DNA of 64,000 bases, taken from NCBI RefSeq assembly GCF_008830185.1, contig NZ_WAGX01000008.1:248001-312000 (forward strand). Direction: 5' to 3'. The notes below the pieces were generated by a model. That model ran no database searches and had not been told where the DNA came from. It worked only from the letters and a program-made list of their open reading frames with translations. The DNA comes from Candidatus Galacturonatibacter soehngenii (GTDB taxonomy: Bacteria; Bacillota; Clostridia; Lachnospirales; Lachnospiraceae). This document shows positions 1 through 64,000 of the stretch, one piece after another. Each line of letters begins with the position of its first letter. The stretch's first letter is position 1. The translations under genes and the position numbers were made by a program.

Positions 1-606
1 GAATACGATCCAAACAGAACAGCTAATATCGCATTAATCCACTATGCAGATGGTGAAAAAGCTTACATCTTAGCACCAGAAGGATTAACAGATGGAATGA
101 AAGTTGTAAGTGGAACTGGAGCAGAAATTAGAGTGGGTAACTGTTTACCGTTATCAGAAATTCCTGTAGGTACACAGATTCATAACATCGAAATGTATCC
201 AGGTAAAGGTGGACAGTTAGTTCGTTCCGCTGGAACAAGCGCTCAGTTAATGGCAAAAGAAGGAAAATATGCCACTCTTAGATTACCATCAGGTGAAATG
301 AGAATGGTACCAATCATTTGTAAAGCTACTATCGGTGTTATTGGAAACGGTGATCATAGTCTTATCAACATCGGTAAAGCAGGACGTAAGCGTCACATGG
401 GTATTAGACCTACTGTTCGTGGTTCTGTAATGAACCCTAATGACCATCCACATGGTGGTGGTGAAGGTAAAACTGGTATTGGTCGTCCAGGCCCAGTTAC
501 TCCTTGGGGTAAACCAGCTCTTGGCTTAAAGACAAGAAAGAAAAAGAAAGCATCTAATAAGTTAATCGTAAGAAGAAGAGACGGTAAAACTTTAAATACA
601 AAATAG
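1..606 (+). CDS. rplB: 50S ribosomal protein L2, C-terminal part (cut by window edge)
   Basis: Frame 1 is open from the first base to the TAG at 604-606, giving 201 residues of an expected ~275, so the N-terminal quarter lies outside the window. L2 binds 23S rRNA beside the peptidyl transferase centre. The glycine- and histidine-rich loop [15 protein letters not shown], which carries the conserved peptidyl-transferase histidine, is intact, followed by the lysine-rich tail [11 protein letters not shown]. It is followed by rpsS in the normal S10 operon order. Identification is secure; only the start is missing. Confidence 0.97.
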
Positions 607-642
607 TAACCAAAAGTAGAAATCGTAAGGAGGTTAGAACCT

Positions 643-924
643 ATGGCTCGCTCACTTAAAAAAGGACCATTTGCAGATGCAAGTTTACTTAAGAAAGTAG
701 ACTCTATGAACGAAAAAGGCGACAAATCAGTTATTAAAACTTGGTCACGTCGTTCTACTATTTTCCCACAGATGGTTGGACATACAATTGCAGTTCATGA
801 CGGAAGAAAACATGTTCCTGTATATGTTACAGAGGATATGGTTGGACACAAGCTTGGAGAGTTTGTTGCAACCAGAACTTACAGAGGACATGGAAAAGAC
901 GAAAAACGTTCAGGTGTTCGTTAA
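643..924 (+). CDS. rpsS: 30S ribosomal protein S19
   Basis: This is a 93-residue protein of normal length, beginning [10 protein letters not shown], the family hallmark, with the rRNA-binding segment [19 protein letters not shown] near the C-terminus. S19 lies in the head of the 30S subunit and contacts S13. AGGAGG at 629-634 supports the ATG. It sits between rplB and rplV as in all S10 operons. Confidence 0.97.
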
Positions 925-953
925 ATAAATGTAGTTTGAAAGGAGGTTTCATC

Positions 954-1343
954 ATGGCAAAAGGACATAGATCCCAAATTAAAAGAGAAAGAAATGCGAA
1001 TAATAAAGAAACGAGACCAAAAGCAAAGTTATCATATGCTAGAGTGTCTGTTCAAAAAGCATGTTTCGTTTTAGATGCCATTAGAGGCAAAGATGTGAAG
1101 ACAGCTCTTGGTATTTTAGCTTATAACCCAAGATATGCTTCAAGTATTATAGAAAAATTATTAAAATCAGCAATTGCAAATGCTGAAAATAACAACGGAA
1201 TGAATGTAGATAACCTTTTTATTGAAGAATGTTACGCAGAAAAAGGACCTACAATGAAGAGAATTAGACCAAGAGCACAGGGTAGAGCTTATAGAATCGA
1301 GAAGAGAATTAGCCATATCACAATCGTGCTTAATGAAAGATAA
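954..1343 (+). CDS. rplV: 50S ribosomal protein L22
   Basis: The protein has 129 residues. An upstream in-frame TTG at 936 would add MKGGFI, but that stretch is the Shine-Dalgarno itself (AAGGAGG at 940-946), so the ATG at 954 is the start. L22 lines the nascent-peptide exit tunnel; the tunnel hairpin [16 protein letters not shown] is present, followed by the conserved end RISHITIVL. The gene lies 11 nt before rpsC in the S10 operon. Confidence 0.96.
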
Positions 1344-1354
1344 GGAGGGAAAGA

Positions 1355-2011
1355 ATGGGACAGAAAGTTAATCCTCATGGCTTAAGAGTCGGTGTTATTA
1401 AGGATTGGGACTCAAAATGGTATGCTGAAGCTGATTTTGCAGATTACTTAGTAGAAGACTACAAGATCAGAAAATACCTTAAGAATAAATTATACAGCTC
1501 TGGTGTTTCTAAGATTGAAATCGAAAGAGCATCAGACAGAGTAAAAGTTATCATTTTCACTGCTAAACCAGGTGTTGTAATTGGTAAAGGCGGAGTTGAA
1601 ATTGATAAGATTAAAGCAGAAGTTCAAAAATTCACTTCTAAGAAATTAGTAGTAGATATCAAAGAAGTAAAAAGACCAGACAAAGATGCTCAGTTAGTAG
1701 CTGAAAATATCGCATTACAGTTGGAAAACCGTGTTTCTTTTAGAAGAGCAATGAAATCTTCTATGACAAGAACCATGAAAGCAGGAGTAAAAGGTATTAA
1801 AACAGCTGTTTCAGGACGTCTTGGCGGTGCTGATATGGCTCGTACAGAGTTCTACAGTGAAGGAACAATTCCTTTGCAGACATTAAGAGCAGATATTGAA
1901 TATGGTTTCGCAGAAGCAGATACAACTTACGGTAAATTAGGCGTAAAAGTATGGATCTACAAAGGCGAAGTACTTCCAACTAAAGGAAATAAGGAAGGGA
2001 GCGATAAATAA
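1355..2011 (+). CDS. rpsC: 30S ribosomal protein S3
   Basis: This 218-residue protein starts [15 protein letters not shown], as expected. The KH RNA-binding domain shows its GXXG loop in [10 protein letters not shown] at about residues 71-80. The C-terminal half has the mRNA-entry motif [14 protein letters not shown]3 forms the mRNA entry site with S4 and S5. Its TAA shares one base with the ATG of rplP (stop 2009-2011, start 2011), suggesting translational coupling. Confidence 0.97.
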
Positions 2012-2448
2012 TGTTAATGCCAAAAAGAGTAAAGCGTCGTAAACAATTTCGTGGAAGCATGAAAGGTAAAGCATTAAGAGGTAATATGATTACCAATGGT
2101 GAATACGGTATTGTCGCTTTAGAACCATGTTGGATTAGATCTAATCAGATTGAAGCAGCGCGTATTGCTATGACTCGTTATATCAAACGTGGTGGTAAAG
2201 TTTGGATTAAGATTTTCCCAGATAAACCAGTAACTACAAAACCAGCTGAAACACGTATGGGTTCTGGTAAGGGCTCATTAGAATACTGGGTAGCAGTTGT
2301 TAAGCCAGGTCGTGTAATGTTTGAAATCTCAGGTGTAGCAGAAGAAGTTGCTAGAGAAGCATTACGTCTTGCAGTTCACAAGTTACCATGTAGATGTAAA
2401 GTAGTTTCTCGCGCAGACTTAGAAGGCGGTGATAACAGTGAAAATTAA
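2011..2448 (+). CDS. rplP: 50S ribosomal protein L16
   Basis: The 145-residue protein begins [15 protein letters not shown] and contains the conserved run [21 protein letters not shown] and [19 protein letters not shown]16 binds the tRNA elbow near the A site. It overlaps rpsC by one base, and the rpmC start codon lies inside its 3' end. The C-terminal tail is a few residues longer than the common ~137 residues. Confidence 0.97.
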
Positions 2449-2638
2449 TAAGTATGTAGAAGATTTAAAAGCAAAATCAGCTGCAGAATTAAATGATGAA
2501 TTAGTAGCTGCTAAAAAGGAACTTTTCAATTTAAGATTCCAGAACGCAACCAATCAGTTAGATAATACAAGCAGAATCAAAGAAGTTAGAAAGAATATTG
2601 CAAGAATTCAGACTATTATTACTGAAATGTCTAAATAA
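2438..2638 (+). CDS. rpmC: 50S ribosomal protein L29
   Basis: This is a 66-residue helical-hairpin protein ([19 protein letters not shown]), located at the tunnel exit where targeting factors dock. The GTG at 2438 is preferred over the in-frame GTG at 2429, because the Shine-Dalgarno-like AAGGCGG at 2423-2429 is correctly spaced only for 2438. It overlaps the end of rplP by 11 nt, another sign of coupling. Confidence 0.94.
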
Positions 2639-2678
2639 ATCACTGATTGATGAATCTTAACGAAAGGAGATTATTGTT

Positions 2679-2933
2679 GTGGAAAGAAATTTAAGAAAAA
2701 CGCGCATCGGAAAAGTTGTTAGCGATAAAATGGATAAAACAATTGTTGTAGCTGTTGAAGATCATGTTAAGCATCCTTTATATAAGAAGATTATTAAAAG
2801 AACATATAAATTAAAAGCTCATGACGAAGAAAATGCATGCAACATTGGTGATACAGTTAAAGTTATGGAGACAAGACCATTGTCAAAAGATAAGAGATGG
2901 AGACTTGTAGAGATCGTTGAAAAAGCAAAATAA
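2679..2933 (+). CDS. rpsQ: 30S ribosomal protein S17
   Basis: An 84-residue OB-fold protein starting with GTG ([21 protein letters not shown]). S17 is a primary 16S rRNA binder needed early in 30S assembly. The motif [20 protein letters not shown] and the end [19 protein letters not shown] are canonical. AAAGGAG at 2663-2669 precedes it at a slightly long but acceptable spacing. Confidence 0.96.
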
Positions 2934-2966
2934 TTTTTGCAATATATTTTGAAGGAGGTAACCTAG

Positions 2967-3335
2967 ATGATACAACAAGAGAGTAGACTTAGAGTCGCTG
3001 ATAATACAGGTGCAAAAGAATTGCTTTGTATTAGAGTGTTAGGTGGTTCTACTAGAAGATATGCTGCTATCGGCGATGTCATCGTTGCCAGCGTTAAAGA
3101 TGCAACACCAGGAGGTGTTGTAAAAAAAGGTGACGTTGTGAAAGCTGTAGTTGTACGTTCAGTAAAAGGCGCTCGTCGTAAGGACGGTTCTTATATAAAA
3201 TTCGATGAAAATGCTGCTGTAATTATTAAAGATGACAAAAACCCAAGAGGAACCCGTATTTTTGGACCAGTAGCAAGAGAGTTAAGAGAAAAACAATTTA
3301 TGAAAATTGTTTCATTAGCTCCTGAAGTATTATAA
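2967..3335 (+). CDS. rplN: 50S ribosomal protein L14
   Basis: The protein has the standard 122 residues, starting [18 protein letters not shown], with the family segment [17 protein letters not shown] and the end [13 protein letters not shown]14 forms an inter-subunit bridge and is the docking site of the silencing factor RsfS. It is preceded by GAAGGAGGT at 2951-2959. It opens the spc section of the cluster. Confidence 0.97.
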
Positions 3336-3347
3336 GGAGGTGCCAAG

Positions 3348-3659
3348 ATGTCAACTATGAAAATCAAAAAAGGTGATACGGTTAAAGTAATCACTGGTAA
3401 AGATAAAGATAAAGAAGGTAAAGTACTTTCTGTTGATTTAAAAAACAACAAAGCGATTGTTGAAGGAATCAACAAAGTTACAAAACATTCAAAACCAAGC
3501 GCTGCAAATCAGGCTGGCGGAATTATTGAAAAAGAAGCTCCTATTGATCTTTCTAATGTGATGTACGTTCATAAAGGAAAGGCTACAAGAATCGGTTTTA
3601 AAGTGGAAGGCGATAAAAAAGTTCGTGTAGCAAAATCAACTGGCGAAGCTATCGACTAA
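3348..3659 (+). CDS. rplX: 50S ribosomal protein L24
   Basis: A 103-residue KOW-domain protein: [23 protein letters not shown] near the N-terminus is the KOW motif and binds 23S rRNA domain I to start 50S assembly. The final 30 residues ([21 protein letters not shown]) match the bacterial L24 tail. It follows rplN by 12 nt with AAGGAGG in the gap. Confidence 0.96.
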
Positions 3660-3683
3660 TAGTAAGAGAGGAGGTTGCAAACG

Positions 3684-4223
3684 TTGAGTAGACTTAAAGA
3701 AGAATATAAAAATGAAATAGTAGAAGCTATGACTAAAAAGTTTGGTTATAAGAATGTAATGCAGGTACCTAAGATTGAAAAAATTGTTATTAACATGGGT
3801 GTTGGCGAAGCAAAAGATAACGCAAAGCTTTTAGACGCAGCAGTAAAAGATCTAGAAATTATTACTGGACAGAAGGTAGTTCTTACAAGAGCAAAGAAGT
3901 CAGTGGCTAACTTCAAAATCAGAGAAGGTATGCCTATCGGATGTAAGGTAACATTAAGAGGCGAGAAAATGTATGAATTCCTTGATCGTCTTGTGAATTT
4001 AGCACTACCTCGTGTACGTGACTTTAGAGGTGTTAATCCAAACGCATTTGATGGCAGAGGTAACTACTCACTAGGAATTAAAGAACAGCTAATTTTCCCT
4101 GAAATTGAATATGACAAAGTTGACAAAGTTAGAGGTATGGACGTAATTTTCGTTACTACAGCTAACACAGATGAAGAAGCTCGTGAATTATTGACATTAT
4201 TCAATATGCCGTTTACAAAATAG
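3684..4223 (+). CDS. rplE: 50S ribosomal protein L5
   Basis: The protein has 179 residues. The start is a TTG at 3684 ([12 protein letters not shown]), 9 nt after AGGAGG at 3669-3674; an in-frame TTG at 3675 would abut the ribosome site directly and is rejected. L5 binds 5S rRNA and contacts the P-site tRNA. The 5S contact region [15 protein letters not shown] and the end [13 protein letters not shown] are canonical. Confidence 0.96.
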
Positions 4224-4239
4224 ATAGGAGGGAAACTTC

Positions 4240-4425
4240 ATGGCTAAGACTTCAATGAAGGTGAAACAGCAACGTAAGCAAAAATTCTCAACTAGAGAAT
4301 ATAGCCGTTGTAGAATATGTGGTCGTCCACATGCATATTTAAGAAAATACGGAATCTGCAGAATTTGCTTCCGTGAATTAGCATATAAAGGACAAATACC
4401 AGGCGTTAAAAAAGCAAGCTGGTAA
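4240..4425 (+). CDS. rpsN: 30S ribosomal protein S14, zinc-binding type
   Basis: This 61-residue short S14 has two CxxC pairs (CRICGRPH and CRICFRE) that hold one zinc ion, the 'C+' form typical of Firmicutes. Many relatives also carry a longer zinc-free paralogue used under zinc starvation; none is in this window. It follows rplE by 16 nt with AGGAGGG, in the normal spc order. Confidence 0.97.
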
Positions 4426-4449
4426 AAAACGGAAGGAGGCAACCTTAAA

Positions 4450-4851
4450 ATGACTATGAGTGATCCAATCGCAGATATGCTTACGAGAATCCGTAATGCA
4501 AATACTGCTAAACATGATACAGTAGATATTCCTGCTTCAAAAATGAAATTAGCTATTGCTGAAATTCTTTTTAATGAAGGATATATCAAAAAGTTTGAAA
4601 TCGTTGAAGATGGAAACTTTAAAACAATCCGTGTTACATTAAAATACGGTAAAGATAAAAACGAAAAAATTATCACAGGACTTAAAAGAATCTCAAAACC
4701 AGGTCTTCGTGTATACGCAAATAAGGAAGAACTTCCAAAAGTTCTTGGCGGTCTTGGAATTGCAATTATCTCTACAAACCAAGGTGTTGTAACAGATAAA
4801 GCAGCAAGACAGTTAAACGTTGGTGGAGAAGTATTAGCGTTTGTTTGGTAG
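4450..4851 (+). CDS. rpsH: 30S ribosomal protein S8
   Basis: A 133-residue protein starting [18 protein letters not shown], with the rRNA-binding C-terminal motif [27 protein letters not shown]8 binds helix 21 of 16S rRNA and in E. coli is the spc operon translational repressor. AAGGAGG at 4433-4439 supports the first ATG. The stop is directly followed by an unusual 294-nt spacer carrying a dispersed repeat. Confidence 0.97.
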
Positions 4852-4854
4852 GCA

Positions 4855-4985
4855 TTGAGCACTTAGCGAGCTCAAGTCTTTAGACGTAGAGCGAGGTTAG
4901 TGCGAAAGCCGTTCCCGAGACTTAGGCTGTGGCGAGCTAAAAGCGAAGCCAGAGCATTAGCCGAGCGGAACTGTGAATACAGCCA
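4855..4985 (+). repeat. Dispersed intergenic repeat, copy A (rpsH-rplF spacer)
   Basis: The spacer of 294 nt between rpsH and rplF has no convincing gene. Its first ~130 nt align with the rpsM-rpsK spacer at 11800-11896: both begin TGAGCACTTA, then (A/G)CGA, CAAG, CGTAG, TAGT(A/G)CGAA, and later a GCGAAGC/GAAGCAAAGC-like stretch ending GGAAC. The rest of the spacer shows small stem-loops, for example TGTGAA/TTCACA at about 5003-5018 and GGAGT/ACTCC at about 5025-5055. The nature of the element is unknown. Confidence 0.6.
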
Positions 4986-5145
4986 CAGTCAAGAGAACCC
5001 AACTGTGAATTATTTTCACAACATGGAGTTCACATCTAAGCAAAATTGTACTCCTCTCAATCTAGAGCGGTATACATTAAGCATTGACAATAATATTAAA
5101 CAATTAAAACCCATTAATTCAATTCAGAATACAGGAGGTACGGGC

Positions 5146-5685
5146 ATGTCACGTATAGGAAGAATGCCAATCGCGGTACCAGCAGGCGTTACTGTTGATA
5201 TTGCAGAAAATAATAAAGTGACTGTAAAAGGTCCAAAGGGAACACTTGAAAGAGTATTACCAGTAGAAATGGATATCAAATTAGAAGGTAGTGAAGTAAT
5301 TGTTACCAGACCAAGTGATTTAAAGAAAATGAAATCCTTACATGGTTTAACAAGAACACTTATCTCTAATATGGTTATCGGTGTAACAGATGGTTACGCA
5401 AAAGTTCTTGAAATCAATGGTGTTGGTTATAAAGTTGCGAAAGCAGGTAAAAAATTAACTTTATCTTTAGGATATTCACATCCAGTAGAGATGGAAGATC
5501 CAGAAGGATTAGAGTCAGTTGTTGAAGGAAATAAGATTACAATTAAAGGTATCGACAAAGAAAAAGTTGGCCAATACGCAGCTGAAATCAGAGATAAGAG
5601 AAGACCTGAGCCTTACAAAGGAAAAGGTATTAAATATGCTGATGAAGTTATTAGACGTAAAGTTGGTAAGACTGGTAAGAAATAA
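5146..5685 (+). CDS. rplF: 50S ribosomal protein L6
   Basis: The protein has 179 residues, starting [15 protein letters not shown]. The frame stays open upstream to a GTG at 4900, but those residues come from the dispersed repeat and match nothing in L6. The real ATG at 5146 has AGGAGG 7 nt ahead. L6 sits near the factor-binding centre; the C-terminal signature [16 protein letters not shown] is present. Confidence 0.97.
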
Positions 5686-5702
5686 TTAAGGAGTGTGAAA
5701 AA

Positions 5703-6071
5703 ATGGTTAACAAAAAATCAAAAACGGAAATCCGTGAGAAAAAGCATAGAAGATTGCGTAATCGTTTCAGTGGAACCACCGAAAGACCACGTTTAGCTGT
5801 GTTTAGAAGTAATAATCATATGTATGCTCAAATTATTGACGATACAGTTGGCAATACTCTTGTTTCAGCATCTACAGTTCAAAAAGATGTAAAGGCTGAA
5901 TTAGAGAAGACTAATAACGTTGATGCAGCAGCATACTTAGGTACGGTTATTGCAAAAAAGGCATTAGATAAAGGTATTACAACTGTTGTCTTTGATAGAG
6001 GCGGCTTCATATACCACGGAAAAGTTAAAGCATTAGCAGAAGCAGCTAGAGAAGCTGGACTAAAATTCTAA
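5703..6071 (+). CDS. rplR: 50S ribosomal protein L18
   Basis: A 122-residue 5S rRNA-binding protein with the basic N-terminus [20 protein letters not shown], the motif [20 protein letters not shown] and the end [16 protein letters not shown]. With L5 it holds 5S rRNA in the central protuberance. The gene is 17 nt behind rplF, with GGAG upstream. Confidence 0.97.
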
Positions 6072-6086
6072 GAAGGAGGAGAACAC

Positions 6087-6596
6087 ATGAAACGTACAAT
6101 CATTGATGCTAGTCAATTAGAATTAGAAGAAAAAGTAGTATCAATCAAACGTGTTACTAAAGTTGTAAAAGGTGGACGTAACTTTCGTTTTACAGCATTA
6201 GTAGTAGTTGGTGACGGTAAAGGACACGTTGGTGCTGGACTTGGAAAAGCAACAGAAATTCCTGAAGCGATTCGTAAAGGAAAAGAAGATGCAGCGAAAA
6301 AGTTGATCAACGTAACTTTAGATGATAACAACAGTATTTCACATGATTTTATCGGAAAATTTGGTAGTGCTGAGGTACTATTAAAGAGAGCACCAGAAGG
6401 TACAGGTGTTATCGCTGGTGGTCCAGCGCGTAGCGTTCTTGAATTAGCAGGAATCAAAAATATCCGTACAAAATCATTAGGATCCAATAATAAGCAAAAC
6501 GTTGTTCTTGCTACAATTGAAGGATTAAGCAAATTAAAAACTCCAGAAGAGGTAGCTAAACTTCGCGGAAAAACTGTTGAAGAGATTCTAGGCTAA
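6087..6596 (+). CDS. rpsE: 30S ribosomal protein S5
   Basis: A 169-residue protein with the double-stranded RNA-binding N-terminal domain ([20 protein letters not shown]) and the C-terminal domain containing [18 protein letters not shown]5 is part of the mRNA entry site and of the decoding fidelity region, where spectinomycin-resistance changes map. AAGGAGGAG precedes the ATG. It is placed normally between rplR and rpmD. Confidence 0.97.
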
Positions 6597-6610
6597 GGAG
6601 GGTATTTAAA

Positions 6611-6793
6611 ATGGCTGATAAATTAAAAATAACTTTAGTAAAGTCTACAATCGGTGCAATTCCTAAGCAGAGAGCTACTGTTGAAGCATTGGGTCTTAAA
6701 AAACTTAACAAGACTGTTGAGTTACCAGACAATGGTGCAACAAGAGGTATGATACAACGCGTTAGACATTTAGTTAAAGTTGAAGAGATATAA
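6611..6793 (+). CDS. rpmD: 50S ribosomal protein L30
   Basis: A 60-residue protein ([27 protein letters not shown]), the usual bacterial length. L30 is a late, non-essential large-subunit protein in many bacteria. It lies between rpsE and rplO, 14 nt after the rpsE stop, with AAGGAGGG in that gap. Confidence 0.96.
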
Positions 6794-6816
6794 TTATTAG
6801 AGAAGGAGGTGTCAGG

Positions 6817-7257
6817 ATGGATTTATCAAATTTAAAACCAGCAGATGGTTCAAAACATAATGATAATTTCAGAAGAGGTCGTGGACACGGTTCAGGAAAT
6901 GGAAAGACCGCTGGTAAGGGTCATAAAGGACAAAAGGCTCGTTCAGGCGGTACAAGACCAGGTTTTGAAGGTGGCCAGATGCCTTTATACAGAAGAATTC
7001 CTAAAAGAGGATTTACTAACCGCAATACCAAAGAAATTATTGGTATCAACATTAGTGCTCTTGAAGTATTCGACAATGATACAGTAGTTTCAGTTGAAAC
7101 TTTACTTGAACAAGGAATCGTTAAGAATCCTAGAGATGGTGTTAAGATTCTTGGAAACGGAGAATTAACTAAGAAGCTTACTGTTCAGGCTAATGCATTT
7201 AGTGCAAGTGCTGTAGAAAAAATTGAAGCTCTTGGTGGAAAAACTGAGGTGATCTAA
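6817..7257 (+). CDS. rplO: 50S ribosomal protein L15
   Basis: A 146-residue protein with the long glycine- and arginine-rich N-terminal extension that threads into 23S rRNA ([20 protein letters not shown], then [18 protein letters not shown]). The globular C-terminus binds rRNA at the base of the central protuberance. The gene is followed after only two bases by secY, which suggests coupled translation. Confidence 0.97.
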
Positions 7258-7259
7258 TA

Positions 7260-8576
7260 ATGCTTGCAACACTCCAAAACGCATTTAAAATTAAAGATAT
7301 AAGAAATAGAATTATATATACGTTTTTAATGTTAGTTGTAGTAAGAATAGGTTCACAGCTTCCTATTCCTGGAGTAGACAGGACTTATTTTGCAAACTGG
7401 TTTGCAAGTCAATCCGGTGACGCATTCAATTTCTTTGATGCCGTTACCGGAGGATCATTTTTGCAAATGTCAGTATTTGCATTAAATATTACACCTTACA
7501 TTACGTCCTCTATTATTGTGCAGTTATTGACAATTGCAATTCCAAAGTTAGAGGAAATGCAAAAAGATGGAGAAGACGGAAGAAAGAAAATACAAAAAAT
7601 CACTCGTTTTGTAACTGTCGGATTGGCATTACTGGAATCAGCTGCAATGGCAATTGGATTTGGTAGACAAGGTTTGTTAGAAACATTTGATTTTATCAAT
7701 GTTGTTATGGTTATCGTAACTTTGACAGCTGGATCTGCTTTCCTTATGTGGGTAGGTGAGAGAATCACTGAAAAGGGTGTAGGAAATGGTATTTCCATAG
7801 TACTTTTAATCAATATCATTTCACGTATTCCTACTGATTTCATTTCTTTATATGAACAATTCGTGGCTTCTAAGAGTGTTGCGAAAGGTGCTTTGGCAAT
7901 GTTAATCATTGTCGCTATTATATTAGCTACTGTAGTTTTTGTTATTTTCTTACAGGGTGGACAAAGAAAGATTCCTGTTCAATATGCAAAGAAAATGCAA
8001 GGAAGAAAAATGGTTGGTGGACAATCTACCCATATTCCTTTAAAGGTGAATACGGCTGGTGTTATTCCAATTATTTTTGCGTCTTCATTGATGCAGTTTC
8101 CAGTAGTAATTGCTTCATTAATTGGAAAAAGTCAAGGTACTGGAGTTGGCGCTGAGATTTTAAAAGGATTGACTACTTCAAATTGGTGCAATCCAAAGCA
8201 ACCAGTTTATAGTATCGGACTGTTAGTATATATCGTTTTAGTAATATTTTTTGCATATTTTTATACATCGATTACATTTAATCCGATGGAAGTAGCAAAT
8301 AATATGAAAAAGCAGGGTGGTTTTATCCCAGGTATTCGTCCTGGTAAGCCGACCACTGATTACTTAAATAAGATTTTAAATTATGTCATATTTATTGGAG
8401 CGGTAGGACTTATTATCGTTGCCGTTATACCGATTTTCTTTTCAGGTGTATTCGGAGCTTCAGTTTCATTTGGTGGGACATCACTTATCATTATGGTTGG
8501 TGTTATCCTAGAAACCTTGAAACAAATAGAATCTAAAATGATTGTGCGCAATTATAAAGGGTTTTTAAATGACTAA
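7260..8576 (+). CDS. secY: Protein translocase subunit SecY
   Basis: A 438-residue membrane protein that forms the SecYEG protein-conducting channel. About ten hydrophobic segments are visible; the N-terminal motif RIGSQLPIPGVD, the plug region GGSFLQMSVFALNITPYI, the cytosolic loop KRIP-like GGQRKIPVQYAKKMQGR and the GIRPGKPT loop are canonical. It starts ATG at 7260 right after the rplO stop and ends the dense spc block; a 192-nt AT-rich spacer follows before adk. Confidence 0.97.
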   Translation: MLATLQNAFKIKDIRNRIIYTFLMLVVVRIGSQLPIPGVDRTYFANWFASQSGDAFNFFDAVTGGSFLQMSVFALNITPYITSSIIVQLLTIAIPKLEEMQKDGEDGRKKIQKITRFVTVGLALLESAAMAIGFGRQGLLETFDFINVVMVIVTLTAGSAFLMWVGERITEKGVGNGISIVLLINIISRIPTDFISLYEQFVASKSVAKGALAMLIIVAIILATVVFVIFLQGGQRKIPVQYAKKMQGRKMVGGQSTHIPLKVNTAGVIPIIFASSLMQFPVVIASLIGKSQGTGVGAEILKGLTTSNWCNPKQPVYSIGLLVYIVLVIFFAYFYTSITFNPMEVANNMKKQGGFIPGIRPGKPTTDYLNKILNYVIFIGAVGLIIVAVIPIFFSGVFGASVSFGGTSLIIMVGVILETLKQIESKMIVRNYKGFLND

Positions 8577-8606
8577 TTTCTAGAAATAATCTTTCTGGAT
8601 AACTTA

Positions 8607-8642
8607 AATAGTGTTCTGCAGTTTATACTGTAGTGCACTATT
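8607..8642 (+). other. Long stem-loop after secY
   Basis: Outer arms AATAGTG (8607-8613) and CACTATT (8636-8642) pair perfectly, and inner arms CTGCAG and CTGTAG pair with one G-U, around the loop TTTATA. No T-run follows directly, so it looks more like an RNA processing or stability element between secY and adk than an intrinsic terminator. Confidence 0.55.
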
Positions 8643-8720
8643 GTAATATATATAAAGTAATAATATAATTATATTATCAATATATTAGAACATATCCATT
8701 TAAGCAATTTTCTATAGTAT

Positions 8721-8747
8721 AAATTATCCATTTAATGGTAATAATTT
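8721..8747 (+). other. Stem-loop in the adk leader, with a 10-bp direct repeat
   Basis: AAATTAT-CCAT (8721-8731) pairs with ATGG-TA-ATAATTT (8735-8747) around TTA, leaving a two-base bulge. The hairpin ends 8 nt before the adk ribosome site GGAGG at 8756. The decamer ATCCATTTAA occurs at 8694 and again at 8726, exactly 32 bp apart. It is possibly a regulatory leader for adk. Confidence 0.45.
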
Positions 8748-8768
8748 AAGTGATTGGAGGAAATGTCA

Positions 8769-9413
8769 GTGAAAATAATTATGCTTGGTGCTCCGGGGGC
8801 AGGCAAAGGTACACAAGCCAAAAAGATAGCAGATAAATATCATATACCACACATCTCAACGGGAGATATTTTTCGAGCAAACATTAAAAATGAAACAGAG
8901 TTAGGTAAAAAGGCAAAAACGTACATGGATCAGGGGCTTTTAGTTCCGGATGAATTAACAGTAAATTTAGTAATTGACAGATTTAAGAATCCAGACTGTG
9001 CAGATGGATATGTATTGGATGGTTTTCCAAGAACAATTCCTCAGGCTGAAAGTTTAGATGCTGCATTAGCAGAACTTGGTGAAAAAATTGATTATGCTAT
9101 AAATGTGGATGTTCCAGACGATAATATTATTAATAGAATGTCGGGGCGTAGAGCATGTTTATCATGTGGAGCCACATATCATATTGTACATATACCGACG
9201 AAAGAGGAAGGAATATGTGATCGATGTGGCCATGAGCTAATACTAAGAGATGACGATAAGCCAGAAACAGTGAATAAGAGGCTTAGTGTTTATCATGAGC
9301 AAACACAACCGTTGATTAATTATTATACTGCTAAAAAAATACTAGTTGATGTAGATGGTACGAAAGATATGGCGGATGTATTTGACGCTATAGTAAAAAT
9401 TTTAGGAGCATAA
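8769..9413 (+). CDS. adk: Adenylate kinase
   Basis: A 214-residue enzyme interconverting ATP + AMP and 2 ADP. The GTG at 8769 gives [16 protein letters not shown] with GGAGG (8756-8760) at 8 nt; the nearer ATG at 8763 and the TTG at 8754 are too close to that site. The P-loop GAPGAGKGT, the AMP-binding DGFPRT and the lid are visible. The lid carries four cysteines (CLSC and CDRC), so it is the zinc-binding Gram-positive type. It follows secY and precedes map, as in many Firmicutes. Confidence 0.96.
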
Positions 9414-9417
9414 ATTT

Positions 9418-10176
9418 ATGGCTGTAACAATAAAGTCTGATAGAGAAATTGAGCTTATGAGAGAAGCAGGTAAAATTCTTGCTATTGTTCATAAGGAATT
9501 AGAAAAAGCAATTAAGCCAGGCATATCAACAAAGGATATTGATAATCTGGGAGAAGAAATTATAAGAAGTTATAACTGTATTCCTTCTTTCTTAAATTAT
9601 AACGGATATCCAGCGTCAATATGTGTGTCAATTAATGATGAGGTGGTTCACGGAATACCTTCTAAGGAACGTTTTCTTATGGAAGGCGATATCGTAAGCC
9701 TAGATGCAGGAGTAATTTATAAAGGGTATCATTCCGATGCCGCAAGAACACATGGTGTTGGTGAAATAAGTACTCAGGCAAAGAAATTAATTGAAGTAAC
9801 TAGGCAGAGCTTTTTTGAAGGAATTAAATATGCAAAAGAAGGAAACCATCTATTTGAAATTTCAGAAGCGATTGGAAGATATGCTGAAAGCTTTGGCTAC
9901 GGTGTAGTCAGAGACCTTGTAGGTCATGGCATCGGTTCTAATTTACACGAGGATCCTCAGATACCAAATTTCAAGCAGAGAAGAAGAGGCTTAAAGCTCC
10001 AAGCAGGAATGACACTTGCCATAGAACCTATGATAAATATAGGTCGTTACGATGTTGAATGGCTAGATGATGACTGGACTGTTGTGTCAGAAGACGGATC
10101 CTTATCAGCTCATTATGAAAATACGGTACTTATTACAAAGGGTGAACCTGAGTTGTTAACCATGTATGAAGAGTGA
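9418..10176 (+). CDS. map: Methionine aminopeptidase, type I
   Basis: A 252-residue enzyme that removes the initiator methionine from new proteins. The di-metal ligands are recognisable: Asp in SLDAGVIYKGYHSDAARTHG (two aspartates), His in DLVGHGIGSNLHEDP, and the glutamates in AIEPMINIG and HYENTVLI. It begins 4 nt after the adk stop with little ribosome-site sequence, so coupling to adk is likely. Confidence 0.96.
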   Translation: MAVTIKSDREIELMREAGKILAIVHKELEKAIKPGISTKDIDNLGEEIIRSYNCIPSFLNYNGYPASICVSINDEVVHGIPSKERFLMEGDIVSLDAGVIYKGYHSDAARTHGVGEISTQAKKLIEVTRQSFFEGIKYAKEGNHLFEISEAIGRYAESFGYGVVRDLVGHGIGSNLHEDPQIPNFKQRRRGLKLQAGMTLAIEPMINIGRYDVEWLDDDWTVVSEDGSLSAHYENTVLITKGEPELLTMYEE

Positions 10177-10212
10177 GCCTATAAAGTCTAGTGCAGATAC
10201 AGGAGTAAAGGT

Positions 10213-10494
10213 ATGGAACGATTTGAAGTTGGTATGTTAGCTCTTTCAAAAGCTGGACACGATAAAGGTGATTTATATGTAATAGCTAGGGTCAATCGTG
10301 ATTATGTATATTTGGTAAACGGAGAGAACCATTCATTTGAAAAGCCCAAAAAGAAAAATGTAAAACACATACAAATCATAAAACATATCGACGAAAGCTT
10401 GCAAAAAAAGCTAAAAGAAAATAGCAAGATTCAAAATGAAGAAGTAAAACGAGTGATTAAGCTTTATTGTTTGAAAAATAAAAATGAGGAATAA
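10213..10494 (+). CDS. Small KOW-domain RNA-binding protein
   Basis: A 93-residue basic protein: residues 1-55 (VGMLALSKAGHDKGDLYVIA) form a KOW/SH3-like barrel resembling the archaeal-eukaryotic L14e group, and the rest is a lysine-rich tail. Homologues sit between map and infA in many Clostridia; their precise role is not established. The position inside the ribosomal operon suggests a role in ribosome assembly or translation. Confident as a gene; function is only by family. Confidence 0.85.
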   Translation: MERFEVGMLALSKAGHDKGDLYVIARVNRDYVYLVNGENHSFEKPKKKNVKHIQIIKHIDESLQKKLKENSKIQNEEVKRVIKLYCLKNKNEE

Positions 10495-10551
10495 TCAAGT
10501 AGATATGCGTGTAAGCGCAATAAGAATTGCCATGGAAGGAGAATAAGATTA

Positions 10552-10770
10552 ATGTCAAAGTCAGATGTAATCGAAATTGAAGGAACTGTTATAGAAAAGC
10601 TACCGAATGCAATGTTTCAAGTAGAACTTGAAAATGGCCATAAGGTTTTAGCTCATATAAGCGGTAAATTAAGAATGAATTTTATTCGTATTTTACCAGG
10701 AGATAAAGTTACCATAGAACTCTCACCATATGATTTATCTAAGGGTAGAATTATTTGGAGAGATAAATAG
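10552..10770 (+). CDS. infA: Translation initiation factor IF-1
   Basis: A 72-residue single OB-fold protein ([22 protein letters not shown], ending KGRIIWRDK), which occupies the 30S A site during initiation. The conserved rRNA-contact segment [19 protein letters not shown] is intact. It lies after the KOW gene with AAGGAG ahead of the ATG. A strong promoter starts only 7 nt after its stop. Confidence 0.97.
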
Positions 10771-10777
10771 AAAACAC

Positions 10778-10806
10778 TTGCTATTTATAAAATATAGTGT
10801 TATAAT
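10778..10806 (+). promoter_or_regulatory. Sigma-A type promoter ahead of rpmJ
   Basis: TTGCTA (10778-10783) and a perfect TATAAT (10801-10806) are separated by exactly 17 nt. The predicted transcript has an ~80-nt leader before rpmJ, so the rpmJ/alpha-operon genes can be expressed apart from the upstream spc transcript. Confidence 0.75.
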
Positions 10807-10894
10807 ACAAAGCGAACTTTTTTTAAAATGCCCGTGTGTAAGTGCGCCTTTAAGGGGGTACGATGGGCTGCGCTGTGGAAAGGAGGATTTTACC

Positions 10895-11008
10895 ATGAAG
10901 GTTAGATCATCAGTAAAACCTATTTGCGAAAAATGCAAAATCATTAAAAGAAAAGGTAGCATTAGAGTAATTTGCGAAAATCCTAAACACAAACAAAGAC
11001 AAGGTTAA
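10895..11008 (+). CDS. rpmJ: 50S ribosomal protein L36, zinc form
   Basis: A 37-residue protein [20 protein letters not shown], with the C-C-C-H zinc ligands (CEKC, C, H) of the zinc form. The frame is open further upstream to 10730, but AAAGGAGG at 10879-10886 and the canonical N-terminus fix the ATG at 10895. L36 is the smallest large-subunit protein. The following gene, rpsM, is unusually far away (417 nt). Confidence 0.97.
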
Positions 11009-11039
11009 TAAAAACCTATTTTGTTTTGTTTATGCTAAA

Positions 11040-11379
11040 TTACAAAATGTGATTTTGCGTAACTAGAAGTAATACTTACTTCGAGTAACTTATTTTTTTA
11101 GTGCGGCTGCAGTGTGAACCACCTGGGTGTGTTGTTCATGCTGATATCATAGATTACAGACATACATGCCTGCCTGTAATTTTTGGAATGCAATGCGTTC
11201 CAAATGTGCAATTAAAATGTGAGATTACTCACGGTTATTGCTTTTAATACCGATATATTTATATCGGAAAGACTACGATCCATCTAATCGTAGTTGGATA
11301 CTATATAGTATCTCAATTAGGGACAATATTAATACAGTAATAAAAACGAACGTACACATTTCAGACACTGTAAACAGTG
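11040..11379 (+). other. Chain of short perfect hairpins in the rpmJ-rpsM spacer
   Basis: The 417-nt spacer has no believable gene. It holds, in order, inverted repeats with arms: TGAAC/GTTCA (11115, 11134), ATTACAG/CTGTAAT (11153, 11174), TTTGGAATGC/GCGTTCCAAA (11182, 11195; one G-U), GTGAG/CTCAC (11219, 11228), CCGATATA/TATATCGG (11250, 11260), CTACGAT/ATCGTAG (11273, 11287), the 16-nt palindrome GATACTATATAGTATC (11297-11312) and CACTGT/ACAGTG (11366, 11374). They lie after the terminator at 11059-11099. A structured mRNA leader for the alpha operon is one explanation. Confidence 0.7.
11059..11099 (+). terminator. Intrinsic terminator or attenuator after rpmJ
   Basis: GTAACTAGAAGTAA (11059-11072) pairs with TTACTTCGAGTAAC (11076-11089) over 14 positions with two mismatches, and TTATTTTTTT follows. 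An alternative hairpin upstream (TTAC-AAAAT / ATTTT-GC-GTAA, 11040-11062) uses the GTAA at 11059-11062 and would exclude the base of this stem. A regulated read-through into rpsM is therefore possible. Confidence 0.65.
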
Positions 11380-11425
11380 GGCTACGAAACGCTTATTACT
11401 CAGAAGAAAATGGAGGAATATTCAC

Positions 11426-11794
11426 ATGGCTCGTATATCTGGTGTAGATTTACCAAGAGAAAAACGTGTTGAAATCGGTTTAACTTACATTTATGGAATT
11501 GGTAGAGTAAGTTCTAACAGAATCTTAGCAGAGGCAAAGGTTAATCCAGACACTCGCGTAAGAGATTTAACAGATGAAGAAGTAAAAAGAATCGCTGCTG
11601 TTATCGACGAAAGTCAGACAGTAGAAGGTGATTTAAGAAGAGAAATTGCTTTAAATATTAAGAGATTACAAGAAATTGGATGTTACAGAGGAATCCGTCA
11701 TAGAAAAGGACTTCCAGTTCGTGGTCAAAAGACTAAGACCAATGCAAGAACAAGAAAAGGTCCTAAGAGAACTGTTGCAAACAAGAAAAAATAA
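11426..11794 (+). CDS. rpsM: 30S ribosomal protein S13
   Basis: A 122-residue protein starting [19 protein letters not shown], with the helix-two-turn-helix RNA-binding part and the basic tail [21 protein letters not shown] that reaches the tRNA sites. S13 bridges the 30S head to the 50S subunit. TGGAGG at 11410-11415 supports the ATG. It opens the alpha operon after a structured 417-nt spacer. Confidence 0.97.
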
Positions 11795-11799
11795 AAAAG

Positions 11800-11896
11800 T
11801 GAGCACTTAACGAATGCAAGCTGCAAGCGTAGCATCAGTTTAGTACGAACTTGTTATGGATTTCTTAGTGAAGTGAAGCAAAGCAAATGGAACATA
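11800..11896 (+). repeat. Dispersed intergenic repeat, copy B (rpsM-rpsK spacer)
   Basis: The 166-nt spacer between rpsM and rpsK contains a diverged copy of the element after rpsH (4855-4985). Both copies begin TGAGCACTTA and share CGA, CAAG, CGTAG, TAGT(A/G)CGAA and a terminal GGAAC in the same order. Both lie right after a stop codon and in the same orientation as the genes. Copy B is shorter by about 30 nt. Confidence 0.6.
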
Positions 11897-11960
11897 GAAA
11901 TTGCATAACTACCTTTCAACAAAATAAATTATAGAGAAAAGAGAAAGTAGGTTAGTTTAA

Positions 11961-12356
11961 ATGGCTAAAAAAGTTACCAAAAAAGTGACAAAAAAGCGTG
12001 TAAAGAAAAACGTTGAACGCGGACAGGCACATATTCAGTCATCTTTTAACAATACAATTGTTACTTTAACAGATGCTGAAGGAAATGCTTTATCATGGGC
12101 AAGTGCTGGTGGTCTAGGATTTAGAGGTTCAAGGAAATCTACTCCATATGCAGCTCAGATGGCAGCTGAAACAGCTACAAAGGCAGCATTAGTACACGGA
12201 CTTAAGACAGTTGATGTAATGGTTAAAGGACCAGGATCAGGAAGAGAAGCTGCTATTCGTGCACTTCAAGCTTGCGGTCTTGAAGTTACCAGTATTAAGG
12301 ATGTAACTCCAGTTCCACATAACGGATGTCGTCCACCAAAACGCAGAAGAGTCTAA
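11961..12356 (+). CDS. rpsK: 30S ribosomal protein S11
   Basis: A 131-residue protein with a lysine-rich N-terminus ([17 protein letters not shown]) and the family core [37 protein letters not shown] and the end [19 protein letters not shown]11 lies on the 30S platform near the mRNA exit. It is followed by rpsD after 16 nt. Confidence 0.97.
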
Positions 12357-12372
12357 TAGGAGGTGTAATGAA

Positions 12373-12966
12373 ATGGCAGTAAATAGAGTTCCTGTTCTTA
12401 AAAGATGTAGATCACTTGGCTTAGAGCCAATTTATTTGGGAATAGATAAAAAATCAAATAGAGAACTTAGAAGAGCTAACAAGAAGATGAGTGAATACGG
12501 TCTTCAACTTAGAGAAAAACAAAAAGCTAAATTTATTTATGGTGTACTTGAGAAACCTTTCCGTAACTACTACGAAAAAGCTGATAAAATGCGTGGTATG
12601 ACAGGTGAAAACCTTATGGTTTTACTTGAAAGCAGATTAGATAACGTAGTATTTAGAATGGGATTAGCTAGAACTAGAAAAGAAGCTAGACAGATTGTTG
12701 GCCATAAGCATGTATTAGTAAATGGCAAAAGAGTGAACATTCCTTCTTATTTAGTAAAAGCAGGAGATACAATTGAAATTAGAGAAAAGTCAAAAGGCTC
12801 TCAAAGATATAAAGATATCTTAGAAGTGACTGGATCAAGATTAGTTCCTGAGTGGATTGATGTAGATCAAGAAAACTTAAAAGGTACTATCAAAGAACTT
12901 CCAAATAGAGAAGTAATAGATGTACCTGTAAATGAGATGCTTATTGTCGAATTATATTCAAAATAA
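12373..12966 (+). CDS. rpsD: 30S ribosomal protein S4
   Basis: A 197-residue primary 16S rRNA-binding protein and fidelity factor. The S4 RNA-binding domain is at about residues 88-150 ([39 protein letters not shown]). There are no N-terminal zinc cysteines. The gene lies inside the alpha operon, the clostridial order, rather than alone as in Bacillus. S4 often represses its own operon by binding mRNA, which makes the structured spacers on either side of this operon interesting. Confidence 0.96.
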
Positions 12967-13041
12967 TATCTTGTTTTACATTCATGGCAAGTGGATCTTT
13001 TACAGATTCAGCTTGTATATTTACAAGGGTTAAAATACATC

Positions 13042-13124
13042 TTAGCCTTAAAGTGCAAAGCGCTTTAAGGTTAATGATTTTATTGAATAATAGGGGAAAT
13101 TATGTGTTTTCCTATTTTCAATAA
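13042..13124 (+). other. Two long stem-loops in the rpsD-rpoA spacer
   Basis: The 236-nt spacer has no gene. TTAGCCTTAAAGTGC (13042-13056) pairs with GCGCTTTAAGGTTAA (13060-13074) around AAA, with two G-U pairs. Directly after, TTATTGAA-T-AATAGG (13080-13094) pairs with CCTATT..TTCAATAA (13111-13124). A weaker AGTATT/AATACT stem follows at about 13155-13175. A smaller hairpin CTTGTA/TACAAG lies at about 13013-13028. There are T-rich stretches but no clear terminator. Confidence 0.6.
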
Positions 13125-13202
13125 GCACTCCATGCAGGAAGGCTTTTTCTTAAGTATTTTTCACCCTCAATACTATATAACCCAAAAAGGAGGGGCTTTG
13201 TA

Positions 13203-14162
13203 GTGTTCGATTTTGAAAAACCAAAAATTGAGATTGCTGAAATCTCAGAAGACAAAAAATATGGAAGATTTGTTGTAGAACCACTTGAGAGAGGCTATGG
13301 TACTACTCTTGGTAATTCTTTAAGAAGAATTATGCTTTCTTCATTACCAGGAGCGGCTGTAACTCAGGTTAAGATTGAAGGCGTTTTACACGAATTTAGC
13401 TCAATTCCTGGCGTTAAGGAAGATGTTACAGAGATTATCATGAACATTAAGAGCTTGGCTATTAGAAATAACAGTGACACTAACGAATCAAAAGTCGCTT
13501 ACATTGAGTTTGAAGGCGAGGGAGTAGTGACAGCTGCAGATATTCAGGCTGATTCAGACATCGAGATTCTTAATCCAGATTTAGTAATTGCAACCTTAAA
13601 CGGTGGAGCAGACAGCAAATTATTTATGGAACTTACTATTAATAAGGGTAGAGGCTATGTTAGTGCTGACAAGAATAAAAATGATGATTTACCAATTGGC
13701 GTGATTGCCATTGATTCCATTTATACTCCTGTTGAGCGCGTGAATTTGACTGTCCAAAACACACGTGTAGGTCAGATAACAGATTACGATAAGCTTACAT
13801 TAGATGTATTTACGAATGGAACGTTAGTTCCAGATGAAGCGGTAAGTTTAGCTGCAAAAGTATTAAGCGAGCACTTAAACCTTTTCATTGACTTATCAGA
13901 AAATGCAAAAACAGCAGAAGTAATGATAGAAAAAGAAGATAATGAAAAAGAAAAAGTACTTGAGATGAATATTGACGAATTGGAACTTTCCGTTCGTTCT
14001 TATAACTGCTTAAAGAGAGCTGGAATAAATACGGTTGAAGAATTAACCAACAGAACTTCAGAAGATATGATGAAAGTTCGTAATTTAGGACGTAAGTCAC
14101 TAGAAGAAGTTCTTGCAAAACTGAAAGAACTTGGATTACAGTTAAATCCAAGCGACGAATAA
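13203..14162 (+). CDS. rpoA: RNA polymerase alpha subunit
   Basis: A 319-residue protein with a GTG start at 13203, 9 nt after AAAGGAGG. The N-terminal dimerisation domain ([20 protein letters not shown]) binds beta and beta'. The C-terminal domain from about residue 255 ([35 protein letters not shown]) binds UP-elements and activators. It lies between rpsD and rplQ, as in most bacteria. Confidence 0.97.
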
Positions 14163-14270
14163 GTTGAAGTGACTTTGGTCACAGATGATACAATTTATGG
14201 ATTTATAGCATTTAGTTAGTAAGACCGATGAAGCATAATTAAATGTTCCACAAATGGAGGTAAAATTAAA

Positions 14271-14804
14271 ATGGCAAAATATAGAAAGCTTGGAAGAACT
14301 TCAAGTCAGAGAAAAGCATTAATCAGAAATCAGGTTACTAACCTTTTAAACAATGGTAAAATCGTTACAACTGAAGCAAAAGCAAAAGAAATTCGCAAAG
14401 TAGCTGAGAGCTTAATCGCATTAGCAATTAAGGAAAAAGATAACTTTGAAGAAGTAACTGTGAAAGCTAAAGTTGCTCGTAAAGATGCCGAAGGCAAAAG
14501 AGTAAAAGAAGTTGTAGACGGAAAGAAAGTAACTGTTTATGATGAAGTTGAAAAAATGATTAAAAAAGATAAGCCTTCTCGTTTACATGCAAGAAGACAA
14601 ATGCTTAAAGTTCTTTATAGCGTAACAGAAGTAGTAGACGGAAAGAGAAAGAACGCAAAAGAAGTTGATTTAGTAGCTAAGTTATTTGATGAAGTAGCTC
14701 CTAAATGTGCAGCTCGTACCTCACAAGGTGGATACACCAGAATCGTTAAGATTGGACAACGTAAAGGTGATGCTGCTATGGAAGTATTGTTAGAGATTAT
14801 CTAA
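14271..14804 (+). CDS. rplQ: 50S ribosomal protein L17 (long form)
   Basis: A 177-residue protein against ~120-130 in most bacteria. The start MAKYRKLGRTSSQRKALIRN and the end GGYTRIVKIGQRKGDAAMEVLLEII are canonical. The extra ~50 residues form a charged insertion at about 65-120 (KVARKDAEGKRVKEVVDGKK), a form I associate with Lachnospiraceae. L17 sits near the tunnel exit. It closes the alpha operon; a strong terminator follows. Confidence 0.95.
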   Translation: MAKYRKLGRTSSQRKALIRNQVTNLLNNGKIVTTEAKAKEIRKVAESLIALAIKEKDNFEEVTVKAKVARKDAEGKRVKEVVDGKKVTVYDEVEKMIKKDKPSRLHARRQMLKVLYSVTEVVDGKRKNAKEVDLVAKLFDEVAPKCAARTSQGGYTRIVKIGQRKGDAAMEVLLEII

Positions 14805-14826
14805 TAAATTAAGCGAAAGCTTTTAG

Positions 14827-14860
14827 AAAAACCACAGTATGATTCATACTGTGGTTTTTT
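14827..14860. terminator. Bidirectional terminator between rplQ and the AraC gene
   Basis: AAAAACCACAGTATG (14827-14841) and CATACTGTGGTTTTT (14845-14859) pair perfectly over 15 bp around ATT. T-runs exist on both strands, so it ends both rplQ and the convergent regulator gene, whose stop codon lies at its edge. Confidence 0.9.
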
Positions 14861-15719
14861 AGCTTGAACTATACTGTGAGTATTTCTTTGGTGAAATTCC
14901 AACAGCCTTTGTAAAAGCTTTGAGAAAATTACTATAATCATGAAAGCCACTTTTTTCACATACTTCCGTCACGCTTAAGCCAACATCTAGAAGAGACTTT
15001 GCAATACTAATTCTTCTCGCGGTCAAATATTTATTAATAGTAGTTCCTGTCTCCGCCTTGAAAATCCTGCAAATATAAGATTCACTCAAATAAAAATTAT
15101 CTGCAAGAGATTTTATTGTAATCTCGTTGTTAATGTTCTTATTGATATATTCAAGAATCTCCGCAACTTGACTATTGTATTGATAATTGTCGTTAAACCC
15201 CTCCAAATCACATTGCGCCCGAAACTGGCTGTTAATCATAACAAGCAACTCGCTAAAGGTAGTTTGTTCTAATACATCACTTCCAAAACCAGATACACTA
15301 GACATTTTGTGAATATAATAAATGAATCGTTGCTGTTGTTCTTTGGTTAATTCAACTCGATGAGAAAAATCACAAGTACGGTGTGTAAAACAGTAGTCTA
15401 AATTCGTCTCTGGTGTGGATAAGTGCTTAATATAATCTGGATAGATAGAGATTATAATTCGCTCATGCACCATAGAATCAATTTGATCTAAATAGTGACT
15501 CTCGTATTGATTGATAACAAATATATCACCAGGTTTAATATCATAATATTTGTTATCGATAAGAAATCTCTTCCCGCCTGTTACGGAATAATAAATCTCA
15601 TAACAATCATGAATATGCATCGCCATAGGTTTTTCTTCATTATATAAATGTGCAATGGCAAAACGTTTTGTTTGCAAGCACTCTGCAATGGATTTTCTAC
15701 AAGACGTAAATTCTATCAT
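14859..15719 (-). CDS. AraC-family transcriptional regulator with cupin sensor
   Basis: A 286-residue protein. Residues ~20-130 form an AraC-type cupin (HIHDCYEIYYSVTGGKRFLIDNK) expected to bind a sugar ligand; the last ~100 residues contain two helix-turn-helix motifs (ITIKSLADNFYLSESYICRIF and the SVTEVCEKSGFHDYSNFLKAF region). The ATG at 15719 follows AAAGGGGTG; an ATG at 15737 would put that site inside the gene. It is divergent from kduI-kduD, so it probably controls uronate catabolism; the ligand is not known. Confidence 0.88.
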   Translation of the reverse strand: MIEFTSCRKSIAECLQTKRFAIAHLYNEEKPMAMHIHDCYEIYYSVTGGKRFLIDNKYYDIKPGDIFVINQYESHYLDQIDSMVHERIIISIYPDYIKHLSTPETNLDYCFTHRTCDFSHRVELTKEQQQRFIYYIHKMSSVSGFGSDVLEQTTFSELLVMINSQFRAQCDLEGFNDNYQYNSQVAEILEYINKNINNEITIKSLADNFYLSESYICRIFKAETGTTINKYLTARRISIAKSLLDVGLSVTEVCEKSGFHDYSNFLKAFTKAVGISPKKYSQYSSS

Positions 15720-15844
15720 AATAACACCCCTTTCCATAACGATTATTTTGTGCTAAGGTTAAACCTAAGCTAATTATATTACATTAGTTCAAGATTTTCA
15801 AGTTTTTGGCCAATAAGTGCAAAGAATTTGCTAATTTTGTATGT

Positions 15845-15850
15845 TATACT
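15845..15850 (+). promoter_or_regulatory. Probable -10 box of the kduI promoter
   Basis: TATACT lies 40 nt before the kduI ATG in the 171-nt divergent region. No good -35 hexamer is found 16-18 nt upstream, which would fit a promoter needing an activator such as the neighbouring AraC-type protein. GAAAGGAAG before the ATG is the ribosome site. Confidence 0.4.
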
Positions 15851-15890
15851 GTTTATATGAAAAATATATTAAAAGAAAGGAAGTAGAGAA

Positions 15891-16718
15891 ATGGAACTTA
15901 GAACAGCATCATCACCTAAAGATGTAAAACACTACACCACAGATCGATTAAGAGAAGAGTTTTTAATTCAAAATTTATTTGTGGCTGGAGAGATAAAGAC
16001 AGTGTACAGCCATATCGACCGTATTATCACAGGAGCTGCTGTACCAGTAAAACCATTGGTGTTAACAGCAGGGGATGAAATTAGGGCAGAATACTTCTTA
16101 CAAAGAAGAGAGCTTGGTGTTATTAACATAGGTGGTAAAGGTACAATCATGGTAGATGGAACTACTTATGAGCTTGAATATAAGGATGGAATGTATATTG
16201 GTATGGGAGCAAAAGACATTACTTTTGCAAGTGTGGATGAAGCAAATCCTGCTAAATTCTACTTTAACAGTGCTCCAGCACACAAAACCTATCCAACTGT
16301 ACTTATTAAACCAGAGGATTGCGTTAAGGTTGAATTAGGAAGTATGGAAGAAGCAAACCACAGAGTAATCACAAAATACATCCTACCTGGACAGGTTGAA
16401 AGTTGTCAGTTAGTTATGGGAATGACATCTTTAAAACCAGGAAGTGTTTGGAATACTATGCCATGCCATACACATGATAGAAGAATGGAAGTATATTTGT
16501 ATTTTGAATTACCAGAAGATGCAGTCATATTCCATTACATGGGTGAGCCAACAGAAACAAGACACATTGTAATGAGAAATGAAGAAGCGGTTATTTCTCC
16601 AAGTTGGTCAATACACTCTGCATCAGCAACAAGAGCATATACATTCATTTGGGGAATGGTTGGAGAAAACCAAGACTTTGATGATATGGATGCCGTAGCG
16701 ATGAAGGATATTAGATAG
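15891..16718 (+). CDS. kduI: 5-keto-4-deoxyuronate isomerase
   Basis: A 275-residue cupin-type enzyme that isomerises 5-keto-4-deoxyuronate (from unsaturated uronates released from pectin or glycosaminoglycans) to 2,5-diketo-3-deoxygluconate. The N-terminus MELRTASSPKDVKHYTTDRL, the core NIGGKGTIMVDGTTYELEYKD and the zinc-ligand region VWNTMPCHTHDRRMEVYLYF are characteristic. It is in an operon with kduD, the next enzyme, and divergent from an AraC regulator. Confidence 0.95.
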   Translation: MELRTASSPKDVKHYTTDRLREEFLIQNLFVAGEIKTVYSHIDRIITGAAVPVKPLVLTAGDEIRAEYFLQRRELGVINIGGKGTIMVDGTTYELEYKDGMYIGMGAKDITFASVDEANPAKFYFNSAPAHKTYPTVLIKPEDCVKVELGSMEEANHRVITKYILPGQVESCQLVMGMTSLKPGSVWNTMPCHTHDRRMEVYLYFELPEDAVIFHYMGEPTETRHIVMRNEEAVISPSWSIHSASATRAYTFIWGMVGENQDFDDMDAVAMKDIR

Positions 16719-16749
16719 TTAAAAAGCTTACGCTTTATGTACCATAATA

Positions 16750-16802
16750 ATTGAAAACGCACATTGTGCTTTCAATAAAAAAAGTAAGAAAAACACATTG
16801 TT
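16750..16802 (+). other. Stem-loops between kduI and kduD
   Basis: ATTGAAA-AC-GCAC (16750-16762) pairs with GTGC-TTTCAAT (16766-16776) with a two-base bulge. It is followed by a second, A/T-only stem (GAAAAA...TTTTTC). They fill most of the 136-nt kduI-kduD gap and may set the relative expression or stability of the two messages. Confidence 0.45.
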
Positions 16803-16854
16803 TTTTCTTTGACAATTGTAACTACAGATTCAAATGATTATAGGAGGATTAAAA

Positions 16855-17658
16855 ATGTCAATATTAAATAACTTTTCATTAGAAGGTAAAATTGCACTTG
16901 TAACAGGTGCTTCATACGGAATTGGTTTTTCAATTGCAAGTTCGTATGCAAAAGCAGGCGCAACAGTTGTATTTAACGATATAAAACAAGAATTAGTAGA
17001 CAAAGGTATTGCTGCATATAAAGAAGCTGGAATTACAGCTCATGGATATGTATGTGACGTAACAAACGAAGAACAAGTAAATGCAATGGTCGCACAGATT
17101 GAAAAAGAAGTTGGTGTAATAGACATTTTAGTAAACAATGCTGGAATTATCAAACGTATTCCAATGGTTGAAATGTCAGCAGCAGATTTTAGACAAGTAA
17201 TTGATGTAGACTTAAATGCTCCATTTATCGTATCAAAAGCAGTAATTCCATCTATGATTAAAAAAGGACACGGTAAAATTATAAACATTTGCTCTATGAT
17301 GAGTGAATTAGGACGTGAGACAGTTTCTGCTTATGCTGCAGCAAAAGGTGGACTTAAAATGCTTACAAAGAATATTTGTTCCGAATATGGTGAATTTAAT
17401 ATCCAATGTAATGGTATCGGACCTGGATATATTGCAACACCTCAGACAGCACCATTAAGAGAAGTACAAGCAGACGGTTCTAAACATCCATTTGATCAGT
17501 TTATCTTAGCAAAAACGCCTGCAAATCGTTGGGGAGAAGCAGAAGATTTAGCTGGTCCAGCAGTATTCTTAGCTTCTGATGCATCTAACTTTGTAAATGG
17601 ACACATTCTTTACGTAGATGGTGGTATTCTAGCTTACATCGGAAAACAACCTAAATAA
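16855..17658 (+). CDS. kduD: 2-dehydro-3-deoxy-D-gluconate 5-dehydrogenase (SDR family)
   Basis: A 267-residue short-chain dehydrogenase. It reduces 2,5-diketo-3-deoxygluconate to 2-keto-3-deoxygluconate with NAD(P)H, directly after KduI. The nucleotide motif TGASYGIGFSIA, the NNAG motif (ILVNNAGII) and the catalytic Ser-Tyr-Lys (CSMMSELGRETVSAYAAAKG) are visible. The ATG at 16855 has TAGGAGG upstream; a longer frame from 16834 would include that site. The KDG kinase and aldolase that would complete the pathway are not in this window. Confidence 0.93.
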   Translation: MSILNNFSLEGKIALVTGASYGIGFSIASSYAKAGATVVFNDIKQELVDKGIAAYKEAGITAHGYVCDVTNEEQVNAMVAQIEKEVGVIDILVNNAGIIKRIPMVEMSAADFRQVIDVDLNAPFIVSKAVIPSMIKKGHGKIINICSMMSELGRETVSAYAAAKGGLKMLTKNICSEYGEFNIQCNGIGPGYIATPQTAPLREVQADGSKHPFDQFILAKTPANRWGEAEDLAGPAVFLASDASNFVNGHILYVDGGILAYIGKQPK

Positions 17659-17679
17659 TATAAATAATATAAATAACAA

Positions 17680-17723
17680 TTCAGCCATGCATAGCCATTT
17701 AAGCTTGCATGGCTGAACTTTTT
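17680..17723 (+). terminator. Terminator of the kduI-kduD operon
   Basis: TTCAGCCATGC (17680-17690) pairs with GCATGGCTGAA (17707-17717), and CTTTTT follows. Confidence 0.88.
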
Positions 17724-17745
17724 CATAAAGACATGCATAATGCCC

Positions 17746-17774
17746 TTGACATAAATAATTTACTTTGATATCAT
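17746..17774 (+). promoter_or_regulatory. Promoter of the riboswitch-controlled ATPase gene
   Basis: TTGACA (17746-17751) and TATCAT (17769-17774) are separated by 17 nt. The transcript would start right at the riboswitch aptamer. Confidence 0.8.
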
Positions 17775-17780
17775 ATTCAC

Positions 17781-17879
17781 ACAAAAGGGAGTAGCTAGTA
17801 TCCTAACGTGGTATGTGCGATGTCGTCAGTACGATTACCTAGAGTAATCCGTATCGTAACTAAGTAGCAAGACTTTTGT
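17781..17879 (+). promoter_or_regulatory. yybP-ykoY family (manganese) riboswitch aptamer
   Basis: The P1 arms ACAAAAG (17781-17787) and CTTTTGT (17873-17879) pair perfectly. The conserved strands of the family are present: GGGAGTAGCT just inside P1, the internal CGTCGTCAGTACG-like GTCGTCAGTACGA at about 17822-17834, and GTAGCAAGACTTTTG at the 3' side. This family senses Mn2+ and controls Mn2+ exporters and related P-type ATPases. The aptamer lies directly upstream of a P-type ATPase gene. The call rests on motif recognition, not on a covariance search. Confidence 0.85.
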
Positions 17880-17919
17880 TGTAACGTAACAACGTGCAAC
17901 AAAAGTATTGCTACTTTTT
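17863..17919 (+). terminator. Riboswitch expression platform: terminator competing with P1
   Basis: AGTAGCAA-G-ACTTTTGTTG (17863-17881) pairs with CAACAAAAGT-A-TTGCTACT (17897-17915), followed by TTTT. Its 5' arm contains the whole 3' half of the aptamer P1. Formation of P1 with ligand therefore prevents the terminator, so the design predicts that the metal turns expression on, as expected for an exporter. Confidence 0.85.
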
Positions 17920-17947
17920 GTTGCAAGGAAAAATAAGGAGGTCACCC

Positions 17948-20584
17948 ATGAGTGAGTTTTACTTGAAGGACAAAGAAGAGGTATTAAAGGAACTGGGAAG
18001 GGGAGAACAAGGATTAACCTCCAAAGAGGCTGAAACCTTACAAAAGCAAAAAGGTTACAATGAGTTGGTAGAAAAGGAGAAAAAATCTGTTATACAAATT
18101 TTTTTAGAGCAGTTTGCTGATTTTTTAGTCCTTATTCTAATTGCCGCATCTGTTATTTCAGCATTTTTGGGGGACGTAGAAAGTGCTTTGGTAATAGGGA
18201 TTGTAATTACAATTAACGCAATACTTGGAACGGTTCAACATCAGAAAGCGGAAAAGTCTTTAAACAGTTTAAAACAGTTATCCGCACCAAATGCTAAAGT
18301 ATTAAGAAACGGCGATACGGTTATTCTACCATCCAGAGAGGTAGTAGTTGGAGACGTGGTTTTATTAGAAGCAGGGGATTATATATGTGCAGATGGTAGA
18401 ATCATAGAGAATGCGAGCCTAAAAGTAAATGAAAGTGCATTAACAGGAGAAAGTCTTGCCGTTGATAAACAAGACATTACAATTACAAAAGAGGTTCCAC
18501 TTGGAGACCGAATAAATATGGTGTATTCTGGGAGTTTTGTCACCTATGGTAGAGCAAAATTTGTTGTAACAGATATTGGAATGGATACGGAGGTTGGAAA
18601 GATTGCAACCCTCCTAAAGAATACGGCAGATCGTAAAACACCATTACAGATTAACTTAGATCAGTTTGGTAAAAAGCTATCGATTGTAATTTTAATTGTA
18701 TGTGCTTTGCTATTTGTGATGAGTGTCATCAAGGGGGATTCTGTTATTCATGCATTTATGTTTGCAGTAGCACTTGCGGTAGCAGCAATACCAGAAGCGC
18801 TAAGTTCTATTGTTACCATTGTACTTGCATTTGGTACACAAAAAATGGCAAAAGAGCACGCAATTATAAGACAATTACAGGCAGTTGAAGGACTTGGAAG
18901 TGTATCAGTGGTATGTTCTGATAAAACAGGTACTTTGACACAAAACAAAATGACAGTCATTGATATTTTTGTTAACGAAACAAACAAGGATGTTAAGAAT
19001 GTATTGTTTGATTTAGAACTAGAAAGAAAACTTCTTGTATATAGTGTTCTTTGTAATGATGCAAGTAACGTAGACGGGGTAAAAATTGGTGATCCTACGG
19101 AAATTGCTTTGGTAGACTTAATGGAAAGAGGAAATAGCCAAGGAGAAAATGACTTTGGATCAGTAACACAGGTAAGAGAAAAATATCCTAGAATATGTGA
19201 GATTCCTTTTGACTCAGACCGAAAGCTTATGACGACGGTTCATCAGATTGATGGAAAAACCATAAGCATAACAAAAGGTGCCGTTGATGTTATTTTAGAA
19301 AAAGCAATAAGCATTGAAATGAAGGATGGAATCCGAGAAATCACTAGTGAGGATAAGGAAAATATCTTAGAAATGAATCATACCTATTCTTCTGAGGGGC
19401 TAAGAGTTCTCGCCTTTGCTTACCAGGAAGTTGAGGAATCAAAGGCTTGTAAGGTGGAGGAAGAAAATTTAATTTTCCTTGGACTTGTATCCATGATGGA
19501 TCCGCCTAGAGAAGAATCAAAGGCTGCAGTGGAAGAATGTAAAATGGCAGGAATACGTCCAATTATGATAACAGGAGATCATAAGATTACAGCGTCAGCA
19601 ATTGCAAAACAGATTGGAATATTAAACGATGGTGATAGAGCCGTAGAAGGTGCAGAAATTGATAAGCTATCAGATCAAGAGTTAATTAATTTTGTCGATG
19701 ATGTATCGGTATATGCCAGAGTATCACCAGAGCATAAAATTAGAATTGTAAAGGCTTGGCAAGAGAAAGGAAATATCGTTGCTATGACAGGTGATGGTGT
19801 AAATGATGCTCCCGCATTAAAGCAGGCAGATATTGGCGTAGCAATGGGTATTACAGGCACAGAAGTTGCAAAAGATGCGGCTAGTATGGTATTAACCGAT
19901 GATAATTTTGCTACAATCGTAAAAGCGGTTGAGAATGGTAGAAATGTATATTCCAATATAAAGAAATCAATCAAATTTCTTCTATCAGGTAATACCGCTG
20001 CCATTATAGCTGTAATATACGCTTCCTTAGCAGGCTTAGCAGTACCATTTGCACCAGTTCATTTACTGTTCATTAACTTGCTAACAGATAGCTTACCTGC
20101 CATTGCATTAGGACTAGATCCTCATTCTGTGGATGTAATGAAAGAAAAACCTAGACCAAAAAATGAATCGATTTTAACAAAAGATTTCTTACTTGGCATT
20201 TTATCTGAAGGACTTATTATTTCTATCATGACAATGGCAGCATATTATGTTGGATTAAAAAATGGTACGACCGAAACAGCTAGAACAATGGCATTTGCTA
20301 CCTTGTGTCTGTCAAGATTGGTACATGGTTTTAATAGTAAATCCAAAAAGGCAATTTTATTTAAAAAGGAAATCATCAACAACAAAGAGTTATTTGGAGC
20401 GTTTTTTATTGGATTTATATTATTAAATGCCGTGTTATTAATACCAAGTTTAAGTGGTGTATTTGAAGTAGCACCATTGACAACACAAATGCTATTTACA
20501 ATTTATGGACTGTCAATCGCGAATTTGTTTGCCATTCAGGCAATGAAATGGGTAAAAGTGAACATTTTAAAAGTTGACCAATAA
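17948..20584 (+). CDS. P2-type cation-transporting ATPase, probably Mn2+/Ca2+ exporter
   Basis: An 878-residue membrane pump. The N-terminal cation-ATPase domain is followed by the actuator motif LTGES (~res 175), the phosphorylation site DKTGTLTQNK (Asp ~res 325) and the hinge GDGVNDAP (~res 615). About ten membrane helices are visible. The ion-site helix M4 reads IPEALSS instead of the SERCA-type PEGLP. The start ATG at 17948 follows AAGGAGG at 17935-17941. The Mn2+-type riboswitch upstream argues for manganese export, though the sequence family alone would be called Ca2+-type. Confidence 0.85.
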   Translation: MSEFYLKDKEEVLKELGRGEQGLTSKEAETLQKQKGYNELVEKEKKSVIQIFLEQFADFLVLILIAASVISAFLGDVESALVIGIVITINAILGTVQHQKAEKSLNSLKQLSAPNAKVLRNGDTVILPSREVVVGDVVLLEAGDYICADGRIIENASLKVNESALTGESLAVDKQDITITKEVPLGDRINMVYSGSFVTYGRAKFVVTDIGMDTEVGKIATLLKNTADRKTPLQINLDQFGKKLSIVILIVCALLFVMSVIKGDSVIHAFMFAVALAVAAIPEALSSIVTIVLAFGTQKMAKEHAIIRQLQAVEGLGSVSVVCSDKTGTLTQNKMTVIDIFVNETNKDVKNVLFDLELERKLLVYSVLCNDASNVDGVKIGDPTEIALVDLMERGNSQGENDFGSVTQVREKYPRICEIPFDSDRKLMTTVHQIDGKTISITKGAVDVILEKAISIEMKDGIREITSEDKENILEMNHTYSSEGLRVLAFAYQEVEESKACKVEEENLIFLGLVSMMDPPREESKAAVEECKMAGIRPIMITGDHKITASAIAKQIGILNDGDRAVEGAEIDKLSDQELINFVDDVSVYARVSPEHKIRIVKAWQEKGNIVAMTGDGVNDAPALKQADIGVAMGITGTEVAKDAASMVLTDDNFATIVKAVENGRNVYSNIKKSIKFLLSGNTAAIIAVIYASLAGLAVPFAPVHLLFINLLTDSLPAIALGLDPHSVDVMKEKPRPKNESILTKDFLLGILSEGLIISIMTMAAYYVGLKNGTTETARTMAFATLCLSRLVHGFNSKSKKAILFKKEIINNKELFGAFFIGFILLNAVLLIPSLSGVFEVAPLTTQMLFTIYGLSIANLFAIQAMKWVKVNILKVDQ

Positions 20585-20602
20585 GTAACTAAAATTTATA
20601 AC

Positions 20603-20668
20603 GCCAGCCTTGAATAGCTGGCAACAATGAAACGTAAGCCGAAAGTATTTCCTTTCGGCTTATTTCAT
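20603..20668 (+). terminator. Tandem hairpins ending the ATPase transcript
   Basis: GCCAGC/GCTGGC (20603-20608, 20617-20622) is followed by the stronger stem TAAGCCGAAAG/CTTTCGGCTTA (20635-20645, 20652-20662) with a short T-rich tail (TTTC). The second is the likely terminator. Confidence 0.7.
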
Positions 20669-20760
20669 TCATAGATTGTAGAAATTTCATAGAAATTCAC
20701 TTTTTTGTTTATTTTTGAAGATATATGTTGTATGATAAAGAAAAAAATGGGGGAAATACT

Positions 20761-21714
20761 ATGAGATTTACACTTAAGAAAAAAAAAGAGTAATTATTAT
20801 TTTGGTAGTATTAGCTTGTAGTTTGGCCTATATTGCATTGGCATTCTTTGTAATTCAAAAAGCTGTAAGTGTACAGATGAAAAATGACGGCCAGACGTTG
20901 GTAACAACAATCAAAAGAGAGTTAATTCAAAATAATGTTACACAGTTGAAAGATATACAGCAAATATTTAAGGAAATTAAGCAAATGAGTAATGGAAATA
21001 TAAGTGATATTTCTCTTTCAGATGCAACCTCCAAAGTATTTCTTACAGATGAAGAAATACTAAAGGGGACAGACGAACAAGTAGATGCAGTATCCTCTGC
21101 AACACTTGGCAGTGAAGTCATAGATCTTGTTCAAACGAAAGAGACTTCAGGTGATTTCCTTACCATGCCTGATGGTACCAAGGTATATAACATTTCAACA
21201 AATTATGAATACAATCAAGAAGCTTGCTCCTTAAATATTGGAATTTCGCTAATTAGCATGAATCAAGAAATACAATATGCTATTTTAGAAATGGGTATAA
21301 TAGGAATCATCATTATGGTAGTTGCCATCTTATTAGCCATTATTCCAACTACGAAAATAATACGGCCAATACTTGCTATGTCAGAAGATCTTAGAAACAG
21401 TGAATAAAACGACGTTGGCCTCTAAGGAAGCGGAAGAATCCTTTGGTAACATTGAGAATGCAATTCAAGACATTTCGGGGCAACTAGATACCATGGTTTT
21501 GGATATCAAAGAATTGCATAATGGAAAAGAAGAGGCTGTTCATGTAATGAGGGACATCTCCTCTGTAGCACAGCAATCCAATGCTTCTACGGAAGAAATA
21601 GCAGCTTCTATGGAATGTCAAAATGAAGGATTAGCAAGCATTGCTGAATCGACAAAGCAACTACAAAATATTTCAAGCGAATTAGATAAATTAATATCTA
21701 CATTTGAAGTGTAA
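20761..21714 (+). pseudogene. Remnant of a methyl-accepting chemotaxis protein
   Basis: The gene begins with an ATG at 20761 behind GGGGG, but a run of nine A's at 20779-20787 puts the frame out by one; with a tenth A it would read MRFTLKKKK then RVIIILVVLACSLAYIALAF, a normal first membrane helix. A periplasmic ligand domain, a second helix (IIGIIIMVVAILLAIIPTTK) and a HAMP-like beginning follow up to about 21400. The frame then jumps to the extreme C-terminal end of an MCP (SVAQQSNASTEEIAASME, SSELDKLISTFEV). Most of the HAMP and signalling domain is missing, so it cannot be a working receptor. Confidence 0.85.
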
Positions 21715-21757
21715 GAGTATAAATTATTTGATACAGAAGTTTATTAATAAATAAAGC

Positions 21758-21797
21758 AGTGACAAACGAAACAGACTTCGATTGTCACTGTTTTTTA
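21758..21797. terminator. Terminator between the MCP remnant and the heparinase-like gene
   Basis: CAGTGACAA (21758-21766) pairs with TTGTCACTG (21783-21791), followed by TTTTTT. The stop codon of the convergent heparinase-like gene lies within the T-run, so the stem can serve both sides. Confidence 0.8.
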
Positions 21798-23591
21798 ATT
21801 GATTTGTAGGGTTAGATAATCATGCTTTGCTGTTATTTGAATACGATAGATTTCATGCTTCCATGTACCTTGCAATCTTTTGTCTGTAATTGGAATTTCC
21901 TCCACAGTAATTTCTTTGGCACCTGATACATGAACACTCGCCAAATCCCCGACAAAAAATAATTCATTCGAAGTAATGCTTGGTTTTTCATAAGTCATCA
22001 AATTACTAACGACATGTTTACAGCCAGCCCAAGAGTCTTCAATAAGGATATATTTATTCCGAATAAGAGATACGCTTCGGTTATAGTATTCTACGTTATT
22101 AAGCGGATAAGCAGGGCTAATATCCATAGAAATTAAAGCGATTTCCTTTTCAATCTTTGTGTTGACGTGAATTGCTTTATACTGCTTCCCATCTTTTTGC
22201 ATAGTAGAGTCAATTTCGGGAAGATTGTGATAGGAAGACTGCATCGTCCATATCTCATATCGCTTCGCTGAAAATGTTTTTTTGCTATAACTTTCTACTC
22301 CTACATCAATAAAAAGTGGCCTTTTATTCTTGTAAATCGTAAAACTTCCCGTATCATTATGGTTATGACTGTCATTGTTATCCCCAGACTTTACTGCAAG
22401 ACATGTAGTATTATCGTGCGCTTTGAAAAGTCCAACACTTTCATAATAAATATCTTTGTGTATAATCTCACCACTCGTATCATAAGAACGCATTTCGTCC
22501 TGTGTTAATGCAGATTGTATGCGGTAAAAAAGATTGATTTCCATAGGTAAAAGCGGATTTGGATCAGATTTAAAATCCTGTGCTGCAAACTTCATAAGTT
22601 GTCTGTCTAAAATTCGCTTTCCAAACAAAAATTCTCTAGCCCCAGCACGTCCCGCAATTGGGGAACAATCTGCAAAATTAATATAGTATTCATCATCCAC
22701 ATGAACATTCAGAATGTAGAGAGCCATGTTTTTGATTTTGTCACAAGAATATAACGTATAAAAGTGATTGTTTGTTACCGAGTTTAATACCTCCATTGCA
22801 TTAAAAAGACATAAACCGGCATGCCTATAATATTGAGCGCCTTCGTCACAGCAACCATCCTCCCCATAGTCCTTTAAAAAAAAGTCAATGCTTTGACAAG
22901 CCTTTAGGAAAATCTTTTGTTTATTCTGAGAGGATAGAGGGGATAAAAAAGCAGTAATCAATATATTTTGTGTACACCAAATTGTCCAGTTACACATAGG
23001 CTCATCACCGTTACCCATCCACCAAAAATGCGTAGTAAGATATGGTGTTAGTATTCTTTTTTGTAACTCACTCTCGATTCGTTTGGTTATGGTAGCACTG
23101 ATTTGATTTAGTTTTTTCCCAAGAAGATAACTTATGGTGGCAAGTAAGGCTCCTGTTTCACAAGCAAATAAATCAAGAACTGGAAAATCAGAATCTGGTA
23201 AGATAAGTTGAGGGGTATCTCGTATGTAACTGTTATGGGCAGGAAGCTGCCAGGCACTTTCCTCACACAGAGAGAAAATTCCATTTATAATAGAATCCAT
23301 AAAACGTCCGCTTTTTTCAATGCATTCAGCCATTACAAGCGCATTTAAGGCTCTTCTTTTGTTAAAGTAAAGTTCTTCATAGTCAACACGATTTCCTGTT
23401 CGTGTAAAGGCCATAAATGAAGTGGCAGATAAACCATGAAAGGCAAAGGTAAGGTGTTTTTCCCCAAGAGAAATGATTTCTCTTTGTAAAGCAGAAGATA
23501 GATTCGTACAGTCTAATTCTCCTTTTTTTAAAGAAAAGGGTTGATAGGTAAGTAGAGTATCTTGATAGGTTAATGCAAGTTCATAAAACAT
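21795..23591 (-). CDS. Heparinase II/III-like polysaccharide lyase family protein
   Basis: A 598-residue protein without a signal peptide, so probably cytoplasmic and acting on imported oligosaccharides. The first ~330 residues form an (alpha/alpha) toroid (DDGCCDEGAQYYRHAG-like region near residue 245); the second half has the heparinase II/III beta-sheet domain with NNDSHNHNDTGSFTIYKNKR around residue 400, containing the expected catalytic His/Tyr region. It cleaves uronic-acid polysaccharide by beta-elimination if it follows the family. It is third in an operon behind the YesM/YesN-like pair (14-nt gaps). The substrate is not decided by sequence. Confidence 0.85.
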   Translation of the reverse strand: MFYELALTYQDTLLTYQPFSLKKGELDCTNLSSALQREIISLGEKHLTFAFHGLSATSFMAFTRTGNRVDYEELYFNKRRALNALVMAECIEKSGRFMDSIINGIFSLCEESAWQLPAHNSYIRDTPQLILPDSDFPVLDLFACETGALLATISYLLGKKLNQISATITKRIESELQKRILTPYLTTHFWWMGNGDEPMCNWTIWCTQNILITAFLSPLSSQNKQKIFLKACQSIDFFLKDYGEDGCCDEGAQYYRHAGLCLFNAMEVLNSVTNNHFYTLYSCDKIKNMALYILNVHVDDEYYINFADCSPIAGRAGAREFLFGKRILDRQLMKFAAQDFKSDPNPLLPMEINLFYRIQSALTQDEMRSYDTSGEIIHKDIYYESVGLFKAHDNTTCLAVKSGDNNDSHNHNDTGSFTIYKNKRPLFIDVGVESYSKKTFSAKRYEIWTMQSSYHNLPEIDSTMQKDGKQYKAIHVNTKIEKEIALISMDISPAYPLNNVEYYNRSVSLIRNKYILIEDSWAGCKHVVSNLMTYEKPSITSNELFFVGDLASVHVSGAKEITVEEIPITDKRLQGTWKHEIYRIQITAKHDYLTLQIN

Positions 23592-23605
23592 GATATGTCT
23601 CCTTT

Positions 23606-25207
23606 TTATATTTGCTGAATATATTCTCTTGGGGAAACGCCCTCAATCTTTTTAAATACCTTACTAAAATAAAATGCGCTTTCAAAGCTTAATTGGTCAG
23701 CAACTTCATAAACCTTAAGATTTGAATCTTTTAACAATTCCTTTGCACGCTTAATTTTGGCTGTATTAACGTAATCGGTAAAACCAATTTCTGAATTCTT
23801 CTTAAACAAGGCACTCAAATAATTTGGACTAATACCAAATACAAAAGCAATGTCATTTAAGGTTAATTTCTCCTCAATATGAGAATTGATATACTTTTGA
23901 ACATTTATAATTATATGATTTTTATAAGAGGATTTTCGTTCTTTCATTTTTTGACAAAGTCCATCTCGAAGAACTAAAAGCCAATCTATGACTTGTGAAA
24001 TATTGGTTTGTCGGTAAATAGAGCGATACCCATCAGGTGCATCTTCAAAAATTTCTGATATCATAACTTCTCCTTGCGGTAACAAAGAAATTGCAAGATA
24101 TAATATATTGCAAGCAGCATCAATTGCTTGTAAGTATGCAGTTGGATAAGATTCAAACAAGCTACATAATTGTGTGAAAATATCATATAAAATCTCTGTG
24201 TCCATTTCTTCGAAGGCAGTAATGATATCCTTCTTAAACAACGATATATTAAATGCATTCTTAACAGGGGCATTATTTTGTAGTTGGTCAAAGAAATTAA
24301 TCGGTTGCTTTTGGGTTGAAAAAGAAGCAATCTGTCTGGCATCTTGATAAGAATCGGCAATCATAAAGGCAGAGTCATATATTCTTCCAACGCTTGATAG
24401 GACGGAAACATTAAAATACTTATAAACCATTTCAGAAGAATTATGAAGTGTCTCATATATGGTATCAAGAGCCTTATTATCATTATGATCGAGTAAAAAT
24501 ATAAAGCAAAAGTGTTTTAAGTCTAACGAAAGAAGAAAACATTCCATATGTTTATCTGCAATCTCTTTCATCATTTGGATGGTACTGTCATATAGACTTG
24601 CCTGTTGATTGGAAGACATAGTATCAGTATCAAAACCATGAATGCAGCAGTATCCAACGGCATAATAGGGTGCATCAAAATCAATATGCAAATCATTTAC
24701 AAGCAAATCAAATTCCTGACGGCTTTCAAACAGGTTATGGAGTAATCGCATGAAGAATTTATCACGTAGTACCTTAAAGCTAGGCAATTCTACATTTGAT
24801 TCTTCCATATCGGATAACCTTTGTAGGTGACGCAACTTATCGAGTGCCTTTTGTATGACATCAAGCAAGGTGGAGGCATCAAGCTCAAGCTTAATTAAGT
24901 AATCAAGTACTTGGTATTTCATAGCCTCTTTAATCAAGGCAAATTCCTCATAACTGGTTAATATAATGAACAAAGGAAGTTCACTATGTTTTTCTTTGCA
25001 TTTAGCAATTAGCTCCAATCCATTCATAACAGGCATCTTAATATCCGTTAGAACAATCTCAGGAGCAAATTCTTCTATTGCAAGAAGGGCTTCTTGTCCA
25101 TTAGAAGCCGTAGCGCAGATATTAATTCCTAATTCCTGCCAGTTAAGCATGGATTTTATTCCAATTTGAACGAGTGGTTCATCATCTACAATTAATAAAT
25201 TAATCAT
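23606..25207 (-). CDS. Response regulator, YesN type (receiver + AraC DNA-binding)
   Basis: A 533-residue protein: an N-terminal receiver (MINLLIVDDEPLVQIGIKSML; phospho-acceptor Asp in VLTDIKMPVMNG at ~55), a long middle region, and an AraC-type double HTH in the last ~100 residues (LTLNDIAFVFGISPNYLSALF; VADQLSFESAFYFSKVFKK). It is encoded directly after its partner kinase and before the heparinase-like gene. It probably activates the divergent solute-binding protein/permease/GH88 genes in response to oligosaccharide. Confidence 0.92.
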   Translation of the reverse strand: MINLLIVDDEPLVQIGIKSMLNWQELGINICATASNGQEALLAIEEFAPEIVLTDIKMPVMNGLELIAKCKEKHSELPLFIILTSYEEFALIKEAMKYQVLDYLIKLELDASTLLDVIQKALDKLRHLQRLSDMEESNVELPSFKVLRDKFFMRLLHNLFESRQEFDLLVNDLHIDFDAPYYAVGYCCIHGFDTDTMSSNQQASLYDSTIQMMKEIADKHMECFLLSLDLKHFCFIFLLDHNDNKALDTIYETLHNSSEMVYKYFNVSVLSSVGRIYDSAFMIADSYQDARQIASFSTQKQPINFFDQLQNNAPVKNAFNISLFKKDIITAFEEMDTEILYDIFTQLCSLFESYPTAYLQAIDAACNILYLAISLLPQGEVMISEIFEDAPDGYRSIYRQTNISQVIDWLLVLRDGLCQKMKERKSSYKNHIIINVQKYINSHIEEKLTLNDIAFVFGISPNYLSALFKKNSEIGFTDYVNTAKIKRAKELLKDSNLKVYEVADQLSFESAFYFSKVFKKIEGVSPREYIQQI

Positions 25208-25221
25208 ATCGTTATACTCCT

Positions 25222-27012
25222 TTAAACAACGTAAGGAAGTGTAATATGCATCTTCGTATACTCCCCTAGTGTACTTGTTATTGTAATTCCATACTGTTCT
25301 CCAAATTCATATTTTAGACGGCGATTCACATTACTGATGCCAATTTTTTTAAAGAAATCAGAAGTGTCATGATTTTCTTTTGAAAAAAGGCTTTTTGCTA
25401 TTTGCTCTTTTGTCATACCAATCCCATTGTCCATAATTTCAACCGAAATTTCACTCAAGTGATTGGTCGTGATTGTAATTATAATTTTACCAGTTCCTCC
25501 CTTTGGCTCAATACCATGAAACAATGCATTTTCTACCAAAGGCTGTAGTGTGAAGCGAAGAATTTTACAATCATAAACCGATTCATCAATTCTATATTCT
25601 ATAGATACAGCTCCACCATAACGATACTGTTGTATGATAAAATAGTCTTTTAGTAAAGTTAATTCTTCATCTATTGTAATAAGTTGTGTTGTACTCTTTG
25701 ATATATTTTTCATCAAACGTGCAAGTGAAGTGATCATTTCTGCAATGCCTTCGGCTTGTTGTATGGTTGCCATCCATTTGATGGAGTTTAATGTATTGTA
25801 GAGAAAATGTGGATTAATTTGACTTAGTAATATTTGATATTCTAAATCTTTTTGTTGTTTTTCATCCTCAATTCTTTTGTCCATTAAAAGTGTAATCTCT
25901 CTGGAAAGATGATTGATGCCCCTACCGATTTCGCCAAGTTCATGTTCCCATTCAATGGAGGCATCATAGGAAAAATCACCAGCTGCGATATCGCCAAGTT
26001 TTTTTCTTATTTTTGTAATAGGACTATTTACCGTCTTATTAAAAAACATAATTAATCCAATTCCAAGTCCAACAAGTAGCAATAAAATTAAATAAATAAA
26101 AAAATGATAGTATTGTCTTTGTTGGAACAATTCTTTTTTGGATAGACTCGAAGATAAGTACCAACCTTTTAACGAGGCAGGACAAGAAACCATAATACGA
26201 TTTTGCGAGGTAGGAGTGTCTGCCAAATACACTAGAGTGTCACGATTGTTCGCTACATTTTCAAGTGCATTTTTTTTAACAAAGGAATCAACTAAAGTAA
26301 TGGTATCCTTTTGGATTTCATAGACCTTATCCCAAATCGTTAAATACAAGGAACTATCGCTGGGCAAATTATATTCAGCGAAATAACTGGTTATGATATC
26401 AGCTGATATACCAATGTAAACAAAGCCAACTACCTCAGTACCATGACTATCCAAAATGGGTCGTATGATAGGAATAATTTTTGCATTTCCTTTTGTATAC
26501 GGTTGAAAAGGGTTATCAACAATGCCAATCCACTTAAATCCGTCATATTCAATAAGAGTATCAAAAAAGCTACTTTCTTCTACAAGATCAGAAGCATTCA
26601 TTTTACTACTTGCAACGGTAGAGACAAGCTGTAAGAACTTACCATTGTTTTTTGCAATTACAACTCTTTCAATGAACTTTTTGGATTTATTATTATTATA
26701 TTCTTCATTTAATCGCTTAAAAGCGTTAAGAGATATCAATTTATCATCTTCTTCCTCAAAGGTCAGATAGGAATTGATGATATTATTCGAACAACACCAT
26801 CTTGTAAAATAAATTAGTTGATTCATGTCATTTGATATGGTATCAGAAACCAACTGAAGATTGAATTCTGTTGAACGAATAAGATTTTTTTGTAAAAAGG
26901 TTTGAAAAATATAAAAAAAGATCGAGACTATTACAATGGAAATTACTAGCGCATAGAGAAGGGTTAGCGTAATAATTCTTGCTTTTATTGATGTTATATA
27001 TTTTTTTATCAT
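25222..27012 (-). CDS. Sensor histidine kinase, YesM type
   Basis: A ~596-residue membrane kinase. Helix 1 lies at residues ~10-35, a ~250-residue extracellular sensor follows, then helix 2 (FFIYLILLLLVGLGIGLIMF), a HAMP domain, the His-kinase box QINPHFLYNTLNSIKW (phospho-His near residue 395) and an ATPase domain with NALFHGIEPKGGTGKI and DNGIGMT. This is the LytS/YesM class. The start is uncertain: a TTG at 27024 sits closer to GGAAGGA than the ATG at 27012. It is first in a leftward operon with the regulator and a heparinase-like gene. Confidence 0.92.
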   Translation of the reverse strand: MIKKYITSIKARIITLTLLYALVISIVIVSIFFYIFQTFLQKNLIRSTEFNLQLVSDTISNDMNQLIYFTRWCCSNNIINSYLTFEEEDDKLISLNAFKRLNEEYNNNKSKKFIERVVIAKNNGKFLQLVSTVASSKMNASDLVEESSFFDTLIEYDGFKWIGIVDNPFQPYTKGNAKIIPIIRPILDSHGTEVVGFVYIGISADIITSYFAEYNLPSDSSLYLTIWDKVYEIQKDTITLVDSFVKKNALENVANNRDTLVYLADTPTSQNRIMVSCPASLKGWYLSSSLSKKELFQQRQYYHFFIYLILLLLVGLGIGLIMFFNKTVNSPITKIRKKLGDIAAGDFSYDASIEWEHELGEIGRGINHLSREITLLMDKRIEDEKQQKDLEYQILLSQINPHFLYNTLNSIKWMATIQQAEGIAEMITSLARLMKNISKSTTQLITIDEELTLLKDYFIIQQYRYGGAVSIEYRIDESVYDCKILRFTLQPLVENALFHGIEPKGGTGKIIITITTNHLSEISVEIMDNGIGMTKEQIAKSLFSKENHDTSDFFKKIGISNVNRRLKYEFGEQYGITITSTLGEYTKMHITLPYVV

Positions 27013-27109
27013 TATTAAAATCAAGTCCTTCCATCTATAATCTTACAAGTTTGAGCCTAAGCCTATATCTAGATTATACTATAAAATTGCACGAACAAGG
27101 TAGGAACGT

Positions 27110-27137
27110 AAAATATTACGTAAAATAGTAATATTTT
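27110..27137. promoter_or_regulatory. 10-bp perfect inverted repeat between yesM-like and sugar-binding genes
   Basis: AAAATATTAC (27110-27119) and GTAATATTTT (27128-27137) are perfect arms around GTAAAATA. The site lies in the 281-nt divergent region and is a candidate binding site for the YesN-type regulator. ACGTAAAATA also occurs twice in direct orientation (27106, 27118). Confidence 0.5.
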
Positions 27138-27293
27138 ATAGGTTTGCATGAAAACAGATAAACTTATACTTGAAATACAATGGAATAGTGAATAAATTAT
27201 TAGAAGATTACATGTATTTATGAAAGTATCTTCGGTATACTCATAGTACAGTAGATAAATACTACAAAATGTTTTAAAACAAGGAGGAAGAAT

Positions 27294-28652
27294 ATGAGAA
27301 ATAAGAAGTTTTATGCTTTGGTACTTGCTACTACTATGGTAGTTGCATCTTTGGCAGGATGTGGGTCATCCAAAGAAAGTACAGCAACAACAGATACAAA
27401 AGAAAGTACAACCAATGAATCAAGTGAAACTACGGATCAAGCAAGTACTTCAACGGACGAAGAAGTTACACTTACTTGGGCATTATGGGATCTAGAGCAG
27501 ACAACTTATTATCAGCCACTCATTGATGCATATGAAACGGCTAATCCAAATGTAAAGATTAAAACCCTTGATCTTGGATCAACGGATTATATGACAGTAT
27601 TAGCAACACAGCTAACAGGTGGTGATAGCACCATAGACGTGGCTACAATCAAAGACATCCCAGGTTACGCTACTTTGGTAAATAAGAATCAACTTGAGCC
27701 ATTAAATGACTTTATTACGCAAAATGGTATTGATACAAAGGCTTATAGCGGTATTACCGATCAGATAACAATTGATAATAATCTTTATGCATTGCCATTT
27801 AGAAGTGATTTCTGGGTTGTTTATTACAATAAAGCATTGTTTGATGCAGCAGGTGTTGATTATCCAACCAATGATATGACATTTGCACAATACGATGAAT
27901 TAGCAAGAAAAGTATCCAATGATAAAGCTGGAACAGAAAAAGTATATGGTGCTCATTATCATACATGGAGAAGTGCAGTACAGTTATTTGGTATCCTAGA
28001 TGGTAAGAATACAATTGTAGATGGAGCTTATGATTTCTTAAAACCATACTATGAAATGGTATTAAACGAACAAAAAGATGGAATCTGTCAGGATTATGCA
28101 GCTTTAAAAACAGCAAGCTTACATTATTCCGCAGCATTTTATCAAAATCAAGTGGCTATGATGAACATGGGAACATGGTTTATTCCAACTTTAATTAAAG
28201 CAATCGAGTCAGGGGAATCACAGGCAACGGAGTGGGGCATTGTAAAGTATCCTCATGCTGATGGTGTGGAACCAGGTTCTACGTTAGCAACCATTACTTC
28301 TTTAGCAGTAAGCAAAGCATCTGAAAATAAAGAAGCGGCACTTGATTTTGTTAAATTTGTTACTGGAGAAGAAGGTGCTGCAATTATTGCTAATACAGGT
28401 ACATTCCCAGCAATCATGACAGATCAAGTAATTAATACGATATCTTCAATTGAAGGATATCCAGCAGATGATACTTCAAAGGTTGCGCTTCATACTGCAA
28501 ACACATACTTAGAAATGCCAGTACATGAAAAGAGTTCTGAGATTGAAACAATATTAAATGATGCACACGATAATATTATGACAGGAAACATTACGATTGA
28601 AGATGGTATTAAAGAAATGAATGAACAGGTAAGTGCTGTTCTTGGTAAATAA
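27294..28652 (+). CDS. Extracellular sugar-binding lipoprotein (family 1, CUT1 importer)
   Basis: A 452-residue protein with a lipoprotein signal peptide ending LAGC (Cys ~23), then a Ser/Thr/Glu-rich linker and a periplasmic-binding-protein fold (LTWALWDLEQTTYYQPLIDAYE). It would bind oligosaccharide at the cell surface and deliver it to the two permeases downstream. A hairpin at 28711 separates it from the permease genes, probably allowing more binding protein than permease. No ATPase gene is present, so a shared MsmX-like ATPase elsewhere is assumed. Confidence 0.92.
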   Translation: MRNKKFYALVLATTMVVASLAGCGSSKESTATTDTKESTTNESSETTDQASTSTDEEVTLTWALWDLEQTTYYQPLIDAYETANPNVKIKTLDLGSTDYMTVLATQLTGGDSTIDVATIKDIPGYATLVNKNQLEPLNDFITQNGIDTKAYSGITDQITIDNNLYALPFRSDFWVVYYNKALFDAAGVDYPTNDMTFAQYDELARKVSNDKAGTEKVYGAHYHTWRSAVQLFGILDGKNTIVDGAYDFLKPYYEMVLNEQKDGICQDYAALKTASLHYSAAFYQNQVAMMNMGTWFIPTLIKAIESGESQATEWGIVKYPHADGVEPGSTLATITSLAVSKASENKEAALDFVKFVTGEEGAAIIANTGTFPAIMTDQVINTISSIEGYPADDTSKVALHTANTYLEMPVHEKSSEIETILNDAHDNIMTGNITIEDGIKEMNEQVSAVLGK

Positions 28653-28710
28653 GTATTTATACTCAATTGAGTAAAATTTATAACTGAAGTGATATGTCAC
28701 TGAAACATTG

Positions 28711-28741
28711 TTTGGACGGACAAATTGTCCGTCCAAATTTT
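28711..28741 (+). terminator. Attenuating hairpin between binding-protein and permease genes
   Basis: TTTGGACGGACAA (28711-28723) and TTGTCCGTCCAAA (28725-28737) form a 13-bp arm pair followed by TTTT. In an importer operon it would act as a partial terminator or 3' stabiliser of the upstream message. Confidence 0.75.
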
Positions 28742-28845
28742 AAGAAATAGAAATGAAAAACAAGTATATACTAAAAAGTTATCTTGTTTGTAGTAGCACA
28801 TGAATTAGAAAACAAGCGATATTGCTTTTATATATATCAAAAAAA

Positions 28846-28877
28846 GGAGGATAAGCCAATATTGGCTTCACACGAAT
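28846..28877 (+). promoter_or_regulatory. Ribosome site separated from its start codon by a palindrome
   Basis: The only good Shine-Dalgarno for the first permease, GGAGG at 28846-28850, is 27 nt from the ATG at 28878. Between them lies the perfect 16-nt palindrome AAGCCAATATTGGCTT (28853-28868). Folded as a hairpin it would shorten the effective spacing to about 11 nt. No in-frame start codon lies closer. Confidence 0.55.
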
Positions 28878-29789
28878 ATGAATGAAAAGAAAAACAGTGG
28901 AAAAATGATGTCTCGGCAAATGAAAAAAAATCTAGTTGCCTACTCCTTTATCCTTCCAAACTTTTTAGGTTTTGCAGTATTTACTCTTGGACCAGTTATT
29001 TTTGCTTTAATATTGGGGTTTTTAGAATGGGATGGAAATAATCCGATGGTTTTTGTCGGGCTTTCTAACTTTAAAGAGCTATTTGCAGATAGTCGTTTTA
29101 AAATAGCCTTATGGAATACAATTACATATGTAATAGGTACCGTTCCGCTTACATTAGTAAGTGCACTTGCCTTGGCGGTGGTATTAAACCAGAAGGTGAA
29201 AGGAAGAAATTTCTTCCGAACCGTCAGCTTCTTTCCTTATGTAGCCTCTTTGGTTGCGGTTGCAGCAGTATGGAATATGATCTTTAATCCAGCAAATGGA
29301 CCAATTAACATGCTTTTATACAAGTTAGGAGTATCAGCCGATCATTTACCAGGCTGGGCAGCTGATAAACACTGGGCAATGATTACGGTAATTTTATTTA
29401 GTGTGTGGAAGAATATGGGCTATTATATGGTGATTTATCTAGCAGGTCTTCAAGGGATTTCAGGAGAGCTATATGAAGCAGCAGGTTTAGATGGTGCCAA
29501 TGCGTGGCAAAAATTTAAAAACATTACTTGGCCTATGCTTTCACCAACGACCTTCTTTGTTATTATTATGTTAACTATTAATAGCTTTAAAGTGTATGAT
29601 CAGATGTACATGATTACGCAAGGAGGACCTGGTACTTCCACATTAGTTTTAGTCTACCATATTTACAATGTAGCCTTTAAAAATTGGGATTTAGGTTATG
29701 CAAGCGCAATTTCAATGGTTCTTTTCTTATTAGTATTGATAGTTACCATCGTTCAATTTAAGGGCGAAAAGAAATTTGTAAATTATTAA
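28878..29789 (+). CDS. Carbohydrate ABC transporter permease, MalF type
   Basis: A 303-residue inner-membrane protein with six hydrophobic segments, starting after the basic stretch SRQMKKNLVAY. The EAA loop that contacts the ATPase reads EAAGLDGANAWQKFKNITWP (~res 200-220). It pairs with the following MalG-type permease, 22 nt downstream, in a CUT1 importer. The start ATG has an unusual leader (see 28846-28877). Confidence 0.93.
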   Translation: MNEKKNSGKMMSRQMKKNLVAYSFILPNFLGFAVFTLGPVIFALILGFLEWDGNNPMVFVGLSNFKELFADSRFKIALWNTITYVIGTVPLTLVSALALAVVLNQKVKGRNFFRTVSFFPYVASLVAVAAVWNMIFNPANGPINMLLYKLGVSADHLPGWAADKHWAMITVILFSVWKNMGYYMVIYLAGLQGISGELYEAAGLDGANAWQKFKNITWPMLSPTTFFVIIMLTINSFKVYDQMYMITQGGPGTSTLVLVYHIYNVAFKNWDLGYASAISMVLFLLVLIVTIVQFKGEKKFVNY

Positions 29790-29811
29790 ATTGGATAGGA
29801 GGAAAGAAGCC

Positions 29812-30645
29812 GTGGGAAGTCAAAAAAGAAACACAATCAAACAGATTTTATTATATAGCGTACTTATCATCATAGCACTCATTATGCTATTGCCATTTGC
29901 ATGGATGCTATCTGCTTCCATTAAATTTAACAAAGATGTATTTACATTTCCAATTCAATGGATACCAGATCAGCCACAGTGGAGTAACTATATCAAGATA
30001 TGGACTAAAATACCGCTGTTTACGTTTATTAAGAATACAGCCAAATTAACCATAATTGTAACGATATTGCAGCTATTAACAAGTAGCTTTGCGGCATATG
30101 CTTTTGCAAAGTTAGATTTTAAAGGAAAAAATGCATTATTCTTAGGATACATTGGAACCATTGCAGTTCCTTGGCAAGCATATATGGTACCTCAGTTTAT
30201 GATGATGCGTTCCTTCAATTTGAATAATACACATTTAGCAATTATTTGTTTACAAGCATTTTCTGCATTTGGAGTATTTTTAATGAGACAGTTTTATCAA
30301 AGTATACCAGATGAACTATGTGAAGCAGCAAGAATTGATGGAATGAATGAATATCAAATCTATGGTAAATTAATGCTTCCTTTGTCAAAGCCAGCTTTGT
30401 CTACTTTAACGATATTTACATTTGTAGGAACATGGAATGACTTTTTAGGACCAATGCTTTATTTAACAAGAGATGAATTAAAAACCATTCAAATAGGGCT
30501 TCGTATGTTTATTACGCAGTATTCAGCGGAATATGGCCTTATTATGGCAGCATCGGTAGTTATTTTAATTCCTGTGTTAATTGTATTCTTATCACTACAA
30601 AAATACTTTGTAGAAGGTATTGCATCAACTGGTATCAAGGGATAA
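29812..30645 (+). CDS. Carbohydrate ABC transporter permease, MalG type
   Basis: A 277-residue protein with six membrane segments and the EAA loop EAARIDGMNEYQIYGKLMLP (~res 175-195). The GTG at 29812 lies 9 nt after AGGAGG (29797-29802); an in-frame TTG at 29791 would include that site and is rejected. It completes the importer for the uronide oligosaccharide and is followed by GH88 after 22 nt. Confidence 0.93.
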   Translation: MGSQKRNTIKQILLYSVLIIIALIMLLPFAWMLSASIKFNKDVFTFPIQWIPDQPQWSNYIKIWTKIPLFTFIKNTAKLTIIVTILQLLTSSFAAYAFAKLDFKGKNALFLGYIGTIAVPWQAYMVPQFMMMRSFNLNNTHLAIICLQAFSAFGVFLMRQFYQSIPDELCEAARIDGMNEYQIYGKLMLPLSKPALSTLTIFTFVGTWNDFLGPMLYLTRDELKTIQIGLRMFITQYSAEYGLIMAASVVILIPVLIVFLSLQKYFVEGIASTGIKG

Positions 30646-30667
30646 TATGAGATAGGAGGGTGTTGAT

Positions 30668-31828
30668 ATGTTTGAACAAAACTTAAAAATTACAGATCAA
30701 GAAGTGGTAGAAGCACTTGCTTTTTGTACAAAGCAAATCCTACATAATCTAAAAGACTTTACCTATCAATTTCAAAATGCTTACAGTGAGAATGGTTTTT
30801 ACAAACCGATTGAAAATAACTACTGGACAACAGGATTTTGGACAGGTGAAATATGGCTTGCTTATGAATTTAGTGAGGATGAAAGGTTAAAGGAAGCAGG
30901 AAAGATTCAAATTGAAAGCTTTTTACACCGCATTGATGAAAAGATAGAAGTGGATCATCATGATATGGGATTCTTGTATTCTCCTTCTTGTGTTGCTGGC
31001 TATAAGCTAATTGGAAGTGAGAAAGGAAAAGAGGCAGCAATCAAAGCCGCCGACCAACTGATTACGAGATTCCACCCAGTAGGTGAATTTATTCAGGCAT
31101 GGGGAGCAATGAATGAACCAGATAATTATAGACTTATTATTGATTGCTTATTAAACCTTCCCTTGCTATATTGGGCATCGGAAGAAACAGGAGAGACAAA
31201 ATACAAAGAGATTGCAGAAAAGCACATTCATACAGCAATTGCCAATGTCATTCGTGAGGATTTTTCCACATGGCATACGTTCTTCTTTGATATGCAGACA
31301 GGAAAGCCGCTACGTGGTGCTACTTGCCAAGGCTATCGTGATGGGTCTGCTTGGGCGAGAGGTCAGGCATGGGGAGTGTATGGAAGCGCGCTTGCCTATA
31401 AATATACTGGCAGAAAAGAATACATTACGATTTTTAAAAATGTAACAAGATATTATTTGGAACATCTGCCAAAGGATATGGTTCCTTATTGGGACTTGGA
31501 GTTTACGGATGGTTCGAGTGAACCGAGAGATTCTTCTTCTACCTCCATCGTTATCTGTGGCATGCTTGAGATGGCGAAGTATTTGGAGCAAGAAGAAGCA
31601 AGTTATTATATCGATTTGGCAAAAAAAATGATGAAATCTTTAAAAGATAATTATGCGGTAAAATCAATGGAGGAATCGAATGGATTGGTTCTTCATAGTA
31701 CGTATTCAAATCATTCTCCTTATAATACCTGTAATCATTATGGAGTTGATGAGTGTAACTCTTGGGGAGATTATTTTTACATGGAAGCATTGACTCGTTT
31801 GCATAAAGATTGGGATTTGTATTGGTAA
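30668..31828 (+). CDS. Unsaturated glucuronyl hydrolase (GH88)
   Basis: A 386-residue (alpha/alpha)6-barrel protein without a signal peptide. GH88 enzymes hydrate the double bond of the unsaturated uronate that lyases leave on oligosaccharides, which releases the 4-deoxy-keto-uronate used by KduI. The catalytic aspartates of the family fall in VDHHDMGF (~98) and RLIIDCLLNLPLLYW (~158). The signature GYRDGSAWARGQAWGVYG is present. The gene sits in the importer operon. Family GH105 is a weaker alternative. Confidence 0.9.
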   Translation: MFEQNLKITDQEVVEALAFCTKQILHNLKDFTYQFQNAYSENGFYKPIENNYWTTGFWTGEIWLAYEFSEDERLKEAGKIQIESFLHRIDEKIEVDHHDMGFLYSPSCVAGYKLIGSEKGKEAAIKAADQLITRFHPVGEFIQAWGAMNEPDNYRLIIDCLLNLPLLYWASEETGETKYKEIAEKHIHTAIANVIREDFSTWHTFFFDMQTGKPLRGATCQGYRDGSAWARGQAWGVYGSALAYKYTGRKEYITIFKNVTRYYLEHLPKDMVPYWDLEFTDGSSEPRDSSSTSIVICGMLEMAKYLEQEEASYYIDLAKKMMKSLKDNYAVKSMEESNGLVLHSTYSNHSPYNTCNHYGVDECNSWGDYFYMEALTRLHKDWDLYW

Positions 31829-31851
31829 AAAGAACCAGGTTGGAGGAAGTT

Positions 31852-33579
31852 ATGAGGTTAGATAGCAAAAAGGATTTTCAAGACTTACTTTTAAGCATTG
31901 TAAACCCATTAAAGCCGTATTATAGTGAAGGAAAAACGGAACTTGATTTAGGAAATACTGCTACTAGCTATGATCAAAAAGCGATTAAAATGGAAGCTTT
32001 TTCAAGGCCACTGTGGGGCTTGGTACCTCTATGGGCAGGGGGTGGCATTGATAAGGAATTTGAAGAGATTTATCGATTGGGATTAGCAAATGGAACCGAC
32101 CCAAATCACAAAGAATACTGGGGTGGCTTTCGTAAGTTTGACCAAAAGTTTGTAGAAATGGCTGCAATATCGTATGGATTGATTCTTACCCCTGAAAAAT
32201 TATGGGACCCACTAAGTGAAGAAGAAAAAAACAATTTGGCGAAGTGGCTTTATGGAATCAATGAAAACCAGTTGCCGATTTGCAATTGGATTTTGTTTGC
32301 TGTCTTAGTAAATGTTGCATTAAAAAAATTAGGAATGCCTTATGATAAGGAAAAATTAGAATATTATTTAACAGGCGTAGAAGATTTTTATCTTGGAGAT
32401 GGTTGGTATCAAGATGGTGACTCTGGACAAAAGGATTATTATGTGTCATTTGCAATACACTTTTATTGCCTTTTCTATGCCAAAGTGATGGAAAAGGAAG
32501 ATGCCACACGTGCAAAGCTTTATAAAGAAAGAGCAGAAATCTTTGGCAAAAGCTTTCTTTATTGGTTTGATGAAGAAGGGGCGGCTCTTCCGTTTGGGCG
32601 TTCTCTCACATACCGTTTTTCTCAGGTAAGCTTTTGGTGTGCTTGTATGATTGCGGATGTGTATCCATTTCCAATTGAAGTATTAAAAGGACTGATTGTA
32701 AGACATCTAAAGTATTGGATGTCAAAACCAATCTTTGACAGAGATCATATCCTGACGATAGGTTATGGTTATCCAAACTTAATAATGGGTGAGCGCTACA
32801 ACGGACCAGGTTCTCCTTATTGGAGCTTAAAGACCTTTGCGATGCTAATGTTACCAGAGGAACATCCTTTTTGGAGCGCAAAAGAAGCCGCCCTACCAAA
32901 ACGAAATGAGCAGGTTTTACTAAAATATGCAGATATGTTGATACGTGATTACAAAGGACATACCACTGCTTTTACCCCTGGAAAGTACAGTCCAAATGGT
33001 CATGGACAAACGCAAGCAAAGTATGGGAAGTTTGCCTATGATACAAGATTTGGTTTTAGCATTGCAAAGTCCTCTTTTGAATTACATGAAGCGGCACCCG
33101 ATAGTATGCTTGCCTTTGTAATCAATGGGTATGTATACGTAAGAAGAATCAGTGAGACCTTTGTGGTAGAAGAAGATAAGGTAATTGCAACTTGGTCACC
33201 ATATCAAGGGATTCAAGTAGAAACCACTCTAATACCAACAGCCAACGGCCACATCAGACAACATGTAATAAATAGTGAAGTCGATTGTATTGCATATGAT
33301 TGTGGATTTTCGATTCCAGCAGAGCCTATGAACGACTTGGTTCAACAAAAGGATAAAAATGTAGTAAGGGCTTACTCTTTTATTGGAGGTTGTAAGATGA
33401 TTGGAAGATGTAAAATGAATGAAGAGATGAAAGAGGGAATGGGAGAAATCATCATAGCCGATCCAAATACGAATCTTTTATATGCAAAAACAATCATACC
33501 TGCAATGAAGTATCAAATAAGAAAGGGAAATAGTTGGCTGGAGACAAAGTTAGAATTAATAGATCATAAGAAAGAATAA
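31852..33579 (+). CDS. DUF2264 family protein
   Basis: A 575-residue protein whose N-terminal two thirds look like a DUF2264 toroid (SRPLWGLVPLWAGGG, NQLPICNWILFAVLVNVAL, GDGWYQDGDSGQKDYYVSFA); the C-terminus is beta-rich. No signal peptide is seen. The family is found in polysaccharide-utilisation loci and its reaction is not settled; a role on uronide oligosaccharides is inferred from the operon. The ATG at 31852 follows GGAGGAAG; the gene is 23 nt after GH88. Confidence 0.85.
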   Translation: MRLDSKKDFQDLLLSIVNPLKPYYSEGKTELDLGNTATSYDQKAIKMEAFSRPLWGLVPLWAGGGIDKEFEEIYRLGLANGTDPNHKEYWGGFRKFDQKFVEMAAISYGLILTPEKLWDPLSEEEKNNLAKWLYGINENQLPICNWILFAVLVNVALKKLGMPYDKEKLEYYLTGVEDFYLGDGWYQDGDSGQKDYYVSFAIHFYCLFYAKVMEKEDATRAKLYKERAEIFGKSFLYWFDEEGAALPFGRSLTYRFSQVSFWCACMIADVYPFPIEVLKGLIVRHLKYWMSKPIFDRDHILTIGYGYPNLIMGERYNGPGSPYWSLKTFAMLMLPEEHPFWSAKEAALPKRNEQVLLKYADMLIRDYKGHTTAFTPGKYSPNGHGQTQAKYGKFAYDTRFGFSIAKSSFELHEAAPDSMLAFVINGYVYVRRISETFVVEEDKVIATWSPYQGIQVETTLIPTANGHIRQHVINSEVDCIAYDCGFSIPAEPMNDLVQQKDKNVVRAYSFIGGCKMIGRCKMNEEMKEGMGEIIIADPNTNLLYAKTIIPAMKYQIRKGNSWLETKLELIDHKKE

Positions 33580-33628
33580 GCAAAGCAGCTCATCTGATTG
33601 TAATAAAAGTAAAACAGTAGAATAATTC

Positions 33629-33686
33629 TTGACAAAAGTCATTATACCATCGTATAATGACTTTATTAATTATACGGCTGTATAAT
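33629..33686 (+). promoter_or_regulatory. blaI-type promoter with two operators
   Basis: The promoter is TTGACA (33629-33634), an 18-nt spacer and TATAAT (33653-33658). Operator 1, CATTATAC-CATC-GTATAATG (33640-33659), overlaps the -10. Operator 2, ATTATAC-GGCT-GTATAAT (33669-33686), lies before the ribosome site. Their centres are 28 bp apart. This is the layout expected for an autoregulated BlaI/MecI-type repressor. Confidence 0.85.
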
Positions 33687-33700
33687 GAAGGGAGAAAATG

Positions 33701-34075
33701 ATGAAAAGTCTAGGAGAAGCTGAATTTGAAATCATGCAAGTGATATGGGATGCAAAGAGATCGGTTACATCAAGCTATGTATTAGAAAAATTAAAGGAAA
33801 GACGTAAATGGCAGTTGTCTACTGTTATGACTTCTTTATCTCGGTTATCAGATAAGGGTTTTGTAATGTGTGATCGAAGTGATGGCGCTAACAAGTATTT
33901 TGCTATGATATCTGAAAATGATTATAAAGCCCATGAAAGTAAGAATTTTTTAGAAAGAATTTATGATAATTCCATACAAAATCTAATCACCACACTTTAT
34001 AGTAATAAGGTAATCAAAGAAGCAGATGTTAAAGAGCTAAGAAGATTTCTAGATGAGTTGGAGGAGAAGCAATGA
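33701..34075 (+). CDS. BlaI/MecI-type transcriptional repressor
   Basis: A 124-residue protein with an N-terminal winged helix (LGEAEFEIMQVIWDAKRSVTS; RKWQLSTVMTSLSRLSDKGFV) and a dimerising helical C-terminus. It should bind the paired dyads at 33640 and 33669 and be released by proteolysis. Of two adjacent ATGs the second (33701) is better spaced from AAGGGAG. Its end overlaps the receptor gene by 4 nt (ATGA), the usual coupling with blaR1-type genes. Confidence 0.9.
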   Translation: MKSLGEAEFEIMQVIWDAKRSVTSSYVLEKLKERRKWQLSTVMTSLSRLSDKGFVMCDRSDGANKYFAMISENDYKAHESKNFLERIYDNSIQNLITTLYSNKVIKEADVKELRRFLDELEEKQ

Positions 34076-35511
34076 TAACAGATGTATTTCTTTCTCTATT
34101 AGAGGTTTCTATTTCAACAGGATTTATAATCCTAAGTGTGTTCTTGTTTTCTTCGCGTATTAACAAGAAATATACAATGAAATGGAAATATTTGATATGG
34201 TTGATATTAGCAACTCGTCTGATGATACCATTTAATCTAAACGCTTTTACATGGCAGTATCGTTTTAATATACCTGATATTAGTATACCAAACACTACAA
34301 GTAACTCCTTGTTTAAGGATGGAATTTCTTTTACCCTTTCTTTACCAGTTCAAAAAGAGCAATTTAATTTGCTTGAGATGGTATCCTATATTTGGTTTGC
34401 AGGGGTTATAATTATTATATTAATTCATGTTATTGGATATTGGTATTACAAAATTACTTTGTTAAAAGAATGTACTCTTGTAGTAAATAAAAAATATTTG
34501 GAGCAAGTAGATTTAATTGCAGCTCAATTAAAAGTAAATAAAAACTTTAAAGTGATGAGTAATTGTAACATTTCAAGTCCAATGATAATTGGTTTATTTC
34601 ATCCTGTAATGGTTTTACCAAAGAGATCTTATTCTGAGAAAGAAAGTTACTTTATCTTAAAGCACGAGTTGATTCATTTGAAAAGAAATGACATATTCTA
34701 TAAACTAATTATGGTTCTAGTTCAAGCGTTGCACTGGTATAATCCTGCTGTCTATTTGCTAAAAAAAGAAGCATTTCTTGATTTAGAATTGTTTTGCGAC
34801 GAAGAAGTGGTTAAGGAAGCAGACATGGCGTCTAAAAAATTGTATACAGAAGTTCTTATGTCTACTTTACAAAAGCAACTAAATAGAGGAAGTGCCATTT
34901 CAACACAATTTAATGAAGGGACAGTTATTATGAAAAAACGTTTTATTCAAATATTAAATCGTAGAGAGAAAAAGAATGGTGGAGTAATGTGCCTTGGAAT
35001 TCTTTTATTGACATTATTACTTGGAACTTTGGTCTCATGTACTACTAAGGAGTCATCTACCTCATCTGTAAATAACAATGACATACAAAATGCAGAGCAA
35101 GAGTCTGAGTCTAACATTATTAACGAACAAGATACACAAGCCGAAAATAAGATAAATAATAACGATAGCAGTACTTCTAAAGATGATACTTTAAACGATG
35201 CCCAGGAAATTGAAGAAATTGTAAAAGGATTTTCGAGTGCCTATTTTGGGAAAAATGCAGAGGTATTACCTACCTATTTATCGGAAGCGTTTGGTGAAGA
35301 AATGGAAGTATATCAAGGAGATACAGAGGCAGTATCCGATATTACCATAAAAGGACTTACTGACATACAAAATAAAAATATTGGTGATAGTTGTGTGGTA
35401 TGGATTGAGTTCAAACAGGATTCTCAAGCAGATTCTTATCAATATCTAACAATTGAATTGCAAAAAGAATCAACAGAATGGAAAATATATTTTTACGGGA
35501 TAGAAATGTAA
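34072..35511 (+). CDS. BlaR1/MecR1-like M56 membrane protease with atypical sensor tail
   Basis: A 479-residue protein with about four membrane helices and the zinc protease motif HELIHLKRND (~res 198), as in BlaR1-type antirepressors. The sensor domain is not a penicillin-binding domain. After a last hydrophobic segment ending LLGTLVSC, which resembles a lipobox, come an Asn/Ser/Asp-rich linker and a small (~100-residue) domain (EIVKGFSSAYFGKN ... WKIYFYGIEM). The trigger is therefore probably not a beta-lactam. No resistance gene follows. Confidence 0.85.
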   Translation: MITDVFLSLLEVSISTGFIILSVFLFSSRINKKYTMKWKYLIWLILATRLMIPFNLNAFTWQYRFNIPDISIPNTTSNSLFKDGISFTLSLPVQKEQFNLLEMVSYIWFAGVIIIILIHVIGYWYYKITLLKECTLVVNKKYLEQVDLIAAQLKVNKNFKVMSNCNISSPMIIGLFHPVMVLPKRSYSEKESYFILKHELIHLKRNDIFYKLIMVLVQALHWYNPAVYLLKKEAFLDLELFCDEEVVKEADMASKKLYTEVLMSTLQKQLNRGSAISTQFNEGTVIMKKRFIQILNRREKKNGGVMCLGILLLTLLLGTLVSCTTKESSTSSVNNNDIQNAEQESESNIINEQDTQAENKINNNDSSTSKDDTLNDAQEIEEIVKGFSSAYFGKNAEVLPTYLSEAFGEEMEVYQGDTEAVSDITIKGLTDIQNKNIGDSCVVWIEFKQDSQADSYQYLTIELQKESTEWKIYFYGIEM

Positions 35512-35522
35512 TCTTGAATGTT

Positions 35523-35560
35523 AAAAGCCGCTGATTTATGATAAATCAACGGCTTTTTTA
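35523..35560. terminator. Terminator after the blaR1-like gene
   Basis: AAAAGCCG-C-TGATTTA (35523-35538) pairs with TAAATCA-A-CGGCTTTT (35542-35557), with T's beyond. The A-run on the other side also makes it usable for the convergent kinase-like gene. Confidence 0.88.
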
Positions 35561-35579
35561 TAGGAAAAATCTTTTGCTA

Positions 35580-36329
35580 CTATCCCTGATATTCCACTAC
35601 GTTTAACCACTTTTCTAAGAGTTCTTTCTCCTCAGGATTTCCTTTTCCAAGTTGTGTTGCGGCTACGATTGGTAGCCACTGCTGTACGTATTGAAGGGCA
35701 GTGTTACTTTTTTTGCAAAATAGTGTTAGATACTTTTTCGCTAATTCTTCATTTTGAAGAGAAAATAAAAGATAGCTTCTAGCTGCATCTGCGCTGGCAT
35801 TTCCTTGTGTTGCATGCGACCAGTCAATCACATAGGCTTTTTCATCTGATAATATGATATTGCTTGGATTAAAATCACCATGACATACCTTAGTATGCTT
35901 TGGCATACCATCAAGTCTTGATAGTAACTCATATTTTGTAGAGGCATCAATTAAGTTGAGTGCCTGAATTTTTCGTGAAAATTTATCTTTTTGTTTATTT
36001 AAAAGAGGAGATTTTTTTGAATGAATTTCAAGTTGCAAATCAACAAATTGCTCCAAATACTTATCTTCCTTGTCTGGATTTTCTTTCATGGCATCTGCTA
36101 GAGTCTTACCTTTGATATATTCCATGGTAATGGCCCATTTGCCATCAATTTTTGAAACTTCAAGTACTTTTGGTATGTTTAAACCTGTTTCTTCAATTCT
36201 GGACTGGTTTAGTGCTTCATTTAAAACATCTGATTTTGGAAAATTCTCATCGAATATCTTGACTACGGTATCACCAGATTGGTAAACTGTTTTGTTCTTT
36301 CTTGTAGCGATTACTTGTTCAAGCGCCAT
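35580..36329 (-). CDS. Aminoglycoside phosphotransferase-like small-molecule kinase
   Basis: A 249-residue APH/choline-kinase fold protein. The N-lobe has VVKIFDENFPKSDVLNE with the ATP-binding lysine; the catalytic loop is VCHGDFNPSNIIL (~res 145-157) and the metal-binding motif is VIDWSHAT. Such proteins are common in Clostridia and most do not confer resistance, so the substrate is open. It stands alone on the minus strand, convergent with the blaR1-like gene. Confidence 0.8.
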   Translation of the reverse strand: MALEQVIATRKNKTVYQSGDTVVKIFDENFPKSDVLNEALNQSRIEETGLNIPKVLEVSKIDGKWAITMEYIKGKTLADAMKENPDKEDKYLEQFVDLQLEIHSKKSPLLNKQKDKFSRKIQALNLIDASTKYELLSRLDGMPKHTKVCHGDFNPSNIILSDEKAYVIDWSHATQGNASADAARSYLLFSLQNEELAKKYLTLFCKKSNTALQYVQQWLPIVAATQLGKGNPEEKELLEKWLNVVEYQG

Positions 36330-36572
36330 AATTAAGTCCTCCTTTAATAAAATTGGTTACAGTCTTGCTGTTTCATATTGTTTTGTTACTTTTGAATTTA
36401 TTATACTACAACCGAATTGAATTGTATATATTAAACAAAAAAATACAAGTTTATCATAAGATATGATGTAAAATACACAAAGTTATATTCTTCGACCATC
36501 TTTAAACCCTACACTATAACACCAGACTTCATCTAGATGTTATTCTTTTTAATAAAAGGAGGGCCATTTGAT

Positions 36573-37304
36573 ATGGAAAAAACAATTGAAGTAAATAAAT
36601 TGTGCAAATCTTATGCAAATGTAAGGGTGCTTGATGAAGTCAGTTTTCAAATATCTAGAGGTGAAGTATTTGGTTTGCTTGGAGCAAATGGAGCGGGCAA
36701 AAGTACTACAATAGAATGTATATTAGGCACGAAAAAACAAGATAGCGGCTTTGTAGCAGTCCTTGGGATGAATCCGCAAAAAGAGCGAAAAAAACTTTTC
36801 GAAAGAGTTGGTGTACAATTCCAAGAAGGCAATTATCAAGAACGAATTAGTGTGGATGAACTATGCAAAGTTAGTAACTCCCTTTATAAAAACCCACTAG
36901 ACTATCTGGAGTTATTAAAACAGTTTGGGCTTATGGAAAAGCAAAAGAGTCTGGTGAGTGAACTTTCAGGAGGTCAAAGACAGCGTCTTTTTATTGTACT
37001 TTCATTGATACCGAATCCAGAAGTTGTATTCTTAGATGAGCTTACGACTGGATTGGACCCAAGGGCTAGAAGAGAGGTATGGAAAATACTTTTAAAACTG
37101 AAAGAGCAGGGGCTTACCATCTTTTTAACTTCTCATTATATGGATGAAGTGGAAGCGCTTTGTGACAAAATTATGATTCTAAAAAAAGGCAAAACAATAT
37201 TTTATGGATCGGTGAAAGAAGCAATTTCATCTAGTCCCTTTAATCAATTAGAAGATGCCTACCTTTGGTATACAAAAGAGGAGGAAGAATATGAAAGCGT
37301 TTAA
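36573..37304 (+). CDS. ABC-2 type transporter ATPase
   Basis: A 243-residue ATPase with Walker A GANGAGKST, Q-loop FQEGNY, signature LSGGQRQR, Walker B VVFLDELTTGLDP and the switch His in TSHYMDEVEALC. The class exports drugs or polyketides with the permease encoded next. The Walker B glutamate is followed by L instead of the usual P (DELTT for DEPTT). The ATG at 36573 follows AAGGAGGG. The 243-nt upstream region shows no clear promoter. Confidence 0.92.
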   Translation: MEKTIEVNKLCKSYANVRVLDEVSFQISRGEVFGLLGANGAGKSTTIECILGTKKQDSGFVAVLGMNPQKERKKLFERVGVQFQEGNYQERISVDELCKVSNSLYKNPLDYLELLKQFGLMEKQKSLVSELSGGQRQRLFIVLSLIPNPEVVFLDELTTGLDPRARREVWKILLKLKEQGLTIFLTSHYMDEVEALCDKIMILKKGKTIFYGSVKEAISSSPFNQLEDAYLWYTKEEEEYESV

Positions 37305-38034
37305 AGCATTGTTTATTTCAGAATTAAAATTATCCCTTCGTGGCTTAGACATGTTTATTTTTGCTATTTGCATGCCTATTATTGTGGTAGTGATTCTAGG
37401 AGCCGTCTTTGGCAATCACCCAGCCTTTGAGGGAGCCAATTATAGCTTTTTAGAGCAATCCTTTGGAGCAGTAGCGACTATAGCAATTTGTGCGGGAGGA
37501 GTTATGGGGCTACCTCTAGTTGTATCGGATTATCGTAGTAAAAAGATACTAAAACGTTTTCAAGTGACACCAGTTCGCCCAAGTCTTATTTTAGCGGTGC
37601 AGGTTGTAATTTATACACTTTATTCGATTGTGTCACTGATTCTTGTCTATTTGACAGCAGCAATCTTGTTTGACTTTCAATTTCATGGTTCGTGGGTTGT
37701 TTTTCTAGGAGCTTACTTTATGGTAATGCTTTCTATGTTTAGCATCGGCCTTTTGGTAGGAGGAATTGCACCAAATGTGAAGATAGCAGGAGCGGTTGCA
37801 AGCTTATTGTATTTTCCGATGTTAATCTTTTCAGGTGCAACTCTTCCTTATGAAGTAATGCCTGCTTCGCTTCAAAAATTTGCAAATGTGATGCCTTTGA
37901 CACAAGGAATTAAGTTGTTAAAGGCAGCAGTATTAGATTTACCAATAGAGAGTGTCTTTTTTAGTGTTATTTTAATAAGCTTAATTGGGATAGTATGTAG
38001 CGTTGTTGCAGTTAAATTTTTTAAGTGGGAATAA
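37291..38034 (+). CDS. ABC-2 type transporter permease
   Basis: A 247-residue membrane protein with six hydrophobic segments, including the ABC-2 segment FSGATLPYEVMPASLQKFANVMPLTQ near the end. The ATG at 37291 lies behind GAGGAAG and overlaps the ATPase gene by 14 nt, so the pair is translationally coupled. The substrate is unknown; there is no adjacent two-component system. Confidence 0.9.
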   Translation: MKAFKALFISELKLSLRGLDMFIFAICMPIIVVVILGAVFGNHPAFEGANYSFLEQSFGAVATIAICAGGVMGLPLVVSDYRSKKILKRFQVTPVRPSLILAVQVVIYTLYSIVSLILVYLTAAILFDFQFHGSWVVFLGAYFMVMLSMFSIGLLVGGIAPNVKIAGAVASLLYFPMLIFSGATLPYEVMPASLQKFANVMPLTQGIKLLKAAVLDLPIESVFFSVILISLIGIVCSVVAVKFFKWE

Positions 38035-38096
38035 AATTGATAGCTACAAAGTGGTATATAATCGCATAATAACACAAATCAAAATGAATTAAGAAA

Positions 38097-38129
38097 AAAG
38101 GGAAATCTACATTTTGCAGATTTCCCTTT
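38097..38129. terminator. Bidirectional terminator between the ABC permease and adhE
   Basis: AAAGGGAAATCT (38097-38108) and AGATTTCCCTTT (38118-38129) pair perfectly. An A-run to the left gives the T-run for adhE on the minus strand; the plus-strand side has TATCTT. Confidence 0.88.
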
Positions 38130-38135
38130 ATCTTA

Positions 38136-40760
38136 TTATTTACCGTAATAAGTTTTTAAATAAATGTCTTTTAATTCGCCCATTAATGGATATCTAGGAT
38201 TAGCACCAGTACACTGATCATTGAATGCTTGTTCTACCATTTCATCTAAGGTAGCTAAGAAGTCTTTCTCATCAATTCCGTAATCCTTGATTGTCTTTTT
38301 GATGCCGATTTTTTCCTTTAAATCTTCTAATGCTTGAATAAATTTTTCTAAGGTTTCATCATCGTTCTTTCCTACGATACCAACGAAGCGAGCGATTTCA
38401 CAATATCTTTCCTTAGCATGTGGATACTGATACTGTGAGAAAGTACCCATCTTAGTAGGAGTATCAACTGCATTGTAACGAATTACTTCAGTAAGAACCA
38501 ATGCGTTTGCAACACCATGTGGTAAGTGGTGGAAAGCACCTAATTTATGTGCAAGTGAATGGTTAATTCCAAGGAATGCATTTGCAAAAGCCATACCAGC
38601 CATACAAGCTGCATCCGCCATCTTTTCTCTTGCGATTGGATCATTTGCGCCATTTTCGTAAGCAGATGGAAGGTACTGGAATACATTCTTAATTGCTTTT
38701 AATGCTAGGCCATCTGTATAATCGGAAGCCAAGATTGATACGTAAGCTTCAATTGCATGTGTCATAACGTCGATACCAGAAGCGCTAGTTAATCCTTTTG
38801 GCTGACTCATTACGTTATCGGTATCAATGATTGCCATATTAGGCATTAATTCGTAATCAGCAAGTGGATATTTTACACCTGTTTTTTCATCTGTAATAAC
38901 AGCAAATGGTGTTACTTCAGAACCAGTTCCAGAAGAAGTAGGAATTGCTACAAAATAAGCTTTTTCTCCCATCTTAGGGAAGGTATATACTCTCTTACGA
39001 ATATCCATGAAAGTCATAGCCATTTTCATGAAGTCTGCTTCTGGGTGTTCATAAAGAACCCACATGATTTTGGCAGCATCCATTGCAGAACCACCACCTA
39101 AAGCGATGATTACGTCAGGCTGGAAGGAAGTCATAGCGTTTGCACCTTCTTTTGCACAAGCAAGAGTTGGATCTGGAGCTACTTCATAAAAGCAAGTATG
39201 TGTAATGCCCATTGAATCTAATTTATCTGTAATTGCTTTTGTATAACCGTTTTTGAAAAGGAATTCATCTGTTACGATGAAAGCTCTCTTTTTACCCATT
39301 ACTGTTCCAAGTTCATCTAATGCAACTGGCATACAACCTTTCTTAAAGTATACCTTTTGCGGTGCTCTAAACCAAAGCATATTTTCTCTCCTCTCTGCAA
39401 CTGTTTTGATATTGATTAAGTGTTTTACACCAACATTTTCAGAAACAGAGTTTCCGCCCCATGAACCACAACCAAGAGTTAAAGAAGGAGCCAATGCAAA
39501 GTTATATAAATCACCAATACCACCGTGAGCAGCAGGAGTATTTACTAAGATACGACAAGTTTTCATTGCAGCAGCATGGATTGCCATTTTTTCTTTCTGT
39601 GATGGATGAATGTATAAAGATGCGGTATGACCATAGCCACCATCAGCTACAAGTTGTTCTGCTTTTTTAATTGCTTCATCATAAGTTTTTGCTTTGTACA
39701 TAGCTAAAACTGGTGATAATTTTTCGTGTGCAAATTCTTCTTCAATGTCAACGGATTCTACTTCACCGATAATAATTTTTGTAGTAACTGGTACGTCTAC
39801 ACCTGCAAGTTTTGCAATTGTATGAGCGCTTTGACCTACGATTTTTGCATTTAATGCACCATTAATGATAATGGTCTTTCTTACTTTTTCTATTTCATCA
39901 GGCTTTAAGAAATAACAGCCTCTCACTTCAAATTCTTTCTTAACTTCTTTATAAATACTCTCAAGTACGGTTACAGATTGTTCTGAAGCACAAATCATAC
40001 CATTATCAAAGGTTTTAGAATGGATGATAGAGCTAACAGCAAGTTTTATATCAGCTGTCTCATCAATGATAACAGGAGTATTACCAGCACCAACACCAAG
40101 AGCTGGTTTGCCAGATGAATAAGCAGCTTTTACCATTCCTGGACCACCAGTTGCTAAGATGATATCTGCATTTTTCATAACTTCGTTTGTTAATTCAAGT
40201 GATGGCACATCAATCCATCCAATGATACCTTCTGGAGCACCTGCTTTTACAGCAGCTTCTAATACAACTCTTGCAGCTTCAATCGTACAGTTCTTTGCAC
40301 GTGGATGTGGAGAAATGATAATTGCATTTCTAGTCTTTAAAGCTAATAATGTTTTGAAAATTGCAGTAGAAGTTGGGTTTGTGGTCGGAATAACAGCGGC
40401 AATTAAACCAATTGGTTCTGCAACTTTTTTAATTCCAAACGCAAGATCTTCTTCAATCACACCGCATGTCTTTGTGTCTTTATATGCGTTATAAATATAT
40501 TCAGCAGCATAGTGGTTTTTGATTACTTTATCTTCTACAATACCCATGCCAGTTTCTTCTACAGCCATTTTTGCCAAAGGAATTCTTTGCATGTTTGCAG
40601 CTACTGAAGCAGCGAAGAAGATTTTATCAACTTGTTCTTGTGTGTAAGTAGCAAATATTTCTTGTGCCTCTTTCATTTGAGTCATTTTTGCTATTAATTT
40701 GTCAACACTATCTACTAATGTTGAAACTGTTTCGTTAGCTACCTGGTCTTTTTTTGCCAT
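38136..40760 (-). CDS. adhE: Bifunctional acetaldehyde-CoA/alcohol dehydrogenase
   Basis: An 874-residue fusion. The N-terminal ~440 residues are a CoA-acylating aldehyde dehydrogenase (catalytic Cys in GMICASEQS ~255); the C-terminal ~400 residues are an iron alcohol dehydrogenase (GGGSAMDAAKIMW; Fe ligands in DVMTHAIEAYV, NHSLAHKLGAFHHLPHG). It reduces acetyl-CoA to ethanol and recycles NADH during fermentation; the family forms spirosome filaments. Transcribed alone from a strong promoter with a Rex-like dyad. Confidence 0.96.
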   Translation of the reverse strand: MAKKDQVANETVSTLVDSVDKLIAKMTQMKEAQEIFATYTQEQVDKIFFAASVAANMQRIPLAKMAVEETGMGIVEDKVIKNHYAAEYIYNAYKDTKTCGVIEEDLAFGIKKVAEPIGLIAAVIPTTNPTSTAIFKTLLALKTRNAIIISPHPRAKNCTIEAARVVLEAAVKAGAPEGIIGWIDVPSLELTNEVMKNADIILATGGPGMVKAAYSSGKPALGVGAGNTPVIIDETADIKLAVSSIIHSKTFDNGMICASEQSVTVLESIYKEVKKEFEVRGCYFLKPDEIEKVRKTIIINGALNAKIVGQSAHTIAKLAGVDVPVTTKIIIGEVESVDIEEEFAHEKLSPVLAMYKAKTYDEAIKKAEQLVADGGYGHTASLYIHPSQKEKMAIHAAAMKTCRILVNTPAAHGGIGDLYNFALAPSLTLGCGSWGGNSVSENVGVKHLINIKTVAERRENMLWFRAPQKVYFKKGCMPVALDELGTVMGKKRAFIVTDEFLFKNGYTKAITDKLDSMGITHTCFYEVAPDPTLACAKEGANAMTSFQPDVIIALGGGSAMDAAKIMWVLYEHPEADFMKMAMTFMDIRKRVYTFPKMGEKAYFVAIPTSSGTGSEVTPFAVITDEKTGVKYPLADYELMPNMAIIDTDNVMSQPKGLTSASGIDVMTHAIEAYVSILASDYTDGLALKAIKNVFQYLPSAYENGANDPIAREKMADAACMAGMAFANAFLGINHSLAHKLGAFHHLPHGVANALVLTEVIRYNAVDTPTKMGTFSQYQYPHAKERYCEIARFVGIVGKNDDETLEKFIQALEDLKEKIGIKKTIKDYGIDEKDFLATLDEMVEQAFNDQCTGANPRYPLMGELKDIYLKTYYGK

Positions 40761-40816
40761 AACTGATATCCTCCATTACTCATTACAAGTTTAATTTATA
40801 AAAAATATAATTGATA

Positions 40817-40861
40817 ACTTTTTAACAATCTCATTATACAATATTGTTAAAAAAGTGTCAA
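40817..40861 (-). promoter_or_regulatory. adhE promoter with Rex-like inverted repeat
   Basis: On the minus strand TTGACA (40861-40856), a 17-nt spacer and TATAAT (40838-40833) form a near-perfect promoter. Two TTGTTAA-containing arms, ACTTTTTAACAAT (40817-40829) and ATTGTTAAAAAAGT (40843-40856), flank the -10. Clostridial Rex sites resemble TTGTTAA-N4-TTAACAA; here the halves face each other at wider spacing, so redox control by Rex is only suggested. Confidence 0.6.
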
Positions 40862-40946
40862 TAATATTGCCTGAAAAAAATTATACAAAAAAATATCCAT
40901 ATACGAAAAAAATATGTCGGAAAGTAACATATTATTAATAGAATAG

Positions 40947-42071
40947 CTAGCACAGAAAGTTATTTCGACTCATACAGATTCCACCAAGTAAAATGGACAT
41001 ATCTTGAAGCTTTGAAGGTACAATCGGACATGATTTATGAATGGTGCTTGTAAGAGAGGATTGAATCAAATCAATAATATAAGGAAAGTTCATTGTAAAT
41101 GAGCTGTTGATTACAATTAACTCAGGGTTTAGGGTATTGATAATGTTTCGAATTCCTATAGACATATATTTAACAAATAGATCCATGATGTGAATTGTAT
41201 CCTTATCCTTTATTGTGTAAAGTTTAACAAAGTCGTCGATTGAAACTTGACTCAAATTCTTTATTTTAGCAAGTTCTGACAAAATAGCACGTTCTGATGC
41301 ATATTGTTCAAAACACCCATGATTGCCACATGGACACATTCGGCCATCGAGTTCAATAATAGAGTGACCAAATTCTCCAGCATATCCATTTAAGCCATGA
41401 TATAATTGTCCATCAATTATAATTCCAAGACCAATTCCCGTGTGAACGCTGATTCCTATCATGTTCTTGATTGGATAGTGAAAGGTATATTCACCCAAGA
41501 CAGAAAGATTAGCCTCATTTTCTACAAGCACAGGTATATTAAAATAAGTTTGCAATGCAGATGCAAAATCAATTCCTGTATAGGGAGAATAAGGGGTAAA
41601 GAGAACTTGATTGTGATTGGTGATGCCATGAATTCCTAATGTAATACCAATGACTCCATATGAAGAGGCTTTGATTTGTTTCATTTGCTTGTCAATACAG
41701 GCAATAAGTTCTTCTATAATATGTTCTTTGCTATTTAAAGTAGGGTATTGTACCAGATTACAATTGCCTCCAGCAAGATTAGCTGACAATACGCTGATAT
41801 GGGACGCCGATACATCGACAGAAATAGCATAGGCACAATCGTAGCAAAAGTTAAGGAGCACAGGCTTTCTACCAGAGGGAGCGTGAGCGGTTCCGATTTC
41901 TTCTACTAATTTACGGTCTAAGAGATTTTGTACAATAGCTGATATGGTAGCTTTTGTAAGACCTAGCTCTTTTGCAATAGCAGCACGCGAAATAGGCCCT
42001 TTTTCTATAATTAAGTCTGTTACTAACGAGGTATTGATATCGCGAATCAGTTCTTTACTTCCAGTCAACAT
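40947..42071 (-). CDS. ROK-family transcriptional regulator, XylR-like
   Basis: A 374-residue protein with an N-terminal winged helix (GPISRAAIAKELGLTKATISAIVQNL) and a ROK sugar-binding domain (ISVHTGIGLGIIIDGQLYHG; zinc cluster CPCGNHGC). It is divergent from the isomerase/xylulokinase operon, whose promoter has a TTAGTTTA dyad similar to known XylR operators. It should repress the operon until a pentose binds. Confidence 0.92.
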   Translation of the reverse strand: MLTGSKELIRDINTSLVTDLIIEKGPISRAAIAKELGLTKATISAIVQNLLDRKLVEEIGTAHAPSGRKPVLLNFCYDCAYAISVDVSASHISVLSANLAGGNCNLVQYPTLNSKEHIIEELIACIDKQMKQIKASSYGVIGITLGIHGITNHNQVLFTPYSPYTGIDFASALQTYFNIPVLVENEANLSVLGEYTFHYPIKNMIGISVHTGIGLGIIIDGQLYHGLNGYAGEFGHSIIELDGRMCPCGNHGCFEQYASERAILSELAKIKNLSQVSIDDFVKLYTIKDKDTIHIMDLFVKYMSIGIRNIINTLNPELIVINSSFTMNFPYIIDLIQSSLTSTIHKSCPIVPSKLQDMSILLGGICMSRNNFLC

Positions 42072-42074
42072 AAT

Positions 42075-42134
42075 TTAGTTTCTCCTTTTGTTAAATTAGT
42101 TTCTATTATAAACGAAAAATATCCTAATTTATAA
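42075..42134 (-). promoter_or_regulatory. Promoter of the ROK regulator with half-operator direct repeat
   Basis: On the minus strand TATAAT (42110-42105) has an 18-nt spacer to TTATAA (42134-42129). TTAGTTTCT occurs on the plus strand at 42075 and 42096, 21 bp apart, and shares TTAGTTT with the operator at 42201. It suggests autoregulation. Confidence 0.55.
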
Positions 42135-42163
42135 CTTTATTTTACGATAAAAAAAAGAATATA

Positions 42164-42225
42164 TTGACCTTAATATTCTTTCCGATTATAATTATATCAT
42201 AATTAGTTTAGTGAGTAAACTAATT
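42164..42225 (+). promoter_or_regulatory. Promoter and XylR-like operator of the isomerase/xylB operon
   Basis: TTGACC (42164-42169), 17 nt, TATAAT (42187-42192). Directly downstream is the perfect dyad AATTAGTTTA-GTGAG-TAAACTAATT (42201-42225), 10-bp arms. Its position just after the start site fits repression by the divergent ROK protein. Confidence 0.85.
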
Positions 42226-42240
42226 AAGTAAAAGTGCCAC

Positions 42241-42298
42241 GAATCACTTTAAAAGAGCGACTGATAAAAAGGTTTTGTGTGATTCAGTCACGCTTTTT
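42241..42298 (+). promoter_or_regulatory. Possible attenuator in the isomerase leader
   Basis: Two mutually exclusive stems overlap. GAATCAC (42241-42247) pairs with GTGATTC (42279-42285), and GACTGA (42259-42264, extended by AGC) pairs with TCAGTC (42284-42289, then CGC and TTTTT). The second resembles a terminator with a two-base bulge, ending 12 nt before the AAAGGAG ribosome site. The effector, if any, is unknown. Confidence 0.4.
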
Positions 42299-42318
42299 AA
42301 CGGTAAAGGAGAAGAAAA

Positions 42319-43791
42319 ATGAAAAATATGCCAGAATTAAAATTGGGGATTGTAGCAGTAAGTCGTGATTGTTTTCCAATGTCATTGTCAGAGGGAAGAC
42401 GAAAGGCAGTAGTAGCAGAATATAGTAAAAAAGGTACCATATATGAATGTCCAGTCGTAGTAGAAAGCGAAGTAGACATGAAAAAAGCACTTGCAGATGT
42501 AAATGAGGCAGGATGTAATGCTCTTGTTGTTTATCTTGGCAACTTTGGACCAGAGACACCAGAAACTCTTTTGGCAAAATATTTTGATGGACCAGTAATG
42601 TATGTTGCCGCAGCAGAGGAAACAGGCGACAACTTGATACAAGGACGTGGCGATGCTTATTGCGGTATGCTAAATGCTAGCTATAACTTAAAGCTTCGTA
42701 ATATCAAAGCCTACATACCAGAATATCCAGTGGGAGATGCCAAGGATATTGCTAACATGATTGAAGAATTTGCACCAATTGCAAGAGCAATCATTGGTCT
42801 AAACAATTTAAAGATTATAAGCTTTGGTCCTCGTCCACAAGATTTTCTTGCCTGTAACGCACCAATCAAACAGTTATATAACCTTGGTGTTGAGATAGAA
42901 GAAAACTCAGAACTTGATTTATTTGAAGCATTTAACAAACATGCTGGGGATGAAAGAATTCCAGCAGTCATAAAGAGCATGGAAGAAGAGCTTGGAAAAG
43001 GCAACATGAAGCCTGAGATTTTACCAAAGCTTGCACAATATGAGCTTACCTTGTTGGATTGGGTAGAAGCACACAAAGGCTCTAGAGAGTATGTAGCGAT
43101 AGCAGGAAAATGCTGGCCAGCTTTCCAAACACAGTTTGGTTTTGTACCTTGCTATGTGAATAGTCGTCTTACCGCTATGGGAATACCAGTTTCTTGTGAA
43201 GTTGATATCTATGGTGCATTAAGTGAATTCATTGGAACAGTGGTATCAAAAGATACCGTTACATTACTAGATATTAACAATACCGTACCAAAGGATATGT
43301 TTGAGTCAGAGATTAAAGATAAATATGACTATACCTTAAATGATACCTTTATGGGATTTCATTGTGGTAATACAGCGGCTGGCAAGCTATCTTTTTGCTC
43401 CATGAAATATCAGTTAATTATGGCTAGAAATCTACCAGAAGAAGTAACCCAAGGAACATTAGAAGGCGATATTGTTCCAGGAGATATTACATTCTTTCGT
43501 TTACAAAGTACAGCAGATGCAAAGCTTCGTGGCTACATTGCTCATGGAGAGGTGTTACCAGTAGCGACTCGTTCTTTTGGAGGAATTGGTGTGTTTGCGA
43601 TTCCAGAAATGGGAAGATTTTATCGTCATGTACTAGTAGAAGGAAATTATCCACATCATGGAGCGGTTGCTTTTGGACACTTTGGAAAGGCGTTGTACGA
43701 AGTATTTAAATATGTAGGTGTTGAAGTTTCGGAAATTGGTTTTAATCAACCAAAATCAATGCTTTATAAAACAGAAAATCCATTCAAATAG
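42319..43791 (+). CDS. L-fucose/L-arabinose isomerase-family sugar isomerase
   Basis: A 490-residue protein of the FucI/AraA fold. Candidate metal ligands in FucI-like order are Glu in PVSCEVDIYGA, Asp in LLDINNTVPKD and His in GFHCGNTAAG. It is followed after 9 nt by xylulokinase and controlled by a XylR-like site, so its product is probably a ketopentose such as D-xylulose or L-ribulose. It is not a classical TIM-barrel XylA. The exact sugar cannot be read from the sequence. Confidence 0.8.
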   Translation: MKNMPELKLGIVAVSRDCFPMSLSEGRRKAVVAEYSKKGTIYECPVVVESEVDMKKALADVNEAGCNALVVYLGNFGPETPETLLAKYFDGPVMYVAAAEETGDNLIQGRGDAYCGMLNASYNLKLRNIKAYIPEYPVGDAKDIANMIEEFAPIARAIIGLNNLKIISFGPRPQDFLACNAPIKQLYNLGVEIEENSELDLFEAFNKHAGDERIPAVIKSMEEELGKGNMKPEILPKLAQYELTLLDWVEAHKGSREYVAIAGKCWPAFQTQFGFVPCYVNSRLTAMGIPVSCEVDIYGALSEFIGTVVSKDTVTLLDINNTVPKDMFESEIKDKYDYTLNDTFMGFHCGNTAAGKLSFCSMKYQLIMARNLPEEVTQGTLEGDIVPGDITFFRLQSTADAKLRGYIAHGEVLPVATRSFGGIGVFAIPEMGRFYRHVLVEGNYPHHGAVAFGHFGKALYEVFKYVGVEVSEIGFNQPKSMLYKTENPFK

Positions 43792-43800
43792 GAGGAACAT

Positions 43801-45273
43801 ATGCTATATATTGGAGTCGATTTAGGAACATCAGCCGTAAAGCTGATCTTAATGGAAGCAGATGGAACGATTAAAAATGTTGTGTCAAAGGAATATCCGC
43901 TTTACTTTCCTAAGCCAGGCTGGTCAGAACAAAAGCCAGAAGACTGGTGGGAAGGTGTAACAGAAGGAATCAAAGAGTTAACAAAGGATTTTGATAAAAA
44001 TAAGGTGGCTGGAATTAGTTTTGGCGGTCAGATGCATGGGCTTGTTATTTTAGATCAAGACGATCAAGTCATTCGTCCTGCAATTCTTTGGAATGACGGA
44101 AGAACAGGTAAAGAGACTAATTATCTAAATGAGGTAATTGGCAAGGATAAGCTATCTGCATATACAGCAAATATTGCGTTTGCAGGATTTACTGCACCAA
44201 AGTTATTATGGGTAAAGGCAAACGAGCCTGAGCTTTTTGAAAAGATTAACAAGATTATGCTTCCAAAAGATTACATTGCATATAAGCTTTCAGGCGTCCA
44301 TTGCACTGATTACTCCGATGCGTCAGGCATGCTTTTAATGGATGTAAAGAATAAATGCTGGTCAAAAGAAATGCTTGCTATTTGTGGTGTGACACAAGAA
44401 CAGATGCCAAAATTGTATGAAAGCTATGATGTGGTTGGAACCTTAAAGCCAGAGGTAGCAAATGAACTTGGATTAAGTACACAGTGTAAGGTTGTAGCAG
44501 GTGCAGGTGATAATGCAGCAGCAGCAGTTGGAACAGGAACAGTAGGGGATGGAAGATGCAATATCTCCCTTGGAACTTCTGGTACCATTTTTATCTCTAG
44601 CAAAGAATTTGGAGTGGATGAAAACAATGCGTTACATGCGTTTGCACATGCTGATGGTTCTTATCACTTAATGGGTTGTATGCTAAGTGCAGCTTCTTGT
44701 AATAAGTGGTGGATGGATGGTATCATTGGTACAAAGGATTATCAGAATGAGCAAGCACAGATTACAAAGCTTGGAGGAAGTCAGGTTTATTTTCTTCCTT
44801 ACTTAATGGGAGAGCGCTCTCCACATAATAATCCAGATGCCAGAGGTACTTTTATCGGAATGACGATGGACACAACAAGAGCAGATATGACGCAAGCTGT
44901 ATTAGAAGGCGTTGCGTTTGCAATACGTGACTCTTTAGAAGTGGCCAAATCCTTAGGAATTAAGATAGAGAGAACGAAGATATGCGGTGGTGGTGCAAAG
45001 AGTCCTTTGTGGAAGAAAATCATTGCCAATGTATTAAATCTAAAGGTTGATGTAATTGAAAGTGAAGAAGGTCCTGCGCTTGGAAGTGCAATGCTTGCAG
45101 CTGTAGCAAACAAAGAGTATACTAGCGTAGAAGAAGCAGCAGAAAAAATAGTAAAAGTTGTAGATACAATTGAACCAACGAATGAATTGGTACAAAAATA
45201 TGAAGAAAAATATAACAAATTCAAACAGATTTATCCAACGGTAAAAGGCTTATTTGATATTATAAAGGAATAA
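43801..45273 (+). CDS. xylB: Xylulokinase (FGGY family)
   Basis: A 490-residue sugar kinase that phosphorylates D-xylulose for the pentose phosphate pathway. The ATP motif GVDLGTSAVKLILM, the substrate motif SFGGQMHGLVILD typical of xylulokinase, the catalytic Asp in GAGDNAAAAVG (~237) and the FGGY signature VRGEAF-like region ending GGGAKSPLWKKI are present. It is second in the operon behind the isomerase, with AGGAGG; a terminator follows. Confidence 0.93.
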   Translation: MLYIGVDLGTSAVKLILMEADGTIKNVVSKEYPLYFPKPGWSEQKPEDWWEGVTEGIKELTKDFDKNKVAGISFGGQMHGLVILDQDDQVIRPAILWNDGRTGKETNYLNEVIGKDKLSAYTANIAFAGFTAPKLLWVKANEPELFEKINKIMLPKDYIAYKLSGVHCTDYSDASGMLLMDVKNKCWSKEMLAICGVTQEQMPKLYESYDVVGTLKPEVANELGLSTQCKVVAGAGDNAAAAVGTGTVGDGRCNISLGTSGTIFISSKEFGVDENNALHAFAHADGSYHLMGCMLSAASCNKWWMDGIIGTKDYQNEQAQITKLGGSQVYFLPYLMGERSPHNNPDARGTFIGMTMDTTRADMTQAVLEGVAFAIRDSLEVAKSLGIKIERTKICGGGAKSPLWKKIIANVLNLKVDVIESEEGPALGSAMLAAVANKEYTSVEEAAEKIVKVVDTIEPTNELVQKYEEKYNKFKQIYPTVKGLFDIIKE

Positions 45274-45283
45274 GCTAGAATAG

Positions 45284-45330
45284 AAAAAAGCTTTTGCAGG
45301 ACAGACGATGTCATTTGCAAAAGCTTTTTT
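45284..45330 (+). terminator. Terminator after xylB
   Basis: AAAAAAGCTTTTGCA (45284-45298) and TGCAAAAGCTTTTTT (45316-45330) form a 15-bp stem ending in a T-run, with a 17-nt loop. Confidence 0.9.
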
Positions 45331-45440
45331 AGAACTATTTACCAAAAATGACAAGTTCAATATAGAGATAACATACAAAATATTCAAAAGTATATTGCAA
45401 TATAGGTTAGGGTATGTTAGTATAAATGTAAGATTACTGA

Positions 45441-45475
45441 AAACGTTACCGATAACGCTACCGATACCGTTATCG
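45441..45475 (+). promoter_or_regulatory. LacI-type operator cluster upstream of a binding-protein gene
   Basis: CGATAACG (45450-45457) and CGTTATCG (45468-45475) form a dyad, and TACCGATA is repeated directly 12 bp apart (45447, 45459). Sites of this type (CG-centred, AACGTTA-like) are bound by LacI-family repressors or CcpA. No LacI gene lies in the window. The surrounding 284 nt hold no gene. Confidence 0.6.
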
Positions 45476-45557
45476 AAAAATGTAAAAACAGTGATTGTAA
45501 TAGAATTCTACATAGTAATACGCAACAATCAATATCAGAGAGAGAGGGTAAAAGAAT

Positions 45558-46793
45558 ATGAAAAAGTTCAAAAAGTTGGCAGCACTTGCCATGTCAGCAG
45601 CGATGATTGCAACTCTATTAACTGGTTGTGGTGAAGGTAAAGTAGAAGAATCCAGCAATAAAGGGGATACGAACACCGCAGAATCAGGGACTGAAGAAGC
45701 GAAGGATACTTCCGATACATCAGGATCAGGAGAAATTTATTTCCTAAACTTCAAACCAGAGATTGCAGACATATATGATGAAATCGCAACCAGATACGAG
45801 GCAGAGACTGGAGTTAAAGTAAAGGTGGTAACGGCAGCGAGTGGAACTTATGAAACAACATTAAAGTCTGAAATAGCTAAGACGGATGCACCAACTATTT
45901 TCCAAATTAATGGCCCTGTAGGCTATCAGTCTTGGAAGGATTATTGTCTTGATATAAGTGATACAGATTTATATAAAAGTTTATCTGATAAAAGCTTAGC
46001 CGTAACCGAGGGTGAAGGAGTATATGGTGTTCCTTACGCAGTAGAAGGCTATGGAATCATATACAATGATGAGATTATGCAAAAGTATTTTGCTTTAGCT
46101 GATAAAGCGGTAAGTATTTCATCGACGACTGAGATTAAGAGTTTTGATACCCTTAAATCAGTAGTTGAAGATATGCAAAAACATGCAGCTGATTTAGGTA
46201 TTGATGGAGTATTTGCAAACACTTCTTTAGCAGAAGGAAATCAATGGAGATGGCAGACGCATCTTGCTAATTTACCATTATATTATGAATTTGCTGATAA
46301 CAAGAGCTTTGATAATACTATTTTAGCAGGTCTTGCGGCAGATGAAATTGAATTTAAGTATGCAGATAACTATAAGAATATTTTTGACTTATATACCAAC
46401 AATTCAACTGTAGCACCTACATTATTAGGAGGAAAGACAGTTGATGATTCTATGGCAGAATTTGCATTAGGTAAATGTGCTATGGTTCAAAATGGTAACT
46501 GGGCTTGGTCACAGATCAATGGCGTAGACGGTAATGTTGTAAAGGCTGAAAATATTAAATATTTACCAATCTATACAGGCGTAACAGGCGAAGAAAATCA
46601 GGGACTTTGCGTTGGAACTGAAAATTATTTTGCAATCAACAGTCAGGTATCTACTGAGAAACAACAAGCATCTATTGACTTTTTAAATTGGCTATTCTCT
46701 AGTTCAGTAGGTAAGGATTTTGTATCCAACAAGTTAGGATTTATTGCACCATTTACAACCTTTTCAGATTATGCAGGAACGAACGAAATTTAA
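45558..46793 (+). CDS. Orphan extracellular sugar-binding lipoprotein (family 1)
   Basis: A 411-residue protein with a lipoprotein signal (MKKFKKLAALAMSAAMIATL, then LTGC, Cys ~24), an acidic linker and a family-1 binding fold (EIYFLNFKPEIADIYDEIA). No permease or ATPase genes follow, so it either serves a transporter elsewhere or senses sugar for another system. GAGAGAGGG lies ahead of the ATG and a LacI-type operator cluster about 85 nt upstream. Confidence 0.88.
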   Translation: MKKFKKLAALAMSAAMIATLLTGCGEGKVEESSNKGDTNTAESGTEEAKDTSDTSGSGEIYFLNFKPEIADIYDEIATRYEAETGVKVKVVTAASGTYETTLKSEIAKTDAPTIFQINGPVGYQSWKDYCLDISDTDLYKSLSDKSLAVTEGEGVYGVPYAVEGYGIIYNDEIMQKYFALADKAVSISSTTEIKSFDTLKSVVEDMQKHAADLGIDGVFANTSLAEGNQWRWQTHLANLPLYYEFADNKSFDNTILAGLAADEIEFKYADNYKNIFDLYTNNSTVAPTLLGGKTVDDSMAEFALGKCAMVQNGNWAWSQINGVDGNVVKAENIKYLPIYTGVTGEENQGLCVGTENYFAINSQVSTEKQQASIDFLNWLFSSSVGKDFVSNKLGFIAPFTTFSDYAGTNEI

Positions 46794-46897
46794 TCCTACT
46801 TCGAAGTAATTTTAGTATTATGGGTACAATCTAAAGTATATGATAATTAAGTTTTTTTAGCAGGACAAAAGGATTGTTATCATAAAAAGTATTGCAG

Positions 46898-46926
46898 TTG
46901 ACAATGAATTAGATTACAATTAAACT
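46898..46926 (+). promoter_or_regulatory. Promoter of the ecf operon
   Basis: TTGACA (46898-46903), 17-nt spacer, TAAACT (46921-46926). It gives ecfA1-ecfA2-ecfT-truA their own transcription start now that they are separated from rplQ. Confidence 0.55.
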
Positions 46927-46980
46927 TATCGTAACTAGACAATTGGCTCAAACAAGCTGATTTAGCATTGAGGTAGTAAA

Positions 46981-47832
46981 ATGGGAATTATTAAATCAAA
47001 GAATTTAGTATTTGAATATATCAGACGTGATGAAGAAGGCAATGTAGAAGCAATCAATCGCGCTGTCAATGAAGTAAATATAGAGATTAAACAAGGAGAT
47101 TTTGTGGCAATACTAGGTCATAATGGTTCTGGCAAATCCACTCTTGCAAAGCATATGAATGCAATCTTGCAACCAACAGAAGGCGATATCTGGATTGATG
47201 GTAAGGATACAAAAGACATCGATCAGCTATGGGAGATACGAAAAACAGCAGGAATGGTGTTTCAAAATCCAGACAACCAGATTATTGGAACGGTAGTGGA
47301 AGAGGATGTTGGATTTGGGCCTGAAAATATTGGAATTCCAACGCCACAGATTTGGGAAAGAGTAGAAAAAGGGTTAAAAGCTGTTAATATGCTATCCTTT
47401 CGAAAGCATTCTCCCAACAAGCTATCGGGCGGACAAAAACAACGTGTGGCGATTGCAGGAATTGTAGCCATGCAACCAAAATGCATTGTATTAGATGAAC
47501 CGACTGCAATGCTTGATCCAAATGGTAGAAAAGAAGTCATTGATACCATTACAAGACTCAATAAGGAAGAAGGAGTCACAGTGATCTTGATAACGCACTA
47601 CATGGAAGAGGTAATAGGCGCAGATAAAGTCTATGTCATGGATCAGGGAAGTGTTGTTATGGAAGGCACACCAAAGGAAATATTTTCAAGAGTTGATGAA
47701 CTAAAACAATACCGTCTGGATGTACCACAGGTAACCCTACTTGCAGAAGAATTAAAAGAATCTGGGGTTTCTTTATCAGATGGGATTCTAACAATAGATG
47801 AGTTGGTGAATGAGATATGTCAATTATATTAG
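46981..47832 (+). CDS. ecfA1: ECF transporter energy-coupling ATPase EcfA1
   Basis: A 283-residue ATPase with Walker [10 protein letters not shown], signature LSGGQKQR, Walker [14 protein letters not shown] and switch ITHYMEEV. With EcfA2 and EcfT it powers vitamin and metal-binding S components encoded elsewhere. It overlaps ecfA2 by 16 nt. In many Firmicutes this gene follows rplQ directly; here ~32 kb lies between. Confidence 0.94.
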
Positions 47833-48668
47833 ATAAAGTAAATTATATATATGGAAGTGAAACTGCGTATGAGCTTCATGCCTTAAAGGATATTAACTTG
47901 GTCATTGAAGATGGACAGTTTATTGGAATCATTGGACATACGGGATCTGGCAAATCAACATTGATTCAGCATTTTAATGGATTGATAAAGCCTACATCTG
48001 GCAGTATATATTATAATGGAGAAGATATCAGTGATTCTGACTTTAATAAGAAGAAACTAAGAAGTAAAGTAGGACTAGTCTTTCAGTATCCAGAACATCA
48101 ACTGTTTGAAGTAAATGTATTTGAAGATGTTTGCTTTGGACCAAGAAACTTAGGCTTGTCAGAAAAGGAAGCGCAACTTCGTGCTTATGAAGCTCTAAAA
48201 ATGGTAGGATTTGAAGAGGATTTGTTTTATCAATCCCCATTTGAGCTATCGGGTGGACAAAAAAGACGAGTAGCAATTGCAGGAGTGCTTGCTATGAAAC
48301 CCGATATCTTAATATTGGATGAACCAACTGCAGGGCTTGACCCAAAGGGAAGAGATGAGATCTTAGAACAGATTAAAACCCTTCATGAAACGACAAATAT
48401 GACCGTTATATTAGTATCCCATAGCATGGAAGATGTAGCAAAGTACGTAGATAGACTGATTGTAATGAATCAGGGAGAAGTCAAATATGATGATACACCA
48501 AAGGAAGTCTTTGGGCATTATTTAGAACTAGAAGAAATGGGACTTGCTGCACCACAGGTGACTTATATTATGAATCGTCTAAGGGAAAAGAATATTCCAG
48601 TAAATGTAAATGTAACAACAATTGAAGAAGCAAAAGAGGAAATACTTCGTGTATTTAAAAATCGATAG
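47817..48668 (+). CDS. ecfA2: ECF transporter energy-coupling ATPase EcfA2
   Basis: A 283-residue ATPase with Walker [10 protein letters not shown], signature LSGGQKRR, Walker [14 protein letters not shown] and switch VSHSMEDV. It heterodimerises with EcfA1. The start ATG lies inside the 3' end of ecfA1, indicating coupling. The C-terminal ~60 residues are the extension typical for the Ecf pair. Confidence 0.94.
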
Positions 48669-48712
48669 AATGAGAAGAAAGCTTCTATACTTAATGAATA
48701 ACAGGTGAAGAA

Positions 48713-49513
48713 ATGATAAGAGACATAACAATAGGACAATACTATCCAAAGGATTCTGTGATACACAAGCTTGATCCTAGAACCAAGTTGGTGGGGACCT
48801 TGGCTTATATCATATCCTTATTTTTATTTAATAACTTTTTAGGATATATCGTCGTGACCTTATTTTTAGTAGGAGTGATTAAGGCTTCTCAGGTTCCGTT
48901 TCGTTTTATCATAAAAGGGCTAAAAGCAATCATTATGTTATTAATGATTACCGTATTGTTTAATTTATTTTTAACAAAGGGCACACCTTTGGTAGAATTC
49001 TGGATTTTTACCATAACGAAAGAGGGACTTAGAATCTCTTTGTTCATGGCAATACGCTTGATTTATTTAATTATTGGTTCTTCCATGATGACGCTAACAA
49101 CAACACCAAATCAATTGACGGATGGACTAGAAAGTCTGCTTGGACCATTAAAAAAGATTAAGGTTCCCGTACATGAGATTGCTATGATGATGTCGATTGC
49201 ACTTCGATTTATACCTATTTTATTAGAGGAAACCGATAAAATAATGAAGGCGCAAATTGCAAGAGGAGCAGACTTTGAAAGCGGAAACTTAGTTAAAAAA
49301 GCGAAAAGCCTTGTACCACTTCTCGTACCTCTTTTTATATCAGCATTTCGAAGAGCCAATGACTTAGCAATGGCAATGGAAGCAAGATGCTATAGCGGAG
49401 GAGAAGGCAGAACGAAGATGAAACCGCTTTTATATCAGGTAAACGATTATCGTGCGTATGCAATCTTTGTCCTTTATTTTGCTGCAATTATAGCAATGGA
49501 GATTGTGCTTTAA
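48713..49513 (+). CDS. ecfT: ECF transporter transmembrane subunit EcfT
   Basis: A 266-residue protein beginning IGQYYPKDSVIHKLDPRTKL, a family hallmark, with about five membrane helices and the two Ala-Arg coupling motifs AQIARGADF and AMEARCY that dock on the ATPases. It is the scaffold shared by several S components. It is followed by truA after 47 nt. Confidence 0.94.
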   Translation: MIRDITIGQYYPKDSVIHKLDPRTKLVGTLAYIISLFLFNNFLGYIVVTLFLVGVIKASQVPFRFIIKGLKAIIMLLMITVLFNLFLTKGTPLVEFWIFTITKEGLRISLFMAIRLIYLIIGSSMMTLTTTPNQLTDGLESLLGPLKKIKVPVHEIAMMMSIALRFIPILLEETDKIMKAQIARGADFESGNLVKKAKSLVPLLVPLFISAFRRANDLAMAMEARCYSGGEGRTKMKPLLYQVNDYRAYAIFVLYFAAIIAMEIVL

Positions 49514-49560
49514 AATAAATCGCATAACATTTAGAAATTCAATGTGTTATAGAGGTAAAA

Positions 49561-50298
49561 ATGAAACGTGTAAAAATGATTGTGGCTTATGAAGGAACTA
49601 ACTATTGTGGGTTTCAGATTCAGCCAAATGCAATAACAATAGAAGAAGTATTAAATAAGAAGCTTTTTGAGCTTTTAAATGAACCCATAAAGGTAATTGG
49701 AGCAAGCAGAACGGATTCGGGAGTCCATGCTATGGGCAATGTAGCAGTATTTGATACCAATACACGAATTCCAGGGGAAAAGATCGCGTTTGCACTAAAT
49801 CGTATCCTTCCAGAAGATATTAGAATTCAAGGATCTTGCGAGGTGGCACCTGATTTCCATCCTCGTTTTTGCAACACGAGAAAAACTTATGAATATAAAA
49901 TCGTAAACAGAACCTTTCCCATTCCTACCCTTCGAAACATCGCGCACTTTGAACATTATCCATTGGATATTAAGCGAATGCAAGAAGCTGCATCATATTT
50001 AGTTGGGGAGCATGACTTTAGAAGCTTTGCCACAGCAAAGTTACAAGTAGAAAGTACCGTTCGAGAGATTTATTCACTTACGGTAGAGGAAGTTGGAGAT
50101 ATGATAGTAATTCGGGTTATTGGAAATGGATTTCTCTATAATATGGTAAGAATCATAGCAGGAACATTAATGGAAATTGGAATGAAAAGGCTAGATCCAG
50201 ATATCTTACCTGCTATGATAAAAGGGTGTGATCGAAGTTTAGCAGGACCTACGGCGCCAGCGAAGGGACTTACATTGGTGAGTATTGAATACGTCTAA
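49561..50298 (+). CDS. truA: tRNA pseudouridine(38-40) synthase
   Basis: A 245-residue enzyme that makes pseudouridine in the tRNA anticodon arm. The catalytic Asp lies in SRTDSGVHAMGN (~52); the motifs FHPRFCNTRKTYEYKI and GNGFLYNMVRIIAGTLMEIG are canonical. It follows ecfT, as usual in Firmicutes, but rplM is displaced by one extra gene. Confidence 0.95.
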   Translation: MKRVKMIVAYEGTNYCGFQIQPNAITIEEVLNKKLFELLNEPIKVIGASRTDSGVHAMGNVAVFDTNTRIPGEKIAFALNRILPEDIRIQGSCEVAPDFHPRFCNTRKTYEYKIVNRTFPIPTLRNIAHFEHYPLDIKRMQEAASYLVGEHDFRSFATAKLQVESTVREIYSLTVEEVGDMIVIRVIGNGFLYNMVRIIAGTLMEIGMKRLDPDILPAMIKGCDRSLAGPTAPAKGLTLVSIEYV

Positions 50299-50328
50299 GA
50301 AAAAATATATAAAAAGGGGAGAAAATAC

Positions 50329-51294
50329 ATGAAGAGGGATTTTGATAAGAGGGTATTTCATTTTTTTAATGTTTATCACACAGATGAGATAGAAGCTTAC
50401 TTAACTAAAATGGCAAACAAAGGATACCAATTGCTTGAGACGAATAATCATCAAATGTTTTTTAAGAAATGCAAAGAATGTAATGTAAGATATCGGGTTA
50501 TATTAGGGGTAAATCATTTTCAAAGGTGGGAAGAACAAAAGTATAGAGAACAGTTGGGATGGAACTTTGTTTGTGAAGGACAAAATTACCAAATCTATAT
50601 GACAGAGGATTTACAGTTAGAGGAAATGGATTTAGATAGTTATCGTTATCATCAAGTAAAGAGCTTAAGAGATAAGGCACTTTATCTTCATAGTGCAATC
50701 ATAGCTTTGATTATAGGAGCGATATATGGAATGGCAAAGATGGAAGGTGGATTCTTTCTTTTGATGGATTCTTCTATTATGCTAGGTCTAATGGCAGTGG
50801 GATTATTCACTTGCCTGTTACTAGGTACGGATATTATAGATACGATTGTTTGGAAGTGGAAAAGTGAACGCGTAATTTTGAAATTAAGTCAAACACCTTT
50901 ATTCTTTGGACAGTCGCAAGTTGCCAAATGGATAAATAGAGTATTTTTTAGTTTGATTTCAGTAGCTTTTGTAATCCTACTTTGCCTATCGACTAGTACA
51001 TACATTCAATTGATTGTATCAAAAGGATGGTCTCGTAATATCAGTTTTTTGATTTATATTCTTATTTTTGGTAGCTCAAATCTATTTTTTTCGATTAGAA
51101 GAGGAGAAAACGCAAAAAGAGGTTTTGGGGAACGAAAGGTTATTGAATTATGTTTTTCATTAAGCATACTTATAATAGCAAGTGCGGCTGTGAGTGAAAT
51201 AGGAAAACAAAATGATATTAACATCACAGCGAAGGATTATTTTCAAGAAGTAAAGTATGATGATGAAATATGTGGGTTTTATAAAGGAATTTGA
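50329..51294 (+). CDS. DUF2812 membrane protein
   Basis: A 321-residue protein whose first ~130 residues match the DUF2812 pattern (cytosolic, VFHFFNVYHTDEIEAYLTKMANKGYQL, WEEQKYREQLGWNFVCEGQNYQIY), followed by four or five membrane helices. DUF2812 proteins often accompany PadR-type regulators, but none is here. Its insertion between truA and rplM is unusual. Function unknown. Confidence 0.75.
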   Translation: MKRDFDKRVFHFFNVYHTDEIEAYLTKMANKGYQLLETNNHQMFFKKCKECNVRYRVILGVNHFQRWEEQKYREQLGWNFVCEGQNYQIYMTEDLQLEEMDLDSYRYHQVKSLRDKALYLHSAIIALIIGAIYGMAKMEGGFFLLMDSSIMLGLMAVGLFTCLLLGTDIIDTIVWKWKSERVILKLSQTPLFFGQSQVAKWINRVFFSLISVAFVILLCLSTSTYIQLIVSKGWSRNISFLIYILIFGSSNLFFSIRRGENAKRGFGERKVIELCFSLSILIIASAAVSEIGKQNDINITAKDYFQEVKYDDEICGFYKGI

Positions 51295-51327
51295 CTTAGG
51301 AAAAAAGAATAATTTGTGAAAAAAACG

Positions 51328-51356
51328 TTGACATACTATATTTGCTATAGTAAAAT
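51328..51356 (+). promoter_or_regulatory. Promoter of rplM-rpsI
   Basis: TTGACA (51328-51333), 17-nt spacer, TAAAAT (51351-51356). The mRNA would carry a leader of about 130 nt. Confidence 0.85.
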
Positions 51357-51493
51357 AACTAAATGTGACATAGCGTAAAAATGTCTACCAATGCCCCGGA
51401 AGACTTTTTTATATATATAAATATAATAAAAATGTTTATGGACAAAAACATTTTTTGAAACCAATATTGTTTAATATTTAAGGAGGTTTACCG
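51357..51493 (+). promoter_or_regulatory. rplM leader with hairpins, candidate L13 autoregulatory leader
   Basis: The leader contains a hairpin-like GTCT...AGAC-TTTTTT element (51382-51410, with CCAATGCCCCGG in the loop) and a second stem AAAAATGTTT/AAACATTTTT (51428-51437, 51446-51455) followed by T. A structured L13 leader is known upstream of rplM in Firmicutes; the position fits. I could not check the conserved family sequence, so this is a candidate only. Confidence 0.5.
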
Positions 51494-51922
51494 ATGAAAA
51501 GTTTTATGGCAAGTCCAGAGACGATTGAAAGAAAATGGTATGTAGTTGATGCTGAAGGTTGTACGTTAGGACGTTTATCATCAGAAATAGCGAAAGTTTT
51601 AAGAGGAAAGAACAAACCAGTTTTTACTCCTCATGTTGATACAGGTGATTATGTAATCGTAATTAATGCAGAGAAGATTAAAGTTAGTGGAAAGAAATTA
51701 GATCAAAAGATCTACTATCACCATTCCGATTATGTTGGTGGAATGAAAGAAACTACTTTAAAAGAAATGTTAGCAAAGAAACCTGAAAGAGTAGTTGAGC
51801 TTGCTGTTAAGGGAATGCTTCCAAAAGGACCTTTAGGAAGAACAATGTACAAGAAACTTCACGTTTACGCAGGTGCTGAGCATGGACATGAAGCTCAAAA
51901 ACCAGAAGTATTAACATTTTAA
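51494..51922 (+). CDS. rplM: 50S ribosomal protein L13
   Basis: A 142-residue protein with the family motifs [28 protein letters not shown] and [13 protein letters not shown]13 is an early assembly protein of the 50S subunit. AAGGAGG precedes the ATG. It forms an operon with rpsI. Confidence 0.97.
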
Positions 51923-51948
51923 TTGTAGGTTGAAAGGAGGAAACAAAA

Positions 51949-52335
51949 TTGGCTAAGTTATATGGAACAGGAAGAAGAAAGAAAAGTATTGCTAGAGTAT
52001 ATTTAGTACCAGGAACTGGTAAGATTACTATAAATAAAAGAGATATCAACGAATATTTCGGACTTGAAACTTTAAAAGTTATCGTTCGTCAGCCATTAGT
52101 AGCTACTGAAACAGTAGACAAATATGATGTACTTGTAAATGTTCACGGAGGTGGATATACAGGTCAGGCTGGTGCTGTAAGACATGGTATCGCTAGAGCG
52201 TTATTACATGTAGATGGAGAATTCCGTCCAGTGCTTAAGAAAGCAGGATACTTAACAAGAGATCCAAGAATGAAAGAAAGAAAGAAATACGGTCTTAAAG
52301 CTGCGAGACGTGCACCACAGTTCTCAAAGAGATAA
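51949..52335 (+). CDS. rpsI: 30S ribosomal protein S9
   Basis: A 128-residue protein with a TTG start at 51949, 8 nt after AAAGGAGG (51933-51940). The start [19 protein letters not shown] and the C-terminal [16 protein letters not shown], whose last Arg touches the P-site tRNA, are intact. The last 12 nt of the gene form the left end of a 14-bp repeat that marks an integrated element, so S9 is not altered by the insertion. Confidence 0.97.
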
Positions 52336-52337
52336 TA
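52324..52337 (+). repeat. Left attachment repeat (attL core) in rpsI
   Basis: TCAAAGAGATAATA, identical to 60319-60332. It covers the last three codons and stop of rpsI plus two bases. Confidence 0.85.
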
Positions 52338-52369
52338 TGTGGGACTTTTGGAAACTTGGAAGAATGGCA

Positions 52370-52390
52370 ATGCGATTGGTACAATCGCAT
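52370..52390. repeat. 9-bp perfect inverted repeat in the left end
   Basis: ATGCGATTG (52370-52378) and CAATCGCAT (52382-52390) flank GTA. No T-run follows. It lies between the attachment core and the integrase gene in a 298-nt gene-free stretch and may be a binding site for recombination proteins. Confidence 0.5.
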
Positions 52391-52447
52391 AGTTACTGGG
52401 TTTCAAGAGTTGTGGGTTGCTCTGAAATGTGCTTGATTTCGCTGGAT

Positions 52448-52627
52448 AAGTAACACATAAGCGACAAACAAGTAACAAGAAAGCAACTTAAAAGACACAA
52501 ATATTAGAAATTTTATAGGATGTTTTTCAGATGGATTTATCTGTCTGAGAGACATCCTTTCTTTTTGCTATAAATAAACATTTGATAATTACCTCTTTGG
52601 AAAAATAAGTAACGCATAAGTGACAAA
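52448..52627. repeat. Arm-type direct repeats at the left end
   Basis: AAGTAACACATAAGCGACAA (from 52448) recurs as AAGTAACGCATAAGTGACAA (from 52607) with two differences. A shorter AAGTAACAAG lies at 52470. AAGTAACAC also occurs at the right end (60259). Repeats of this kind near int are typical of integrase arm sites. Confidence 0.65.
52517..52566. terminator. Terminator in the left end
   Basis: AGGATGT (52517-52523) pairs with ACATCCT (52552-52558), with an inner CAGAT/ATCTG stem and TTCTTTTT following. It would end transcription leaving rpsI before it meets the convergent integrase gene. Confidence 0.7.
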
Positions 52628-52633
52628 GGCTTC

Positions 52634-53689
52634 TTAAATCATGTTAATTGCTTTGATCAATTCGTTCACATCCATATGGGTATATACTTTTTCTGTCAGC
52701 GTCATGGCTCCTGAATGACCAACGATCTTTTTAATGGTAGTCTGGTCAATGCGAGCATCTGCTAACATAGAGATGCAGGTGTGCCTGCAACAATGTGGAG
52801 TCTTTTCAATTCCCAAGTTAGTCATTAAGGGCTTGAAGTAACTGTCATAGTAATTGCGATAAGAGAACTTCTTACCATCATCCGTATGAAGCAAGTATTT
52901 GGAATCGGTATAATCGTTGTACCAGTTCTTATAAAATGGTAATACCTTGTCGGCAATAGGAACTTTACGGATTCCATTTTCTGTTTTACTGTCAATAACG
53001 TCGAAATACTGTTCTTCAAGATGGACATTTTCTTTCTTTAAATCCAATAATTCTGAAATACGTACCCCGTTATAAAGTAACATAAGCACAATCTGATAAT
53101 ACTTGTCATCCTTCATCGTCCAGACCCTTTGAACTTCATCAGGAGTAAAGCGATCTCTGTCATATTTGTTCGGATTTCTGTCTTTATACTTTAAAATATC
53201 TACAAATTCTGAATAGTCTTTTACCGTCAACTCATGCTTTAATGCATATTCATAAATCTGATTAAATAATACCTTTAATTTGCGAAGTGTTGGATAATTC
53301 TTGCCGCAGGTATCAACGACTCTTTGTAAATCGTCTAATTTCACATCTTTAAATGGTTTCTCAGCAATAGCATCACATAAAGCAAAAGCAGCTTTATATC
53401 CATTAACGTTAGATGCAGAAACAGTTGGATATTTTTCTTCCGACCATCTTTCGTAAATATCTGCAAAGGTCAACTTCATTACGGATAAATCAATTGGGTT
53501 ATCATTATACTTTGCTAATATTTGTAATGCTTCTGTCTTTGTTGTTCCATATCCTAGAATCTGATATTCTTGCACCACCTTTCCTGTTTTTTCATTTAAA
53601 TGCCATCCAGCAGTTACCCTTGCTGCATATGGCTTTCGTCGCTTTCCAGAGAGTTTTACAACACCTCCATAGCCATTTGGTAATCTCAT
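52634..53689 (-). CDS. int: Tyrosine recombinase (integrase) of the rpsI element
   Basis: A 351-residue phage/Tn916-type integrase. The N-terminal arm-binding part has the AP2-like segment YAARVTAGWHLNEKTGKVVQ; a SAM-like core-binding domain lies at ~75-160. The catalytic residues are Arg in LLYNGVRISELLDL, His-x-x-Arg in TPHCCRHTCISML, His in IVGHSGAMTLTEKVYTHM and the Tyr after it. The start at 53689 is 10 nt behind GAAAGG. The 3' end points to attL, 300 nt away. Confidence 0.93.
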   Translation of the reverse strand: MRLPNGYGGVVKLSGKRRKPYAARVTAGWHLNEKTGKVVQEYQILGYGTTKTEALQILAKYNDNPIDLSVMKLTFADIYERWSEEKYPTVSASNVNGYKAAFALCDAIAEKPFKDVKLDDLQRVVDTCGKNYPTLRKLKVLFNQIYEYALKHELTVKDYSEFVDILKYKDRNPNKYDRDRFTPDEVQRVWTMKDDKYYQIVLMLLYNGVRISELLDLKKENVHLEEQYFDVIDSKTENGIRKVPIADKVLPFYKNWYNDYTDSKYLLHTDDGKKFSYRNYYDSYFKPLMTNLGIEKTPHCCRHTCISMLADARIDQTTIKKIVGHSGAMTLTEKVYTHMDVNELIKAINMI

Positions 53690-53745
53690 ACCATTCATTC
53701 CTTTCTGAAAAATATTTATTATGAAAGAGTTAGAAACTCTATTCA

Positions 53746-54333
53746 TCAAGATAACGTGTAGTCTCGGAAGTAAGTGATTTCCCTTTTTTTTATCTGTTGT
53801 TTTGCATCTGCTAATGCTCGAACGATTCCTAGTAAATAAGCATCTTCAATATCTGGAACAGATAAGTAGGAAGTGCCAATATGAATGCCTGGTAGTGGCA
53901 ATGGCTCATCGTTCTCATATATCAATTTCTCATTCGAATCAATGAACAAATAATTTTGAATACGCTCCATTAAGAAATTCATTTCTATTAGGGTACTTAA
54001 GGTATCCAAATATTTTTTAGAATTAGCGTTGGTATCATATTGATTTGCATAGCGTTGCAGAATAGCGATTGCATTATCGTGTAGTCGTGTTATTTCCTTT
54101 GCTTCATGCAATTCTGGTTTGGGAGTTTTACTTTTACCAAGAAGAAAGTCGTAGGAGCAATCGAGGGCTTCTGCCATTAGTTCCAACGTATCAATGGAAT
54201 AAAAGACCTTACCAGACATGTACTTTTTCAAGCTTGAAAGTCCAATTCCTGTTTTTAAAGCGAATTCCTCCTGTGTCATTCCCATTTCTTTAATTCTATC
54301 CTTTAAAATAGTTCCAATATTATCTATATCCAT
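53746..54333 (-). CDS. XRE-family regulator of the element
   Basis: A 195-residue protein with an N-terminal Cro/cI helix-turn-helix (ILKDRIKEMGMTQEEFALKT, GIGLSSLKKYMSGK) and a C-terminal part of unknown fold (~res 75-195). The ATG at 54333 follows AGGAGGTG; a longer reading from 54402 is unlikely. It probably keeps the element quiet or controls excision, being located between int and the divergent HTH gene. A palindrome AACATATGTT (54380-54389) in the divergent gap is a candidate operator. Confidence 0.85.
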   Translation of the reverse strand: MDIDNIGTILKDRIKEMGMTQEEFALKTGIGLSSLKKYMSGKVFYSIDTLELMAEALDCSYDFLLGKSKTPKPELHEAKEITRLHDNAIAILQRYANQYDTNANSKKYLDTLSTLIEMNFLMERIQNYLFIDSNEKLIYENDEPLPLPGIHIGTSYLSVPDIEDAYLLGIVRALADAKQQIKKREITYFRDYTLS

Positions 54334-54504
54334 TATATAACACCTCCTAAGTGGAAATATTGGTTCTAAAATTACATCGAACATATGTTTATAATAATTC
54401 ATAGAATGTGATACGTCAATAAGAAATTAAAAGCTAGAGATAGCGAAAATATAAATCTAAAAATGGAATTTGATAGAGGTCTCAGAAAGGGAAGGAGGAA
54501 TTGA

Positions 54505-54753
54505 ATGGGAGAAGTAAAATATGAAGTAGAACTACCACCATTTACTGGTAGGAATGTTCCAATCAGTGAGATTGCAAGAGCCACTGGAAAAGAAGCTCAG
54601 TATATCCGAGTTGGATTACAAAGAGGAATCTTAAAATTTGGATATGCAATCAAGATGAAAGACTCATCTGAATACAGTTACTTTTGTCCAGACAAAAAGG
54701 TTTGGGAAGAAACTGGATACTTCAGATACGAGCCGAACACAGCAGCAGGGTGA
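54505..54753 (+). CDS. Small HTH protein, excisionase-like
   Basis: An 82-residue protein with a MerR/excisionase-like helix-turn-helix (VPISEIARATGKEAQYIRVGLQRGILKFGYAI) and an aromatic C-terminus (YSYFCPDKKVWEETGYF). It has AAGGAGG upstream and is divergent from xre/int, as excisionase genes often are. It lies just before the oriT-like block. Role inferred from fold and place only. Confidence 0.7.
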   Translation: MGEVKYEVELPPFTGRNVPISEIARATGKEAQYIRVGLQRGILKFGYAIKMKDSSEYSYFCPDKKVWEETGYFRYEPNTAAG

Positions 54754-54822
54754 TGAATATCACCCTATAATTCTTCTAGTGTGGATCAAAGAATTGTTGT
54801 AAAAAGTTGAGCCAGTCCACGG

Positions 54823-54883
54823 CAAGATACGCAATAGAGACGTCGCCGTCCTATTGCATCTTGTCAGGGGTTAAAATCCCCTG
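54823..54883. other. Stacked inverted repeats resembling an oriT
   Basis: CAAGAT-AC-GCAATAG-A-GACG (54823-54842) pairs with CGTC-CTATTGC-ATCTTG (54847-54863) around TCGC; next to it CAGGGG-TTAAAAT-CCCCTG (54865-54883) forms a second stem, and GGGGTT also matches AACCCC just after. The block is GC-richer than its surroundings. Such stacked repeats are usual at origins of transfer of mobilisable elements. No mob gene is adjacent. Confidence 0.5.
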
Positions 54884-54904
54884 AAACCCCTAAAATATTT
54901 CATA

Positions 54905-55108
54905 TGGCTACACTTTCTGTAGCCAATGCCACGAGTTGGCAGTACTTTTTATAGCCAAATCGGTAAAATGGCTGTATCAGTTGTAGTCAGAAGAATTGTT
55001 GATGGAATGAAATATTCGAGGATTAGAGCTGTTGGCTACACTTTCTATAGCCAAAATACTTTATTGGCTGTACTAATTGAAGCCAATGGCTGTAAAAAGT
55101 GCAGCCAT
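54905..55108. repeat. Array of palindromic repeats with 32-bp period
   Basis: Units begin TGGC at 54905, 54937, 54969, 55033, 55065 (and a final one at 55087). The intervals are 32, 32, 64, 32 and 22 bp; a decayed unit may fill 55001. The consensus is roughly TGGCTRYACTTTYTRTAGCCA: a 5-7 bp stem, TGGCTAC/GTAGCCA in the best copies, with a loop of 7-11 nt. The stretch 54754-55352 holds no gene; the rest is AT-rich, with the promoter of the AAA-ATPase operon near its end. Confidence 0.8.
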
Positions 55109-55290
55109 ATTTCGAGAAGCAAAATAAAATGTACAAAGGTTTTTCATGATCTGCCTTTTTATGTATGGTTATTTCTGAATATGTCGCTTGAGATATGTGT
55201 GGCAATTTTTTTTGGCCATTTCTAAGTAAAAATGATTGAAAACGAAAATAGCGTCAAAAATACATATAAATACTAAAAATAATAAAAATA

Positions 55291-55323
55291 GTGATTGATA
55301 AAAGTGAAGAAATCACATATAAT
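55291..55323 (+). promoter_or_regulatory. Promoter of the AAA ATPase/RloB operon
   Basis: TTGATA (55295-55300), 17 nt, TATAAT (55318-55323). GTGATT (55291-55296) and AATCAC (55311-55316) form a dyad across the promoter, a possible operator. Confidence 0.75.
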
Positions 55324-55352
55324 AAATTATATAGAATTAGGAGGTGCTTAAA

Positions 55353-56735
55353 ATGCTTATTAGATTTAATGTTAAAAATTTTCTATCATTTTCAACTAGA
55401 GATAATGGAAAATCCGAAGAGTTTTCAATGTTAGCAGGAAAAGTACGGAGTAAAAAAGAACATATTTACGATGATGACAATATAAAATTATTGAAGTTTG
55501 CAGCAGTATATGGAGCTAATGCAGCAGGAAAATCAAACTTGGTTAAAGCAATGGACTTTATGAAAAAGACGGTTATTAACGGTCTACCAGAAGGACATAC
55601 AGATAAATATTGCAAAGTAGATCCAGAAAACAAGTTTAAAGATAGTTATTTCGAGTTTGAAATTAAGTTAGGGAATAGCTATTATTCTTATGGATTTGAA
55701 GTGGTATTGAATGAAAGTAAGTTTCTTTCTGAGTGGTTATTAGAACTTACACCAGATAATAAAGAAAAATTATTATTTAGTCGTGACATAAAGAACGGAA
55801 CTTTTGAGCTGGGAGGTCCTCTAAATACAAAAGGGTTAGTAAATAAAATGAGAGTTTATGCAGAGGATATCAAAGATGATAGCTCTGTATTGCTTTTGTC
55901 TATTATGAATCAAAATAAAAGAAATCTTTATCAAGAATATAAAAGAGCATCCATATTAAAAGAAATCTATTCTTGGATAAAAGACGGGTTAGATATTAAT
56001 TATCCAGATAGGCCTATATCTGATTATTCTTACATGGCAAATACAGAAAATGTAGAAGAGATATGTAGAATTATTTCTGCCTTTGGTACTGGAATAACTA
56101 ATTTTGAAATGGTAGATGTACCAATTGAAAAAATAGCAAGTCAATTACCAAAACAAATACGAAATGATCTATTGTCTAATTTGGAAAAAAGAACAATAGA
56201 AATGAAAAGTAATGATAACCTAAAAGGAATAGGTATCATTATGAGAAGCGATAAAGATTTCTTTATTCTGAATGTTGATAAGAGTGAGGAAGTAACTTGT
56301 AAAACAATACAATTTTCTCATGGAGAAAGAAATGTTTTATTTAATCTTGCAGAGGAATCTGATGGAACAGTAAGAGTATTAGATTTATTAGAAATTTTGC
56401 TATCGGGAGAAAATAAAACATATGTTGTGGATGAATTAGATCGATGTTTACATCCAAGTTTAACGTATAAATTTATTGAAACATTTCTACAAAAAGCAGC
56501 AAAGAGTAATATTCAACTTATAGTTACTACTCACGAATCAAGATTAATGGATTTTGATTTGCTAAGACGTGACGAAATATGGTTTGTTAACAAAAAGAAA
56601 TCGGGAGAATCAGATATATATTCCTTAGAAGAGTACAATGAGAGATTTGATAAAAAGATTGATAAAGCATACTTAGAAGGTCGTTATGGTGGAGTGCCAG
56701 TTTTCAGCACAGTATTTCCAATTAAGGAGGACTAG
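55353..56735 (+). CDS. AAA-family ATPase, AbiLi/RloA-like defence protein
   Basis: A 460-residue SMC/OLD-like ATPase: MLIRFNVKNFLSFS start, Walker A GANAAGKSN (~res 53-61), signature-like SHGERNVL and Walker B YVVDELDRCLHPS with the following TTHESRLMD switch. Paired with an RloB protein 3 nt downstream, it matches the AbiL type of abortive-infection system known from Lactococcus. The ATG at 55353 follows AGGAGG; a GTG at 55344 overlaps that site. In the mobile element this is probably anti-phage cargo. Confidence 0.85.
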   Translation: MLIRFNVKNFLSFSTRDNGKSEEFSMLAGKVRSKKEHIYDDDNIKLLKFAAVYGANAAGKSNLVKAMDFMKKTVINGLPEGHTDKYCKVDPENKFKDSYFEFEIKLGNSYYSYGFEVVLNESKFLSEWLLELTPDNKEKLLFSRDIKNGTFELGGPLNTKGLVNKMRVYAEDIKDDSSVLLLSIMNQNKRNLYQEYKRASILKEIYSWIKDGLDINYPDRPISDYSYMANTENVEEICRIISAFGTGITNFEMVDVPIEKIASQLPKQIRNDLLSNLEKRTIEMKSNDNLKGIGIIMRSDKDFFILNVDKSEEVTCKTIQFSHGERNVLFNLAEESDGTVRVLDLLEILLSGENKTYVVDELDRCLHPSLTYKFIETFLQKAAKSNIQLIVTTHESRLMDFDLLRRDEIWFVNKKKSGESDIYSLEEYNERFDKKIDKAYLEGRYGGVPVFSTVFPIKED

Positions 56736-56738
56736 TGC

Positions 56739-57689
56739 ATGAGAGAAAGCAGGACATTTGCAGAACGAACAAAAATATCAGAATCGGATAGAACCGTTAA
56801 AAAATATTTCTTGATTTACGAAGGTTCGGATACGGAGCAGATATATTTCAATGCAGTAAATAATGCAAGGATAAAAATAGGAATTAATCCATTAATTGAA
56901 CTAATTCCTATAGTTCGAAGTCATAGTGAGGAAGGATGGAGTAATCCTAAAAAAATACTGGATCGAATAATTAAAGACATTGAAGAAAGCAAAACAGGAT
57001 TGATTTCATATGAGACAATGCTGAATAGAATTATGGATTATTTTAATGAGGAAAAAGTCTTTGGTACTGATAAGTCATTTAAAACAATATGGGATTTATT
57101 GATATTTATATGTAGAAATAAATTATGTAAGTTATTGAATGAAACCGTTGAAGATGTAGAAAAAGAATGTATAAAGATCATATCTTTACTTAATGATGAA
57201 CTGAAGACAGAAAATATAATTTCTGATATATCTGAAGTGATAAAAAATGGTGGGATTACTTATGCAGAAGATATTGATAAAATATGCTTGATTGTTGATA
57301 GAGATAGAAAAAGCTTTATCTCTGCACCTGGAAATAATCAATATGCATATGTCATGAATAAATGTGAAGAAAAGAATTTCGGTTTTTATGTTACAAATCC
57401 ATGCTTTGAATTTTGGCTTATGCTACATTTTGATGAGGTGCTTACAATTGATGAAAGCAAAATGTTGATTAATCCAAAAGTAACGGCTAAACGTAATTAT
57501 GCAGAGGATGAATTAAGAAAAATGATTCCGAACTATAAAAAGACTCGTTATGATGCGGAAACTCTTGTAAACAATATTGATAATGCAATTGAAAATGAAA
57601 AGAAATTTTGCGAAGATATTGAGGAATTGGAAAGTAGCCTTGGGAGTAATGTGGGTAAACTCATTGTTGAAATGAGAATGAATCAATAA
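56739..57689 (+). CDS. RloB-domain protein, AbiLii-like
   Basis: A 316-residue protein with the RloB pattern: KKYFLIYEGSDTEQIYFNAV near the N-terminus, then ICLIVDRDRKSF and NPCFEFWLMLHFDEV. The acidic residues in these motifs resemble a Toprim-like nuclease core. A ~90-residue insertion lies in between (res ~75-165). It is encoded with the AAA ATPase, as expected for AbiL/RloAB modules; nuclease activity is inferred. Confidence 0.85.
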   Translation: MRESRTFAERTKISESDRTVKKYFLIYEGSDTEQIYFNAVNNARIKIGINPLIELIPIVRSHSEEGWSNPKKILDRIIKDIEESKTGLISYETMLNRIMDYFNEEKVFGTDKSFKTIWDLLIFICRNKLCKLLNETVEDVEKECIKIISLLNDELKTENIISDISEVIKNGGITYAEDIDKICLIVDRDRKSFISAPGNNQYAYVMNKCEEKNFGFYVTNPCFEFWLMLHFDEVLTIDESKMLINPKVTAKRNYAEDELRKMIPNYKKTRYDAETLVNNIDNAIENEKKFCEDIEELESSLGSNVGKLIVEMRMNQ

Positions 57690-57734
57690 GAAATCTGACT
57701 TGTTTTCAATGGATAAAATGAAGGGAGAGATTAG

Positions 57735-58499
57735 ATGGCGCTGATAAAGAATGAAATACCAATACTCGAATATGATACAGATAGCCAAGCGGTTATCATG
57801 CCAGGGCATCATTGGGATTATAAATTTTGTGAAAAAGCAGTTATGCTTTTCATGGAATCAGAAATAGAAGACTTTGTAAAAACTCACGAGTGCGAAGTTG
57901 TAGGCAAATTTGAATCAGTTACAAAAATCTTTTATGTATACAAAACAGTACATAGTGGAATGGAAATTGTATTTGTACAAGCACCGCTTGGAGGTGCAAG
58001 TTCAGTTCAGATTATGGATCAATTGATAGCAGGTGGGGTGAAACAAATTATTGCCACGGGGTGTTGCGGCGCATTAGTAGAAGGGGCAGAGGGGGAATTT
58101 TTTGTTCCAACTGTAGCGCTTCGACATGAAGGAACATCCTATCACTATTTGCCACCTTCTAGAGAGATTGAGCTTGATGAAAAGCCTATTCAGGCAATTG
58201 AAACGGTGTTGAATAGAGCAGGATTTTATTATGCAAAATGTAAAACATGGACAACGGATGGATTTTACCGAGAAACCAAAGAAATGGTTTTGTATCGAAA
58301 AGAAGAAGGGTATTCAGTTGTAGAAATGGAATGTGCATCTTTAGCAGCATGCGCACGTAAAAGAGGTGTAACTTTTGGACAGTTACTTTTTACTGCAGAT
58401 TCTTTGGCAAATATTAATGAGCATGACATCAGAAATTGGGGTAATGATACTTTTGCAGTAGCATTACAACTAGCGATGGATGCTGTTGTGGAGGTGTAA
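57735..58499 (+). CDS. Nucleoside phosphorylase family protein
   Basis: A 254-residue protein of the PNP/UDP phosphorylase superfamily: IFVQAPLGGASSVQIMDQLI, ATGCCGALVEG and VVEMECASLAACARKRG, the last with the Glu of the nucleoside site. It lacks a signal peptide. It begins 45 nt after the RloB gene behind AAGGGAGAG and is 2 nt from the ANT(6)-like gene. Whether it salvages nucleosides or degrades nucleotides in defence cannot be told. Confidence 0.85.
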   Translation: MALIKNEIPILEYDTDSQAVIMPGHHWDYKFCEKAVMLFMESEIEDFVKTHECEVVGKFESVTKIFYVYKTVHSGMEIVFVQAPLGGASSVQIMDQLIAGGVKQIIATGCCGALVEGAEGEFFVPTVALRHEGTSYHYLPPSREIELDEKPIQAIETVLNRAGFYYAKCKTWTTDGFYRETKEMVLYRKEEGYSVVEMECASLAACARKRGVTFGQLLFTADSLANINEHDIRNWGNDTFAVALQLAMDAVVEV

Positions 58500-58501
58500 T
58501 A

Positions 58502-59374
58502 TTGAGGTCAGAACAGGAAATGTATCAATTGATTTTAGAAACTGCAGAGAAAGACAAACGGATTTTGGCAGTATATATGAATGGATCCAGAACAAATGAA
58601 AATGTTCCTAAAGATATCTTTCAAGACTATGATATCGTTTTTGTGGTCAGTGAAACAGCTGAGTTTATCAAAGATAAAGAGTGGATTCAGCAATTTGGTG
58701 AGATATTATATATGCAATATCCAGATGAGTCACCAGATTATCCAAGTGATAAAGAGAATTTTTATGGATGGCTGATTCAGTTTGCAGATGGGAATCGACT
58801 TGACTTGCATGTTGAGACCGTAAAGCATGTGAGGGAACATATAGGAGATGATAAACTTTGTAAAATTCTTCTCGATAAAAATGCAATTCTTCCGGATGTG
58901 TATGAGTCTACGGATAAAGATTATTGGGTAAAAAAACCGACCAAAGAGCAATATTTATGCGTTTGTAATGAGTTTTGGTGGTGCTTGAATAATGTTGCAA
59001 AGGGATTGTGGAGAGAAGAGATGCTCTATGTGCAGGATATGGTGAATTATCATGTGCGAAAGCAATTGGAAAAAATGTTATCTTGGAAAGTTGGAACACT
59101 TACGAACTTTTCGGTCAGCATTGGAAAATCGGGAAAGTATATGCACCGATGGATTAATAAACAAGAGTGGGAAATCTATTTATCTACCTATTTTACAGGC
59201 AGAATATCGGAAGCATGGGAAGCTGTAATGACTATGTGTGATTTGTTTGAGCAGGTGGCACTTTATGTAGGTGATAAATTAGAATACCAATATAATGAAC
59301 TAGAGGGTAAAAATGCACGAAGTTTCTTAGAACATGTGAGACAGCTTCCGAAAGATGCAAAGGAAGTTTATTAG
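58502..59374 (+). CDS. ANT(6)-like aminoglycoside nucleotidyltransferase
   Basis: A 290-residue protein with a TTG start (MRSEQEMYQLILETAEKDKR) typical for AadE/AadK enzymes. The nucleotidyltransferase motif NGSRTNENVPKDIFQDYDIVF (Gly-Ser-Arg and Asp-Tyr-Asp), WLIQFADGNRLDLHVE and NEFWWCLNNVAKGLWREE are the family blocks. Relatives adenylylate streptomycin at O-6. It is probably a distant member; resistance is not proven. It directly follows the nucleoside phosphorylase gene. Confidence 0.85.
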   Translation: MRSEQEMYQLILETAEKDKRILAVYMNGSRTNENVPKDIFQDYDIVFVVSETAEFIKDKEWIQQFGEILYMQYPDESPDYPSDKENFYGWLIQFADGNRLDLHVETVKHVREHIGDDKLCKILLDKNAILPDVYESTDKDYWVKKPTKEQYLCVCNEFWWCLNNVAKGLWREEMLYVQDMVNYHVRKQLEKMLSWKVGTLTNFSVSIGKSGKYMHRWINKQEWEIYLSTYFTGRISEAWEAVMTMCDLFEQVALYVGDKLEYQYNELEGKNARSFLEHVRQLPKDAKEVY

Positions 59375-59402
59375 ATGTAATAGAAGTATACATGGGGGAC
59401 AT

Positions 59403-60218
59403 ATGACAGAAGCATTTGTTGGATTAGGTAAATTAATTTTACTGTTAATTGGATCGGGGATTCTATTAGCATTTGCAGTAGGACTACTGATTATTTTGTT
59501 GATATCAATTATATATTTTACTGGGTATTTATACGATTCTATTGTTGGGAACCTCGGGATGAAATTCGGAACGTTGGTTTTAAGAAAAATACCTAGAGCC
59601 AAGAATATTAAAATTGTTAGTAAAGTGTTTAGCATGTTACAACCAAAGGAAATTTATCTTAGATATGAAACTCCTTTATGTACATATTGTTTTTCTTATT
59701 CAGCCATTTCTATTCTATGTGGATTAGTACCATATAAGTATGGAATAAGTATCCAGTATGTAATATCCTCTTTTATTTATCTTGCTTGTTATTTTATTGG
59801 AATGGGTAGAAAATGTGGAAGTGATTCAGAATATTATAAAAAAATATTAAAGAATAATCTGGATTTTTTAAAACTATCTTTTTTACCAATGACATTTTTA
59901 ATAACTATTTTTGGTTTTGCATTTACAGTTACGGGATTTAAAATACAAGATTTACACATTGATACGAATTATATCCAGAATACAATTTCTGGCATGGTGG
60001 AATTCAATGACAATACAGATGTCGTCATAATGGTTATTAAACTAATTTTAATATCGATAATTTTGTTAGCGTTGCTATATATTATTAGTTTGCCAATTCA
60101 GCTTATTTCATATTTTGTTATATTAGTTATCCAATACTTTAGAGAACATGGAAATTCTTATTTTATTCTTTTGAAAAAGTATGCGAGCATTGTTAAATAT
60201 TTATTAAAGCAGACATAG
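59403..60218 (+). CDS. Membrane protein of unknown function, element cargo
   Basis: A 271-residue protein with about five hydrophobic segments: two near the N-terminus (LILLLIGSGILLAFAVGLLI and a following one), two in the middle around residues 100-140 and one or two near the end. The ATG at 59403 follows GGGGG; the frame is open from 59355. No family recognised. It is the last gene before the right end of the element. Confidence 0.65.
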   Translation: MTEAFVGLGKLILLLIGSGILLAFAVGLLIILLISIIYFTGYLYDSIVGNLGMKFGTLVLRKIPRAKNIKIVSKVFSMLQPKEIYLRYETPLCTYCFSYSAISILCGLVPYKYGISIQYVISSFIYLACYFIGMGRKCGSDSEYYKKILKNNLDFLKLSFLPMTFLITIFGFAFTVTGFKIQDLHIDTNYIQNTISGMVEFNDNTDVVIMVIKLILISIILLALLYIISLPIQLISYFVILVIQYFREHGNSYFILLKKYASIVKYLLKQT

Positions 60219-60243
60219 GATATAGAGAGCCATCAGAAGTCCT

Positions 60244-60268
60244 GAGTAATACACCCACAAGTAACACG
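60244..60268. repeat. Arm-type repeats at the right end
   Basis: GAGTAATAC (60244) and AAGTAACAC (60259) are 15 bp apart; the second is identical to part of the left-end repeat at 52448. Confidence 0.5.
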
Positions 60269-60318
60269 ACCACATAAAAACCAAGTCTTTAAGGCACTTT
60301 CAGCCCCACATTCTCTTT

Positions 60319-60332
60319 TCAAAGAGATAATA
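60319..60332 (+). repeat. Right attachment repeat (attR core)
   Basis: TCAAAGAGATAATA, identical to the end of rpsI at 52324-52337; eight kilobases apart in direct orientation. Confidence 0.85.
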
Positions 60333-60359
60333 ATCAAGACAACGTATTGCAATTTAGTG

Positions 60360-60391
60360 CCTCTCAAGACATATGTCTTGGGAGGTTTTTT
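60360..60391 (+). terminator. Probable original terminator of rplM-rpsI
   Basis: CCTC-T-CAAGAC (60360-60370) pairs with GTCTTG-G-GAGG (60375-60385), then TTTTTT. No gene upstream inside the element needs it so far out; it would lie 27 nt after the rpsI stop region if the element were removed. Confidence 0.8.
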
Positions 60392-60485
60392 ATATATTTT
60401 CCATTTGAATTATGCTAAAATCATAATTGTATCTGACCTATTATTAGACGGTCAGATAGATAATACTAGTTTGGAGAAGCGGAAA

Positions 60486-61514
60486 ATGGAACCATATTAT
60501 TATAGTCAAATGAACAAACAACAGCAAAGAATTTATCATGTCATCAAAAGCGGTCTTGAATCACTCACGCAAAGTTTCGACGTTCCAAGAATTGATGGGA
60601 CAGAGCTAAGTGACATTTTTTACAAGTTAAGATTGGATTGTCCAGAGATATTTTATGCTTCGACATTTCGTTATTCTTTCTATGATAATTCCACGTTGGT
60701 AAAGATAAAGCCAGTATATTTGTTTGAAAAGAATAAAATCAAAGACCATCAGTTGGCGATGAAAGCTAGGGTAGAGAAGCTTACTCGCGTGATAAAGGAT
60801 AAAAGTGATTGGGAAAAAGAGTTATATATTCATGACTTTATCTGCGAAAATGTGACTTATGATAAGCTAAAGAAACAATATTCACATGAAATTATAGGCC
60901 CATTAGGGCAGGGAGTCGGTGTATGCGAAGGGATTGCAAAGTCTGTGAAGGTTCTTTGCGACCAGTTGTCTATTCCCTGTATTGTCGCTATTTCTGATAA
61001 TAACCCAGATAAGAATATCAAATATCGCCATGCTTGGAATGTGATTAAAATCAACGGCTCATGGTATCATTTGGATGCTACTTTTGATAATACATTAGGA
61101 AAAAAAGAAGTAAGATACGATTATTTTAATTTGGATGATAAAAATATTTTCAAAGACCATGAGCCTGTAATATACAAAGTTCCTGCATGCAACGAGAGTG
61201 ATCATTTTTACTACAAAGAAAAGAAGCTTTCTTTTACAAAAAAAGAAGATGTAGCAAAGCGCTGCCAGCAAGCAGTCAAAAAAGGAAAGATTCTAACCTT
61301 TCATTGGAGAGGTGGTTATCTTACAAAAGCTGTCACAGAGGAATTATTATATATCATAGCTGAGGTGGCCAAGGAAAAAGGTAAGCACAGTCAGGTGTCT
61401 ATTAATTGGAAACAGGCAGTCATTCGTGTAAAGTTCATTCAGGAGAAGCTGGAGAATTCGGTAAAGATAGAGGATGCATACGAAGAGGAGAATGATATAG
61501 CACCAATACAGTAG
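60486..61514 (+). CDS. Transglutaminase-like (papain-fold) domain protein
   Basis: A 342-residue protein without a signal peptide. The Cys-His-Asp triad fits GVGVCEGIAKS (~147), IKYRHAWNVIK (~181) and WYHLDATFDN (~196) in the order of bacterial transglutaminase-like proteases. Both ends, ~120 residues before and ~130 after, are unassigned. The ATG at 60486 is preferred, with GGAGAAG upstream; the frame is open from 60357 across the terminator. It is monocistronic. Confidence 0.82.
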   Translation: MEPYYYSQMNKQQQRIYHVIKSGLESLTQSFDVPRIDGTELSDIFYKLRLDCPEIFYASTFRYSFYDNSTLVKIKPVYLFEKNKIKDHQLAMKARVEKLTRVIKDKSDWEKELYIHDFICENVTYDKLKKQYSHEIIGPLGQGVGVCEGIAKSVKVLCDQLSIPCIVAISDNNPDKNIKYRHAWNVIKINGSWYHLDATFDNTLGKKEVRYDYFNLDDKNIFKDHEPVIYKVPACNESDHFYYKEKKLSFTKKEDVAKRCQQAVKKGKILTFHWRGGYLTKAVTEELLYIIAEVAKEKGKHSQVSINWKQAVIRVKFIQEKLENSVKIEDAYEEENDIAPIQ

Positions 61515-61542
61515 ATGTTAAGAGACAAATATGATATCCCTG

Positions 61543-61591
61543 TTGACAAAACAATGTTCTGTAACTATAATAATTACAGAACATTGTTTTG
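61543..61591 (+). promoter_or_regulatory. TetR promoter covered by an 18-bp perfect dyad
   Basis: TTGACA (61543-61548), 17 nt, TATAAT (61566-61571). CAAAACAATGTTCTGTAA (61547-61564) and its exact inverse complement (61574-61591) flank CTATAATAA. The dyad covers the spacer and the -10, so a bound repressor would block polymerase. GTTATAAT further down (61591-61598) offers a second -10. Confidence 0.9.
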
Positions 61592-61612
61592 TTATAATAA
61601 AAGGAGGACATT

Positions 61613-62221
61613 ATGGCACGAATAGTAAAGGCACCCGATGTAAGAAAGCAGGAACTAATAGAAATCGCGTTGAAACAATTTTTAGAAAACGGATATGAAA
61701 AAACATCCATCCGTTCCATTTTAAAAGAAGCAGGTGGGGAGATTGGTATGTTTTATCACTACTTCAAATCCAAGAACGAGATATACGAAGCGGCTTTAGA
61801 AAATTATAACGAGAAATACATTGTGAGATTCACTGAAATTGTTAACACTGTCGATTTGAGTTTCGAAGAAAAGATGAATCAAATATTTATTTATTTACCA
61901 GATTCCATTTCTGAATACAGCCAGATGTGTACTGATAAAGGAAATCCAGAAATTATGACAATACTGCATGCAAGAACATTGCTAAAAATAGTTCCTTTGT
62001 TTGAGCAATTAATTCTTGATGGGATAGAAAAGAAAAGTATAGCTGCACCAGTACCAAGCATTCATTTACTAAGTCAATTTATACTTTTTGGCATGAGTGC
62101 TATTATACACGACAGAGAAGTAGACTCTATGCAAGAAAAAATCAGGCATATTAACGCACTTCTTTCAAAAGTGTTAGATACAAATATGCGAGAGGTGCAA
62201 AATGAGGCTAACAAAAAATAG
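61613..62221 (+). CDS. TetR-family transcriptional regulator
   Basis: A 202-residue protein: an N-terminal HTH (LIEIALKQFLENGYEKTSIRS; EIGMFYHYFKSKNEIYEA) and an all-helical ligand domain. The ATG at 61613 lies behind AAGGAGG. Its own promoter carries a long dyad, so autorepression is likely; the target may be the alpha/beta-hydrolase gene 104 nt downstream. Ligand unknown. Confidence 0.9.
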   Translation: MARIVKAPDVRKQELIEIALKQFLENGYEKTSIRSILKEAGGEIGMFYHYFKSKNEIYEAALENYNEKYIVRFTEIVNTVDLSFEEKMNQIFIYLPDSISEYSQMCTDKGNPEIMTILHARTLLKIVPLFEQLILDGIEKKSIAAPVPSIHLLSQFILFGMSAIIHDREVDSMQEKIRHINALLSKVLDTNMREVQNEANKK

Positions 62222-62325
62222 ATGTGTTTTCGTATGAATTCCTAGAGCAAATAGTCGATTACAATCATCATTACTAAAATGCATACATAGACGTTTTGTG
62301 GTAATGATAAGTGGGAGGTAATATA

Positions 62326-63471
62326 ATGAATTTTCAAGTAGGGTTTCACAATTTTCATAAGGATACAGCTTTTAATTTTCAACTGAACAGATTTTATTCA
62401 TTTGGTTGTTTGGATTATGACGTAGTGGAAGAAATAGGCAAGGAGTTAACAGATTTTGAAAGCTGGTCCAAGGCATTTCTTAGTAGAGCTCAGTCATTTC
62501 ATAATAATGGGGATTTGGTCGCCTCGGCTACCTGCCTGCGCGCAGCCATGTTTTTCATGTTGGATGAGGAAGGTGATGTTGATAAGCAATTGCGAAAGTC
62601 TAAGATTTATGAGCAATGTATGAACGAATACCAAGCTGCGTATCAAAATGCAGGGCTGGCTTATTGCCATGTTCCTTTTGAAGCAGGTTATTTTCCAGTT
62701 CTATATATGTGCCATGCCAATGAGAGCAAAGATAATATCGTTATACATGGAGGATATGATTCCTTTATTCAGGAATTCATTCCACTTATGCAATACATAT
62801 ATTCCAATGGATATAATGTTTACATGTTTGAAGGGTTTGGTCAAGGTGAGGTTTTAAATAGATGCGAGATGAAAATGAAACCAGAATGGGAAATCTGTAC
62901 GAAAACAATATTGGATTATTTTCAGTTAGAAGAAGTAACTTTAATTGGTATTTCTTTAGGAGGCTATCTGGCAGCGAGAGCAGCTGCTTATGAGAAACGC
63001 ATTAAAAGGGTTGTGTTATATGATTTAATTTATGATTTCTATGGAGCTGTTTTAGATAAAGTCCCAGAGGAATTTAAGAATCTGATTAACAATTTGATGG
63101 AAGTTCCAGATAGTCCGAAGTGGAAAAGCATAGAGGAGTTAATGAAAGCAAATCAGTTTTCACTTTGGTTGTTTCAACAAGGCCGTCATGTTTTTGGCAA
63201 TATTACAACACTTTATGATTATTACAAATGTATTATGCAATACAACACCATTGCACTTTCACCATTGATTTGGCAAGATGTGTTGATTCTTGCGGGTGAG
63301 GAGGATATCTATACTGTTTTTTATGAAAAGCAAAAGAAGGCTTTATCAAACGCGAAATCAGTTAGTGGACGAATCTTTACAAAAGAAGAAAATGCATCGC
63401 ATCATTGTCAAGTTGGAAATGTGCAATTGGCTTTAGATTATATTCTTGCCTGGATAGAATTAAAACTATAA
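62326..63471 (+). CDS. Alpha/beta hydrolase with N-terminal helical cap
   Basis: A 381-residue protein. Residues 1-120 are a helical cap; the hydrolase core has the oxyanion-type VIHGGYDSF, the nucleophile elbow GISLGGYLAARAA (Ser ~211), an acidic residue in LAGEEDIYT and the His in SHHCQVGN. The size and cap resemble the dipeptidyl aminopeptidase/dienelactone-type esterase group. GGGAGG lies before the ATG at 62326. It is likely controlled by the TetR protein upstream. Confidence 0.82.
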   Translation: MNFQVGFHNFHKDTAFNFQLNRFYSFGCLDYDVVEEIGKELTDFESWSKAFLSRAQSFHNNGDLVASATCLRAAMFFMLDEEGDVDKQLRKSKIYEQCMNEYQAAYQNAGLAYCHVPFEAGYFPVLYMCHANESKDNIVIHGGYDSFIQEFIPLMQYIYSNGYNVYMFEGFGQGEVLNRCEMKMKPEWEICTKTILDYFQLEEVTLIGISLGGYLAARAAAYEKRIKRVVLYDLIYDFYGAVLDKVPEEFKNLINNLMEVPDSPKWKSIEELMKANQFSLWLFQQGRHVFGNITTLYDYYKCIMQYNTIALSPLIWQDVLILAGEEDIYTVFYEKQKKALSNAKSVSGRIFTKEENASHHCQVGNVQLALDYILAWIELKL

Positions 63472-63475
63472 TCAC

Positions 63476-63505
63476 TTGACAAACATAGACTCTTATAGTT
63501 ATACT
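63476..63505 (+). promoter_or_regulatory. Promoter of the leader-peptide/rsgA-like transcription unit
   Basis: TTGACA (63476-63481), 18 nt, TATACT (63500-63505). It gives a leader of about 200 nt before the GTPase gene. Confidence 0.85.
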
Positions 63506-63560
63506 GAATAAGTAGAGAAAACTTCAATTTGCTTTATTTACGAAAGGAGTTGATTAAATT

Positions 63561-63593
63561 ATGAGAAAAGTAAAAATGGTGATGAATCAATAA
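63561..63593 (+). CDS. Leader peptide of 10 residues
   Basis: ATG to TAA reads MRKVKMVMNQ. AAAGGAG at 63543-63549 gives it a strong ribosome site, although the spacing is 11 nt. It is followed directly by a stem-loop and then by a terminator, ahead of an rsgA-like gene. This is the plan of translation attenuation or transcription attenuation seen upstream of several ribosome-protection and methylase genes. Confidence 0.65.
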   Translation: MRKVKMVMNQ

Positions 63594-63604
63594 TTTAATA
63601 ATGA

Positions 63605-63689
63605 AGTATGCAAAAGGAAATGCTTTTGTATACTAGGAAACCCTTTGTAAATACTGTATAAACAGGCTTGCCAATGGGCAAGTTTTTTT
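63605..63689 (+). terminator. Attenuator hairpins between leader peptide and rsgA-like gene
   Basis: AGTATGCAAAAG (63605-63616) pairs with CTTTTGTATACT (63623-63634) with one G-U; a second ATACT lies at 63651. The terminator CTTGCC-AATG-GGCAAG (63667-63682) is followed by seven T's (63683-63689). A shift of pairing from the first ATACT to the second is one possible switch. Confidence 0.75.
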
Positions 63690-63712
63690 GTACCCAAAAT
63701 TGGAGGAAAATT

Positions 63713-64000
63713 TTGAAAATGAAAGAAAATAAATCACTTATAAAAGCGATTGTAAGTGGAGTTCAAAGAGAGTCATTTGTATTATTATGTGAACAGCAAG
63801 AGATTCAAGCAAAATTAAGAGGAGTGTTCTATAAGGAAAATAGAGTATTCCCAGTTGTAGGTGATAAGGTATTAATAAGTCTCAATGAAAGTGGCGCTTC
63901 TATGATAGAAAGAGTTTTGGACAGAAAAAGTGAGTTTTCTAGAACAGATTTTTCAGGTCATGAAGCAAAATACGTAAAATCAATCAAGGAGCAAGTACTA
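63713..64000 (+). CDS. rsgA: RsgA-like ribosome-associated GTPase, N-terminal part
   Basis: 96 codons run to the window edge without a stop. The OB-fold domain is recognisable: IVSGVQRESFVLLCEQQEIQ, AKLRGVF, FPVVGDKV, ERVLDRKSEFSR. RsgA (YloQ) checks the 30S subunit during late assembly. The start is TTG at 63713 (6 nt after GGAGG) or ATG at 63719. The leader in front suggests that it is an extra, inducible copy, not the usual one beside the prkC genes; that is inference. Confidence 0.8.
   Translation, partial: MKMKENKSLIKAIVSGVQRESFVLLCEQQEIQAKLRGVFYKENRVFPVVGDKVLISLNESGASMIERVLDRKSEFSRTDFSGHEAKYVKSIKEQVL

Follow-up and report, generated by a model that had tools for sequence, protein, structure and literature searches.

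A probable ribosome-sensing attenuator ahead of an accessory RsgA-family GTPase gene in a Lachnospiraceae genome

The right end of a 64,000-nt stretch of DNA from Candidatus Galacturonatibacter soehngenii (the window) carries a second rsgA gene, rsgA2, behind a structured RNA leader. We consider it probable that this leader is a ribosome-sensing attenuator and that RsgA2 is an accessory GTPase induced by translation inhibitors, with ribosome protection as its most likely role. Computation supports the individual parts of the leader, the presence of a second RsgA, the joint conservation of leader and gene, covariation of the leader's helices, its competing pairings, and its sharing by other genes of the ribosome-protection type.

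A promoter, a Shine-Dalgarno (SD) sequence with a 10-codon ORF, two hairpins and a 7-T terminator all lie within nt 63476–63700, ahead of a two-gene operon. The features are as follows.

63476–63505, forward strand: sigma-70-type promoter, TTGACA-18 nt-TATACT, matching 11 of 12 consensus positions
63535–63549, forward strand: 5′ arm of helix P1, UAUUUACGAAAGG, containing the SD of the leader ORF and pairing with 63641–63653
63544–63549, forward strand: SD AAGGAG, 11 nt before the leader ORF
63561–63593, forward strand: leader ORF of 10 codons, MRKVKMVMNQ-stop
63605–63634, forward strand: P2 hairpin of 12 bp, 3′ of the leader ORF stop, supported by the fold and by conservation
63641–63653, forward strand: switch arm CCCUUUGUAAAUA (consensus CCUUUCGUG), with the SD (P1) or the terminator loop as alternative partners
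63664–63689, forward strand: intrinsic terminator AGGCTTGCC-AATG-GGCAAGTTT plus 7 T (stem 63664–63685, T run 63683–63689)
63702–63706, forward strand: SD GGAGG of rsgA2, from the sequence
63713–64000 and on to L009:4708, forward strand: rsgA2, accessory RsgA-family GTPase (PF03193), starting at TTG 63713 or ATG 63719
L009:4702–5676: APH-like kinase gene, APH family by Pfam, overlapping the 3′ end of rsgA2

The promoter begins 5 nt past the stop codon of an upstream alpha/beta-hydrolase gene and outscores the 11 other promoter-like sites found in 2 kb. The promoter, the ribosome site with its short ORF and the 7-T terminator are present as an earlier, sequence-only reading had described them. 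The anti-terminator-like stem of that reading also corresponds to real structures, but these are two separate things, the stable hairpin at 63605–63634 and the SD-pairing arm at 63641–63653. Since the gap of about 24–30 nt between the T run and the start codon of rsgA2 leaves no room for another promoter, the terminator sits inside the transcript leader. The 191-nt leader folds with −49.8 kcal/mol, compared with −29.6 ± 3.9 for shuffled sequences (z −5.2), and none of 200 shuffles was as stable. P1 pairs at 12 of 13 positions and appears as a bulged helix in the minimum-energy fold. With its one mismatch, however, its longest run is 10 pairs, a length reached by 89 of 5000 shuffles; this weakens the significance of P1 in the window taken alone, and the case for the helix thus rests on comparison. 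A search of the leader against Rfam, with its T-box, riboswitch and ribosomal-protein leader families, gave no match at the gathering score. The sole Rfam match in the window is an S4-Clostridia ribosomal-protein leader at 11267–11321 (RF03140, 48.4 bits).

The comparison was made with an alignment of 21 leaders and three helices: P1 (the SD with CCUUUCG), P2 (the hairpin) and P3 (the terminator). Upstream of rsgA2 relatives the same order is kept, namely GAAAGGAG, a short ORF, TAA-ACTGAATA, a GGCA...TGCC hairpin, AACCTTTCGTGAATA and the terminator. In the 21 leaders 71% of the paired cells are kept, against about 39–48% with slid partners, and the covariation score is 0.249, against 0.174 ± 0.014 when shuffled and at most 0.119 for slid partners. 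The base pairs of P2 are 91% kept with both sides changing, and the stem of the terminator covaries as well. A covariance model of the rsgA2 leaders (R1) matches 41 of 93 rsgA2-type loci, every one upstream of the gene and in its orientation, with no further match in the 568 kb searched. Some 20 of these 41 loci are outside the training set, though a handful represent one genomic region retrieved twice. At 19 housekeeping rsgA loci R1 gave no match (best E 0.65). A second model (R2), built without the window from 20 leaders of other genomes, recovers the window leader at 63529–63694 with 49.1 bits and E = 8.6e-8, while the runner-up in the 64 kb has E = 2.9. The structural model was needed because a leader model built on sequence only found nothing in the window. 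A strict DNA pattern searched in 299 genomes of the family gave 3 matches only, all before rsgA2. The sequence-only reading had named, as an outcome that would count against it, a leader ORF varying while the gene was kept; in silico, the leader is found conserved alongside rsgA2 in many relatives.

About half of the rsgA2-type loci are without a class A match: some carry a class B leader, some run into contig ends, and in some no leader was seen. The class B leader keeps the TAACTGAATA motif within a longer ORF; in Butyrivibrio and others it stands ahead of GNAT-RsgA2 fusions and of genes closely related to them. Its features are a GCGAGGT SD, an ORF with TAACTGAATATAGTATGA, a GACCGTGGC terminator and then GGTCTCCATACTAT. 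The RsgA2 clade with class B leaders is sister to the RsgA2 of the window, and therefore the class B leader probably derived from class A. N-terminal extensions of about 170–240 aa are found on RsgA2 at L017, L018, L069, L076, L085, L088, L090, L095, L097, L099, L101 and L160, mostly behind a class B leader; in L017, where it was tested, the extension is a GNAT acetyltransferase domain. Many class A leaders (L041, L042, L045, L059, L070 and others) have a second large hairpin with a T run, of the CCGCAG...CTGCGG TTTTTGCG type, between the first terminator and rsgA2, sometimes with a second short ORF; the window leader has one only. A different arrangement occurs at an RsgA2-type gene of Listeria monocytogenes next to pnp (L159:1830–1926), where a short ORF MAIVKMENLIINTGVFYL directly precedes the gene with no intervening terminator, and the gene may be controlled at translation.

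The CCUUUCG element is nearly invariant and can pair either with CGAAAGG of the leader SD or with the loop of the terminator, which almost always contains AGG; in the window the corresponding loop region is CAAUGGG. Over the 21 leaders, the duplex of SD and arm has a mean of −9.5 kcal/mol, against −4.2 ± 0.43 for shuffled sequences, and that of arm and terminator −6.4 against −4.3 ± 0.43; no shuffle was as low in either case, though the 21 leaders are related and the comparisons are non-independent trials. Such dual pairing suggests a putative attenuation by ribosome stalling.

Antibiotic induction, the exact stalling position, read-through and a protective action of RsgA2 are inferred, in the following proposed sequence of events. 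RNA polymerase would start at the 63476–63505 promoter and produce a leader with the 10-codon ORF. When ribosomes initiate on this ORF and clear it normally, the CGAAAGG of the SD arm would be free to form P1 with the CCUUUG arm, the intrinsic terminator would form, and rsgA2 would be off. Should an inhibitor of translation arrest a ribosome on the start codon or an early codon of this ORF, the SD arm would be covered, and the CCUUUCG-type arm could then invade the terminator loop (AGG, or CAAUGGG in the window). The polymerase would then continue past the terminator into rsgA2 and into the phosphotransferase gene that overlaps it. The product, a 30S-binding GTPase paralog, would restore or protect small subunits or ribosomes in the manner of HflXr, Tet(M)-type and ABC-F proteins. 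If the start region and SD are masked, the terminator nevertheless persists in the static minimum-energy fold computed for the window leader, so that antitermination would need co-transcriptional action or another partner.

The gene behind the leader extends 708 nt past the end of the window (L009:3719–4708) and encodes a protein of 329 aa. RsgA2 scores 170.9 bits against Pfam PF03193 (cut-off 30), 177.5 bits against TIGR00157 (cut-off 100) and 25 against the OB domain model PF16745, slightly under its cut-off of 27. The GSSGxGKS, DTPG and C-H-C residues are invariant, and the GTPase and zinc motifs of the housekeeping protein are kept. By these scores and motifs, RsgA2 belongs to the RsgA/YjeQ GTPase family (PF03193), with a predicted circularly permuted GTPase of G4-G1-G3 order and a C-terminal zinc cluster. 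The housekeeping RsgA is encoded at C3:382414–383259, with a PASTA-type kinase gene before it and an epimerase-like gene after it (neighbors named by eye), and is about 30% identical to RsgA2; the two strong full-length family matches bear out the second rsgA foreseen from the sequence. Proteins about 42–52% identical to RsgA2 are found in about 12 of 60 relatives, and a housekeeping-type copy in nearly all. A tree of 101 proteins does not place RsgA2 as an orthologue of housekeeping RsgA: the two form separate clades with 100/100 support and a long branch between them, the inner branches measuring 2.28 and 0.95 substitutions per site. RsgA2 is taken as accessory because it was not found in two other members of the same genus. 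Among the genes close downstream of rsgA2 (n = 37), 13 are GNAT and 5 are APH genes. In the window genome, the rsgA2-APH operon is followed by a T-box leader (L009:5890–6109) and a threonyl-tRNA synthetase gene (L009:6203–7960; 585 aa, no TGS domain match).

The binding site of RsgA on the small subunit lies close to the decoding centre. Protection or recovery of ribosomes from translation inhibitors is the most likely role of RsgA2, by analogy, because of the company its leader keeps and the GNAT, APH and methyltransferase genes transcribed with it. The retained GTPase and zinc motifs also fit another function behind a real attenuator, in which RsgA2 would be a back-up assembly or quality-control factor that matures or rechecks the drug-damaged 30S pool and removes no drug. 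It is established for the family that the GTPase of RsgA is coupled to maturation of the 30S subunit. In E. coli, rsgA affects ribosome formation and a mutation in it has been linked to tetracycline tolerance (as cited in PMC10475562); the latter also serves as a precedent for the protective role. Nevertheless, RsgA2 is highly divergent from the housekeeping protein, as the two long branches show, and it is patchy among genera and keeps company with GNAT and APH genes, which resembles a resistance gene rather than a spare part. A back-up role is therefore unlikely, though it deserves serious consideration.

The company of the leader was examined in three scans of 146, 398 and 396 genomes, whose samples overlap somewhat. 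The scans gave 48 matches, the window included. The leader precedes rsgA2 in 26 of them (one with a gap in between), a remnant of rsgA2 followed by an APH gene in one, and a short MutS2-like gene in seven. Two lie before Tet-type ribosomal-protection genes, one before an Lsa-like ABC-F gene (L145), one before another ABC ATPase, five before GNAT genes (two judged by eye), one before an APH gene (by eye) and one before a methyltransferase gene. Weak matches at L140, L141 and L147 (E 6e-4 to 5e-3) stand before unrelated genes or at a contig end and were taken as chance. The Tet-type and ABC-F proteins fall short of the curated thresholds set for the named families of resistance proteins, and so are regarded as relatives and not as proven resistance proteins. 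The occurrence of one leader family before Tet-type, ABC-F and drug-modification-type genes lends support to the view, put forward from the sequence, that the arrangement is typical of genes induced by ribosome-targeting drugs.

The short MutS2-like protein, found in Clostridia, has about 650 aa and covers profile positions 3–513 of 790. Its leader loci are L129, L130, L131, L132, L138, L142 and L144. It scores over the cut-off in 7 of 9 genomes searched, six of which also have a full-length MutS2, and by analogy this paralog is possibly another ribosome-rescue resistance factor. The top-scoring leader match of the phylum scan, L148, lies upstream of positions 165–1283 on the minus strand. An 81-aa remnant of rsgA2, with N- and C-terminal pieces joined, follows the leader and is itself followed by an APH-family gene; here the leader and the kinase have outlived the GTPase. 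At L149 and L153 the gene behind the leader encodes a GNAT protein whose long C-terminal portion is kinase-like by eye; the Pfam test of L149 confirmed the GNAT domain only.

These clients bear on what RsgA2 might do if it halted translation instead, by binding 30S under drug and preventing the subunits from joining for as long as the drug is present. Overproduction of RsgA in E. coli leads to fewer 70S ribosomes, slower growth and more persistence (PMC10475562). The same leader family, however, also lies before genes of the Tet-type protection and ABC-F kinds, and the known relatives of these act to restore translation; such hibernation seems to us improbable. Equally improbable is that the leader resembles classical biosynthetic attenuators in sensing a signal other than ribosome-targeting drugs, be it an amino acid, the charging of tRNA or a general fall in translation. 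A short ORF accompanies 61 of 62 matches of the leader model. The leader-peptide sequences are non-identical and differ between loci except for a Val four residues from the end (position −4), the sole near-constant residue, present in 53 of 58; the conserved item may be the Val itself or the RNA GGTR. Although this variability would suit a non-drug signal, no amino acid is dominant, no T-box or riboswitch matches at the leader, and the downstream genes are of ribosome-protection and drug-modification types rather than biosynthetic. A chance assembly of promoter, short ORF and terminator before an rsgA copy, for which one could cite promoter-like and terminator-like sites only modestly above shuffled counts in the region, can practically be dismissed, since conservation already speaks against it through the leave-one-out match (E = 8.6e-8) and an anatomy repeated in dozens of relatives.

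The preferred reading, a ribosome-sensing attenuator before a protective RsgA2, has its closest likeness in HflXr of Listeria monocytogenes. This GTPase paralog, encoded behind a leader-ORF attenuator, gives resistance to lincomycin and erythromycin (PMC6310831). Both are accessory ribosome-GTPase paralogs beside a housekeeping copy, with a leader ORF and a terminator/antiterminator; induction by stalled ribosomes is documented for HflXr/rli80 (PMC6310831) and would apply to rsgA2. However, HflX splits 70S ribosomes whereas RsgA binds the small subunit, and the peptide encoded by rli80 carries an RLR macrolide motif whereas the rsgA2 leaders are without RLR and have the constant Val at −4. The leaders of tet(M), tet(O) and tet(S) on mobile elements are similar in having a short ORF after AAGGAG, a terminator and a TTTTTATGCCC-type end. 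The tet(M) leader matches the model weakly at the right place (21.8 bits, E 0.0017 in 20 kb), far under most rsgA2 leaders; with tet(O) at 9.2 and tet(S) at 12.7 bits, all three were rejected as members of the family. The attenuators of vmlR, msrD and other ABC-F genes resemble the present one by architecture, with ribosome-mediated attenuation before a ribosome-protection gene, and the Lsa-like gene at L145 carries an rsgA2-type leader. The E. coli ORF toiL is likewise short and senses several classes of ribosome-targeting antibiotics, with tetracycline arresting the ribosome on its start codon, but it acts via translation and Rho, on another gene and with another structure (PMC12121999).

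A second RsgA under antibiotic control is reported in Streptomyces coelicolor, where the RsgA/EngC paralog SCO6149 is WblC- and tetracycline-dependent while its own paralog is not (PMC7157823). The WblC/WhiB7 regulon resembles the clients of the leader, by description, in joining a second RsgA with GNATs, methyltransferases, ABC proteins and TetM (PMC7157823). It differs in using a transcription factor in trans, whereas here each gene has its own cis leader. The claim that such a leader would be new for a ribosome assembly GTPase holds in that the paper on SCO6149 describes no leader of its own for that gene, but not in that an antibiotic-linked RsgA/EngC paralog was already known (PMC7157823). 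A report of a leader before rsgA was not found among open-licence papers, which is weak evidence of absence. Leader-ORF attenuation as a kind and an antibiotic-linked RsgA paralog in Streptomyces are thus already known. As far as the open-licence literature shows, what is new is the leader family, which Rfam lacks, together with the link between this family and RsgA2 in Bacillota and its occurrence before short MutS2, Tet-type and ABC-F genes as well.

On a wider view, which has about an even chance of being right, this undescribed family of cis leader RNAs, with its SD/CCUUUCG switch and V-x-x-x-stop ending, would form an antibiotic-stress regulon across Bacillota that works without a transcription factor as a counterpart of WblC/WhiB7, and RsgA2 and short MutS2, two of its commonest clients, would be two new classes of resistance factor acting by ribosome protection or rescue. 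Annotation pipelines label rsgA2 as an ordinary ribosome-assembly GTPase, so that a possible small-subunit resistance factor may have been overlooked. The shared leader offers a sequence handle for unrecognised resistance genes, and RsgA2, the GNAT-RsgA2 fusions and short MutS2 have already been flagged in this way. It also raises the question of whether an RsgA-type GTPase may rescue 30S subunits from drugs, as HflXr acts on stalled 70S ribosomes and Tet(M) at the A site.
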